A DNA stretch of 64,000 nucleotides from Sporodiniella umbellata. Lineage: Eukaryota > Mucoromycota > Mucoromycetes > Mucorales > Rhizopodaceae. The translations under genes and the position numbers were made by a program. The stretch lies in contig JAIXMR010000022.1 in NCBI GenBank assembly GCA_025677835.1, forward strand, positions 186,001 through 250,000, read 5' to 3'. The notes below the pieces were generated by a model. It was not told the DNA's origin, ran no database searches, and was given only the letters and a program-made list of their open reading frames with translations. Within the stretch, counting starts at the first letter, position 1, and each line of letters starts with the position of its first letter. This document shows positions 1 to 64,000 of the stretch, piece after piece.

Positions 1-46
1 ATGAACAGGCTCCATACCCACACTGATATCAGACTAGCGTACCCAT

Positions 47-77
<31 letters not shown>

Positions 78-430
78 CACATTTCAGTCATCCTCCGCAT
101 TTAAATATTTCTCTCTTACCAGAGCGAACGCCTCCGTGTTCTTTGTATTCAACGCATTACCAATCGTACATACCACCTCTCCATTTTCTTGAAAGATACG
201 GATCATTTCTTTCATAGCCAATGGGGCACATTCAGCAAACAACGAAACATGCAGCGGAATATCGTCCACGGCTTCTAAATGAGGTCTGATTTCATCAATA
301 CCGCGTGGTAATTGCGCTTTGATATCATGAGTCTGTAAATAGCCATTCCCAAAATTTTCCTCGTCATCAGGATTGGAAAGCAAAATACAGCTGTTCCAGT
401 CTGTCTCGAGTCCCAATCTTTCTGCAAAGG

Positions 431-470
<40 letters not shown>

Positions 471-1577
471 AAGAGAAAGCGTTCATCAAAAGAGGCTTGT
501 TTTTTGTTTTGGTTTTTACCTTTTGATTCTCGTTCTGCCGTAGCAGAAAAGTAAACAAAGCGGATACCAGCCAATCCAAGATCTTCAATAAAATCTACTA
601 CATTCTATTGTACGATTGGATCAAAAAAACAAGAACCCCTTCACTACCCATATTACCTGCTTTGGTTGATGACACAGGGCCGCCATGCCCAAAAAAATCT
701 GGCCCTTGACTGCCTCTTTGTAGAAAGCAGCTTCCTCTTGTTCATCTACAGGCTCGTCTTCTTCAAACGAATAATCGCTTGTGTCACTTTCAGAACTACC
801 CAAAGAGGAGCTAGAGCTATCACTCTCCTTGACTTTACCCAACACACGCTTGTGTTTTTTCTTATTGGACCCGCTGCTTGAACTGCTATCGCTACTGTGG
901 CTGTCATTACTATCGGAACTATCCAAAGGTTTAAAAGGTAACACCACAAAAGCGCATCCCGGATCTTGTTCTTTGTCGTCCGTCGGATTCAAAAACGGAA
1001 TACGATCTCCGTTGACAGTATTGATCGGACGGTAGGCGTAGGCTATACATTGCATATCGTGCACCATGGCGTTTTGAAAGAAATCATTGATCTTCTTCTC
1101 CATCTATTCTATCGTTCAATCGAAACTCTCTCCCCCTCCCCTCCTCTCTATCTCTTTCTTACCCTGCCACTCATCGTCTGGAGTGATGTTCCATCCCAAT
1201 AATCGGAACACTTATCCATCACAAGCGCTGGATGTCCATCCGTCAAAAGCTGATAACTCCCTAAGTCGTGCTATTTTAATCAAACTCGTTTTTCTTACAA
1301 CTTTTTCTTTGTTGGCTGTACCTGAGACTTTTTCTTCAAAGACAGTAGAGAGTGCATTAGGTACTTCAAAAGGATAGTATTTGCTGTACTTGGACTTGGC
1401 AGTATTCAAGAGTTCATGATAGGGAGCAAACGAATAGATTTCTGATCTCAATGCAAAAGATTGTAAGGCTTCTTCTCTGAATCCAATACATTTGCCCAAA
1501 CGACATAAACAAGCTTATTTTTTTTTAAAAAAAAAAAAAGAAAAAAAACAAGGTCTTAGTCTAGCTGAAATATGCCC

Positions 1578-1608
<31 letters not shown>

Positions 1609-3370
1609 ACTTACATTGTCTAGCAGGAGATGTTTTTCCATAGACATGGAGCTTGGATCTTCTTCGGTGGTACTCTGATCGTTTGCGGTTCTGAACCACA
1701 CCGCAATTGGTGTTCAGCATAAAGTTCAAACCTAGCGGCTTAAGGCATCTGTTTTTGTTAAGTAAATGGCTAAGGATCGAAACACTTACGGTAAATATTG
1801 ATCCCAATCTTGATCTTCAAACTTTAGCCCAGTCGGCTCATCAGAGTTTTCTTCCACATCTAAATAAACAATATCTTCCTGGTTATTTGGAAACATGATC
1901 TGTTCTACAGTAGGAAATGGCTATACAGAGATCAGGTTAGAGAAATCCTTGGTAGTAGCTTACTGTACATTGGCAATCGTCCCCTCTCGGTCTAAACAAC
2001 AAATAACCGTGGTATTTCCAAGCGATTCCAACAAGTTGGTAGATCTCGTTAGAGACAGTCGATCCCATTTTGTCAACAGGGATAAGAATCGGTCCCAAAC
2101 AGCATCTAATTCAAGTCATTGGCTTTGAACTTCTTTTAATCCCTCTCCCTCCCCCCCTTATTTTTTTTTTTTTTTTCTTGTTTACTTGGACTTAGCTCAA
2201 GATCTTTCGTGGGTGGCGGGGCTTCTGCATCGAATTCATCTACTTCGTCATCGTCTTCATATTCGGTTTTGGATATCTGAAGGGCCTCAAACAAAATCAG
2301 AAGCTGAGCATTGCCAAAGCTGCGTGCAATGACCCACATACTGGGAAAGCAAAGTGGCAACAATGGGATAATAGCATAACACGACATGATAAATGACTCT
2401 TCAATGAGCTGATCGATAGGATAATGATTTACCATTACGCTCTTCAACCCAAATCGCAAAAAGTTCACAAAAAGTGCTATTACCAACACGATCCATAAAA
2501 TATAACCATAAAAGATATGGATGATATGTTTCGCCTCATGAAACATAACGGTAGGAGGTCGTTTTTGATGCAATGCGCTTCTCATATTCTTTTCTATGGG
2601 CGTTTCCAAAAGCACAAACTGATGTCTTCCTCTGGATCGCATGTATTCTTCCATTAAGCCTTGAGGTGGTGGAACGCCAAAGAAGGAGGGCTTAAGATTC
2701 TGATCTTTAGCAAGATAGTATTCTTTGGCATCTAGCTCGCTGGGTTCTTCCGGTGCTTTATGTATATACTTCATTCTTCCCGGGGCAACATCTCCGTATA
2801 ACATCTCGACAATATCGCCTTCCACCAACAAGTTGACAGGGAAAATGCGCACCACGCCGTCTCGGACTACCTTGGCTACAGACATACAAGGGATAAACGG
2901 AATTTTTGTGTCCTATAGCTCACCATGTTATTGTCTGTATATATCCTCTCAGGAGAGGCTTACCTGAACCATGTTCATCCCATTTCTTTCGAGCGCATCA
3001 ATAATGGTAGCCGCACGATCTGTCATCTCTCTATCTGTCAAAGCTCTTTCCCGACAGAACAAATAGACGTTCCAAATGCCCATGGCAATCAAGCAAAGCG
3101 ATTCCACAATCAACCCAGTCACCCGGGACTGATAAGGCTCGCTCTTAAAGTAGCCGGCAACATAAAATGCCAGTAAGCTGAACCCAACCACAAAACACAT
3201 AAAAATTTCCGGTCGACTCAAAATGAATTTAGCATCTAGCAAAAAAAGAAAGATCAGTTAATGCGCTTCCAAGTCCTTTTCTATGCACCTTCTGCAGTTT
3301 GATCAATTCGAGCCCGCTCCTCTTTCAGTATCTGATGAGCCAAATAAAGCAGCTTACTAGATAATCATTG

Positions 3371-3401
<31 letters not shown>

Positions 3402-4112
3402 AGTATAGAAACATGCGTATATGAGAGTAAGGAGACCACTTTACCTTAACGCTTCTTCACTGGACAATCCAGGATGTCGATTGGACTGGGTGCTTTCTCT
3501 TCGACTCCATGTCTGAGACTGTAGTTCGGTTTGTAACACGCGCTGTGTTCTCTTATGTAACCGTTTTCGAGGTACTGACCGTTTTCGGTATCGGTGGCGT
3601 CTGTTATGTCGCATCATTCGTTCATGATCTCCCCGAGGCATTTCATCCACCAGATCCTCGTCTTCTTCCGTATAGACTGTCACCATCGATTTCTCGTGTT
3701 TCTTTTTATGAGATTGGTTTGAGGAAGACGCAGCCCCTGTTTCACTAGCAGTATCCTTGTTGACATCTGTGGGCTGAATCGCCCGGTGTAAATGAGAACG
3801 CGGAGGTTTAGAATCTGTATCGGAATCACGTCGAGCAGGCGAGTAAGAAAATGCGCAATCGCTCTCGGACTCTTCTTCAGAACGCAGGCGAGGTTTTCCA
3901 GACAGTACGTGATCAATCACTACTTGGGCTGATATACTTGACCCGCTACTGCTGCTACTGCTGCTAACGCTGGCGCTATCGTTTTCTTCGTTCACATCCA
4001 GAAGGAAATAAGTAGTTCCCTGTTGAGAAGTGAGCCCGGTTTGCGAATCGTTAGAAGTGTTGGATATGTGCGAAGAGCTAGACACAACAGGCTGGGTTGA
4101 TTCAAACGTCAT
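1..4112 (-). CDS. TMEM94: TMEM94/ERMA-like P-type ATPase (C-terminus outside window)
   Basis: Multi-exon gene read right to left from ATG 4112 and cut by the left edge; the last exon seen is 1-33, joined to the exon ending at 120. The order follows metazoan TMEM94, an ER P-type ATPase-like protein reported to load Mg2+ into the ER. After a Ser-rich N-terminal tail (3441-4112) come a membrane pair (2949-3242), the actuator-like part with NLLVEGDIVEM (2136-2885), TTVICCLDREGT (about 2000), LKPLGLNFML (about 1730), KGQIFLGMA (about 690), GIRFVYFSA, LGLETDW (about 410) and AQLPRGIDEIRPHLE (about 310). The canonical DKTGT is replaced by LDREGT, as it is altered in animal TMEM94. Introns carry (CA)12, T32 and A28 tracts. 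The family call is firm; exact joins at 1.1-2.1 kb and 3.3-3.4 kb are less certain. Confidence 0.85.
432..463. repeat. T32 run in TMEM94-like intron
   Basis: Read on the gene strand this is an A32 tract ending directly at the AG acceptor before CCTTTGCAG, where a pyrimidine tract would be expected. Confidence 0.85.
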
Positions 4113-4193
4113 GCTGGGCGATCATGAAAAAACTGTAAAGTAAAAAAAAAAAAAAAAAAAAAGGATTATTCTGCTTATAAAAATGTAGCGGAG

Positions 4194-5842
4194 TTATTTT
4201 TTATTTTTTAAAAGAGGCTCAAATTCTCCTTTTTGTGATTCGACAGAAGCTGGTAAAGTAGTGGATTCATCAATGGTGCCATACACAGGTTTTAGGTAAG
4301 GCTCTACTACCTTTTTATTCACATTATCGCGTCGGATAGATCCCATTGAGTTGGCACGCACAGGCTTGGGTTTGGTACCGGTCAACAAACGCGTCAAACG
4401 GCTGTTTCTTCTATGGTTTGTAACTTGTCTACGGACCACACGGACCTTGTTATGCACTACAGAAAAGAGATGAGAAAAGTTACACAAATCGATGGCTGTT
4501 GTTTACCATCCACGTAAACATCTGTTTCATCGATAATTTCTTCTCCAATCAGCTCTTCAATGACATCTTCCAGGGTAATCACACCCAATGCACCCATTTG
4601 GCCCCCAGGGTTGTTGGTAATCAAAGCCATATGGCTCTTGCCCTCTTGAAAGAAATTCAGAATATCGAGACAGCTGGTATCGGGGCCCGTTTCAGGTAAA
4701 GTACTGATTTGGAAATCCTTCACTGGGTGGGCATCTTCAGGATCGTAGGTAATCAACTTCTTGGTCAATAACATGCCTACAAAGTTCATAGGATCGTGGG
4801 GTGTATGGATGGGAATACGGGAATAGCCTGCTGTTAAGATTTTCTGAATTGATTTTTCATCCAATATATCGTCGGTGGAGAGGGTAAATACGTCAGCAAT
4901 GGGTGTCATAATCTGAGATACAGGCTTGGAGCGTAGGTCGAGCACTGCGCCAATAATGGTCACCTCATCCTCTGTAAGAGCGTCCACATCAGAAGGGTTC
5001 ACAGACTGATGAAGAGACACAAGCGTCTTTAGGCCTAATGTTGTGTTAAACAGCAGCAGCAGCTTTTTTTTTTTTTTTACCTGCTTTTTTATAAATTGTG
5101 CCATGCGATTCACCTAAAAAGTAATCCAAAAGTAGCGCAGTGGGATAAGCAATAGGGTACATAACGTACATCAAAGCCAACACCATCCTGTTCAGGGTGA
5201 GTGACTCTGTTTTATGTAGATATATTTTTATCTTTCCACTTTTTTCTTACCCCGAGGTTTTAGCACCGATAGCTAAACCGTAGCGGACACAAATCGATTG
5301 GGGAATGACTTCACCAAAGATGACGATCAAAGCAGTTGAAATGACCACAGCTTTCCAACCACCACCAAGAACGCCATCCAAAATGATGGGCAATGTCTCA
5401 TTCACAATCACATTGGACAAAAGTAAAGTAACCAAGACCCAATGTTTACCACGGGCTAACAGTCGAAGCACCTTTTGAGCGTTCTCTTTCTCTTTCACAG
5501 TCCCGGTTTGAATAAGCACTTGAAGGTTAGTTTCATCCATGCCCATCAATCCAATCGTGAGACCTAAATGTTTTTTAATCCGTTAAAGTCTTTTCTTCTT
5601 AGGTAGCGCTTGTTTTTTTTTTTTTTTTTTTTTTTTTTACCAGCAAAAACACCTCCGAGAAGAACAAGACCAAAGATTAGGAGTAATTTTTCATAGAATT
5701 CAGGTGAGCCATAATCTATGTCTGGCTCTTCTGCTGTTTCTGATAGTGTGGATAAAGGATGACCATATATACTCGATATAAGCGATATACTTGTGATGAC
5801 TAAAGTTCTTAACGAACTTAGCGACTGCTTTCGATAAAGCAT
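4194..5842 (-). CDS. MAM3: CNNM/Mam3-like DUF21-CBS membrane protein
   Basis: Homologue of yeast Mam3 and animal CNNM proteins, which are linked to Mg2+ and other metal handling at the vacuole or plasma membrane. An N-terminal signal-like segment is followed by the DUF21 membrane domain ([14 protein letters not shown], then [14 protein letters not shown]), a short exon with [15 protein letters not shown] (about 5170), and a CBS pair with [34 protein letters not shown] and [17 protein letters not shown] (4500-5060). A basic tail ends at the stop at 4194. About six exons; the first intron holds a T22 run. It lies 81 bp downstream of the TMEM94-like gene on the same strand. Whether it transports or regulates transport cannot be read from sequence. 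Confidence 0.88.
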
Positions 5843-5939
5843 TAAGAAATAGGAAAAAAAAAAAAAAAAGAGTAAAAAAAAAAAAAAAAAAAGGAAAAAA
5901 TTAAGAATCTTGGTTGTATTGTATTTAGAATTCCGCCGC

Positions 5940-8900
5940 TTATCGGCTCAGTAAAACAGTGATACCTATACAGAGAGCTTCAAGTTGTTCTATGTTTCTA
6001 TCGTTGACCATACTTAGAAAATTCTCTGTTTGGCATGCCTCTGTCAGGTACTGTAAGAGTACTTTGAGGCTGAGATTGAGCATATCTGTAAATGGCCAGG
6101 CGGCTGACTGAATACCTCCATCTACTGCCATTGGATTTTGACACTCTCTGTATAACCCTACCAGGCCTTCTAAACACCGCATTCTTTCCTCTTTTGACTT
6201 GATGCCCATCTCCTGAACATGTTGGAGGATCCAATGCTCACATACGTTCTTTACGACTTCACAACAGAACTGATCTGCCACTTTCCATACGCAGACCAAA
6301 CTAGTCCATTCGTAATCTTTAGCCAGGGCTGTCTGGTCTGCGTTTATCCGATGGATAAGAGCAACAAACTCATTCAAGCTGTGAAACGTAACATCGCGTA
6401 ATGGAATCCTAGTCATCTCAGACTCAATATAATCTTGACTCAAGAGAGCGTGAAAGATGGGCGAGACCTCTTTCATCAGCGATCGACTGGCTTCTACTTT
6501 CTGCCCATCGTCAGTCACAAAGCCGACAGGCTCCTTGCATTCGATCGACTTCCATACAACAGAGCGTGGCATGGGCAGTGGCCAGATAAAATCCAAGCTC
6601 AGGATTTCAATCACTTGGGCCGCCGTGGATCGCCGAATGTCGTCTTCCAATAAGCTTTCAACGGGATAGACCAACATTTGACAGACTGTCATCAGCCAGT
6701 CGTCTTTCGGGTCTTGGCCAATCGAGGCATAGCCTATGGCGACTGCAGCCATTTCATGCAGTTTGAGTGCACTGTCATCGTGCGTCTGAGCAAACGTGTA
6801 CATCTTTAAGAAATCCTGTAGCTTGCACTGATACAGGTACTGGCAAAGTTTAGAGTGTGGTTGATCTGATATCCGCGGCCGTTGAATCACCGGTCGAAAG
6901 AAAAGATGAAAAACGTGGCTCATGATAGGTGCGTTACAGAGCAGCCGGCAAGACGTTGCGTGTAGAGTAAGCCCATAATCACCAAAAGCGTCACTTGCCA
7001 ATGCCACTTGACATAGGTTGTATAGAGCTTGAGGGTATTCGGTGAGCTGTCGAATGCCGAGTGAATGTCCCAAGACTTCGTTCAGAACATAGGAGGCTAG
7101 ACCCATGGTCTCTTTATGATGTTTGAAGCACTCCTCCCTCTGCTTCTGGCTGGCCTCCGCAGGCCAAGGAAAAACAAGCTCAAGAACAGGAGGGACAATC
7201 GAATCTTCAGAAAGCCACTGTTGCATGGATGTAGTGTCGTACTGAAAAGATATAATAACCAACAGACAGCCCTTGATAAGCTTTAGACAACCCTTGTCCC
7301 TTGGATGGACAATGGCCGTCTTGAGCAAGTTTTTGATTTTGGGGAATAGCCTGGACTGCTCACGAAGACGGACACGGACAAAGGCGGACCTTCCTGTCAG
7401 GGTGGCCATCAGTCGAACAAAATTGCCGTAGAAAGTCAAGAGAGAAGGGGCCCAGCGAAATTCGTCAAAGATAAAGTTCATCAAGCCCAGTACCTCTGCC
7501 TCCACTAGTCTTTCACAGCCACGGGGGTTTTGGGCGACAAGTTCAAGCGAGACAAGGGCTCGGTCAGCTTTATAGATCGTGCTTGACCGTTTGATATCGA
7601 TCGACTCCAGCTCTTCTTCAGGAACACACGCGATGGTTGTCAGCCCTTCGCGTGCTAGTTCAAGCGTAGGCTGCCAGATAGAATGCGAGATGAGTTTAGG
7701 AGCCCCCACCAAGACCTCAATGGCCTTCTCTATATGCAGAAAATAGATCACCAGCTTTTTGAGTTTAGGCAAGAGGGGCGATGTCTCATGCTCATGTAGT
7801 AAAAGCAAAAAGGTCTTTAAACACCAAGCAATGACATCGGGTGATTCTGGATAGGGTAATATTTGAACATATTGTATGTAGACATCCAAAAAGAGCGTAA
7901 GTAGCTTTTCGTGTTTTTGCAGATAGCTAAAGTTGGCCTCCAGATCTCGAGCGTCTAGTTCGATACAGAGTTGATAGTTTGACCATTGTTTGAAAGTATT
8001 GGGTTCTGCTAAAACGCCTTGGGATAGAAAGGCCATAAAGAGACAATTTAAAAGATCTACTACACTTTGAACAAAGGGTCCATATGCTTGGGTCTGCGGC
8101 AAAACGTCCGCTTCGGTATATATCAGACGCCAGGTTTTAATCAATACCTGCTCCTCTTCGGCTAGCCATCCTTGAGTGCCCTCTGCCGCTAGAGTCTGAC
8201 ACCAACGACGAGTCAAGAGGGTCAGCAAGTCAAATGGCTTCCAATGCGCCTCCGCCAACTTCCTTCGACTGGTGGCTGACCTTGAAGCCGCTTGATTCAA
8301 GAGGTGTGTTATGCTATAGAGTATGCCTGCTGGCTTTTTCATCGGCTCACTACTCAAGGTATAGTATTTCATCGACCGCTCCCAAAGGGATAGCCAATGG
8401 TCATCGATCTCAAATGTAGGTTGATTTCCAAGCAACCGAGCAATCATCACCGCCTCATCGCTTTCTAACACACGATTCATGAGTTGGACCAGAGCCGGAG
8501 TGGAGCCCTCAAGAAGCTCGAGATGACTCAGTGCGCGTATACAATAGTAGCGAATGGCTTGCAAGGTACTTTCAGAACAAGCCCAGGTCAAGAGCCAGCG
8601 TTGGATCGAGCCACGTTGAGCGAACGCTTTTTGGATCGGATCTGCTTTCAGTTCAAGTAGGTGAGCAAGACACTTGACATGTGTCTGGACCTGCACAGGA
8701 TCCTCGGGTAAATGAACCAAAAGCCACTTTAAACAGTGCTGAAATGACGGTAATTCAAAAACTGGCGCTTGCTGTGCAGGTGCCATGTGAGTGACCATAT
8801 AGTCAAGACAACGTATGAGCTTGGTTGCTGTCCAGCCTTTATGTTTTGTACAGTGATGCCAATGACGAAAGGAATGGTCCCATAACTTGACAGTGGCCGA

Positions 8901-8999
8901 AGAAAATTGAGCGCAAACGGTTTTTGCTGACAAGGAATTAGGGGCTTTTAGAGATTCATAGATCAAAGTAAGACTGAAATGGGTCAGTGGAAGATTCAT
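5940..8999 (-). CDS. Intronless armadillo-like/BTB protein
   Basis: One uninterrupted 1019-codon frame with no visible splice sites, whereas its neighbours average an intron every few hundred bases. Most of the protein is alpha-helical Leu-rich sequence consistent with ARM/HEAT repeats. Near the C-terminus, roughly residues 820-930, is a BTB-like fold (VTDDGQKVEASRSLM, then SPIFHALLSQDYIE and IPLRDVTFHSLNEF) followed by helices. Animal ARMC5 has the same ARM-then-BTB order and acts as a CUL3 adaptor, so a ubiquitin-ligase adaptor role is a reasonable inference but not shown. Its start lies 627 bp from the divergent Dabb gene. Confidence 0.7.
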   Translation of the reverse strand: MNLPLTHFSLTLIYESLKAPNSLSAKTVCAQFSSATVKLWDHSFRHWHHCTKHKGWTATKLIRCLDYMVTHMAPAQQAPVFELPSFQHCLKWLLVHLPEDPVQVQTHVKCLAHLLELKADPIQKAFAQRGSIQRWLLTWACSESTLQAIRYYCIRALSHLELLEGSTPALVQLMNRVLESDEAVMIARLLGNQPTFEIDDHWLSLWERSMKYYTLSSEPMKKPAGILYSITHLLNQAASRSATSRRKLAEAHWKPFDLLTLLTRRWCQTLAAEGTQGWLAEEEQVLIKTWRLIYTEADVLPQTQAYGPFVQSVVDLLNCLFMAFLSQGVLAEPNTFKQWSNYQLCIELDARDLEANFSYLQKHEKLLTLFLDVYIQYVQILPYPESPDVIAWCLKTFLLLLHEHETSPLLPKLKKLVIYFLHIEKAIEVLVGAPKLISHSIWQPTLELAREGLTTIACVPEEELESIDIKRSSTIYKADRALVSLELVAQNPRGCERLVEAEVLGLMNFIFDEFRWAPSLLTFYGNFVRLMATLTGRSAFVRVRLREQSRLFPKIKNLLKTAIVHPRDKGCLKLIKGCLLVIISFQYDTTSMQQWLSEDSIVPPVLELVFPWPAEASQKQREECFKHHKETMGLASYVLNEVLGHSLGIRQLTEYPQALYNLCQVALASDAFGDYGLTLHATSCRLLCNAPIMSHVFHLFFRPVIQRPRISDQPHSKLCQYLYQCKLQDFLKMYTFAQTHDDSALKLHEMAAVAIGYASIGQDPKDDWLMTVCQMLVYPVESLLEDDIRRSTAAQVIEILSLDFIWPLPMPRSVVWKSIECKEPVGFVTDDGQKVEASRSLMKEVSPIFHALLSQDYIESEMTRIPLRDVTFHSLNEFVALIHRINADQTALAKDYEWTSLVCVWKVADQFCCEVVKNVCEHWILQHVQEMGIKSKEERMRCLEGLVGLYRECQNPMAVDGGIQSAAWPFTDMLNLSLKVLLQYLTEACQTENFLSMVNDRNIEQLEALCIGITVLLSR

Positions 9000-9626
9000 C
9001 GTTTAGAGAAAAAAGAGAAAACTAAATGGTTTTTTGTTGAAAGGACCATGGACGAAAGGAGATCAGTGCTTAACGGAGTTCTCTTATTTTTGTACAGGCA
9101 GAGGGATATACAACAAAAAAGAGGTTTACGTCGATTGGATTCAAGGCGAGTTCGGACTCAATTTGTTGTATCTCAGTTTATATGCAGGTATCATCAGTAT
9201 GAACGATGGACGGCTTTAGGCCACTAAAAGTCTGTGCAGGGTATCTTTCACACTGCTGGAGCTTTTTGTTGATTTTGCATTGATATACAGACTGTCTTAA
9301 GACTTTGACAGCCTATAAAAAGAATACAGATGCTCACGAAACCTAGTTTAGAGACGATCTCATAGGCACAGTAACGCGTCAAACAAAGATCGCGTTTTTA
9401 ACAACACTCGGTGCTTTTTCATTTTTTTTTTTCTCAATAAAACTTGCATGGTTGAAACGATTTGAACAAGAAAAAATAGACAAAACTGGGTCGCGAGGAA
9501 CGGGTTGAGAAAGGTAACTTTTTAGCTTGGGAGAAATTTGAACCTAGACCGGAGTACAAAACATTTTGCTGTTTTTAATGTGTGGTTTTTGTTCTTTTTC
9601 TTGTTTCTTTATTCTTAGTATTCCTA
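9000..9626. promoter_or_regulatory. Divergent intergenic region, ARM-BTB / Dabb
   Basis: 627 bp between two outward-facing genes, so both promoters should lie here. The ORFs on the plus strand at 8979-9227 have no recognisable content. I see no clear TATA or named motif. Confidence 0.4.
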
Positions 9627-10143
9627 ATGTCCAAGATTGTTCATATTGGTAATGAGAACAGTGGTTGAAAAAAGAAAGAGGGGAGAAATGCAGCAAGGCT
9701 AAATCTAGTGCCGCGTACTGATATGGAGTGAATAGTATTTGTTAAATTTAAACCTGAAGTTGCTGAAGGTGTTCGAAACCAGGTGGTTCAAGCCGCTCGT
9801 GATTTAAAGGACAGTATTCCTCAAATTCTCACTGCTACTGCTGGAAAAAACTTTACTGACCGGGGCAAAGGTTATGAACATGGTGAGTATAGGGGCATTT
9901 TTTTTCTTTTTTTTTTTTTTTTTTTTTGGGTCACAGAGTTCTAAGTGCTGGCCAAATATAGGTTGGGTTATCGAGTTAGGCAGTAAACAGGTATCTATGA
10001 CATTTTTGATACAGTCCGTATTTATTAAACAAAACAAAATATAGGAATTGAGTACTTATGCTGACCACCCTGCTCATTTGGATTTCTTGAAAAACTACAA
10101 ACCTTTGTTTGCAGATGTGATTGCATTTGATTATGAAGCCTAA
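9627..10143 (+). CDS. Stress-responsive A/B-barrel (Dabb) protein
   Basis: Four short exons, 9627-9648, 9736-9882, 9962-9990 and 10045-10143, join in frame to give 98 residues. The protein opens MSKIVHIVFVKFKPEV, the classic first strand of Dabb proteins, and contains KGYEHGWVIEL and TYADHPAHLDFL, matching the family core with its conserved His residues. Dabb proteins are small dimeric ferredoxin-like barrels of mixed function, often stress-induced; the substrate cannot be predicted. The length matches the family. Exon 1 is only 22 nt. The 3' end faces the chitin synthase 196 bp away. Confidence 0.85.
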
Positions 10144-10224
10144 CAAAAGCAACAATAAAGATATTTGTTTTTAAAGAGATTTTTTTCATTATTATTTATC
10201 AAGGAAAAAGAAAAAAGAAGATGG

Positions 10225-10263
<39 letters not shown>

Positions 10264-10339
10264 AGAGTAATGGCGTTCTTGTTTATATATATGTATATAT
10301 ATATATATATATATTTGAGGAGTCTTGTTTATACATCTT
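10144..10339. repeat. Convergent spacer with (AG)n and (TA)n microsatellites
   Basis: Between the Dabb stop and the chitin synthase stop lie an (AG) run at about 10231-10259 and a (TA) run at about 10286-10314. An AATAAA poly(A)-like signal follows the Dabb gene near 10154. Confidence 0.8.
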
Positions 10340-13300
10340 TTAAACACCATTTAAGGTGGAAGGGGTAGGGGAGGAACCAAACATTTTTCTATCGTTAAAG
10401 ATGGTACCAAAAGGAGAGCCTGAGGTAGTAGAGCTCATGATACTTTTGCCATCGAAAGCAGCAGGAGAATCCATCGGCGTTTTGAGAGTCATACGCTTGT
10501 TAAATTTTTGACCTGTACGTTCTGTCTCCCAATCTTCCCACTTTTTCATAACAAGACGTGAAGAGTCAAATTTACCCTCTGCATCGCCATGGCCCTTGTC
10601 TTTCTTTTCGCCAGCGATAACACGTGTAGCACCCCAAGAGAAATCATCAAAATGCCAGAAAGAGTAGACGGGCAAGATAAAGTTCCAGATAGGAAGAGCA
10701 ATGATATAGACCAGCATCCAGAGAATATAGATAAATTTAAAGGTGGTGATACCAATCAGAATGGCGGGTAGGCCCAGAATGACGATCAAAAGAGCCAATG
10801 ATTGCCACTGGGGATCTGTGGAGATAGCAGTGTCGATGATTAGATAGATGGTCATCACAATAGCCGCAGGTAAGACCAAGGTACCCAAAAGATCTACAAA
10901 GACAGAGAACTGCATCGAAAGACAGGCAATACCACAGAGATCCGAGACCAAGACGAGTTCCATCAAGTTATGTACAGTAGAATTAATCCATCGACGACGT
11001 TGGGACAAGAGTACCTTGAATTCATCGGGTACGATGGTCTTACAACGAGCCTGGGGAACAAACATCATTTGTCGTTTTGGGAAAGTACGTAACATCAGCG
11101 TGGACAAGAATCGATCTTCACCCAAAAGTAGCAGGTTCTTTTCGTGTAAGGTTGTCACTACATTTTGATTGTATTCTAAAATAATGTCTGGATTGGCCAA
11201 AATAGGAACCCAGGCGCCGTTCTTGGGGGACTTGATACGGTACATACTAAAACAACCGGGTAAACAGGTAACAATACCAAAGAGAGATTCAAACGCTTTG
11301 GCGTAATGGTGTGAAATATAGTATTCGAATACTTGGATACTTGAAGTAACTATGATAGAAAACAGATGAGCACGCAAAATCTTTAGAACAAGTGTGTATG
11401 TGGATTTACATGAAGCTCGCTTGTTGGCAATTCTGGTTTCACCACAAAGACCCATAATAGTAATATCATTCGCCATAGCAGCCACCATGTAAGTCAATGC
11501 GTCTGACAATACCTTTGTATCTGCATCCACCTAAATTGGGAGATTAGGAAAAAAAAATAAATAAAGATAGACTATTGTGTAAGTTACCATCAGCACTAAT
11601 TCAAATTTATCGGGTGTAACCCCTTTCATGAGCCAAGTCATCTTCCAAAAGATTTCATAATCCAACTCAGACAATCGATCATTGAATAAAACGCGTTGAA
11701 AGAAACTCATCAAGATGAGCTGTTGTATATAAAGCATGTTAAAAAGGGTATCTTTTTCGGCCTAGTGTCTGTCTTACCTGAGAATCACGTTTACCACGAT
11801 TACCGGCTTTAGGGGCATCTCTTTCTTCATCTGTACCACATTTGACAATAGTGACACAAGGAACACCTTTATAGTGACCCGCATACTGTTTTTTTTTTTT
11901 TTTTTTGGTTAAGATCAATCAGACACAGAAAAAAAAAAAGAAATGCTTACCACTTTAGCCATATTCAATTGTTTTTCACCGTCAGCAATAGCTAGATAAG
12001 TAGAGGGCTTAGGATTTGCCATGGTAGGATCAAGATCCATCATATCAATAACAACGTCAGGTGTAGACTTTGTTTCTCCTTCACCGGTAATCATACCGTC
12101 AGCAATGACAAAAAAGATCTTGGCTCGAGGTGAGTCTAAAAGTCCTGTGTAGATGTATGTATTTTACCTTGTGTTTATTGGAGTAGGTGGTTTCAGCCAA
12201 ACTGTCCATGGTGATTCGAAGGCCTTCTTCGCCTTCTGAATAACAAGTGACCAACATGACTGTGTAGAGCTCAGTGGTGACGATATCGGAGCGAGCCCCG
12301 CCTAGACCAATCGCTGAGCTAGCTTCAGAGAGAGGTGTGGCGCGCGACGAACCTGAATTGAAAGAGACCGTGGACTGTTGCAGTTGCATGGGTGGGTAAT
12401 GGTTATAGGGGCCTGGGTTATGGTTTGCTGGATCATCGTTACCTCCTTTGACTGAACGCCAGGCGAGCCAGTTCGAACGACCTCCAGGCTTGATCATATG
12501 ACGCGAAATAACCCATTGGAATAATAGAGCCATTGAATAACGAATGGCAATCATGGCCGCAATCACACCCAACATGAGGTTCATAATGATCTTTTGGGCA
12601 ATACAACCCCCTGTTTCAGTTTCCATAATACCTGCCTTGTATCGTGATTGAAGACAGCGTCGGATATTTCCACTCTGCTGAACGTTCATAATAGCCAGAG
12701 AGGCGTCTGTGCCCAGGTTGTTGCGGATAGCTAAATCGATTCGGTCACCAAAAGAATGAGTGGGCGAATTAAGATAGGCCGTAAGATTGAGGACTAGGAT
12801 AGAGAAAGACTCGGGTCAATACATATAGATGTATAGAAGAGAAAATATTACCTGAATCACCCAACAAGATCAATCCTTTACCATTCAAGGTCTTGGTGTT
12901 CATATCTTCCCAGTCAAAACCGATATCACCTGTAGCAGAAGCAGTCTTTTTGAATTCAGCGAGCGAAAGACAGGTATTGCTAGGAGGTGTGATCCCGCCA
13001 CCATAAGGACTGTTGAGGTAGCATGTACGTAGGCTATTGGGAAAGGCGTTACAGGCGCCGTCGGTGTCACCATTAAAAATACTTCCGATTTCCGAGTTTT
13101 CATAATCCCTGGTGAAATTAAGTCCTTTTTGGGCAAAGAAGTTTTGGACAGCATCATAAGGATAGATTTTACCAAAGATGCGTGGGTTTTTATGATATCT
13201 TGGGACCCTCACACCATTGGTCATGTCAGAATATGCCTCAGTAGAACCAGTACCTGAAGGACACAATACCTTGGTCAAACCATAGGTAACAAATGCCAAA

Positions 13301-14111
13301 GCACCACATAAGAATAAAATGATATAACACAGTGAGAGCTAATTTTCAAAAAGTAAGTAACAGCGGACATCTTTTTTCTTCTCTTGGTTACCTTTTCTCT
13401 CCAAGCTTGTTGTACCATCGGCTCACGCTTTCTAAGACAGACACGAAGAAACCAGTTTGGAATACAACACGTCATAAGATAAGCACACCAAGCCCACCAA
13501 CTGGTCAATACTTTGACTTTCTCTTCTGGTTCCGGTTTAGGCAACTCAGGTTCCAAGAGGCCAGCTTCCTGTTGATTGATTTTTTGCTGTTGGAGTTGAT
13601 GTTGAAGTCGGTTGGGCATCGGTTGGTTATTAGGTCTTGGACGGTTCATACGTTGTTGCTGCTGCTGCTGTTGTTGTTGTTGTTGTTGCTGTTGCATCAT
13701 CATACGATGTTGTTGCGAAGGAGAGCGGATCAAGCCTTGTTTGGGTCGTTGCCTCTCAGGGCGGGACAGAGACCGGGAACGATCGACACGGCGGTACCCT
13801 TGGGGCGGTAGTTGATTTGACGTGGGAGGCCGGCTGGGTCGCGCGTTGGTCGGTCGGGCCTGAGATGAATAATGGTGCTGAGGTGAAGAGGATGGTTGGT
13901 TTTGTCTATGAGCAGGAGGGCGGGGACGTCCTAAGGGGTCCATACTGTAATGTTGTTGTGGCGGTGCTTGCTGATGATGATGCTGTTGCTGTTGGTGGTA
14001 TTGTTGGGGTGAAGGCTGCCTTTGATAGCTCGATCTTACTGGCCTTTGAGCTAGCCGAGGATCAGGCCCTCCTCGATACATATTACTGCTAGGTCGATGG
14101 TTATTTGACAT
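10340..14111 (-). CDS. CHS3: Class IV (Chs3-type) chitin synthase
   Basis: Membrane glycosyltransferase that polymerises UDP-GlcNAc into chitin. The start is ATG 14111. About the first 220 residues are disordered and rich in Pro, Gln and Arg, with a poly-Gln run of about 14-15 (near 13660-13690). Membrane segments ([14 protein letters not shown]) and a conserved extracytoplasmic loop follow. The catalytic part contains [15 protein letters not shown] (about 12240), DADTKV (11520), [23 protein letters not shown] (about 11120) and the processive signature [13 protein letters not shown] (about 11000), then C-terminal membrane helices and a Ser/Thr-rich tail. No myosin motor domain is present, which excludes classes V-VII. 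Around seven exons; the introns contain poly(T) runs. Confidence 0.93.
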
Positions 14112-16870
14112 TTCTTTATTTTGCTTTTCTTTATTTCCTCCCCTTTTCTGTTTATGTACAATAAAAAATAATAATAACAAAAATATTAGAAAAGAAAATC
14201 AAAACAAAAAAATGAGTGAGAAAAGGGAAAAAAAAAAAAAAAAAAAAGAAAAAAAGAAAGAGAGGCTCAGAAGCTGTGTATAAATAACTGAGAAAAAAAA
14301 ATTGTTTCTATTTTCAGCCCTTTCCTTTTGAAATTGAGTGATACCTCAAAGTTTTGCATCAGCCTCTTGGAGAGAAAGACTGTATATGTGTGACAACTGC
14401 TTGGTTTCTGTAAAAAAAAAAAAAACGGATTTAAAAATATACTTGAATGCCCGAAGATGTTACTGTTCGAGAACCATATTATAAAAATACAAGGGGGGGG
14501 GGCAGTTCAAAAATGACAACAGAATTATCATTTTCTATAGGGTTCCAAAATAACTTGGGTTGCACCAAACCGGTAGCTGTAAGAGATCCAACGTACACCG
14601 GACATGGAAATAACCAATCCAGTAAGCCATAAGTTTTATAAAAGCGTCTATTCTAAAAAAGCAGTAAAGAAAAAAAAAAGCCTCTGAAACGCCCAAACAG
14701 AAGCATATACAACACATAGTTCTATCTATTTATACAACGCCTTCGCAATGTTACTCGTCGTCATCTTTATAATATAAAGCATAACATATCGCATTTTCAG
14801 CTGCATTGTTGATCTTTTTTTCTGTGTACTTTTAGAAAATAAAAAGCAACAGAGCCATTCTATCAAATGTTTTCTCATTCTATCTAAGTATAAATATATT
14901 TTATCATTTTATATGTGTGTTCCTGTATTTTTGTATCGGCGAAAATCAAAATACTTGGAATCCTTTACCCCCCACCCCCTTCAGCTTACTATGGTTCAAT
15001 AAACAAACAGAGGATCGTCTTCTTATTGTTTTTGCTTCTTTATTATTGTGGAGGGATATCTACTCAGAAAAGCGTGTGAAGGTGATAGATACATCTGACC
15101 ACTACCACTCTCCCTTCTGCCGCTTTTTAATTACTGGCAACAATAAAATACAATAACCAAATACCAATTTATGCTTTATTTGACATTTTAATATCTTTGC
15201 TGATAAAAATAGGTTACTCAAAACAAGAAAAAGGTTCTACGCTGAGTTTGTTATGAACTATTTTTATATAATCAACGCCAGTAATGAATACAGTCCCAAT
15301 TGGTTTATTTTTTCCTCTGGTTGCACACATCACTTGTTCAGTCAGCTTTCTAGCACTGAGTCAAAAACATCAGAAATAACTAACTATCTTTCAAAATTAT
15401 GTCAATACATGCCATATTTATGTGTATTCAAAAAGTTTTGTCATTGAATATTTCTATTAGTCTACTCCATACTTGATTTTAAAAAAGCAAACTTATGCTT
15501 CCCCATAGCCTTTAGCTTGTCTTTCTTGCTTCTTTCAAGACAAGCATTACCCCTCCTCATTAATCAGCCTTTTACTTCTTTATTGATTCATCAGCTTATC
15601 TTTATATTGTTATTACAATCTTATCTATAAGATCTAATAGTCGCTACAAAAACTTTTTATCTTCAACTACATATATTACCAATTGCTTCACAACCCGGTA
15701 TTCTAACACACACAAAATGGCGATGATTTATTTCGTATCGGTTTTTTTGTAACAGTTGCTGGAGATACAACTACTAAGCGTACGTTTGAGAAGAGCTTTT
15801 AGCGAGCCCAAACGATCCAGAGCCTAAAAGAAAAACAAGCGTTCGCTCCTCCGTAAAGGTAATTCGCGTTTATAAAGAAAATCAAAAATATGTGTACAAA
15901 CCCGGATTTTTTTTCAAACAAATAAAAACCTGTTCTACAAGTAGGCTAAATTGCTTGAACATTTAAAAAAGGTGAAATAATTTATGCTAATGAACGTTGT
16001 TTAGAATACATTTGCACGCAAAGAAGTTTTACGCAAATGTAAACCCTTTGCTGAATAAAACAATACACAGAATTTAACCTTTGTTATTCAAAAAACACAT
16101 TCTAAGCCTATAGCCGTTGAATTTGCACTTGTTAAAGACAAGCCATAAACTATATACTGAGCATCTCTAAAACAATCAATCAAGGACTCGAAAGTGAAAA
16201 AAAAAATATCTACCATGATTTTTTTTCCTAATGAAATAAAACCTGTCCTGATGCTGGTTGTGCTAAAAAAAAAAAAAGTCGAAATACTTTCTTGTTTTAT
16301 TGAAATGAAGGTGGAAAAAGAATACATTGTCCAATTATCAAGACTTGCCAAAATTGGCATTATTTGAAATTGAGGACACTAAATCTATCTTACTTGTACA
16401 GACCATAGTTAAAGTAAACCCTAAATCAACACTATATATTTGACATTTTGTTCGTAAACGTATACATGTTTGGCTCTGTAATAACATACTATGGATGTAC
16501 AAAACACATAAATGGCACAAGAATTGTTCAAAAAAGTTCAAGGTCATCCATTGATTTTTAAGCACAACAATCATTTCACTATTAATTAAACTGTTATCAT
16601 TTACCCATCACACTTTACTACGCTGACTATCCAATTTTTCTATTTTTCTAAAAAAGGTGTAAACTTTATCCTCATGGAATATGGCTCACCTTTTGCCAGA
16701 TTCCCTTAGACTAACTAATCGTCACTCAAGATGCTAAAGCAATCAAATAAAACCTGATGCCAAAATCAAAGACAATGTTTGAATAAGACAAACAAAATGA
16801 TTTTCAAATACGTCACCTTGTAGACTTTGGATTATATTTTCAGATTATGCCTATTAAAGTACAGTGCCTC
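14112..16870. other. AT-rich island, no intact gene
   Basis: About 2.8 kb upstream of the chitin synthase. It holds a G10 run (14493-14502) and many short frames without recognisable content. From about 15.9 to 16.6 kb the plus strand reads like coding sequence broken by several stops (for example KPIAVEFALVKDKP, then LVQTIVKVNPKSTLYI), suggesting a decayed gene or element that I cannot name. Confidence 0.4.
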
Positions 16871-16876
16871 CAACCC

Positions 16877-17065
16877 CAAATTTCGCTTTTCAAAATATCA
16901 AATTCGCTTTGATAATAGTCAAAGATCACTTTTTACTCAGTCAAATTCGCTTTTGCATAGCTCAAAGTTCGCTTTTGTTTTCAGTCAAACTCGCTTTAGT
17001 CAAAGTGAAGTTCACAATTTTATTTAACGACCTAAATAGCCTAGAGGTGCTCAAAGCGATTTTTT
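16877..17065 (+). repeat. Phased array of CAAATTCGCTTT-like motifs
   Basis: Degenerate copies of tCAAAttcGCTTTt begin at 16877, 16899, 16920, 16942, 16963 and 16986, spaced 21-23 bp, with looser copies at 17001 and 17052. Inverse copies occupy the other arm (about 18815-18930), which lacks one ~20-bp unit. The regular spacing and position at the ends of the element resemble subterminal protein-binding repeats of DNA transposons, or an upstream activator array; function is inferred only. Confidence 0.65.
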
Positions 17066-17482
17066 TCTCAAAGTAATTCTAGCAATAACAAAAAAAAAGG
17101 TAATGGATTGATGACGGTAAGTGAAAAGTGACGGATTGGTGATGGATTGTTGACAAATTGTTTCTCTTTTTCCTTTGCCACTTTCCAATACAACATTGCA
17201 AACTAATTGTTCAACTAAAAATAAACTAGATTACTTAAAGAGGCTTATTCAAATATGACAGAAGATTCAGAAAGATTTAAATTACCATTGAAGTGGAAAC
17301 CGGACACTGATCTCATGAGCAAAATGCTGTTGAGGGATCCAGAAATAATGCGTATAGTTATTCAATCGCTTCTTGGTAATACATCGATGTTTGTATTGCG
17401 CGTTTGAAAATACTAATATATAAGTCGTATATAGGTGAGGATGTTTCTCCTGATAGCTACTCAGTAACCCCGACCTAGTGGG
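16929..17482 (+). repeat. Left inverted-repeat arm
   Basis: About 554 bp whose reverse complement matches 18394-18927 with only scattered substitutions and one ~20-bp repeat-unit difference. It includes the leader, first exon and first intron of the nuclease-like gene and stops abruptly after CCCCGACCTAGTGGG. Confidence 0.9.
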
Positions 17483-17592
17483 CTGATACTATAGGTGTAT
17501 GTACCTTGTATATCTCACAAAATACGAGTAATGAAAAATTCATTCCAGAACTTGTTGTTGTTCAAGAAGAGTTTAACCGATCACTTATTTGA
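17255..17592 (+). pseudogene. Truncated nuclease-like pseudogene copy, plus strand
   Basis: Starts with ATG at 17255 (MTEDSERFKLPLKW). It has a plausible 55-60-nt intron after IVIQSLLG, then EDVSPDSYSVTPT followed by an in-frame TAG (17476-17478). After it the frame resumes as WADTIGVCTLYISQ and IPELVVVQEEFNRSLI up to TGA 17590-17592, about where the minus copy has its IEVQ motif. No C-terminal half follows, so this copy is truncated as well as interrupted. Confidence 0.6.
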
Positions 17593-17676
17593 TGTCTTGC
17601 TTCTTTTTTGAATGTGATAATAGGAACTTTTGAGGGTAGCAGACGATTTGCACGGCTTGAACAGGCCATTTGTTCC

Positions 17677-18621
17677 CTATTTTTTTCTCTTTCCAGGCTT
17701 GCTGAGAGTTTCAATAAATGCAGCATCTTCAATGGTATACTGTTTTGGTTCATTGCTTTCTCCTTCACTTTTGTTATTGTCTTCGAGATCATTTTCAATC
17801 TGTTTAATTGAGAAAAGCCCTTCTTCAGCGTGGATTGTTGTTTTTATTTTACTGCTAGTTCCTTGATTCTTGCTATCTTCAATAATCTCCTCCAGATGTC
17901 TTTTCACTTGATTCAAAAAGTACTTGGTATCTGATTTGAGTATAATGTCATTATCTTTCTTTGCTAAGATATTATCCACAATACGAAATACCAATGCTAA
18001 TGTTAGGTCTCTCCAATGTAGTTGAGGAACTTGGGTCATGGTGTGGAGTGTAATAAAGTAACCGAGTGCTGCCATAGGATTTAATGTTGCTTTCTGGAAA
18101 TGATTGGAAACAGCATCCGCAGTCAACAAAAACATTTCTTTGCCCAAACTTTACAAACTGTTTCGAGCAGAAGTCCATCAGCACTGGCGGTGAATTCACC
18201 TTGGAATTCAGTGTTAGAAAAAGATTTGGTGACTATGACTATAACGATGGGTAATGCTTTATAACGCTTATAGACATTAGAGCTATATTTTATAAGTCTA
18301 AGCGTGAACTCTTGATTAACTTGACACTGGACTTCAATTAATATTGGGGGGACTTTGTGGACGCATACACCATATCTGGCCGACTGTCAACAACCCACTA
18401 GGTCGGGGTTACTGAGTAGCTATCAGGAGAAACATCCTCACCTATATACGACTTATATATTAGTATTTTCAAACGCGCAATACAAACATCGATGTATTAC
18501 CAAGAAGCGATTGAATAACTATACGCATTATTTCTGGATCCCTCAACAGCATTTTGCTCATGAGATCAGTGTCCGGTTTCCACTTCAATGGTAATTTAAA
18601 TCTTTCTGAATCTTCTGTCAT
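17677..18621 (-). pseudogene. Broken PD-(D/E)XK-nuclease-like gene, minus strand
   Basis: Begins at ATG 18621 with the same first exon as the plus copy and carries the same TAG in exon 2. Further on the frame breaks at least twice (about 18390-18360 and near 18137). The remaining blocks read PPILIEVQCQVNQEF, VTKSFSNTEFQGEF, FLLTADAVSNHFQK and LNPMAALGYFITLHT, then an acidic/Ser tail ending in a basic KRKK. The I-E-V-Q block followed by an aromatic/basic helix and an L-N-P-hydrophobic block resembles the Rpn/transposase-associated PD-(D/E)XK nucleases; this is inference from motif order, not a database hit. Confidence 0.5.
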
Positions 18622-18927
18622 ATTTGAATAAGCCTCTTTAAGTAATCTAGTTTATTTTTAGTTGAACAATTAGTTTGCAATGTTGTATTGGAAAGTGGCA
18701 AAGGAAAAAGAGAAACAATTTGTCAACAATCCATCACCAATCCGTCACTTTTCACTTACCGTCATCAATCCATTACCTTTTTTTTTGTTATTGCTAGAAT
18801 TACTTTGAGAAAACAATCGCTTTGAGCACCTCTAGGCTATTTAGGTCGTTAAATAAAAGTGTGAACTTCACTTTGACTAAAGCGAGTTTGACTGAAAACA
18901 AAAGCGAATTTGACTGAGTAAAAAGCG
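18394..18927 (-). repeat. Right inverted-repeat arm
   Basis: About 534 bp, reverse complement of 16929-17482. It is shorter mainly by one unit of the end-repeat array. Confidence 0.9.
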
Positions 18928-19073
18928 ATTTATCATACAATCCCAATAATCTAATATATCCAAATAAAGCTAATTGCAGTAACACAAAGAACTGTCTTTA
19001 AACAATCGTCCATTATATCAAAAAATGCTTCCCCTTTTTTTTTTCTACAAACTTCTTCCAACTACATAGTCCA

Positions 19074-19478
19074 ATGGATTTAAACAGAGGTAAATTGAAT
19101 TTTCCTGAATCAGTTTATACAAAATTTTTGTTTCACTTTTTGTTTTTAGCCCTAGTATCTTTTTTCGACAAAGAAGGTCGGAAAACGTTGTATAGCTTTG
19201 TTATTAAACATGCCCCTTTGGTTGGAAAGTATATCTGTCAGTTCTCTAAAATAGCCCATACAAGAAAGAGTTTAGTTTATAAATTTCAATCGAAATATAA
19301 AGCAAAAAAAAACCCCAAAAGCAAGAGATCTCCACTCATCAACTTTTATTTTGACATGTTATGGTCGTCTACACAAGTCAACAATACACTTGCAAATGAA
19401 GGTGATAAAGTATTTATTGAGTTTATCAAGTCAAGTAGTGTAGAAGTTACGAAAAAGTTACAGACAAATGATAGATAA
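19074..19478 (+). CDS. Hypothetical 134-residue ORF beside the palindromic element
   Basis: Open frame starting MDLNRGKLNFPESVYT, with a hydrophobic stretch (FLFHFLFLALVSFF, residues about 18-31) and a Lys-rich middle. I do not recognise it. It sits within 150 bp of the right arm, and a further frame fragment (SLVYPNKFTGIVLSDEE, near 19680-19720) follows after stops. It may be the remains of a larger repeat-borne gene. Low confidence that it is expressed. Confidence 0.25.
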   Translation: MDLNRGKLNFPESVYTKFLFHFLFLALVSFFDKEGRKTLYSFVIKHAPLVGKYICQFSKIAHTRKSLVYKFQSKYKAKKNPKSKRSPLINFYFDMLWSSTQVNNTLANEGDKVFIEFIKSSSVEVTKKLQTNDR

Positions 19479-21142
19479 ATAAAGCACTTCAGTAGACATG
19501 TTGACAACAACCTGTTTTGTTGTCGTTAAAACATAGATACCGATGGCAGAAGAAGAGGAAAAAAACCAGAATACAACGTACAGGGGCATCAGGAGTAAAC
19601 AGGCCTGAAAGGAAGACGAGAAAAAATCCAACTCTGAAGATAACTATTCAAACAAAAGAGGCGATAATGTATCTGACGAAAGCTTAGTATACCCAAATAA
19701 ATTTACAGGTATTGTATTATCAGATGAAGAGGTCTCTATCTATTTGAAGCAATTTAAGCAGTTCCAGTTAAAGGTCTAACCCTTGGGTGTTTTGATTTAT
19801 AGTAAAGGTCCCTTTTTTTAAAAAATTCATGAATCCAAGAAAAGCCTGAATCTGATACAATTTCCAATTAAACGCTAGTTTGAATTTGCTTTATTAAAAG
19901 AATAAAAACCAGTAAAAGAAAAAACATAATGAATGTTATGGTTAGTATAGTATGAAGTCTTTTTGAGGGTATACCTACACTATTCTCACCTAATCACTAA
20001 TAGGCTTGTATAATGTAGACTTCTTAAAGTCTGTTGAGCCATCGCGGCTCCTTTCGTTATTCCAGCTTTTTGAATAATACGATCGAAAAAAATAAAATAA
20101 ACATCGTCAAACTGTGTCAACAGAAACAAGATATCGGGTAATACCCGCTTTCACTTTCTGAGCAAAAATACTTGTATTCCCATAAAGGTTTTATTGACAT
20201 CTGATTTAACTAAAGCTTTGGTAATCTGTTCATTTTCAAAAGGCCTACTCAAACTGGCAGTCAATGATCTTTTCTATGGAAGTATTTCTATTGTATAATA
20301 CATCCTATTTGCTCCAACAAAGCTTTTTCTATCGACCGTGGTTACTAAAAATCATACATCTGTAGTTTTCTTTGTCTAACTCAAACTAGCCCAAGCTAAT
20401 ATGCAATTGATATTTTATCTAGTTTTTTTTTTTTTTTTTTTTTTTTACAACTCAGTAAACAGAGCAATGCTGAGGAACGGGTAACTTGCCTTTTAAAAAC
20501 AGTCTTTGCTCTAATAATGAAGCTTTTACATAAACAGCTTCCGCTTGACACTAGTTGGTGCAACAAATCTTTTTACAAATTCTGTTTTCATTTCAAAGCT
20601 CCTCTTGTAACTTGGGTTGTCAAAACCGATAGAGAGATGAAATCGCTCATACAAAAGACTTGTTTGTATTTTTTTTTTTTTTTTTTTTTTTGGATATTTG
20701 GAATTCCAATTAACTCCAAACCTCCCCGCTCCCTCTCCCCCTTTAATTGCTTGGTTTTTCAAATATTCAAAAATGGATTCCTTTTAAGTATAACAGACCT
20801 TCTACCTTGTTTGCTTTTTTCAATATAGTTCTTTTGTTGTTTTCTTCTCCTCTTCCCCCTTTTTTTTTAGAGAAAAAAAAAACATCTCCTGTATTTACCA
20901 AAAGATAAAGGCCTCTTTTCTTTTTGTTGTTGTTGTTTTTTTTTTAAGAATAAAAAGGGTTAAATGAAAGTTTTGCTTGAGAAATGCATAGTGAAAGGGG
21001 ATGAGAAAATGTTTGTTTTTCTTGTACTCCAAACAATCGATTGAACATAAAAGGTGAATTTTGTTTACATATAAACGCTGGACCCTTTTTTTTTTTTGGT
21101 ACATTGTTTCTCTTTTCTGAAAAATTCGGTTTCTTATAAAAC
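19479..21142. other. AT-rich spacer with decayed coding fragments
   Basis: Holds T runs (about 20424-20446 and 20671-20691). On the minus strand, coding-like fragments interrupted by stops occur at about 20430-19970 (for example ITKALVKSDVNKTF and IIQKAGITKGAAMAQQ). A GACAACAA/TTGTTGTC hairpin lies near 19502. No intact gene recognised. Confidence 0.35.
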
Positions 21143-21583
21143 ATGACAAAGGATATGAAACAAGGTGTAGCTAAAGGAGAAGACGCGAAACAAGAAGTAG
21201 CTTTAGAGCTATCCAAATGGATGCAAACAGTGACAACCGGGATTAAAAAAGCATCTACGATTCATGGGGAAGACCTGGTCAAAAAGTTGCATAAAAAAAT
21301 AGAAGAAGAAGAAAAAAAAAGTAAAGAACACGCCCATAAACCAGAGGCAAAGGAAAAGAAAGAGAGTAAGCAACCCGAAAATAAACCAGAGTCAAAAGAA
21401 AAGAAAGACAAACCAGAATCGCCCATGAGACGTCCCTTATCAAGCTATAACGTGTTTACCAAAGAAATGTTCAAGAGAATGAGTGAAGAATCATCAGATC
21501 TTAGTTTTGCTGAAAAAAGCAAGTTGATATCCAAAATGTGGAATGAAATGCCTGAAAATAAAAAAAAGGTAACCAATACTACC

Positions 21584-21627
<44 letters not shown>

Positions 21628-21982
21628 GTGAGGGAGAGTATATCTTTTTAAGTGTATTTTTTAGGTCTACAACGATCAGGGAGAAATAAATAAGAACACT
21701 TATAGAACACGAATAAAGTTGATTACTGGACACTGTCAAACGCCAGAGCAAGACACTGCAGTTGAACCTTTGGTAAAGACCAAAAGTTACAGGTGTAATA
21801 AAAACAATGAGAAGTTAGCTTTTGAACGTGCCTTGCAGAAGAATGCAGAGTCTATCCAGGCTCTGCAGAAATCTATCCAACGGTCTGCCTTTCTACAACA
21901 ATGTACAGCCTTGGGCTGTTTTGCTTGTATTTGCGTATCAGCCTATTTATTTTTAAGCTTACGTTCATGTGCATGTATATAA
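21143..21982 (+). CDS. HMG-box protein with hydrophobic C-terminal segment
   Basis: Two exons, 21143-21568 and 21665-21982, give 247 residues. The N-terminus is helical; residues about 50-95 are a Lys/Glu-rich linker. One HMG box follows (MRRPLSSYNVFTKEMF, then LSFAEKSKLISKMWNEM and the split ...KKK/VYNDQGE), which normally bends DNA. The intron cuts the box and holds a (GT)20 run. After a helix (LQKNAESIQALQKSIQ) the protein ends in about 20 hydrophobic residues (CTALGCFACICVSAYLFL) and a short tail, which looks like a tail anchor. Alternative 3' splicing that removes this segment is possible. The HMG assignment is solid; membrane insertion is inference. Confidence 0.75.
21586..21626. repeat. 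(GT)20 microsatellite in the HMG-box intron
   Basis: Pure GT dinucleotide run starting about 18 nt after the GTAACC donor, occupying nearly half of the 96-nt intron. Confidence 0.9.
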
Positions 21983-22025
21983 TAGTAAAAATAACAATAA
22001 TAATAAAAAAAAAAAAAATTTTTTT
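21983..22025. terminator. 43-bp convergent 3' junction with A13/T9 palindrome
   Basis: Only 43 bp separate the HMG-box stop and the MTHFR stop. The junction is nearly pure A/T with an A run followed by a T run and an AATAATAATAA stretch, so the two transcripts must overlap or share poly(A) signals. Confidence 0.5.
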
Positions 22026-22800
22026 TTATAATAGCTTGAAGAGTATATCGGCCTTTTGGAAGTCGTGATGAACAATGTTCACAAGCCAATGGGTATCACC
22101 AATCTCCTGAAGTAGTTTTTGACTTTCGCTCCCAACAGGGTAGTGTTGCTCCCATTCTTTCCACAGACCAAACGCTTCATCCTATTAAATGTATATAGAA
22201 TGCGTCAAAGGGTTGCTATTTTTTATTTTGCCCTAACCTTCCAACTTTCAAAACTTGCTTTTTCAATAATAGTAGGCTGAATGATCTCTTTCTCTGGAAA
22301 AACACCCCATGTAACTGTACATTGAGCATCCGGATGACTTACATTTGAAAGGAAATCGCCCTTTTTTATGAAATAGATATACACACATGTATGAGGGATT
22401 GAATCAATGTATAGAAAATGTTGGTTTACCTTTCGGTTGGTACTAAACCAAGTGATTGATTTGATTTTTGATAGCCGTTCTGTCAAGGCTTTGAATATTT
22501 GATCTGACACAAAGAATTCAACAAAGGCCTTTTGATACACATATCCCTCTTTAGGTCCCCAGCCATACACCGGATCCTCACTCGGTCGACCATTCACAGC
22601 TGGTTGAGAACTCACAGTCCAATAACCCAGGTCAATCCAACGTAACAACTCTTGACGGATCTCTTCTGTCTCGGTCGATAGACTTTCTTCACACCAAGGT
22701 AATGAATCCAGTTCACCACATACATATCTTTTAAACAAGTGTGTCACATCCTCTGTCTTTTTCGGTGTACCCCATTTATCAATGGCTTGGGATGTCTAAG

Positions 22801-22831
<31 letters not shown>

Positions 22832-24106
22832 GAAAAAAATAAAATGATGTGTTTATTGTAATGGATCTTCTTCTATATCTTGACCTGTTCTTACGGGTAA
22901 TAGTTGACCAGCACCATAGGTATTTTCACCAAAAGCTATATACATAGGTACATTTACTTGATAAGAAGCCTCTTGTTTTTTATTATTATTTACCAGGTGA
23001 TCTATAATCGCCATAACGACCATTTGGAAACTCGTCCCATACGGCAATTTTGCCAGGATCTCGAGCCGGTGTGAAAGGCGAGAGGGTAGAAGGAGGTTGA
23101 GGGTTCTAAATGATAAAAGGTGAGAGGAGTGAATGACAAGCAGCTATATATATATATATATATATTACAGTATAGGGATTCAATTGGTCTAATATCAAAC
23201 GAGTGGAACGTTCAAGGTTCAAGGTTGAGATGTGAAAGTGGCAAAGGTTGGCTTTTTGGTGTAACTTTTGAATCATTTCGACGGCTAGACTAACGCCGTA
23301 ATCTTTTACTTTTTGATCATCGCCTTTAATTGTCTCGAGTGTGGCCAAGACCGAGGGCGGGACTTGTACATGACAGAGGTGTAACATCCGACGGAATGTT
23401 TGATAGGTAGGGATAGGCATAATACCAGGCACGATGGGCACCTGGATCCCTTTGGCACGGCAGGTGTCCATCCATAGCAAGAAACGATCCGGATCATAAA
23501 AGAATTGAGTGACAATAAAATCCGCACCGGCATCGACTTTGGCTTTCAGGAAATCGAGTTCTTGACCAGGATCTTTTTGGCTGTCTACATGGCCTTCAGG
23601 ATAACCAGCCACACCGATACAGAACTGATCTCCATAATGCTTACGGATAAAACGCACCAGGTCGATGGCGTGCTGGAATGCCTGTTGCTGTGTACCGTAT
23701 TCTCTACCTCGCGGTGGATCCCCTCGTAGAGCCAGAATATTATGAATTCCTGCGGCTGAGGCTTCCTCTAACGCCTGTCGTAATCGATCCTCTTCTAGAT
23801 TGGTGCAGGTCAGATGCATCAAGGTGCATAGCCCAAGTGATTGCGCTTCCGAACATAGTTTCAACGTACGTTCATGGGTAGATCCTCCAGCACCCCAAGT
23901 ACAGGAAATAAATTCTGGTCTTAATTGGCTCATACGTCCCAACCGATCCATCAGATTCGTATATCCCTGAACTCACAGTAAGCGCAACACGTACATTTAT
24001 CTATTGGGTTATTCATTACTAGCTCGGTTTTGGGTGGAAAAAATTCAAATGAATAATTAATCTTTTTTTGATGATCGCCTTCTTTGATTTTATCAATAAT
24101 CTTCAT
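22026..24106 (-). CDS. MET13: Methylenetetrahydrofolate reductase (MTHFR)
   Basis: FAD enzyme reducing 5,10-methylene-THF to 5-methyl-THF for methionine synthesis in the cytosol. Exon 1 (from 24106) encodes the typical start KINYSFEFFPPKTE and joins to GYTNLMDRLGRMSQL. The TIM-barrel domain shows ISCTWGAGGSTHERT, NILALRGDPPRG, ADFIVTQFFYD and VPGIMPI. The C-terminal regulatory domain, which binds S-adenosylmethionine in eukaryotes, follows in several small exons (YGWGPKEGYVYQKAFVEFF, TVTWGVFPEKEIIQPT, then a last exon beginning DEAFGLW). Introns contain (TA)n runs at about 22801-22827 and 23143-23164. Start and stop are well supported. Yeast has two isozymes (Met12/Met13) and I do not separate them. 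Confidence 0.93.
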
Positions 24107-24730
24107 TTGGATAATAAAAAAAAAAAACTAGAGTAAAAAGAGAAACACAAGAAAAAAAAAAATAAAAATAAAAATAGATCCTGCTTATAAGTATTCAAAG
24201 AGTAAAGATGAGATGAATGTCGTCATTGATTTTCGTTTTCCCTTTCATTTGTCAAACCAAATGCTCGTCACAAAAAGACAGGATGGATGATGAGATTATG
24301 CAGCTCAGGGAAATCTTGCTACTGCTTTTTTTTTTTTTTTTTTTCTAATAGGCGTAGAAACACGCTGTTCTCAAAAGAGGTTGCATGAGACAAACAATAC
24401 GCCGTCACGTCTCTAAAAAAAAAAAGGATCTCTTGGGCACGGGTGGAGCTTTTGTAGCGGGAAAAAAGCTTATGATCGAAAGCTAGCCTATCGTTGGGTA
24501 GTCCCGTTTGCCTCTTGGTATTTGATAGATTCCTATTGGCAATCACTGCTAACTGACTGTCGACTAGATAGAATCCTGGCTTTATAACAGAATGATTGGC
24601 TGCTGCTATAGGTCATCTATCGTTGTGCAGTCACTTTTGTTTTGAAAATCAACCGGAATTATATCGTTTTCGATATCAAACGCTTGTCAATCCCTTTCAA
24701 TGGCCGCCATGCTTTTTTACGCGTTTTTTT

Positions 24731-24767
<37 letters not shown>

Positions 24768-24927
24768 TTGCGTGTGACGCTCACTTTAGATTACAACACT
24801 CTACAATTTTTTTTTTTTTTTTCGTTGTTGCCTTTATTGACTCGGCTTTTTTATTTATTTCATAATTTTCTTTTTGCTATTTTGTGTATATTTTTGCAAG
24901 AAAGTTTGAGCGAGAGTGTGTTTAGAA
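24107..24927. promoter_or_regulatory. Divergent MTHFR/CDC7 promoter region with ACGCGT
   Basis: 821 bp between divergent genes, with T/A homopolymers including A32 at 24732-24763. An ACGCGT hexamer (24719-24724) lies about 205 bp upstream of the CDC7 ATG. It is the core of the MluI cell-cycle box bound by MBF in yeasts and would fit G1/S control of a replication kinase. A single hexamer can occur by chance. Confidence 0.35.
24732..24763. repeat. A32 run upstream of CDC7
   Basis: Homopolymer immediately downstream of the ACGCGT hexamer in the CDC7 promoter region, followed by a T run. Confidence 0.85.
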
Positions 24928-26635
24928 ATGAGTGGAATGAATGAAAAGCCCAAAGCAGCCTTAGCTTTACGTACAAAAACCAACCTTGTTCAATTACCAC
25001 TCAAACAATTGAAAAGAAAAATCAGCGACGAGAAGTTACCACCTGCTAAACGAGCACTTTCAGACTCTATCAAAAGCTCCCTTTCAGAGCCAATCAAGAC
25101 ACCCAACGCTACCCTTGGTCTTGGAGACACTCTCTGCAAAGACTCACCACCGCCCAAAAAGATAGAAGACGAGACTCGTGCCCAAAAGAAAACAACAGAA
25201 AAAACAACAGAAAATAGCCCAAAAATCGATAAGGCTGAGCGTGCACGACTCGAAAAAGAAGAGATGAAACAATTGATGAAAGAGTTACCTTGTCTAAGCG
25301 AATACTATGAATTGAAAGAAAAAATCGGTCGAGGTAAACATCCAAACGGAACAGACTTCTTCTAAACTGTGTGGTTTTAGGCACCTTTAGTACTGTGTAC
25401 AAAGCGCTGGATATTCGACGTGATATGTACGATAACAACGATTGGTTTTCCACCGTCTTGAACAAACCTTATACCGGCGAAGACAAAGCAAAGCATCTCA
25501 ACGACGCCAAAGTCCAGAACGAATTCGTCGCTCTCAAACGAGTCTATAGCACCAGCAGTCCCCATCGTATCGCTAATGAAATCAAAATACTACAGCAACT
25601 CAAAGGTACCGCCTGTATTTCACCTCTCATCACCGCCTTTCGAGACGGTAACGACACCTTTGTTGTAATGCCTTATTACCCACACGACGATTTCAATGTA
25701 CACTTATTTTATCTTTAGTCTACTTTGTCCACTGAACACTCTTTTCTAGGATGCTTATAACACGATGTCGTGTAACGATATCAAATCTTATTTGAAATCC
25801 ATGTTTACTGCCCTGTCTCAACTACACGACCTTAAAATCATCCATAAAGACATCAAGCCCAACAATTTTCTCTACAACATCAAAAAGAAAGTAGGTTATC
25901 TCATTGACTTTGGTCTAGCTCAGGTAAAAATAAGCAGTCATAAGACATCCCAACCCCTAGATTCTAAATTGGCTTTCTTATAGCGAGAGGAAGACACAAA
26001 ACATCTAGAGGAGAAACCTGAGGCTGCTGATGAATTGCCTCTTGTGGAACCTGTGAAAGGATTTGATACGCGTGACCCAAGGTAAATCACTATCCCATCT
26101 ATTCACCCTTTCTGATCATCGACCCGACTCCCTTAGAAAACAAGTGAGAGCCAACCGAGCAGGTACCAGAGGCTATCGTGCGCCTGAGGTATTACTTCGT
26201 GTAGTACATCAAACAACTGCAGTCGACATCTGGTCTGTGGGTATCATCTTGCTTTCTCTCTTGACCCGTGTCTTTCCTTTCTTTGTTGGTTACGATGAAG
26301 CCGATTCGGTAGTTGAAATCGCTAATGTCTTTGGTTACCATACTTTACAGAAAATGGCTTTCAAATACAGTAAGCAAAAAACGATAGAGACATATCTATT
26401 GACTCGCTCGTTTTCTTTAGATCGTATTGTTCATTCAAATATTTGCGGTCTGCCTGCTGAGAAAGTGCCTCTTAAAAAACTATGTGCTTACTATAATGGG
26501 GATGAACTTTGTGCCTGGCCAGACGCTGATATTCGTGCTGTTTTAAACCTGTTGGAAAAATGTCTTCAATTAGATCCAACAGAACGTATTACTGCTCGAG
26601 ATGCTTTAAAACATCCATTCCTTCATTTTGACTAA
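24928..26635 (+). CDS. CDC7: Cdc7 (DDK catalytic subunit) protein kinase
   Basis: Ser/Thr kinase that with Dbf4 phosphorylates MCM helicase to fire replication origins. Five exons (24928-25333, 25381-25697, 25750-25923, 25984-26081, 26137-26635) join in frame to 497 residues. A basic N-terminal tail precedes the kinase: glycine loop IGRGTFSTVYKA (split by intron 1), FVALKRVY, catalytic loop IIHKDIKPNNFLY, LIDFGLAQ, then a short acidic kinase insert before the P+1 region GTRGYRAPEVLL, DIWSVGIILLSLL and a C-terminal helix with LDPTERITARDALKHPF. The Cdc7-specific N-F-L-Y after the catalytic Asp and DFGLAQ identify the family. The loop has HKD where Cdc7 kinases usually have HRD. Confidence 0.93.
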
Positions 26636-26942
26636 TTTCTCTCCTTTTCTATAAAAAAAAAAAAAAAAAAAAAAAAAACATGTATGTATACCCTTTGCCC
26701 TTCCATTTTTCTTTTTTATTTCCCCCCCCCACATAAAATAAACGAGTGTTTTTCTTTTTTTTTTTTTTTTTTTTTTTTTGTTATTATTATTTTCTTGAAT
26801 AGACAACGTTTTTATTAATATAAGACGTACTTTTTATGTACATGTGTGTATATCCCAAAAATTCAATTTATATTATACAAGAAATCACGGGTACATCCAA
26901 CCAAAAAAAAAAAAAAAAAAAAAATAGAGAGAGGGGATGGTT
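26636..26942. other. Convergent 3' region with A, T and C homopolymers
   Basis: 307 bp between the ends of CDC7 and the next gene, with A27 (about 26653-26679), C9 (26722-26730), T23 and A20 runs and AATAAA-like signals. No ORF of interest. Confidence 0.6.
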
Positions 26943-28248
26943 TCAAGACATGGCTAAAAACAAAGGTCGACCTTTACCTGTTAATTTCACGGATAATTCA
27001 GATTTGATTAAATCTTCCATTCCATTTTCTTCCCATTGGGATTGAACCAATTCAAGTTGACGTTCTAGTTTGCTGGTATCCCAACTGCCAAACTCCAGTT
27101 CGAACCGACTTTTACGTGTAGACGCCAAGATCTTGTCCTCTTCATCATGTAGTTTGCCCTGTTCTGCATTGTATCTTTCCAGCTAAAAAAAGAGAGAGAG
27201 AGAGAGAGAGAGGGTGGGACTCCATTGTTAGCATCTATGTTTACATAGATCAGAATAACACACTTGCCTCATTTTCTTGTTCTGGAGCCCAGGAAACACG
27301 TTGTTTGACCGGCTGTACAGGCAAAGGAGACGAAGGGCGACTGTAAGGACTGTAATGAGCGCTATGATGATAATGATGGTACCCATGTTTGGATGAACCG
27401 GAAGGATAGGAAGGAGGAGGTCGAGAAGGAGGGGCAGCAGAGGATGACTGAACAGGAGGTGAATATTTAACAGAAGGGGGCGGGGCTGGGGACGCTTGGG
27501 GTTGAGAGGCAAGGGCAGGTTTGGTGGGCGTCGTGTTGGCAGGTGTGCTTGGGTGATTCGCTGAAGATGGCGCATAGCTTGGTTCGGGTGGCGGTGGTGG
27601 AGGGGGTCCGCCACCGCGAGGTGAGTGAGGTGTGTGTGCAAACGAGGGTGTCGAATGGTTGGATCTTGAAGGGGGGCCTAGAGAGCCACTCGATGGCTCT
27701 CGGCTATGGTACCCTGATGGCCTATACCCTGTCTGGTAGGGGGAGGAAGGAGGCGGAGGTCCTGCATAGGGTCGCCTGGAAGGATAGGGCGGGTACCGAT
27801 ACGGATAAGGATAAGATGGTGATCCTTGATAAGGGCGATGGTGATCGTGGGATTCTCTTCGGCTCATACTGCCTCCGCTTCGAATACTCACAGGCGAGGG
27901 TGATCGTCTTGAGCTATAAGAATAAGAAGACGACCCATGGTAATATCCATACGAAGGTCGACGGGGAGACCGGGAATCAGACCGTGGCGGTGGTGGCGGC
28001 GAACCCGATGGGTAATGGCCACCATAGCCTCTTCCCTCTGAATAACTATAGCGGTGATCCTTTACATATCCGTCGCGAGCAGGCGATCGAGATGAGGAGT
28101 AATGTGGATTCGGTGAACGATTTCTTCCTCCAGGATCTCGGTAATCTCTCTCAGAACGATAGCCGTCATTAGGTCTATAGGCATCAGACCTCGGGCGACT
28201 GTAATACCCTCGATATCTGTCATCGTATCCTCGTCCATATCTATCCAT
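26943..28248 (-). CDS. Tyr/Arg/Pro-rich protein with C-terminal coiled coil, Lge1-like
   Basis: Exon 1 runs from ATG 28248 to 27265, exon 2 from about 27183 to the stop at 26943. The first ~100 residues are rich in Tyr, Arg and Gly (MDRYGRGYDDRYRGYYSRP), then come long Pro/Ser/Tyr-rich stretches with a PPPPPPP run. The last ~80 residues form a charged coiled coil (DEEDKILASTRKSRFELEF, then LERQLELVQSQWEE). A Y/R-rich disordered N-terminus plus a C-terminal coiled coil is the layout of yeast Lge1, the scaffold for H2B ubiquitylation, and of periphilin. I favour an Lge1-like identity on layout and coiled-coil pattern, not on close identity. The only in-frame junction uses a GC donor (GAG/GCAAGT). 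Confidence 0.55.
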
Positions 28249-29437
28249 AATTTTGCAACTTAAAACAAATGAATACACCAAAAAGTAAAAAATAAAAAAT
28301 AAAAATCAGAATATAGTCTGCTGTCCAAATAAAATGGGATTTATTTCAAAGTCACATCCACCAAGATCAAGTCTCACTTTTTGTGTCAAACAAAAAACAA
28401 ATGCAATCAAATACTGCCTACAAAAAAAAAAAAAAAAAAAAATATAGACACAAACGATTCTTTTGTTTGGCTACAGATCGTTACAAGCACTCAGTCTGTA
28501 CTTCTTTAGGGGTTCTACTATTGGTAGAAACTTCTTTTGAAGCCGACCTTATGTAGTCAGTTCAATTGTCTTGGATCGTTTTGCTTATGTCGTGCTTCTC
28601 AAACATCGGGTTTCTTTTCGTAAAAGAGCCTCTGCTCATATTGGTATTTCTAACTACCGCTATATAGCCGCTTTTTTTCCTAGACGGCCTATAGCTTTTC
28701 TATTGGTCTGACGTAATTATCCTTTTGTAAGGTATACGAAAAAGGTTTCCTCAAGGTGTCTAAACAGGGTAAGTAGAATGACAAACGATGCTTGTCTGGA
28801 TGACGTTGGATTGGTAATAACTTGATACGCTTTTGGGGCTTTAGAGAAGTGAATTTCGGTAGAGATGATACTAAAAACCATCATACATATCTAAAACTTA
28901 CAGCCTTATCAGCTAGATTTTCTAGGTCAATAGCAAAAGTCTCTCTCTTTTTTTTTTTTTTTTTTTCAAAACGTAACCTGTATCTAACACGACCCATAGT
29001 TTCGTTTTTGTTTAAGATAGAGAGTGGAAATAAGTTACCTAGGCTTCTGTAACAAACGTATGAAAGGTATATTTTACAATTTGCGACAAGCGGCTTACTC
29101 TAAGTGAAGGTAAAAAGTTACTTGTTAAAAAACAGCCTTTATTTGATCAAAGCAAGCTAAAATGTGCTGTAATAGTCAAGGTTGTACTGAGAGGCCACAG
29201 TAGTACTGAGATCAAATAGTATCCGATAATGATAGGCATAAAATAAACGCGTACTTATCTTATATGAGACACTGCATGTGCTTGATTCATCTAATTTATA
29301 GCATCAAGAAGACTCGCTTTTTTTTTTTTTTTTTTTTTGTAACAGTTTTATAAATGCTCAATTGAGATTGCTTGTTTATATTTATAGCGAATAATAATAA
29401 TAAAAAATGTACACTATTTTTTTGAGGTAAAACTTTG
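28249..29437. other. Intergenic, no gene seen
   Basis: 1.2 kb upstream of the Lge1-like gene, with A and T runs (28421-28442, 28949-28966, 29319-29338). No supported ORF; presumably holds the promoter of the minus-strand gene. Confidence 0.4.
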
Positions 29438-31353
29438 TTAAACTTTGAACCGATAATCCAAGCGGTCAGATCCTTCGTCTGTCGAGTTCTTTGTATAATC
29501 TTCCCGTTCTTTTTCAGTCAAAGACTGCCAGAGAGTCTCACGGCGCTTGTTTGTAAAGACATAGCGAAAGTGTTGAAAAACACAAACGATGGCCGTAAAA
29601 ATAACAGAGCCTACAATTCCCCAGTTTCCTTTGACAAACCTTGGACCATCTTCTTTTACTGTTTTTATAAAGAAAAAAAAAAAGGGGGGGGGCAAAGTTA
29701 AAAAAAAAACTCTTTTCTATGTTTGTATGTGTAAACTTACGATACATTTGAGAACCAGGCACACTACATATGTTGGCAGCGCCTATAATAGCACCAAGAG
29801 CAAGTACACGTTTACTATGAGGGGCTGTATTGGAAGACATCCAGGCAATATTCATTCCATGATAGGATGGGCTTGAGGCAGCAAACAAAGTGACTACATA
29901 AAAACTCCAGCGACCAGCGCCGTCAGATAATAAAATCAAACCTAAATAACTTGCAAATGACCACGCAAGACTAAAGAGACAATGAAGGCCATAGCTGCCG
30001 TGTTTGTCTGCACTTCTGGCTACCCAGATGGAAAAAACAAGGTTAATGATATAACCGGGTATCGTCAGCAGGTTTGCTGTAGTTATTTCAAAACCATAGC
30101 TGGTGGTCATTTTTGGGAAATAGGTGGACATAGGAGTAGTATACATATTGTACATGAAAGCTATCAGCAGGTGAGTCCATACTTTGGTGTCTAGCAGAGT
30201 TGAACGGACGTCGTGCCAAGTGATTTTTAGGTTTTGGTCCAGTTTGTATTTATCGTCACTAATAATTCGCGTCACAGCAATCGATTCTTCACGTTCATCA
30301 AACCAACCGTTTTTGCCCCGGAGAAGACCTTTTGTAGTTACAGGGCTACTAGGTAAATAAAAGCTATATAAAGTTAGTCTGGCTGTTTTTTTTTTTTTTT
30401 TTGTTTGATGAAATCAAAATGATCTATTTTTAATGCATACATGGCAATAAATCCAACGATATGGGTAAAAATCCCATCAATAAGAAACAGCCATTTCCAA
30501 CCGTAAAGCCCGCCTACGCCATTGAGATTGAAGATACCAAAGGATATCAACCCAGAAAAAGCAGAGGCAAAAGCTTGAATTCCCCAAAACCATGCAAGAC
30601 GTGTAGCAAGTTCTGAAGATTTGTACCACGTCGTAAAGTAAAGCAAACAGGAGGGAATAAAACCAGCTTCGGTAATAGCTACCACTACTCTTACCACCAT
30701 AAATTCACCAAAATTCTAAGAAAAAGAAGAAGGTCAGGTAACAATAATAATAACCAAAAAAAAAACACCACAAATTACATGCAATAAGACATGGGACCAG
30801 GTGGCTATAGCCCATGTAAACATCAGAAAAGGAATCCAACGATGAGGACCTACACGTTTTGCTATCGGATTTGATATTAAAGTAACAAGAGTAAAGGCAA
30901 TAGAATATACAAGAGTAGATGTGTTTACACCTGTAACATCAAATCCCAAATTTTCAGGCATATTGTCAGAAATAGCGTTGGCTTTTTAGTTAAAGGGAAG
31001 AAGATGGGAGAGTTAAATAATCAATACTGGTATTAAGCAAAAGAAAAATAAAAAAAAAAAGGGGGGGGAGTTAGATACTTACATATGTTTGTTCTATCCA
31101 TGTTCAATACAAACGTCATAAGTAAAACAAAAGGCATGAGTCGAGTATCGATTTTGTAAACCACTTTTTTTTCTTCTTCTTCTGTCCACTCAAGATTCGC
31201 TATATAACCTTTGACACTGTGTTCATAGTAGTCACTGGAGTACGCACTAGTACTGGTCTTTTTTTCTAGCCTATTCAGATCTTCATGATTTATTTTTTCT
31301 TTGACCAAAGTGCTTTGATAGCTTTGGGTCTGGTTTTCCTCTGATATGGCCAT
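29438..31353 (-). CDS. Allantoate permease-family (ACS) MFS transporter
   Basis: Plasma-membrane major facilitator of the anion:cation symporter family (Dal5, Tna1 and relatives), which imports small organic anions such as allantoate, nicotinate or pantothenate; the substrate is not predictable here. ATG 31353 opens a cytosolic N-terminus. TM1 ends with the family signature LNMDRTNIC (before a splice junction). Later blocks are NMPENLGFDVTGV, RVVVAITEAGFIPSCLLYF, GWKWLFLIDGIFTHIVG, MYNMYTTPMSTYFP, YHGMNIAWMSSNTAP and a C-terminal KRRETLWQSLTEKE ending at 29438. About 12 hydrophobic segments over six or so exons. Two introns carry A-run plus G8-9 tracts. Confidence 0.88.
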
Positions 31354-32521
31354 TTAATATTAAGAAGCTCTAGGAAAAGACACGCCAAAGCAGATCAGTT
31401 GTAAAATAAGACGGAAGAAAAAAGAGGAAAAAAATAAAAGCTCTTTCTTTTATGCATTTGTATAAAATTAAAGGGGGGGGGAGGAGTAGAGTGGAGATGG
31501 GTGTCAGATTTTTTTTTTTTTTTTTTTTTTTGCAAGAAAAATATTCTTATGAAATGTCGAATCCCACATCATATTTTAAATCGATTGTGCAATTCATGCT
31601 TTCAAAAAGGCAAATACTGCTTTAGGCTTTTTGTCTGTTACACGAGCCACTGAAAACGGATAATAAATAGTAGAGTAGAATTGCGCAAAATTTCCCACTC
31701 ACAAGTCAATCCGTTGGGTAGCAAAATACCGAAAGCAACACAAGGGAACAGAACAAGTGGTAACAAGGATGAAAATACGTTGTATTTAAGCACTACTCTT
31801 CAAGGGTTTTTGCTCACTTGTCTCGCGAAATTTAAGCTAACAGGCGATGATAAGAGCTAACAGTAACCCTTTAAACAAATATTATTATCGCGGTGTCAGG
31901 TTGTGTATTTTAAGAGCATTATCTAAAAAAAAAAAAAAAAAAAAAATAGTTGAAATTCTTATCTCTGTACTATGGCAAAATCCTCCAAGATGCTCGCGCC
32001 ATCCACTGACGCATTTCCTTGAGGTAACGATCGAAAGTGAAACTAAGTTAGCTAGTAAAAATGTTCCGTCTATCTTTATGGAATAGATTACCTTAAACAA
32101 AAAAAAAAAAAGCACACACACACGTACATAACCATAAGGTTGTATTGTGATTGGAAGCGAACACAGTTTTGATATAAAACAAGTCTATCTGTGTTCTGGT
32201 GAAATACAAAGATCTTTGTGTCGCCTTCCATTGTGTATACAATTTTCCCTTGTGTGTCGCAATAGCAATCGAAAAGTCGCCATAGATTGCACTTTCCCCG
32301 AAAAAAAAAAAAAAAAAACAGATGTTCGAGAAGTAAAGATAAAAGTTATCTTCTTTCTCCTTTAAAAACAGCCGTCTCTATTTAATTTCAATATTTGATA
32401 ATCTTTTATCAACAAAAAAAAAAAAGGGTCCAAGCTTCTACATGCGGAGTTTGCCACTAAAATTTTCTACCCTTTTCTTTTGAGCTATTTTTGTTCTTTT
32501 TGTCCTTTTTTTTATTTCTCG
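31354..32521. promoter_or_regulatory. Divergent region, ACS transporter / tRNA ligase
   Basis: 1.17 kb between outward-facing genes. It holds G9 (31473-31481), T22 (about 31509-31530), A22 (about 31925-31946) and A17 runs. A GATAAG hexamer near 31849 would fit nitrogen (GATA-factor) control of a permease but is a single short match. No gene recognised. Confidence 0.35.
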
Positions 32522-33827
32522 ATGAATACCATTGACATTCCAGCGATTGGATTGGAAGAGGATCAAACACAAGCTGTTATTGAAAAACTTTATGAAATCA
32601 AAGCTGTTTCAAAGGATGTGAGAAGCCGAGAATTCCAATTAGAACAGGCAACTATTTGGAACAGTTGGATTGTTAGAGAAAGTCTTTACAAGAAAAAGCC
32701 TGAAAGACTTCCTTCATTAGCGCGAGGATTGTTCACAAAAAACACAAACGGAAAGCAAAGTATTGTAGCTAGAGGTTATGATAAGTTTTTTAATGTACTT
32801 GAGACAGGCGCAACTCAGGTAAAATAGCCTTCACCCCCCTTTCTCCCCCCCTTTTTTTTTTTCTCTCTCTCTTTATATTTCATTGTTCTTTCTATTGAGC
32901 GAGCCTATTTATGTTAGTGGCCAGCGCTTGAGTCAGACACCCTCGGCCCTTATGAAATAACAGCAAAAGAAAACGGATGTATTATTTTTATTGCTGCGTT
33001 ATCTGAAGATAAGTTAGTGGTTACTTCAAAGCATTCAATTCCTGAGAATAAGACAGACCCTCAAGCACATGCAGGTGTGGGATATAACTGGTTGATCGAT
33101 CATCTGGCATCAGTTGAGAAGGAGGAACGCGACTTGGCCTGTTGGTTGTCTGAAAAGAATGTGACTTTAGTAGCAGAAGTAGGCGCAGCATACACATTTT
33201 TTTATTATTATTATTTCACAAGCCATTCTTATTGATTAATTGTTATTTCATTAGCTTTGTGACGACGATTTTCAACAACACATTTTACCATATACAGGCA
33301 AGCTTCGTGGACTGTACCTTCATGGTATCAACTACAATACTGCCACGCTTAAAACGCTTCCAAGTGCCACTGTACAACAGGTAGCAAACGCGCTCGGTAT
33401 GCATAGGACAGAGTACAAAACATACCAGACAATCCAAGAAGTCAAAAAGTTTGGACAGACCATGCAACTCACAGGTTGTTATGATGGACGTGAGATAGAG
33501 GGAGTCGTAGTCCGGTGTAAGAAAGCTGGAAATGACTTTATGTTCAAAATCAAGAACGAGCAATACCTACAATATAGAGAATACCGGGAGATGACCAAAG
33601 CTGTCTTACAAGTGACAAAAGACGGAAATCTGTCTCTTAACCTTGAAAAGAAAATCAAAACGAAATACCCAAAGACAGAGTTCTACCTAGACTGGTTAAA
33701 TGCAATGATCGAGAAACACCCAGAATGGTTTGTAGACTACAAATCAGAAAAAGGTATCATTTTCACTCGCGAGCAGTTTGAAAAGTACTGGAAAGAGACT
33801 GGACCTACTCTTTCTATTCAACAATAA
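32522..33827 (+). CDS. TRL1: Stand-alone fungal tRNA ligase (Trl1 ligase domain only)
   Basis: Three exons, 32522-32818, 32918-33178 and 33255-33827, give 376 residues. The nucleotidyltransferase motif I is KENGCIIFIAAL with the adenylated Lys; other blocks are FNVLETGATQW before it, NKTDPQAHAGVGYNWL, ALGMHRTEYKTYQTI, REIEGVVVRCKK (motif IV-like) and FMFKIKNEQYLQYREYRE (motif V region). The helical C-terminal domain of Rnl1/Trl1 ligases closes the protein. In yeast Trl1 this domain is fused to kinase and phosphodiesterase domains (over 800 residues). Here a stop follows directly, and no kinase P-loop lies downstream. A monofunctional ligase has been reported for Mucorales, so this is a lineage trait, not a truncation. 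It seals tRNA exons after splicing. Confidence 0.9.
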
Positions 33828-34867
33828 TAATAATAAAAAGACTCTTTTTGATCCCCTGTAAAACTGTAGTACTTTTTTTTTTTTTTCCTGTACAGTATCT
33901 TGAAACAATAGTTTATTAGTCCAAGTGTACTATTTAATGAACTTTGAAAGTTGGGTATATGCAAGTAAATATACGCCGTTGATATATTTTGACAATCGGC
34001 GTTATTAACATGAATACTCATAAGAAAACGCGATGAAACAAATATTTGTAACAAGCCGTACTGGTATTTTTGCACCACTTTACTTTTTTTCTTTTTGGTA
34101 ATTAAAGCATAAAAAAAAAATATCCATATCCTTTTAGAGGTTGTTCTATTTCTCTGTTGACTTATTGACCTCATTCCCATTATTACATTGTTGACTTTAA
34201 TAAAATTGTAGGTCATAAACATACGGATCTTTTTTTTGGTTTCAACCAATCATTTTGCCATAAAAACTTATGAAAGCCAACCTCGCTCTTTTCTGCTTCC
34301 CAAAACTGTGCTATTGAGTTCAAGAGAGTAAGTGAAAAGATACCGATGTATGTAGCGAATAGTAATGGCTTTTGAGTTTAGAAGTTTTTTAGTTTTTCTT
34401 TTCTTGTTTTTTACGCCAACTACTATTAAGCCTGTGATAGAAATAATAGCGAAAGGGATATTGGATTCACTCAAGCCAGCGTCAATCATTTTTTGCTCTT
34501 TGCTCAAGATATGCTTCCGATCTACCTTTTTACAGCTTTAAAAAATGCATCCAAGACATATACTCTACTGCTTGAACCATTTCTAGGCAGTTTAGATATG
34601 GACATCAAATTACTTTACAAAAAAGTGTTTATATTTTTTTTGCGTAACAAGCAGCTTGGTCTGTAAAGTGGTTTGGGGTTTTAATTTTAATTGGTCAGTG
34701 AAGTCGGTTTTGATTGGCTATTTCATTGCGTCTTGGAAGCACTGTATTTTTCAAATAAAAAAAGCGGTGTCTGAATTATTGACCTTACAATCTAGTTGCA
34801 CACCTTTCATTTTTACTTTCTTTTTTGAAGTTGTATTATCTCTTAAAGAAAAAATAAAAATAAAAAA
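33828..34867. other. Intergenic; possible small membrane-protein exon on minus strand
   Basis: 1.04 kb. A minus-strand frame around 34507-34270 has MIDAGLSESNIPFAIISI continuing to a Lys-rich stretch. That could be an exon of a small membrane protein, but no convincing neighbouring exons or start context were found, so no gene is called. Confidence 0.3.
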
Positions 34868-36155
34868 ATGTCCTCTAAAAGGTAGTTTGTCTCATAAAAG
34901 CTTTTCCCTTGTTTTTTCTTATTGCTAAAGTACAAAATAGTAAATCAAGATCAGATTACATTTGCCGTGTTCGGTTCCGTAACACTTTACCGCCCATACC
35001 ATTTGCACCCAAGATGCTTACAATTCCCTCACTTATTGACCGACACAATCCTTACCAATCTAATAGTTTGATAGAACAGACACCTCATTCATTTACAATG
35101 GATCAAAGTTCATCCATTCCTTTTGATAAGGCTTTTATCGACAATCTAGATATATTAGAAAACAATGCTGATCGTGGTAAGTTGAGTAAAAAAAAAAAAA
35201 AACTTTGGTACTTATATAAAATCTTAGCAACCATGGTGAACATATCAGAAGAAGACAAAATTTTACTTTCTGCGCCTCGCGATGGCGATGTAGGTGCTGG
35301 TTCAGCTAGTCGCAGACCTAATGTTACTTGGCTACGTCGCTCAGAATACATTGCACATGAAGCGCGTGTCATAAAGAGCCGCAAGGAAGGTGTGGAGAAC
35401 AAATTCGCGCGATCAGGCGAGTCTGCTCGAAAGCGCAATTATGACAGTATAGAAGACCAAGTAGCTGGAATCGAAAATACTTTTCGACCAGTACCTCAAG
35501 ATTTACAACACCCTCAAACCAAATCGCGAGCAAAGAAGATTACTCCTCTTTTGCCCGATATGGCCTGTTGGGAAAATATCTATACTATTGGTCAATTCAG
35601 TGCTGAGCCAGCAGATGAGTTACGAAAGGCAAAGAGAAGGGCTGTGGCTCACCAACCAGGCCAACCACGCCCTTCAGCTTTGGATGGTACAGACCGTGGT
35701 ATCTTGAGACCTATGGTCAACCCTCATGACTCCAGCGATACCTATTTGGTCTGGTTCTTACCTAACAGCGATAGTACATCGCGTCTAGTACAACAAAAAG
35801 AAGACTCTACTCTCAGCTTATCTGGGGAGGTAAGGCTTTGTACTTTTCATCAATTTTTTCTCATGGTTCTTTTTTCTTAGCGCTTGACTTACAATGCTGT
35901 ATGTGACTACGAATATAACAACGATGCTAGTGCAGGAACAAAATATTTATTATTGTCTAATCACGATGATGGCGAAGGTGAATCAGTTGTATATTGCCCT
36001 ATCAGAAGCAAGATGAATGTCCGAAAGAAGAGAGCTTTGGTAAAAAAAATAGCTTAAAAAAACAGAAATAATATTTACACTTTCTTTAGAGTGCCAAACT
36101 GAAGTATTTGGACGACTATGAAAAGCCAAATGTGCTCACGGTGACATACACTTGA
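34868..36155 (+). CDS. PAF1: Paf1, subunit of the RNA polymerase II Paf1 complex
   Basis: Elongation factor that, within Paf1C, links Pol II to H2B ubiquitylation and H3K4/K36 methylation. A 14-nt first exon (34868-34881, MSSK plus two bases) splices to 34941, restoring KSRSDYICRVRFRNTLPPI followed by PFAPKML, the conserved N-terminal Paf1 signature. Later blocks are RPNVTWLRRSEYIAHEA, IEDQVAGIENTF, LLPDMACWENIYTIGQF, DTYLVWFLPN, ERLTYNAVCDYEYN and RSKMNVRKKRAL. It ends at 36155 just after the conserved core, so it lacks the long acidic tail of animal Paf1. About five exons. If the Lge1-like call at 26.9-28.2 kb is right, two H2B-ubiquitylation factors share this window. Confidence 0.9.
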
Positions 36156-36867
36156 TCAAGAAAATAACATAGTTTTCTAATAAAATCAACACATCTATCT
36201 GTATTCAATGGATCGGATTATAAGGCTCGTATATGTCATTGACAAGATGTCAATAAGTAGTCATACATAGTCATTGTTAGGCCCGGTTGGGCCTGTTCAG
36301 ATTCAAACTAGTAAGAGGACTTTGTGTTCTCTGCATGCTTTATGTGAATGCCAGTATATCTGGTTTATCTTTGGATGATTCTCAGATGCATTGCTTTTGT
36401 GGGAGAGAGGGATCATGTTACTGTTCCAAAAAGCCCTTTTTTTTTCTTAAAATGACTAAAAACTTAATATACTATGAACTAAGAGGTTAAAACATCTTTA
36501 CATATAAACAATAGGCTATAAATGATCGAAGTGCATAAAAATAGGCGTATCCTTAAATGCCTTAAGGAACTCATTAGACAGCATAACTTTTAGTTCAAAT
36601 AAGGTTTGAGAAAGTCATTATAGTGATATTGGTTGTTGGCAATAGCCATCTGTCAAAATCATTGGCTACCATAGAGACACTGCAAAAAAAAAAAAAAAAA
36701 AAAAAAAGTAGTGTCGCTTTACTAAATAAAAAAATACCTTATGCAGTTCAATCAAGCATTACTACGAACAGCTCGGTATTTTAAATCGTTTTGGGAAAAC
36801 AAACAAAGAGTGAATGCCAAAAAAAAGAAAAGGCATATTTTTTTTTTTTTGAAGTAAAAAAATTAAA
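36156..36867. other. Intergenic with two tandem stem-loops
   Basis: 0.7 kb after PAF1. Two perfect inverted repeats sit about 25 bp apart: ATTGACA-AGA-TGTCAAT (36238-36254) and AGGCCC-GGTT-GGGCCT (36279-36294). An A23 run follows (about 36684-36707). No supported gene. Confidence 0.5.
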
Positions 36868-39800
36868 ATGGAAGAGCATGGTAACATCTTTGACAACGCA
36901 TTTATTTATTTTTTTATGGAGAAATTAACTTAAAATGAAGCTATATGTAGAGTATGTCGAATGGGTCCTTCTTCCACTCAGCTTTTATTTCATCCCTGCA
37001 AATGCTCTGGCAGTATAAAATACATTCACCAAGATTGGTATATATGCATTCGGCTACAGAGAAAAAAAAAAAAAGAAAACCACTAAACGATTAGATCTGT
37101 TATAGTTTGCTAGAATGGCTTTCACACAGTAAAAAACAGTAAGCGGCTTTTTTTTGTTTGGATAGTACTTATTCTACTTTTTAAGATATTGTGAAGTGTG
37201 CGAGTACGCCTTTGTGTTTACGTCTGTCTACCGAAAAGACATGCCCTCTCGTATTCCGATCTATATTTTATTCCAGAACGGGCTTCAACAGCTATTCGCA
37301 TTAACACTGTACTCGATTCGATCTCTAATCGCTTTATGTGTCTGGTTAATCTTCTTGCCGCTCCTTACCCTCTGGGTGTGGAAACTGTATCTATGGATAA
37401 TGACTGATAGAGAGAACACTTTTGTAGCCATACCGGTCTCTATTCAACACAGCGCACACTACTTAACTACGTAAACTAATTCACCAACCGTGTATCTACA
37501 AACTAAGCAATTTTGATATTTAGAAAACAATGCTTGGACGATTGTTTTTACGGACTGGCAATCATGGTTGCAGTAATTCTATTTGCGGTTACTGGATATG
37601 TGTTTAAGGAATGGGTAATCCGTACAGCGGCGCAGTTAGAAACTAAAGAGAACGAAGCGCCTCGACGGGCCTCGGGCGCCAATACACTACAACAAGACCA
37701 GGAACAACTCAGGATTCGATTAGAACAGCTTAGCCGAGAGCTAGAGTCTCGAAACCAAGCCAGAAGACCTTCGTTTACAATGCCTAGCGTCAGCGACGAT
37801 TTTTTTGCTGTAATGAGTGCTCCTAACGGAGCTCAGTCACCTTTTGCCGCCTGGCGCGACTATCAACAACAAACAACCCCATCATTCACTCAGACTCGAA
37901 CCTGGCGTGCCAGAGAGTTCAACAATACGCATCAAATTACTGAAAGAGAGGACTATTTTGGTCACCAAGATATACGTCCGCCTGAAATCCAACCACCATT
38001 AAACCTTGTAGAAAGGGAAGAAGAAGAGGCTGCATTTGACTTTATAGAGAGCAAAGATAAAATATTAGAGACCATGGGTATCTATGGCAGCCCTTGGAAC
38101 CTACTCAAAACGCCCTTTTTGATGTCGATCATGATTAGCCTCTGTTTAGGGATCACTGTATGGGTGCCTTATATCATCGGCCAAACCTTCTTATTGGTAA
38201 TACTTTATTTCTTTAGAGAAAAAACACGATGCTGATCCAAAAATATATATATATATATATATATAGGGATTACCGTCGATAGATCGAGTGAAGTATATAA
38301 CTCATTGGATTAGGTTTAAACCGTTATTGATTGAGGCCATGTTTGATCCTTGGACAGAAACATGGGAATCAATTAAGATAGGATTGTCTGATTCTATGAT
38401 CCGCTACAAGACACGAGATCCAGCGACTATCACGCTTAATGTAGTGGCGGGCTACTTTATACTAATTTTGATGGGCTCTTGGTATCTAGACCATGCGGGT
38501 TCTCAGATGAGTCGAACGAGTCTACAGCAACGAACTGTTTGGAAAGTCCTACTGTTTATTTTGCTCGAGTTGATTCTTTTCCCTACCTCGTGTGGACTCT
38601 TCCTTGACCTTTCTACCCTCCCTTATTTTCAAGCTTCGAGTTTGGTTCACCGCCTAAGCTTTCTTCAAGACAGTCCTTGTTCAGGTATTTTTCTCTATTG
38701 GTTTACCGGCACAGGCTTTATTCAGCTCTTTTTGGAGGTAATATCTCATGTGCGCGAGGTGGTCCGTCCAGGCGTACTCTGGTTTATTCGAGACCCCCAT
38801 GACCCAGAATTCCATCCAATGCAAGAACTTATCCGCCAACCGATTCGTCACCTCCTTTGGCGGTTTGTTTGTCATGTGGCTATCTATTTTCTACTGATTA
38901 TGGTAGGCATGGGCTGTGTAGGCATTGTGGTCTGCAAGGTGACTCCAGTCTGCCCCATACTTTGGACTTTTGAGTGAGTAGATGCCTACCACAATACAAA
39001 CTAATACACATCTTATTTAGCATACCATGGTCTACACTGCCTTTGGATTTGTTGGCTGTCCCTTTTCTTGTGCCTCGCGCAATGAAACATGTCTTGCCAC
39101 GCGAGTTTTCTAAGCGAGCTGTGATGACTTGGTGGCATATCGTGGCACGTGTGCTTCAACTATCCTCATTTATGTTCGGACAACAAGGTGAGATTAGGAG
39201 TAAATCAGGCTATGTCGCTCGAGTGCCTGCCTATGACCGTACAGGATATCATGGATCTCGACCGATGGTTGTGCCAGTAGAGGCGCATACTGGCATTCCT
39301 TTAAACGAAAGAGAGCGAAGGCTAGGTCATCCGGCTGGTTCCGGACCTGGCCAAACCACCATAGTACATATACCCCCTTTGTTCTATCCCCGTATGATTG
39401 TATTTTTACTACTGATTTGGTTTACAGGGTCTATCCTGGTATGCTCTATGGCTTTTGTACCCTGTGAGTGAATATATATAAATACAAGTTATCAAAACAT
39501 ACATACACACGCTAACATACGAATTTTTATTGGTTTCTTAGTGCTGTTTGGGCGTCATGTGTTGGTGGAACTTTTGGGGTTCAAAATAGCGCATGATGTA
39601 TATCCTTTTGCTGCTGGAGCTTGTCTAATGATGGGTATGAGCGCACTGTTTAATGCAGCTTTGCAATATATCACCTTTCTCTATCAGTCTAGAGGAAAGA
39701 TCGATTTGAGGCAATTTCAACGCTCTACGGTCTGCGCTATGCAACAGGTAAATTGAATTTATATTATGTACAACAAACAACTCATACAACTTCCAAGCTA

Positions 39801-40451
39801 TTACGCTATGGATATCTATCTTTACTGCTGGGAGCTGTCATTCCTTTCTTGCTTGGTTGTTGGCTAGATCTCTACATTTTTATCCCTATCAAACTTTCTA
39901 TCCACCATGTAGAAAAGATTGATTTGTACATTTTTCAGGTAAAAAAACCAAACAAATATATAAAAAAAACAAGTGACTTATTGCAAGCGTAAAGGATTGG
40001 TCTGTGGGTGTAGTCAGTCTGAGTTTGGTGTATGGCCTAATGGATCTTGTTCCAGGCCATATTACTAGACCATCTTGGAGAGAAATTGATTGGGCAACCA
40101 TTGATCTTTGGAAGTCTACTCGAAGCCTGTTTGCACCTTTTATCGTCAGTCTAGCGCTGGTTAATGTTGTTCCAAGCCTGTTTACTTTTGGTCTTCTTTA
40201 CGTATTAGGTAAGAAAAGCAATTCTCTACAGAACCCTTTCTGACTTTATTATTGATTTTGCAGCCATTGAGGACCCTTCCATCCGAATGTTGGTATTCCG
40301 ATGTGCTTATCCTCTGTTACTTTGTACCGGCTTGTGTATTTTAGTTGGAATGATGCTCTTGCGATTGCTTCATATGTGGGTAGGTAAGATTAGAGACGAT
40401 ACATATCTTGTGAGCCGACTGTTGCATAACGTCGAGACATCCTCTCCTTAA
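36868..40451 (+). CDS. DOA10: Doa10/MARCH6 ER membrane RING-CH ubiquitin ligase
   Basis: E3 ligase of ER-associated degradation. Eleven exons join in frame: 36868-36880, 36941-37037, 37106-37138, 37186-37470, 37524-38196, 38267-38973, 39021-39463, 39542-39747, 39798-39938, 39995-40208, 40264-40451; total 999 residues. The N-terminal RING-CH is spread over four exons: CRVCRMG, FHPCKCSGSIKYIHQDC, LLEWLSHSKK and QYCEVC. It has all eight zinc ligands, with the HQDC Cys codon split by intron 2. FTSVYRKDMPSRIP leads into multiple membrane helices, the TEB4-type central region (FRPGVLWFIRDPHDPEF-like block, 38760-38820) and the conserved C-terminus with VGKIRDDTYLVSRLLHN. The length resembles animal MARCH6 (about 910) rather than yeast Doa10 (1319). 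Confidence 0.93.
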
Positions 40452-41048
40452 ATTATCTGATAAATTCGTAATACATTGGCATTCGTATTTCCAAACAAAT
40501 TGCTTACAATTTGCTCGTTTTCGGGCTTTCTGACGAGAGAACACATGTTTTTTTTCCTTATTCTTGTATTCGCGTTGACCCTATCCTGAAGGCCCTTTGG
40601 CAACTTCAATTTATTTCTGATTATTGCAAATAGACTGGGTCCCTTTTTATTATTATTATTCGGAAAAAACGTGTATAAACACACGAAAAAAAGATAGCAA
40701 GGAACGAGTAATCAGAAAGGAAAACAAGAAAAACAAAAGAAAAAGCTCACTGATCGATCTGCAAAGCCAAAGCCAAAAAAAAAAAAAGGAAAAACCAATT
40801 TCTCTTTCTCTACAAAAGCCACGAATGTTTATTTGGTGTTGAGCCAATAAATTTAATTTCTCTGTAATTTATTGAGAATAATTGAAGTCAGAGTAGTACA
40901 AAGTAAGGACAATAAGTGAGCAGGAACCTCTTTAACTCAGTCATCAGGTATATATAAGCCAAAGAAAAAAAAAGAGGGATTCCTTTGTTCAAACCAACCA
41001 CTCCTTTTTTATATATATTTTCTTTAAAGAAAAGATCAAACAAAACCA
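40452..41048. promoter_or_regulatory. Intergenic upstream of DPBB gene
   Basis: 0.6 kb. A TATATATAAG-like box near 40949-40958 lies about 95 bp upstream of the DPBB start and could be its TATA element. A/T-rich elsewhere, no gene. Confidence 0.4.
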
Positions 41049-41896
41049 ATGCGTTTTTCCCTTCCCTCTCTTTTTACATTTACTACCATTTTATCCAGCG
41101 CTATTGTGTTGGTCGCCAAATCTGCCCCAGTGGACGATCTGGCTTTATCAGACTTTACTCACGATCTGTCCTTACTTCCTGTTGATCAGGCTGAATTGGA
41201 AAAGCGATGGAAGAAGCACACCCAAAAGAAATACAGCCAAAAGAAGCACGGTCAAAAGAAGAAACCAGCGAAAAAGCATAGCCAAAAGAAGAAACCAACG
41301 AAAAAGCATAACCAAAAGAAAATCACAAAAAAGGGCAAAAGGCCAGGCCAAGACCAAAAATACAGACGCCCTTACTGGTTTACGACCAAACGACATACAA
41401 CCAGAAGACATACGACCAAGAAGCGTACGACTAAGAAGTATACTACGCAACGACACACCACGCGAAAGCCAAAGACAACACGACCTGTACCTACCCAGCC
41501 TGTCACTCCCCCACCAGAGCCTACCCAAAGCCCTGGAGGTCAAGTCTTTTCGGGTGACGGTACATACTATACTCCCGCCTTGGGATCTTGTGGTACAGAT
41601 AATACAGAACAAGAACTTGTGGCTGCTTTGGTAACTATTAATGATAACAATCCTAATAATATTAAACACATATCCAATAGAATGGAGCTCAGATGCAAAA
41701 CCCTCCTAACCCTAACTTGAACCCTATTTGTGGTCGGTATGCAACTGCCAAAGGGCCTAAAGGTTCAGTGCGTGTCAAGATTGTAGATACATGTGGTCCT
41801 TGTCGTTACGGCGATCTTGACTTAAGTCCTGCTGCTTTTGGCCGAATTGGTAATTTTGACGATGGTCGTATCAAGATCACTTGGACTTGGGATTAA
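41049..41896 (+). CDS. Secreted double-psi beta-barrel protein with cationic repeats
   Basis: Two exons (41049-41630, 41681-41896) encode 265 residues. A signal peptide (MRFSLPSLFTFTTILSSAIV, cleavage near Ala26) is followed by a short propeptide and a Kex2-type site LEKR (residues about 50-53). Next come Lys/Gln/His repeats (TQKKYSQKKHGQKKK, KKHSQKKKPTKKHNQ), Thr/His/Arg repeats (TTKRHTTRRHTTKK) and a Pro/Thr linker. The C-terminal ~95 residues are an RlpA/expansin/barwin-like barrel: GDGTYYTPALGSCG, LNGAQMQNPPNPN, CGRYATAKG, VKIVDTCGPC, LDLSPAAFGRI. It resembles small fungal riboflavin-aldehyde-forming-enzyme-like and expansin-like proteins; a wall-binding role is inferred and no catalysis is claimed. 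Confidence 0.85.
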
Positions 41897-42714
41897 AGTT
41901 TTCTGTGTTTCTTTTGTAACACAAAATGCAGAAATCAATTATTGAATAAAATCATCTTTATTGCCATTGTCTGTGCAGCTTCAATGATTGTCATTTGATG
42001 TATCCTTTTCGTTGGCTGTAAGTTTCACTTAAAAAAAAACAAAGAGGGGAAGAATACTCTCTTTACATATTATGTGAGGGACAAACATAAAAAAAAAAAA
42101 AAAATAGAAGGGGCGAGAACCTTAAAAGCCTTTTAAAAGAAAAGGTGACATAAAAAGCAATTTCAACATATTTAGAAACGTGTATAAGTAGGTGAAACAT
42201 AGGCAGTGTACGAGAAGAGTCGCGAAAAAAGACTTAAATAGAACGTTTGTAGGTAGCACAGAGACCACCTAAACTAAGCAACGACTCGTTCTTTCTATGG
42301 TTGTCAAAATAAACAAACATCGTTCTGTATTCTCTTAGTACCTTATAATATACATACACAAATACACATCGTACCACTTTTTGCTCTTGAACATCTTTTC
42401 ATTATTCTTATTTTACTTTTGTATATAAAATAAATGGGAGCACAAACAGATTTTGTTTATGTCATTTGCAAAGAAACATTACGTTGTTTATATAAGGTTT
42501 GGGGGAAAGAGCAATCTGGGGGGAGAGGCAGGCAAGTCTATTAAATAAATAGATTATCTACACACACACACATGTACATACTTTTATAAACCTTTTTACA
42601 AACTTGTTTTAATTAAACCTTTTTTTTTTCTTTTTCTTTTTATTTCTTTTCTATACATTATTGTTTCCATCTTCATCTTTTTCTTTTTGTTTACTCCTCA
42701 AATAGTATATCCTA
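41897..42714. other. Intergenic, no gene seen
   Basis: 0.8 kb holding the DPBB 3' end (AATAAA near 41945) and the promoter of the Zn2Cys6 gene, which ends in a pyrimidine-rich T/C tract directly upstream of the ATG. No ORF supported. Confidence 0.4.
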
Positions 42715-43827
42715 ATGAACACTGTACTCAACAACACCTTATATAATAACTATTCAGCTCTAGACGACAGCCATCTGATTAACGCCTTTCAACAAATCAA
42801 TACGGACAGTGCCGAATCATCAATACCCATTAGCCAGAACGAGCCTAGACAACCCAAGAAAGCAGGCCGTCCCCATAAACTCAAAGGGCAAGAAAAGAAA
42901 CGGATTTCAAAGCGAAGTCAGGTCAAGAATGCATGTGGTAAGTAGCCATATTCAAGACAAGTACATCCACATGCGCATATACACAGCTCTAAATTTGTTC
43001 ATGTATCAAAGTGTGTATATGTGTGTGTGTGTATGTGTGTGACAGGATAGGCTCACGTGTATGTGCGTATATTGATTATTGAAACAATATAGTAAATTGT
43101 CAAAAAGCATGTAAAAAGTGCGATGATGGGAGGGCTTGTCAACGTTGCATCAAGTTTGGTATGGCAGATACATGTGTTGACTCTCCGAGAAAAGAGCGCA
43201 AGAAAGGGTTTAAGCGAGGACCTTACAGAAAGCGAGGTAGATGCTGAAAAAAAATAAATGAAAAAAAAACTGAGAGAAATATTCAAAGCTAACCTGATGT
43301 TTTTTTTTTTGTTTTTTTGTTTTTTAGAAAAACAAAGCCAAGAGGCAAATGGTGGATGTTTGCCACTTGAGACATCCTCGCTCCTTACCACCCATTTGGG
43401 TTCTTCCCATGTGAATCTGCGTATGCAACCAGCTGATCAGATAGCTGGTGGCTGGAAAGGAGAAGAGAAGGACAGGCTTAGAAAGGAAGAGAAGAGTGAT
43501 CTAATTGTGCCCGGATACTATCCAGAACCCAGTTACTCCATCGGCAACACAAGATCCTCTACCTCTTCACCTATTGACCCTAGCAACAGCATAGCCTCTG
43601 CAGTACACATCAATCCGAACGACCTTCTGCCCCTGTACGACAATGCTTTGTTTGCTTTGCCTAAAACAGAAAACAATATTTTCATCTCTGTCACACCTAA
43701 CTATGACCTCAATAGTATACATGACGCCTTTCGCTATCAGAATCTTGACCTTACACACCCTCCAGATCAATGGCTAAAGAATACATTGTTAGATCACCAA
43801 GATTTTATCACAGGCATCTACAAATAG
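42715..43827 (+). CDS. Zn2Cys6 transcription factor
   Basis: Three exons (42715-42937, 43093-43236, 43328-43827) give 288 residues. A basic lead (KKAGRPHKLKGQ, KRISKRSQ) precedes the binuclear zinc cluster CVNCQKACKKC, then DDGRACQRCIKFGMADTC, which fits C-x2-C-x6-C-x5-C-x2-C-x8-C. A basic KERKKGFKRGPYRKR linker, typical of the Ert1/Gsm1-like group and its Mucorales relatives, follows. Intron 1 cuts within the first Cys pair and contains a TG-rich run. The remaining ~170 residues are Ser/Asn-rich without a recognisable middle-homology or PAS domain. Target genes are unknown. Confidence 0.85.
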
Positions 43828-44574
43828 AGAGACCTCTACTTCTTTTTTTATATATATAATACATAAACGCACAAACAAGTACATATCCATCTATCTATTT
43901 ATATTTGCACACATAAAACAAAATACACACACACATACAATAAACATAAACTAAACAGATGTCGAGTTGTATAAATAAATAAACATATATTTGGATTTAC
44001 TCATTGACTTTATAAAGATAGACATGAATATTTACATACACATACATACATGAAAGAGCAAGACTTTCTTTAAAAGACTCCCATTCCCTTCATAGTCTAT
44101 AAAACTATACACCCGTGAGTCGTCATTGGAGTGGGATGACGAAAAGCTATTATTATTGTCTTGTGTTCCAGAAAAAAAAAAGTTTAAACAGGTTTTAGCA
44201 GGCTCTACTAAAAATGGCTCTTTTTATTGTTCTATTTTCAGTACTCTAAAGTAACAAACAGACTGGCTTACAAAGGTACTTTCAAAGACGACAGAGAGGC
44301 AAATAAATTGGGCCAGCCATGAATCTAGTTTTCAAACATGTTTTTTATAGACTGTCCACATACACATAGTATTCCTCCTTTGTCTCCCCTGCCTCCCCTT
44401 GCTTCATAACTATATATATATATAAATGCTCTTTTTAGTTAGTGAACCGAAAAAGCGGTAAAAAGTACAGCCTACTTTAGGCTATTTGGAGATAAGAAAA
44501 AAAAAAAGAATTTATTTGGTTTCATAACGTTTAAGGCCCTTTATTATTCTTGTTTCAGATAAAAAGAAATACAT
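43828..44574. other. Convergent intergenic region
   Basis: 0.75 kb between two gene 3' ends, with CA-rich and TA-rich patches (for example 43925-43950, 44411-44425). No gene seen. Confidence 0.5.
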
Positions 44575-45382
44575 TTAATAACGAGCACCCACCTTTTTTC
44601 CTCGAACGTTGGCGCCTCGAAAGGATTTGCCACCTCGCTGAGGGAAACCGCCTCGTGAAGAGAAGCCGCCTCTTGACGAAAAGCCCTCTCGGTTTCCTTT
44701 CTTTTTTGAGCTTATATAGTTTATAATAGAAACGCGTGTACGCTGACCTGGCCATCCGGGCCAGCCCCCTGAGACCGCTGGATTTCTCATACTCGGTTGC
44801 CAATCAATCTCGCCTGCTTTGACCCGCTTCTCAAAATCACGGCGTTTTTTACTCTTTTTGACCTTCTTTTTGGGCTTCTCTCGATGGTTTATTTCGTCTA
44901 ACGAGAGTGCAGGACAGACAGAGGTTGGGTAGGGTTGTTGCGCCTCTCGGATCAATGTTGTAAAATCAACTGCCACCTGTTCCACGCGTGCCCTGAAAGC
45001 AGGGTCTGTTTCATCAAATTCAACCGTCTGTAAATCAGATACCAGTTGTGCATAATCTTGTTCTTTTTCTTCTTCAATATTCACTTGGGCTAAAGGCTGA
45101 TGGGCGAACAATCGAAAGGAAAATGCTTCTTCTTCTTGTACTGCCTCTACAAAAAAAAAAACTCTATATAAACACCCTGTCCGTATCCTCCCTCGCTCCC
45201 CCCCTTTTTTTTTTAATACCTTCTGGTTCTTCAATAGAATCTTCTGAGCTTGATTCATCACCTCCTAATAACCGTTGCATGATTGCATTCATTTTTTCTG
45301 TATTTTGTCTTTGTTCTTCTTCGTCCACTTCCATTGACTCTTCAATATCGGGTCGAAGACTCATTGTCTTTTTTGGATCCAT
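44575..45382 (-). CDS. Acidic/basic protein with RG-rich tail, possibly DUF2011-type
   Basis: Start at 45382 (MDPKKTMSLRP) or at the in-frame Met at 45364. One intron (about 45220-45149) joins EEPE to AVQEEEAFSFRLFAHQPL. The protein has an acidic N-terminus, a core with FSFRLFA and VNIEEEKEQDYAQLV, a Lys-rich middle (KPKKKVKKSKKRRDFEKRV), a Trp/Gly patch (SGGWPGWPG), then RGG-like repeats (GFSSRGGFSSRGGFPQRGG). The FRLF start and basic middle recall the fungal DUF2011 family of unknown function; this is a tentative match. The RGG tail suggests RNA binding or nucleolar location. The stretch TRVSIINYISSKKK could hide an unrecognised intron. Confidence 0.55.
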
Positions 45383-45550
45383 CGATTCTTTTCTAATCTT
45401 GTTATTATAAATTTCTCCTTTTTGTTTCTCAATTTACTTGGACATTAGATCACGGTTTTCTTTTATATGTACAGTTTCAAAAAAAAAAAAAAAAGGAAGA
45501 GGGCCTTTGTGACTATTTCTTGAGTAAATCTGCTGTTTTTTGAAATTATT

Positions 45551-47576
45551 TTATTGAGCCTTTATATTTTTAGATGACAAGGGTTTTCTGTTTTTCTTTT
45601 GCTTTGGTGCCTTGATATGAACACTAAACAGAGTTAAATAAGTAAACTGCCTCTTTTTGACATGTTTTTTTTTTTTCTTTTTTTACCTGTTGGGGTCTTT
45701 TTTGATATAACCACGCTTAACACCGGGCACACTTTTTTCGAGTGCATCGATATTTAAATGGTGGAGTGTGATTTTAGGTAGTGTGCTCCCGTACTGTTCA
45801 GCCTTAGCAGGGTCTACTTGAGCATAAGCAGCAATCAGACCAGCGACTGCTTGTGCATCTGTGGGATCTTCTTTGACCAAACGTTCATAGTCGTTGACTG
45901 CTTCTTCGTAGCGACCTGCTTTCAACTTGAAAGAGGCGGTTTGTTTGATAATCGAGGTAGGCGTATGGGTCTGAGTGAATATAGGGTCGGTTTTCCACAT
46001 CGAGGCAGCTTGGTCTAAACTTTCCATGGCTTTCTCGCCTTGTCCGGTTTTCTGATAAAGCCAGACCAGGAGAGCCACCAGAGCAGGTCGATAGGCTTCT
46101 TTTTTATCCACCCCATTCAAATAATGTTTGAGCGTCTCAAGGGCTGAAGCGGGTTGCGATTCGAGAAGTTGCAGTTGCATCGCAGCGAAATGAATAGCAA
46201 CAGACTTAGGTCGTTTTTCTCCATATCGCTTCAATTCTTCGATTGCTTTAGCTGCCTTATGTTGATGCAAGGTGGCACTGGCCAGGATGAGATAGAGCAT
46301 CTCATTATCAGGGTATTTATCGATCAATTTCTGTGCATGGTCTCTACAGGCAGAATACTAAAAGGTAGTATGGTTAGATGTATTGCTTGAAAGTTTTTAT
46401 TTTTATTTTTTATTTTTTACCTTCTTTGCATGCAATTGAGACAAGCTCTCGTTCATCAAAATCACACGCTTTTGATATCCTTTGAGTTTGTTGTCAGCTT
46501 CTTTACTGTTGGCCATCTTGAAAGTGTTTTCAACATGTGCCATATCTTTCGTTTGTTCAATCGAAATAAGGTTGTTGGAGGCTACAGTGGCAATACCTAA
46601 ATCTCTACAAAAAACAAAAGCAAGCGTCAGCATTGATATATATATATATATATATATATGTATTCTTCTTCGGAAAAGACTTACTTTGAGTCCAAAACGG
46701 ATCTATAGATCTCAACAGCCTCTGCTACGTGTCCTTGAAGCTGATAAATATATCCTAGTTGTGTCTTGATTACCACTAGTTCTTCCTCTTGCTCTTCTTG
46801 GCTCATGTTGGTTTTCTCTTTACATTGCTCTAGAAAACAAGCAGTGTCGGTTACCTTTTTTTTTGGTTTCCCCTACTCTTATTTTTCAAGCTAACTTACT
46901 TTGTGCCAATTCGAGTTGTTCTTGAGCTTTACTGATTTCACCGCGAGCGAGATAAACTGAAGCGGTATTATAGGCAACTTCGTAGAGATCTTCCGACGTT
47001 TCTTGACTTATATCAGCATCCTCTTTGGTAGAAAGCAATAGGCCAGCTTTGGAAGCCAACAGGTTGACCTGAACTTCATCATAAGCGGGATCCTTTTTGT
47101 CCAAAGTCTTTAATAGTGATTCATAAACCTGTACAGATTTTTTGAATTCTCCTTGAGAGTAAAGCTTTACAAAGAGAGGTTAAGACAGAAAACTATATGA
47201 TTTTTTTTCTTATAAAAAGGTGTTTTACAATCTGTGCTTCCAGATGAAGAAACGATGGATTCTGATTGGTTTTCTTGACCTGCTCTAAAAGCTCCAAAGC
47301 AGGTACAAACTGGTTCGTGCGGTAGTAACAATATATCTTTTCGAAAGATAAATCAGTAGAACTGTTTTTGAACTGACGAGCGATCAAGGTAAGTGCTTCC
47401 TTATATTTTTCGAGGCGAATAAGAGAAACAACTTTACAATGAAGTGCAGTTGTATCATCTTTTTTTATTTTCAACAATGAATCGCTAGTCTCTAGACATT
47501 GTTGGTCGGCTTCATTATCTGCGCTTTCTCTAAGCTCTTTGTAAAGTCTAGCTATTTCTTGCTCGTTTGCTGCCAT
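45551..47576 (-). CDS. SRP72: Signal recognition particle subunit SRP72
   Basis: TPR scaffold of the SRP. Start ATG 47576 (MAANEQEIARLYKEL). The TPR array runs over about seven exons: LEKYKEALTLIARQF, TNQFVPALELLEQV, LYSQGEFKKSVQVYESLL, EVAYNTASVYLARGEISKA, SVLDSK near 46680, DNEMLYLILASATLHQ and LKAGRYEEAVNDYERLVK with DPTDAQAVAGLIAAYAQ. The last exon gives a basic tail (IKAPKQKKNRKPLSSK) to the stop at 45551. The conserved PDPxRWLP-type RNA-binding motif that follows the basic region in other SRP72 proteins is not present before the stop. One intron has (AT)n at about 46636-46659. The identity is well supported. Confidence 0.9.
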
Positions 47577-48548
47577 GGCTGATGGACGCGCTTATTCAAA
47601 AAAAAAAAAAAAAAAAGAAAAAAAAAGAGAATGCTCTTTCTTTTTTTTTTACAGTCAAGCCGGGCTTTAAAATACACTATTGGTGAGTGCTCGACTTTAC
47701 CGGATAGCTTTCGAGTTTCTTTATAAAACGTTAACACTAAAAACCGAGATTAATTACATTAATGATTTAGTTTAGTAGTCAACAAAGCGTAAGAAATATG
47801 TAATTTAGTATGAAGAGCTGTGTATGTGAAAAAAAAAAAAAAGTATTTTTGCTAAAAACAAAAAAAGTCAATACGAATAGCCCAAAACAGAACCATGCAT
47901 ATACTCTAAACTTGTGTTAGTTTGACAAGTTTGCTTTCTTTATACCAATCAAGAAGAAAAGGCTCAGTTTCTTTTGCATTCTTACTCTGAATTGTTTTTC
48001 AAGGTATCAAGTCGTGCGCACAGATACAAAGAGGAGGGAAGGAAAGCCATATTAAGTCGAGCCTTGTTACACCATGTCGTATGCTTTCCCAAGACTACAT
48101 GAATCTGTTGTTTGTGTAGCCTTTTTTATCCTCCTGAACCCATGATAACAATAAATATACAATGGTAGCCGATATGGCTCAAAATAGCCTATCGGTACTC
48201 TCATCAAAACGAAACATTCTCTCAATATTTCAAACGAGACGAAAGAAGTTGAAGGAATCGGTTTGCATGCAAGACCGAGCCAGATGTGTCAAATCTGATG
48301 TTTGCACAAGGCGGAATAATTAAATGCAAACTGCTCCTTTGTAATGTAAATTGTTGTTACCAGGGCTCACTTTTTACACACGCCAACTCTGAAACAAACA
48401 ACAACAGCCTTTTTCTTTCTCCCTTTAGTTGTTGCACATTGATTAGGCTGATAAGGACTTCTTAATTATACATGCAAAAAAAAAAAAGTTCGTCAATATG
48501 ACATAAGAAGCGTTGTATTCAGTTTATAAATACCGTTTTCTTTTATTC

Positions 48549-48579
<31 letters not shown>

Positions 48580-48602
48580 GCTTTTTGGTTTCTTTTGGTT
48601 GA
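47577..48602. promoter_or_regulatory. Divergent region, SRP72 / MFS_1-like
   Basis: 1.03 kb between outward-facing genes. Directly upstream of the plus-strand ATG is a C9-T23 composite tract (48548-48579), which may be a promoter tract. A18 lies just upstream of SRP72. No gene recognised. Confidence 0.4.
48548..48579. repeat. C9-T23 composite tract before the MFS_1-like ATG
   Basis: Polypyrimidine strand switch ending 23 bp before the ATG. The same kind of G8-10/A-run tract recurs at 14493, 26722, 29673, 31050 and 31473. Confidence 0.85.
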
Positions 48603-50240
48603 ATGTACTTGATTTGCAAGCTACTCTACATAGCTGTGTTTGCTGTATTGTCAGCAGCATCCTCTTACTTGCCTATCTACTATCACAATGTTTTGGGCTT
48701 CTCTCAAGATCAAATAGGCCTTGTGTTGGCCATTGCTCCTTTTGTTCAGTCCATCTCATGTCCGCTCTGGACAGTTGTGGTCGACAAAAAGCCCAAAATG
48801 CATGGCGCCATTATGTCTCTTACCGGACTTTTAGGCGGCGTGGCTACGGTGTCAATTATGCTCATCGGCCATTCCCCTGACGCCATCTTTGGTATTGAGA
48901 TATCCGACACCATGCTGGTAGTGATCGTGTCTTGCCTGGCCCTTGGTTTCGCTTTTTTTACGTTGCCCAATATGGCTTTGGTTGACAGTGCAGTCATGAA
49001 GATCTTGGGCCCCAACAAGATCCTTTACGGTAAACAAAAAAAGTGTATAGGACTGTATACTTACCCCTTATCCTACAGGCGAACAGAGACTTTGGGGTTC
49101 CATTTCTGCTGCCTTGACTATCTTGATTGTTGGACAGCTTATTTCATGGACAGGAAATTTGGATACCATTTTTTATTCCTTTGCTGCTTCCACCCTAGTA
49201 TTCATGATCCTCGCTCTCTTTGTCCATCCGACTCGATATGAAGCATTGCCTGGAGCAGAGGAAGAAATAGAGCCCATTCAGCGCATCAAAACATCCGAGA
49301 AAGCTTATAATCGCAACTACAACGCTATTCAGGATCAAGGCGATTCTGGAGAAGAAAGTCGCTATGTGGATCTTTTCAAGATCAATAGTCTGGCTACCGT
49401 TCATACCGTACGCGAAGAGGCCAATGAAGCGCTGGAAATAGCAGGCCTGGATCTTGGCTTGGCTATCTCACGTATCGCTTCGGTCGACCAATCCTTGGCC
49501 AATATCCTCGAACATTCTGCAGAAGATATTCCTCCTACAGATATGTTCAAATCGCCACGTATCCTCACCTTTTTGTCTACCACTCTTTTGTTTGGCTTTG
49601 TTTTGTCAATCATCATCAACTTCTTGTTTATCTTTTTGAATGGTGAATTGAAAATGCCTGCTAGCTGGATTGGTTGGACAGGTCCAACCACCGGTATTAC
49701 TGAACTCCTGTGTTTTTGCTTTTCAAAACAAGTAAGCGTTACTTTTATTTTGTTTTCTGATACTCATTTCTCCCCTTGAAATAGTTACAAGAAAAATTCG
49801 GTGTAACCAAAATGATTGTCGTAGCCCATCTTGCTATCATTGTGCGATGTATTGCTTATACGATGCTCGTACCAGACTCGTTTATAACGAATGTAATCGC
49901 CCTCATGTTACAGACACTTCATGGTATAAAAAACAAATAACATGAATCTAGCCCTTTTTTTTTTATTTAAACGAGTTGGATGATAGGTGTTGGTTTCGGT
50001 ATTTTCTGGGCCACTTCTGTTAGTGAAATGGACAGTTTCTTTCCACCAGAACAAAGATCTGTAGCACAAGGTATCTTGGGAGCGCTTCACTTTGGATTGG
50101 GTACAGGTTTGGGCGCATTGGTGGGCGGCTATTTATACCAATACTTTGGCTCTATTTGGATGTTCAGAAGTGCTGCACTCGTTTGTACCGCAAACATGTT
50201 TATTTTCTGTATTGGTAGAATGGATAGATACAACTATTAA
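48603..50240 (+). CDS. MFS_1-like (MFSD6-type) membrane transporter
   Basis: Four exons (48603-49029, 49079-49731, 49785-49923, 49987-50240) join exactly to 490 residues. The start has the MFS_1_like signature: YIAVFAVLSAASSYLPIYYH, then FSQDQIGLVLAIAPFVQSI and CPLWTVVVDKKPKMHG. A long acidic central loop (EEEIEPIQRIKTSEK to about the SRIASVDQSLANILEH block) separates the two helix bundles. The C-terminal bundle has FWATSVSEMDSFFPPEQR and GILGALHFGLGTGLGALVGG. About 12 hydrophobic segments. Related fungal and animal (MFSD6) proteins have unclear substrates, so no substrate is proposed. Confidence 0.85.
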
Positions 50241-51443
50241 TATACCAATCATATCTATATATGCATTTTTGTATATGTATACGTATACCTTTATCATCTA
50301 TATAAACGAACAAGAAGTATCTACAAAACTTGACTTTTCCTCTTGTTTTTCGCTTTACAACAAAACTCATAAAAAAAAAAAAATTCTTATAGACAACAAT
50401 AGTTTTCTTTTTAATCAACTACTATAAAACTTCTCTTTGATGTGGTCGAATGAAGTCGTGGTGAGAAAGGATAGGCTCTCTTAAGTTGCGTTAATGAAGC
50501 GTTTTACTCCAGTGGGCGCCACACCCTATCAGCTACGCTTCAACATTTCCATTTTTAGTTTAACTAGTTTCTACTACCCTGAGTTTGTCCAGTTTTAATG
50601 CACTATGAAAACGTAATTGTTGTTTTAGTTAGCGGTCAAGCCGAAGCCTTTGATTCTAGCATTTAGCTCAAATCTTAAACACAAAGTCACAATAATTTGA
50701 ACTAAAAATGCTCCAACTATAACAATATACATATGTATATACATATGAGCTTTCACCAAGGCTTTTTCCCAAAAGAAAAAATATGTATTGAAAGAAAATA
50801 GGATAGTTTAGCGTGTACTTTGAACCTATCAAAGTGATGTGTCTGAGTAGCAAGAAAAAAAAGAGTAAAATTCAGGAACAGACCAAGAGTTTTTCGCCAA
50901 ACTAAAATAAGGTATAAGGCTTATCTTTACCTTTTTTTTCGGTTTTGCATTTTTTTTTTGAAAGGTGCGTTTCTAAAGCTTTAAAGAAAAGAAGCTTATT
51001 CAGATTGATACATGGTTTTTTTTTTTAAGTTTTCAAGTGTAACAATGAACGCGACCAAAAAGTGGCGCTGCTTACACGAACTAATGGTTGGGTCCTTTTT
51101 CAGTAATTTTCATCGGGACACTCCATTAACTAAAAAGTCAAGTTGCAAAATAACGTTTGTCGATCAAATAGTCACCCTAAGTAAGCTTAAGTGCAATAAA
51201 GGAGTCAGACGATGGTAATTACCTCATAAACCTAGCGTTATTAGGTAGCACAGAGACTACTATTTTTTTATATAAAAAAATAACCATAAATCAAAAATTA
51301 GTTGTAACAATAAAGGGGACATGAAAAGTACTGTAAAAGCTTCTTATTACTCTGTTATTTAGGATAAGTAAATGTCTAATTATTATTGATTTTATAGTAC
51401 AAATTATACGGGTGGCGTCATTTAGATACATGTTACTTTAAGA
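50241..51443. other. Convergent intergenic region
   Basis: 1.2 kb between two gene ends with scattered short frames and no recognisable content. Confidence 0.4.
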
Positions 51444-53184
51444 TCACTGCCCGGTTGAGTTATTAGAGGGCAAGGTACTTCCGTTAGTTCCCTCATCAGG
51501 GTAATAGTAGAAACTGATGGCAATGACAATGTACACTGCTACAAGCATAAGGCCTTCAAGCCAGTTACTTTCTCCATCCTAACAATTAGAGAGGAGGTTA
51601 TTTTTACAAGTTCTATTCGTATATTTGAGCTGTTACCATGATAAGATAGTTCACCATCACTACTGCAATAAACAAGATCGCAGTTTCATAGATGTTGAAG
51701 TATAAACTCATTTCTACATTCATACCCCAGCCAATGATAACCATCAAAGGTGTTACCAAAAGAGCAATTTGCATACTACTGCCAACAGCCACACCCAAAG
51801 CCAAATCCATCTACTCGGTTATGTTTTGTTTTTCGTTTTTTTTTTTAGTCAAGGTAACCTTTAAACCCATAGATTGTTCCTTACCTTATTTTTTAAAGCG
51901 CATGTTACAGCCGTCAGATGTTCAGCAGCATTTCCAACGATAGGAAGAAGAATAAGACCTACAAAGGTCTCACTGATTCCCCAAACTTTGGTAACTTCCT
52001 CAATAGCAGAGACGAGGAATTCAGCACATACACCCACAAGAACAGTCACGATAATAAGGCTAAATTAAATATGAATCAGTGATTCTGTTCATCTACAAAA
52101 GAAGAAGAAAAATCTTACAGAGCTACAGCCATCCATGTAGGCATTTGGGGTTCTTCTTCCTCTTCTTCCTCTTCGATTTCTGCTTGGCCTTCTTCAACAT
52201 CACTCCTATTTCTATCTCCGCCTTCTGGGATCGTCGGGACGGAGAACTAATAAAGTATACAAATGAGGTAAATTAGCACAAATCCATCCAATTTTTTCTT
52301 GGATTTCTATTTACCAACTCCTTGTGTGTCCTGAGCTATCAAATCAGAAATGGAATGAAAAAAAAAAAAAAAATGAGCCACACACACATATATATATATA
52401 TATAGTAAAATAGATCAAAGCTTACTTGGAAAAAGATGTAAGAAAAATACAGTACTAACAAGATGATAGAGGTAGCTCTCGAGATCTTGAGGATGCCCTC
52501 TTTGAGCTGGCCAGGCGATTCTGAGCGAGCAGATGTGATGGATCCATAAAAGGAGGCGGGAATTAGCAACGAAGCGACAGAGATAAATAAAAGTGAGGCG
52601 GATGTTTGTGCCACAGTCTTGTTAAAGTGTTGGGCCTTGTAGTAATAGCCACCTCCCCAGAAACACATTCCCAAGACAAGTAAGAGATTGGAAAGAATGG
52701 ATCCAAGCATGGATGCCTGTACTACCACCACCAGGTTTTGTGTTAATGAGATAATACTGATAATCAACTCGACTGCATTACCAAAGGTGGCATTCAATAG
52801 GCCGCCAATGATCTTTTTTTTTAATGGTTAGTGTCTCGATGTAGATCTTGCACGTCTTACTTCTCCTGTACGAAGAGCGATGTCTTCAGTTGCAAAGCCC
52901 AACAGCTTTGCTAAAGGAACGATAGCCAAAAAGTTCAAGATGAATGTCACAGTAGGCTGCCAGACAAAATGGGAGGCAATACCAATCGGTATAAACACGC
53001 AGAGAACGTTGATATATGAAGAAAACACAATGGCTTTGAGTCCTTCTCGAGTAGATATTTTTCTAAAAGGCTTTTTGGATTTATTACTCCTGGCGTCTGA
53101 TTCGCTAGACACCAGCGAATGATCTGTAGCTACATTGGAGGTAGCAGTAACTCGATCTTCAGATTCTTTTTCTCCTTGCATCAT
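51444..53184 (-). CDS. VCX1: Vacuolar Ca2+/H+ exchanger (Vcx1/CAX type)
   Basis: Antiporter of the CaCA superfamily that loads Ca2+ into the vacuole. Start at 53184 ([10 protein letters not shown]); a regulatory-like cytosolic N-terminus precedes TM1. The two alpha repeats are intact: [20 protein letters not shown] (split by an intron near 52810-52860) and [19 protein letters not shown] (51900-51960). Between them lie IPASFYGSI and an acidic Glu-run loop ([13 protein letters not shown], about 52150-52190) typical of Vcx1-like exchangers. C-terminal exons encode [19 protein letters not shown] and [20 protein letters not shown], ending at 51444. About seven exons; one intron has (TA)n and A16 runs. 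Strong identity; localisation by family. Confidence 0.92.
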
Positions 53185-55730
53185 ATTTTATATAAGCAAA
53201 AAAAAAATAAAAAACAAAAAGTGTATGGAATGACAAAAGCTATACAGTAAAAGAAAAAAGTAAGGAAATCAATACTCGTGCCTGTCTTTTATTTCTTTTT
53301 TTTTTTTTTTTTTTTTTTTTTTGTTCCGCCCATACTTAACAGTCAATCGCCAATAATAAAGAAAAACAGCCTAGCCAAAAAAAGAGAAAAAAAAAAAGAA
53401 AAAATATATACAAAACTGACTTTTTTTGTATAATTGAACCGAGTACGGAAGACATCATTTTGATAAAGTTACTAAATAGGAAAAAAAAAAAAGCAATAAT
53501 ATTACGCATGAGGCTATTAAAAGAAACGAGCTATGGGTAGATCCCAAAGAATAACACGTCTCTATTTTTCCGTGTCTTTTATATTATTTTTATACTTCTC
53601 TCTATGGGCTCTAAGCACTTTATCAACGAAGCCTAACTACACTACAGACATGCTTTTAGGTTAAAGAACAAAATAGGTAAAATAAAATGACGTTCTTGTT
53701 TATATATGTGTATAACTTGCAACAAACTATGTAATCTTTATATTGTTTTGTATCATCTGTTTCATCAGCTAGTTTAAGCCCCATGTATCTCAGTAGCCAA
53801 TACCTCAAAACGCGCACTTTTGCTCTCTCTTATACTAAACGGAAGAGAGAATTGCTTTATTCATATAGTCAGTTCATATTGTTGTACAAGACCCATTAAA
53901 AATACATTGAGTTTTACTAAACCAAGCATCTAAAAAACGATCGTGACAAAGCCAATAAGTCAACTCAAAAGCTCAAGTTGTTTTTGCTTAAAGCTTGTTG
54001 TTCTTTTTTGAAAAAAAAAACTCCCCATTCTCTTCTACCCGGGATAAATTCCGGTACGTTACAGTGCCTAAAACAGAGATCAACGGAAGTCGAATATAGC
54101 AGTATTGACCAATCAACGCAGTGACGTATTTTAAAACTTCCTGGATACTTTCTCAGTCACGTTAGATGAAAGAGAGGTAGACAACACGCCTCAGCTTTGG
54201 AACTATCTATATGAAAAGATGGAATGAAAAGACCAAAATAAACGATTTTTTGAGTTACTGGAAGAAGTTAAATTATTTAACTTAGAGTACTTGATTGCAA
54301 CCCAATTAAAACAGCAGAACGCATAGAAGCCCAAAAGTCAATATTATTTTATTCATATCGACACATCCTGTAATTAGCATAGATGTCTCTCAGATGTCAA
54401 TACAATTGTGCCCTACACTTTGATCCTACTCTATGTCATATTAGTATTAGCTCTATGAGCTGAATTCTGATTTTTAAGGTCTGTCGACTTTTTTTTTCCA
54501 TCTTTATATTGCTTATTATACCCAATAAAGAAAACTAGCTACAGTACTACAAAAAGCTTTTAGTAGCAGGAGAAATGATGATATGCTCATTATAAAATAC
54601 ATAGAAGACTTGTAGGGATGGAAAAGAGTGAGGATATACAGCATCAAGACATATACGACACTTGTTGCCTGAGGCATTGAAAAAAGTTTCAAACAATACT
54701 TGTGACAAAAACAAGTCTCAGAAATTATTGCATCTTTCTTTGTCTGTCAGCTTGATAATGCACTATGGCAAAGTCTATACAAATAGGTTTTTTTATGGTA
54801 GTTTACCGGGTAATGTTGAACAAAATAGGATTTCCTTTTATATATATATATATATGTTTTGTAGAAACGGTTAATTTCTGAGTACCTTTTACTTAATCTA
54901 TAAAAAATAGAGTATAAACGTAAAGAATAAAAAATCGAATGTCACTGAATGCTAGCGTTGTTATTGCAACTACTTTTTTCAGCTAGAAAGGTGCGTTGTC
55001 AAAGACGAAATGCCAGTGGATATTTCACAAGCTAAGCACAGTATATGCCGCCCTCTTGTCCCTGTGGTCATACAATGTATAGGCTAAACGACGTCATCAG
55101 TTACGTCAGGAAATCGACAGGTAGTACGGCGAACCGGAATCTAACCTGGTGGTAACATATATATCCTCAAATAGCCATCCACTGTAGATCCACGCTTCTT
55201 CTTCCGAGCGCAGATATGTATATCATTCGCACTACAGCCTCTAGGTACAAAATGCTTGTTTTTAAAAGTCGTGCTACAAAACAGCCTTGTCATGGGAATT
55301 TTACTTTTGAAATACTAGTAAATTACAATTTATAAAAGCTGAGTGTGTTTATAAAAAGAAAAAAACTACAAAGGCGCTTTGGATCAAGTGTTAGCTATCG
55401 CAGTCCTTGTAGATTCAAAGCTTCTTTATATCAGTGTTACTCTAGTGCTAGACAGATCTGACTTTTATCAACCACAGGATAACTGCCAGTAAAAAAATGG
55501 TTTTGTCGGCGTTTATCCATTAATAGAAGTTCCAATCATGCCATAGGTAGATCTTCCTATTATCCGAATTTAAGCTTTGTTCGTCTTTGTTTGGCGTGAT
55601 AAAGACAGACGGAGCCTAGACTTATCAAGTGCACAGACTTGTAGCTAGCTTCTATATATACATATGTGGTAAAGGGGGAGAGAAAGCTGAAGACATTGAC
55701 AGTTTTATACCACTCAGGTAGCAAAAAACG

Positions 55731-55762
<32 letters not shown>

Positions 55763-55810
55763 ATGGGAAATCTGCGCTCTTTTTGGGTTTATTATTATTA
55801 TTTACAGTTT
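53185..55810. other. 2.6-kb gene-poor AT-rich stretch
   Basis: No ORF with recognisable content on either strand. Visible features are a T25 run (53298-53322), an A31 run (55731-55761), a short (TA) run near 54841, and two CRE-like motifs, GACGTCA and TTACGTCA, within 25 bp (about 55089-55110), plus TGACGT near 54121. The VCX1 promoter lies at its left. A non-coding RNA cannot be excluded. Confidence 0.4.
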
Positions 55811-58800
55811 TTATATAGCATCTTCCAGAATCATACGGGGTGAAATGTTCATGGCTAATAATTCTTGGAAAAGCAGTTTGGCTGCATAGGGTATTTTCAT
55901 TGTCTTCATGAATTTTGAGCTCTTACAATATTGACACCAGCCAGAGTAACCAATGAAACCGCACTCATCGCAAACATGCACTTCAAAAATATCCGAGGAT
56001 ATCATCAAACGTTCTAATAGCAACATGGAAGCACCATAGCCAATTAGACAATCTCTTTCCATTTCTCCAAGACGAAGGCCACCATCTCTTGATCTACCTT
56101 CTGTAGGTTGACGAGTGAGAGTAGCACGAGGACCTCTGTATATTATTTAGTATATGTTATGTATATTTGTGTCCGCGTTTGTTTATACCTTGCTCGAGCG
56201 TGCATCTTGTCCATTACCATGTGCTTCAACTTTTGATAATAAATAGGACCAAAGAAAATATAAGCAGAAAGAGGCTCACCCGTGATACCGGATGTCACGT
56301 AATCTTTGCCTGAGTAGTTGAAGCCGTGGCTCATCAAGATTCGACTCATGTCTTCTACTTTAGAACCGCCAAAAGCTGTACCGTATTGTAAAGATCCGTC
56401 TAAAACACCAGCTTTACCAGCCAACAATTCAATCATTTTTCCTACCGTCATACGGGAGGGGAAACCATGAGGGTTCATAATAATGTCAGGGCAAACACCA
56501 AGGTCTGAGAAGGGCATGTCTTCCTGTTGTACAATGATACCACATACACCCTTCTGTCCGTGACGAGATGAGAACTTGTCACCTAATTCGGGTCGACGCG
56601 TTTGTCGAATATTGACTTTAATAAGCGTTTGATCAGACTCAGTAGTCGTAAAGAGTACTTTATCGACGTAACCAGTCTGAGGCGATTTATATCTTAATGG
56701 GGCAGGTTTGTAGGCTACAGCCTGTGGTTGTCCAGGTACACTTGCTTCAGTTCCAGTGCTGGTAGGACTCTGTTTGTTAATGAAAATGGAGCCTGACTCT
56801 AAGGGTTCACCCACACCAGCAATACCATCAGGTTCAATAGCATCAAAGGTTTCGTTCCACGTATCAGAGTCTGCTGCAGGCGGATCTGCTAAACGGTCAT
56901 GAGTGCCGTTAGGATACCTTTTAATCATAGAGGCGTATTTTCTCATTACTTGGCATCGACCAAAACCACGATCTAATCCTGACTTGTTAAGTACCAAAGC
57001 ATCTTCAATATCATAACCGGAATAACTCATAACAGCAACCGTGGCATTTTGTCCAGCAGGAAGCTTATCATAGCCAATTAACTCAATTGTCTTACTCTTA
57101 ACCATGGGTTGTTGAGGATATACCATTAGGTAGATCAAGGTTTCAATACGGTTCAATTGGTTATAACCAATAGCACCGATGGCCTGCTTACCCATAGCAC
57201 ATTGATATGTGTTTCTAGGAGATTGATTGTGATGAGGATAGGGAATTAAACCGGCTACAGCACCAAGCAATGTGAAAGGCTCAATTTCTAAATGTGTTGT
57301 TTCAGGTATGATATCTTTTTCATAAACTGCAATATTTGCATCGCTTTCTTCGTTTACATCTACGTATTCTACAAGGCCCCTCTTCAAAAAGTCATCAAAC
57401 ACCATTTTTCCAGCAATCAAATCCTATAAAACAAAAAAAAAAAATTAAAAATCCATGCATTGATAATAAATTTGAGCTTACATCAACATGGTGTTGTTTG
57501 ACAGCTGGAACCATATTTTCAACAATAATCAAAGGTCTACAGATACGGCCACCATCTGATGACAGGTTGACAGTCTTTTGATGGATATTTACGAAGACAG
57601 AGATAAATTCAGATATACGACCAGCACGACGGAAACGGCGGAAACTCCTAACGAAATGCTGAACGCGACGAGTAATACCCAAGATGACACCGTTCAATAA
57701 AACAATAAAAGTGTTGGGTTTGTAGATTTCTGCACCTGTCAGCAAATTAACATCTTCTACACCCAAGGCAAAAGCAATCTTTCTGATGGGCTCCTCCTCT
57801 TGATCGGTTGTTACGTGGGTCATCAAAGCCAAATTCTTGACCAAACCACATGCTTCACCTTCAGGCGTATCAGAAGGACACAGCATACCCCACTGAGAGG
57901 GCTGCAAGGCTCTTGGGCCAGATACTTTTCTAGTTTTTTCAAATTGTGACGAAATACGAGTCATCATACCCAAAGCAGAAATATACGACAAACGGGAAAG
58001 AACCTGTGTAATACCAGCACGGTCCATCTTGAAACGCTTCAATACCCAGTTACCCGTAGAAATGGCCCGAATAAATCCACTGGTAATATGGTCACCATGC
58101 AAAACAAGTTGATTAAAAATATCAAACTCTTGTGTACGGTTTGGTTTTTTCAGAACTTTGTCTGCATTCATTTTTAAATCAGAATTGAACTTCTTAAACA
58201 AATCTTCAAACAAAAGCGACAAAAGTTGACCGGCCAATTCGAGACGTTTGTTACCAACATAATCGCGGTCATCCACTTGTACTTCGTCGCCCATGGCGAC
58301 TAATACACGACGAATCATGACAGCTGCATAAATGCTCTTTTCTCTAAAGTTCAAGTTTTCAACAGGCACGTGCGCCAAGATAACAGTAGCAAGCACTTCC
58401 AATGCCTCCTCTGCAATTGTCTTTTTCTGAATAGGTCCCATCTTACGGTTGACTTTGACTTTAGCACCAATAAAATCCAAGGCTTGCATTTGAGTAAATA
58501 CACGGAGTCGTGATGACTCTTCAATATTGATAGAAAATGCGTCATTCAAATCATGATCATCACCACATACTAACTGCGCGATTTCACGGTCTGATTGAAT
58601 ACCAAGCGCCTTTAAGAAAATGGCGACTGGAATATCTTCGGAAATCGAGTTGTGCTTCAAATATATTTTTCCGTTCTTTACGAAAATAGCTGTTTTCGAT
58701 TTGCGCTCGTGGGTTGAACTTTGAACATTGGCAATAATGTTGTTTTTCTTGTCTACGTCTACAATTATACGATTTTTCGAAAGTTGCTCTTGAACTAAAA

Positions 58801-59543
58801 TGACTTTTTCGGTTCCCTTCACTACAAAGTATCCTCCTGTAATACATTCCATTCATATTAGTCCTTTTTTCTTTTTCTTAGTACCGCGTACCTGGATCCA
58901 AAGGACACTCTTTCATACGAGCAAGTTCTGCTTCATTCTTTCCAGCTAACACACAGTGGGAAGAACGCAACATGATTGGAAGACGGCCGATCATCACGTT
59001 TTTTCTTTTGACAATCTGTCTACCACGAGTATATTCCACGTCCACAAAAATATTAGCTGAATAAGTCAAATCGCGAAGACGACACTCATGAGGCGTATAG
59101 CTTCGATTGGCCACATCGTCGTCTGTACGTTCAGGCATGCCTACTCTGATGCCAGTATATCTATACGAGTAAACAAGTGTTAATTCTGGATGCAAACACG
59201 AGGGGTTTCTTTGAATTTCGAAGTTACTTCAAATAAAAATGCGGATCAACATCGGAAGTGAGCTTTTCATTTGCCTTTATGATCTTTTGAAGATCAACGT
59301 TGACGAAGTAGTTGAAAGAGTCGATGTGCTGCTTAACAAGACCTTTCACTTTTAAAAAAGCTGGTAAAAGCTTCCATTTGTCCTAAATTGGTCGGCAAAT
59401 GAGTAAATAGAATTGAACAGTAAAAGAAAAAAAAAACTCTTTACTTTGATTTCTTTTACTGGCTCCGCTAAATGCTTTCCCTGGTAATATTCCTGTTTTA
59501 AAGACTCTAAAGAGTCTACTTCCATTTCGTCTTTGGGCGCCAT
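55811..59543 (-). CDS. RPC2: RNA polymerase III second-largest subunit RPC2
   Basis: Catalytic beta-like subunit of Pol III (yeast Ret1, human POLR3B), which transcribes tRNA and 5S genes. Start ATG 59543 ([15 protein letters not shown]); six exons. It matches RPC2 rather than RPB2 or RPA2 through [28 protein letters not shown] block ([17 protein letters not shown]), [13 protein letters not shown] and [20 protein letters not shown]. Also present are [47 protein letters not shown], the hybrid-binding [12 protein letters not shown] and, after the last intron, [15 protein letters not shown]. The C-terminal zinc finger ([16 protein letters not shown]) is intact. Ends at 55811; about 1140 residues, the expected size. 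Confidence 0.96.
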
Positions 59544-61723
59544 TTCCACAATAAAGCAAAGAAACTTCAATGTTATTTTTTTTTTTTCGAGTCAGCTCAA
59601 GTTCACAACGCAAGCCACAATGTAAATATGATATTTGGAATTCAGCGTTTTTGTAGGAATGATTTTTAGCCTTCTACATTGTGGGCTTGTGAAGTGATTT
59701 ACCTCGGTCGCTTATTTAGCTTGGTAAATCCAAGAAAAAATGTCTGTACGACAAAGCTTTCATACGATATATCCAGCGTTTATAGTCTTGTTTGTAACAA
59801 GTCTATGGCTGTAACCTGGATGGAATATCAATGGTAGAGACGCCACACACTTAATTGACGTGGTGTGGTACACAGACAACTAAAGATAACTTTCCTTATT
59901 TTTGTTGCTCTTGTGATGTGTATATGGAAGAAATTTACTTAAAAGAGTTTCTGATCGTCGTATTCACCAAGAATCTGCTTCGTATATACTCATGCCGTTG
60001 AGAACTCAAAGTTTGAACATAAAGTCAAAGTCGGCTGTGTTCGGTTGAAGCCGCTTATAGATCCTACAGAAGTCCTTTTTTTATCATAAGACTGCTTTGC
60101 AATATTGAAGAATACCTTAAATTTTATGCCTCAAATGTTTTAATGGGAAGTGTATGTGAGAGTTTAGCTCGCCTATTGATACATTATAGGCACATACAAA
60201 CAATGTTTCTCAAGCCTATACTGGTAATATGCTCATCCAGCTTGCAACATATAGAATTCCAAGGTATTTGTATAAAATGATCATATCAATATTATCCAGG
60301 TCGGTATTGTAAACGATTGAGTCTATAGTTTTTATCAAATAGTGTAAGCTTAGCACGCTATCTATATCTGCCTACCTTTTCTAAGGAAAGAGCAGAACTA
60401 AAGTTGATGAGTGGGTATTAAGTAACTTGTAAATAATGTTATAAGAAGCTCAAAGCGAATGGTTTCAAAATATTCCCACTCTTCAAGTGGCCTATAAACA
60501 GGGCTCTGCTTGCAAAAAAAAAAGCCTGTCACTTGAACTGGTGAGTATCCAAATCCTAAGTAAAACGAGGTTTAGTAGATAAGAATTTACTGGCAGACTG
60601 GATTTCGGAAAAGTTATTACTAAATCATCTGTAGTATCTTCACCATTTGAAGACACTCTTTTAAATGATTTTAACATATGTGGTTCTATTTCAATCCAAA
60701 GTTTGAGAGATATATGTTTCTTCTAAGCTTCATATAATTCAAGCTAGTGTCAATATGGTTGATAATAGTCCAGGTATGTACAAATGAATTTCTGGCAGCC
60801 CTTCATTCTATCAACGATTAACAAAATCAAAGCTCAAGGTCGTGCAAAATATTAAAGATTTGTGAGATCACAATCATTGTCTGAGGTTTTTCGCAATGTC
60901 TTACTGTAAATATCTTATATATTTCTTGATACCATATATTCTTACTCTCTTTTTTGACATTCAAAAGGCTTTTATGTTTTCATTGATGAGTGTGTCGCTG
61001 TTCTGATATTGCTGGGAGATTTACATAATCTTTGCTTTTTTTTGTAAACAGAATGTGGTCATTAAAGATTTTTGTTTTCTATATAGTACTACTGTTTTTT
61101 TTCGAGAGGTACGCTCATATAAATTTTAATGAGTCTGTAGTAAAGATAAAAATATTTCGTATTATCTGGTTTTATCCCAGAATATCTAACAGTTTTGTGT
61201 GTATATTGGTGTGTTTCTTTGGGCGAGCTCTTCTTGTCAAGACTTAGGCCAAAGGTTGGCCCAGTATTCTCTTTTATATCAAAGTTGCTTAGAATAAAGC
61301 AAAATGCAGTATAAGATAATTGAATTCAGTGGCAATAGGATTAACTCCAGTTCGACTTCTTTATTAGGGGTATAAAAATAATATATATATATAGCTTCTA
61401 TAATTGGCTTTTTGAGTTAATCAATTGGTATTTAGGGCTCTTTTTTGTTCTATGTCAGCGAGCGTATGAAAGATTTGGAGCGGTCTTCAAAGTATAAAGA
61501 AAAAATTAGTCTGATATGACAATGTAATTTGAGAAACCTTTATAACCAAATTGGTAACAGTTTGATTTGGGAACATGTTTGTTTAAAGCACTTGAGTAAA
61601 ATCGGACTCCGTTTTTTAAAAACTAAACTTTTGAAGCCCGACTTGGGTGTGAATAATTTATGTGTACAAAAGCATTTAACAGCTTTCCTTTACTTCTCTG
61701 TACTGATCGGGGAAAAATAGAAA
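59544..61723. promoter_or_regulatory. 2.2-kb divergent region, RPC2 / USP
   Basis: AT-rich sequence between outward-facing genes. Short frames (60492-60677 minus; 61032-61247 and 61529-61720 plus) show no family features. Both promoters should be here; no specific motif is claimed. Confidence 0.35.
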
Positions 61724-63886
61724 ATGACAAGCAATTCTCTTTTCAAATGGATGGGCTTGGTAATCCCATTTGATTTTTAGCTAACAAAACTCACCCATAA
61801 CTTTTCAGGGCCAACAAACTGGGAAATCTATAATGGGCAATGAAACTATAGATGAAGGCGAGCGATATTTTGGACTTGAAAATGTAAGCTATACTCAAAA
61901 AAATAAGACAAAGTATACACTAACAACACTGTAGTTTGGAAATACTTGGTAAGAAATTGAACATGCCATGGTTTGAAAATGTTTCTACAACTTTTTTTTT
62001 TTTTTTTTTTGAAAACAGCTACAGTAACTCAGTTGTTCAAGCACTTTACTTCTGCAAGCCTTTTCGGCACTGCGTAATGAATTATCCGGTCCCTGACGCC
62101 TCTGAACACTCATTTATCACAGCTGTACACCCTTCAACTAGCAGCAATGGAAATTCTTATTTCCCTTCAACTAGTACTTCTAGTATGACTACAAACCCTG
62201 TTTCTGGAAACGGAAGTCTTTCAAGTACCAAGCTAGCATCCCGAAGTAGCGTCAACGGCCAGTTTAATGGCACGAACGCCAACAACAATGCTACAGCTAC
62301 AAATGGAACTACAACAAACACTAATTCAACAAATACTACTATTGCTGAAAAAGATCAAAATAGTATCAATTTAGCGCCCGGAATGGAAGATACACTGTTT
62401 TCGTCACTAAAAGATCTTTTTTGGATAATATCAACTCATAAAAAAAAGACAGGTGTAATTGCTCCTATCAACTTTATAAACAAAGTCAAAAAAGAAAATG
62501 GTAAACAACCTTATTTTTCATTGAATCTCAAGACTTGTTTACTAATTGTTGAGCGTTTGTGTTATCAGAGCTTTTTCGCTCAAGCATGCATCAGGATGCG
62601 CATGAATTTCTAAACTATGTCCTCAATACTATCGCTGACGACGCACAAAATTATCAGCAAAAACGTTACGCGGAAAGCAACAATAGCAAGAAAAGCAGTA
62701 GTGTTCATAGCGACAGCAATCATACTGATACAAGCTCGGATAGTTCAGGGCCAACATGGGTTCATCAATTGTTTGAGGGTGTCTTTTCAAACGAAACAAA
62801 ATGTTTGAGCTGTGAAACAGTAAGTTTCTCTTTTTTTTTTTTTTATACAAGTACACCGAAAATCGAGTCTAAAAGCTACAAGGTTACTAGCAGAGATGAG
62901 TGCTTTATGGATTTGTCAATTGATGTCGAAATGAACTCTTCTATCACATCTTGTTTACGACAGTTTTCAGCTAGCGAGACGCTATGTCACAAAAACAAAT
63001 ACTATTGTGATATTTGTTCTGGACTTCAAGAGGCAGAGAAAAGGTAAAGCTTTCGAAAATCCTGATGTTTTTGATTGTACAATACCTACAAAATTAATAG
63101 AATGAAAATCAAAAAGCTCCCAAACATTCTTGCACTCCATTTGAAACGCTTTAAATATCAGGAACAGCTACAAAAATATATCAAATTAACATATAGAGTG
63201 GTGTTCCCTTTTGAACTGCGGTTGTTCAACACTGTAAATTTGAAAAAGTAGTGTATCCAACGAAATACTAAAGCAGTAAAGTAGAGCGATGAAACAGAGG
63301 ATGCTGATCGAATGTATGAACTATGGGGAATAGTTGTACATATTGGAAGGTAATGATTTAAAATAATAATGTGAACTAAGCCCTATATGAATAGTGGACC
63401 ACATCATGGGCACTACGTGGCGATTGTTAAAAGTAATGGACAGTGGATGTTATTTGACGACGACGTAGTAACCGTAAGCATGCTTCATTTATTCTTACAA
63501 GGCAGAAAACAAACTCATATTTGAACTAGCAAATACAAGAGGAGGATATTCAAAAGTATTTTAGTGATCTCCCTGGAAGCGGTTCAGGATATGTACTATT
63601 CTATCAGGCTGTTGATTTAGACATGAGCACTCTCAATATTCCTACAAAAGAACAGAATGAAGATATCACGTATAGTAACGGCGGGCCGATACACTATAGC
63701 ACAAATGCATCATCGGAGCGCCTTCCTTTTAGTCCTATAGGCATGAGCTCTACTCAGCAATTTAATCTTTCAAGAAAAGAAAATTTAGAGGAGAATACAA
63801 ATACAGCGCTGCCACCCATAGAAGAAAAGAAAAGTCGATGGGGGTTAGGTCGTAAGATGAGAGAAAAAAAAGACAAAAGTAAATAA
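61724..63886 (+). CDS. UBP9: USP12/46-type deubiquitinase (CreB/Ubp9-like)
   Basis: Ubiquitin-specific cysteine protease of the USP1/12/46 group, which in fungi acts in carbon-catabolite and endocytic control with a WD-repeat partner. Start ATG 61724; exon 1 is 36 nt, exon 2 is 61809-61883 (ends GLEN), exon 3 a 14-nt micro-exon (61935-61948), exon 4 begins at 62019. Together they make the Cys box [17 protein letters not shown] Ser/Asn/Thr-rich insert (about 62100-62350) interrupts the fold. Then come [14 protein letters not shown], the zinc CxxC pairs (CLSC, CDIC), [14 protein letters not shown] and the His box [13 protein letters not shown] with LFDDDVV. The protein ends with a basic tail ([14 protein letters not shown]) at 63886. 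About eleven exons; all three catalytic residues are present. Confidence 0.92.
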
Positions 63887-64000
63887 GGAGTGAGTTATCA
63901 TTTGTTCGAATAAAAAGCAACATCTGAAAACCTCCATGAAGCTCTCAATGTTAAGAGTTTCTTTTAAAGAAAATGGATGCTTCACAGTAATGATGAGTAG

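What the first reader, a model, noticed from the sequence alone, without database searches (positions are those of the whole stretch)
16870..18985. Two-kilobase palindrome built on a nuclease-like mobile gene
Arms of 554 and 534 bp are nearly identical inverted copies, each containing the 5' leader, first exon and first intron of the same gene, around a 911-bp centre that holds the rest of the minus-strand copy. Motifs (IEVQ block, LNPMAALGYF block) suggest an Rpn-like PD-(D/E)XK nuclease. It lies in a gene-poor, decayed island. This could be a fungal element family not yet named, or a hairpin-type inverted duplication made during its movement.
Basis: partly seen in the sequence, partly recalled or inferred. 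Interest (0 to 1): 0.75.

Follow-up and report, generated by a model that had tools for sequence, protein, structure and literature searches.

The report
Mirror-image jumping gene with paired nucleases
The two-kilobase palindrome is a decayed copy of a mirror-image DNA transposon found in a mould: its two near-identical arms start two different, facing nuclease genes, one that looks active and one that has lost its catalytic residue, and larger relatives in the same genome also carry a transposase gene in each arm.

Summary
The palindrome is real: arms 16925-17485 and 18391-18929, 535 of 539 aligned bases identical plus one 22-bp gap, around a 905-bp centre. It is not a one-off. The host assembly, evidently Sporodiniella umbellata (Mucorales), holds relatives built the same way. 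In three larger ones each 2.1-2.8-kb arm has a CAGT-type terminus, a Tc1/mariner (IS630-type) transposase gene (interrupted in these copies) and the first exons of a nuclease gene. The centre holds two different convergent continuations: A, a predicted PD-(D/E)XK domain (D65, E84-x-Q86), and B, a homologous domain without the glutamate. The window copy has no transposase, little of B, no right tip, and a broken A. Arms are 95-100% identical within the seven elements measured but about 57% between lineages, break within the same few codons in five elements, and in two decayed elements both arms share a nonsense mutation: concerted evolution. Six further transposase palindromes lack A and B. The nuclease fold has moderate structural support; Rpn membership fails the curated cut-off. 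New variant of Tc1/mariner (foldback-like) elements; the role of the A/B pair is inferred.

The parts
16860..16880 (+). Tc1/mariner-type left terminus TA|CAGTGCCTCCAACCCCAAA
   Evidence: The exact tip occurs once in the genome; the looser tip TACAGTGCYTCCAACNNNCAA with up to 2 mismatches occurs 27 times against 2 for the reversed control, including both ends of the C120 transposase palindrome. The right counterpart is absent: no inward-facing TACAGT in 18701-19300.
16883..17005 (+). Subterminal degenerate repeats (TCAAATTCGCTTT-like), mirrored at 18879-18929
   Evidence: Matches at 16898, 16941, 16985, 18879(-), 18901(-). The window-wide total of 8 is not above chance (mean 5.1); only the clustering is notable.
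16925..17485 (+). Left arm: leader, exon 1, intron 1, start of exon 2
   Evidence: 535 of 539 aligned bases identical to the right arm, one 22-bp gap
18391..18929 (-). Right arm: the same in mirror image
17255..17375 (+). Exon 1 of the left (B-type) gene; mirror copy at about 18501-18621 (-)
   Evidence: tblastn of Mucorales proteins P0001, P0014, P0022, P0033 to both arms; exon end assigned by me from a GT..AG intron 17376-17434
17476..17478 (+). Nonsense codon TAG shared by both arms (mirror at 18398-18400), where L013 has GAG
17435..17589 (+). Exon 2 and remnant of domain B (paralogue without the catalytic glutamate), truncated
   Evidence: tblastn with the L015 B protein 50.7% over 75 aa, E 7.9e-18; L036 B 36.6% over 71 aa, E 1.4e-7
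17599..18441 (-). Exon 2 and domain A remnant (PPILIEVQ at 18350-18327; LNPMAALGYF block), with a nonsense codon, at least two frame changes and a further stop
   Evidence: tblastn with R. microsporus P0024: 72% over 75 aa (18353-18129) and 47.6% over 185 aa (18144-17602), E 8.8e-70

Best explanation
The palindrome is a decayed, non-autonomous member of a family of palindromic Tc1/mariner-superfamily transposons of Mucorales. In the largest members each arm holds a terminal tip next to a TA, a transposase gene, and the leader plus first exons of a nuclease gene. The centre holds two different 3' parts facing each other: A, a PD-(D/E)XK-like domain with its catalytic residues, and B, a diverged copy without the catalytic glutamate. 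Shown: the architecture, its recurrence, homology of A and B, near-identity of arms within elements against wide divergence between lineages, shared nonsense codons in both arms, and three nearly identical copies at different sites. Inferred: a transposase acts on the two like outer ends and moves the whole palindrome; the arms are kept alike by gene conversion or template switching; this gives A and B the same promoter and N-terminal part; A and B form a mixed nuclease, or B restrains A, assisting cutting or repair during transposition.
Confidence: 0.78

Rival explanations
1. A single accidental inverted duplication (hairpin or template-switch product) of one gene's 5' end, made once in this locus.
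For: Arms nearly identical; the window lineage is single copy.
Against: The arms run on into two different paralogues, A and B, at the junctions, and the same layout with nearly the same breakpoint occurs in four other elements of two other lineages.
Confidence: 0.05
2. Assembly artefact (foldback read or false join).
For: C120 arms are 100% identical over 1682 bp around a 151-bp spacer; long reads could not be checked.
Against: Outer flanks differ and arms end at transposon tips on both sides; window arms differ by 4 bases and a 22-bp unit; A and B are distinct genes, each with the same exon 1 in other genera.
Confidence: 0.04
3. A convergent pair of ordinary host paralogues whose 5' halves are homogenised, not a transposon.
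For: No transposase was found in the window palindrome or in L018; a possible host relative is a 668-codon frame with a B-like domain.
Against: TA|CAGT tips; three nearly identical copies at different sites with transposase inside the arms.
Confidence: 0.08
4. Mobile element as in the best explanation, but the palindrome's main function is RNA: read-through of the centre makes a hairpin RNA that feeds the host's silencing machinery and limits the transposase; A and B are secondary.
For: Convergent genes and kilobase arms holding the transposase could make such RNA; recalled: Mucorales have active RNA interference.
Against: No RNA data; does not explain why B-type proteins are predicted in several genera.
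Confidence: 0.15

Closest known systems
Tc1/mariner (IS630-type) transposons of Mucorales, e.g. Tc1-MP1 (PMC9977792, passages seen)
   Same: IS630/DDE transposase, TA at the ends, inverted termini; present in Rhizopodaceae and Mucoraceae
   Different: Passages describe a transposase ORF with terminal inverted repeats (coordinates given span 1688 bp; the word palindrome does not occur); here transposase genes lie in both arms of a palindrome with a two-gene centre
Foldback elements (Tetris, PMC4079207, abstract and outline seen; FB-NOF and Galileo recalled)
   Same: Very long inverted arms with internal repeats
   Different: Arms here carry transposase genes and the first exons of two different convergent genes; superfamily Tc1/mariner
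Rpn / TIGR01784 and PF04754 nucleases
   Same: Weak match over the D..ExQ region
   Different: Far below the TIGR01784 cut-off; eukaryotic, spliced, with a paralogue lacking the glutamate
Human Y palindromes (PMC3723533, abstract and outline seen)
   Same: Arms kept alike by gene conversion
   Different: Chromosomal, not a mobile element
TnsA-TnsB of Tn7 (recalled)
   Same: DDE transposase with a PD-(D/E)XK-type partner nuclease
   Different: No homology tested; only an analogy for function

Membership tests
Tc1/mariner superfamily | DDE transposase of the IS630/Tc1 type | tested here: met
   Met in relatives only: L013 frame DDE_3 E 4.1e-19, L061 frame transpos_IS630 165.3 bits against cut-off 100. 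None within the window palindrome; interrupted in L013, L014, L063.
Tc1/mariner superfamily | Inverted termini (CAGT..) bordered by TA | tested here: met
   Both ends of L014, L015, L018 and C120; L013 and L016 with one changed base at the right end. Window: left end only. For L063 the CAGT tip is known from identity, its TA was not read.
Tc1/mariner superfamily | Duplication of TA on insertion (filled versus empty site) | not testable with these tools
   No second strain or species DNA available
PD-(D/E)XK nuclease superfamily (domain A) | alpha-beta-beta-beta-alpha-beta core | tested here: inconclusive
PD-(D/E)XK nuclease superfamily (domain A) | Catalytic D ... E-x-K/Q | tested here: met
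   D in 19 of 20, E in 25 of 27, Q in 24 of 27 rows with a letter at the column, of 34 rows aligned
PD-(D/E)XK nuclease superfamily (domain B) | Catalytic E | tested here: not met
   N in 6 of 6 database proteins that cover the motif, of 9 (read from the alignment); T, A, V, A in L015, L036, window and L018 (read)
Rpn recombination-promoting nucleases | Score above the family cut-off | tested here: not met
   TIGR01784 14.8 bits against 52.1 for P0001; PF04754 E 0.031 at best, 3 of 34 members
Foldback elements | Long inverted arms with internal direct repeats around a unique centre | tested here: met
   membership of a named foldback family not tested

The most novel reading that the evidence does not exclude
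A class of transposons in which the palindrome is the working principle: exchange between the arms keeps two copies of transposase, ends, promoter and N-terminal exons identical, while the centre evolves two facing C-terminal domains, an active nuclease and a dead partner. Together they form an obligate asymmetric (one-strand-cutting) nuclease that works with the Tc1 transposase, as TnsA does with TnsB. Other palindromes in the same genome carry other nuclease-like motifs (GEVK; RRLDLI..EFKK), which would mean that the partnership arose more than once.
Probability: 0.18. Interest if true: 0.88.

Novelty: new variant of a known kind. Interest (0 to 1): 0.65.

Why it matters
Tc1/mariner elements are among the simplest transposons: one gene, two short ends. 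A lineage that carries its transposase in both arms of a palindrome, and uses the arms as a shared first half for two different nuclease genes, would be a new genome plan for this superfamily, a natural case of concerted evolution inside a mobile element, and a possible eukaryotic parallel to transposase-nuclease partnerships. It also explains a kind of long inverted repeat that is easily dismissed as an assembly error.

Tried and rejected
One-off hairpin duplication and assembly artefact: rejected for the reasons under rivals. Rpn membership: not reached. Pfam found nothing for A, and for B only a chance-level match, Etd1, E 0.063. PDB sequence search: nothing significant (best E 1.7 and 3.9). 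Structure of B: prediction useless, so B was compared by profile only. dN/dS too weak to use; my first comparison of L013 B was out of frame and was replaced. Defence-system models: no match for 3 proteins. Full-text searches for a described palindromic Tc1/mariner or nuclease-bearing element; nothing like it seen in the listed titles and abstract starts, but lists are capped and the library lacks most subscription journals and preprints. The Rhizopus oryzae genome paper (PMC2699053; passages and section 7 seen) lists mariners as 3.62% of that assembly without describing this layout there. L019 (C124), brought in by a near tip match, shows no inverted arms. The hit table (125 matches) was typed by hand into for contigs with two or more hits: opposite-strand pairs within 10 kb with scores within 1.5 bits are 9 convergent and 2 divergent; all adjacent pairs regardless of score are 10 convergent, 8 divergent, 5 tandem, so only the equal-score pairs speak for palindromes.
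Full report
WHAT IS THERE. Arms 16925-17485 (+) and 18391-18929 (-) are mirror copies: 535 matches, 4 mismatches and one 22-bp gap that drops one subterminal repeat unit. They enclose 905 bp. Each arm holds a leader, exon 1 (17255-17375 on the left), a GT..AG intron (17376-17434) and the first codons of exon 2. On the right, exon 2 runs into the IEVQ / LNPMAALGYF gene (call it A), readable as pieces in different frames to 17599: R. microsporus P0024 matches at 72% and 47.6%. On the left it runs into a different but related domain (B), of which about 35 codons past the arm remain (17485-17589; 51% to the B protein of L015 over an alignment that includes the arm). So the window holds two convergent genes with one shared beginning.

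THE GENOME. Proteins returned from Sporodiniella umbellata lie on contigs of 214,233 and 109,351 bp, exactly the lengths of C125 and C195 of G000; the host is therefore taken to be S. umbellata (Mucorales, Rhizopodaceae). This is an inference from contig lengths.

RELATIVES IN THE SAME GENOME. Three large copies, C14:44836-50298 (L013), C125:117541-124439 (L014) and C125:145434-152110 (L063), are the only places with the complete 224-bp tip region of L013, each in both orientations; nine weaker or partial matches exist elsewhere. Their arms are 2.1 to 2.8 kb and hold CAGT-type tips, a Tc1/mariner transposase gene and the nuclease exon 1. L013's arms differ at 2 of 2086 bases; L014's at 65 of 2797 aligned, part of the arm being an expanded six-base repeat. 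The transposase is not intact in these copies: in L013 a 480-codon frame has stops at codons 175 and 351, the same in both arms (0 of 1440 bases differ), and in L014 and L063 it is split further. Whether introns are involved was not tested. L014 keeps an open B frame of 168 codons and a 305-codon A frame; L013 has A open (321 codons) but a stop in B; L063 has A truncated. Smaller copies without transposase in the palindrome: L018 (679-bp core at 99.7%), L016 (169 bp, 95.9%), L015 (139 bp, 80.6%). L017 shows no A or B match at E 1e-3, though short frames resembling both were seen by eye. Of fifteen further fragment loci tested with 1.5-kb flanks, ten showed no inverted arms, two (L022 and L026) belong to L063, L031 has arms, and two have short weak ones.

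ONE GENE, TWO ENDINGS. Annotated or predicted proteins from other genera join the same exon 1 either to A (R. arrhizus P0001, Cokeromyces P0016, part of it in R. delemar P0005) or to B (Mucor saturninus P0014). A and B domains without the shared exons are homologous (hhalign probability 97.1, E 7.8e-11, 29% identity). A keeps D, E and Q in 19 of 20, 25 of 27 and 24 of 27 rows with letters; B has N at the glutamate position in 6 of 6 database proteins that cover it. B is found at 69, 71 and 47% identity in Spinellus, Cokeromyces and Mucor. A and B hits share the same longest-contig length in Cokeromyces (P0016, P0009), in one JGI source (P0002, P0012) and in one short-contig source of 1405 bp (P0049, P0006), which fits neighbours in one element but does not prove it.

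CONCERTED ARMS. Over the 235 bp next to the centre, arms of one element are 98-100% identical (L063 is the exception, 71%, its left arm carrying an insertion), while window, L013-type and L018 are about 57% identical to one another in a forced alignment. Five elements of three lineages change from shared to unshared sequence within the same two or three codons (EWA|D/N). Since A and B are only 41-45% identical as proteins even with the shared first codons included, the arms cannot have been separate for as long as the centre without exchange. Both arms of the window carry the same TAG, and both arms of L018 the same TGA, at codons that are open in L013: exchange continued after the reading frame had been hit. 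Gene conversion between palindrome arms (PMC3723533, abstract) and template switching between inverted repeats (PMC8604942, abstract) are known mechanisms; which one acts here is not tested.

TERMINI. The window's left tip TACAGTGCCTCCAAC belongs to a tip type seen at 27 places in the genome against 2 for the reversed pattern, among them both ends of the C120 element, a 3.5-kb palindrome with two open 401-codon IS630-type transposase frames, 1682-bp arms at 100% identity and a 151-bp spacer. The window's right tip is missing, so this copy is probably immobile.

OTHER PALINDROMES. Of the opposite-strand, near-equal-score transposase pairs, nine are convergent and two divergent. Beyond the three A/B elements I fetched five more of the nine (C120, C122, C185, C2, C112; the ninth, a second C185 pair, was not fetched) and all five have arms of 1157 to 3508 bp at 96.8-100% in the fetched stretch. 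With L068 (345-bp arms, partial transposase) and L031 (transposase fragments in both arms and an A-like domain), ten palindromes have transposase matches in both arms; A or B is matched in four (L013, L014, L063, L031) and in none of L061, L062, L064, L065, L066, L068. C2's centre has an unrelated second transposase. L062 and L064 carry frames with a GEVK motif, L066 and L067 frames with RR(I/L)DLI..E(F/W)KK. These motifs resemble PD-(D/E)XK signatures by eye only; Pfam gives nothing. In L064 the GEVK frame lies outside the transposase and the arms run to the edge of the fetched stretch, so its layout is unresolved. L067, fetched for its tips, has 407-bp arms and no transposase match.

FOLD. 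AlphaFold2 of P0001 with 34 rows: mean pLDDT 70.6, ten-residue means 76-86 over residues 71-180. Foldseek's first hits are EndoMS/NucS (probability 0.98-0.99, E 0.023-0.044, TM 0.22 by query) followed by MspJI and the small subunit of the heterodimeric R.BspD6I at lower probability. VIA-align gives a McrB/McrC assembly chain 7.4 (chain G, taken to be McrC), EndoMS 7.1 and NucS 7.1 over about residues 8-182, just under the level taken as clear; unrelated helical proteins reach 7.1-7.3 on residues 209-287. I take a PD-(D/E)XK fold for A as likely; activity is untested. The same fold for B rests on homology to A.

HOW IT LIKELY WORKS. The outer ends of a palindrome are alike, so one transposase can pair them and move the unit (inferred). 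Exchange keeps the ends, the transposase copies and the common first exons alike, which lets one promoter and N-terminal part serve two proteins (shown for sequence, inferred for expression). A and B then either make an asymmetric nuclease or an enzyme with its own restraint (inferred; not distinguished). The window copy shows a late stage: genes dead, arms still alike.

Noticed in passing
window 34219-34746 (-): A second Tc1 relic: tip TACAGTGCTTCCAAGACGCAA and fragments of a C120-type transposase (38.6% over 57 aa, E 6.7e-7; 42.9% over 35 aa, E 0.007).
   Followed up: partly
L032 64-2067 (-), C136:162935-163405: A 668-codon open frame with a B-like domain lacking the catalytic glutamate, followed by a long charged lysine-rich part; possibly a host gene derived from the element.
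   Followed up: no
L066 and L067 centres: Palindrome centres with a shared family YGRR(I/L)DLI..E(F/W)KK, 34% identical over 127 aa.
   Followed up: partly
L062 3304-3714, L064 1-459: Frames with a G(Y/F)GEVK motif, 30% identical over 67 aa, in or beside transposase palindromes.
   Followed up: partly
L014 2265-3006 and 4963-5716; L063 arms likewise: A six-base repeat in the arms that is short in L013 has expanded to about 750 bp or more in both arms of the C125 copies.
   Followed up: no
L065 1924-2766 (-): An unrelated 281-codon Tc1-type transposase frame inside the centre of another transposase palindrome: nested or composite element.
   Followed up: no
L031 (C172:77354 region): A palindrome joining transposase fragments in both arms to a further A-like domain with an IVEFQ motif.
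   Followed up: partly
L013 2051-3490 and its mirror: Two in-frame stops in the transposase, identical in both arms: intron, readthrough or decay was not distinguished.
   Followed up: partly
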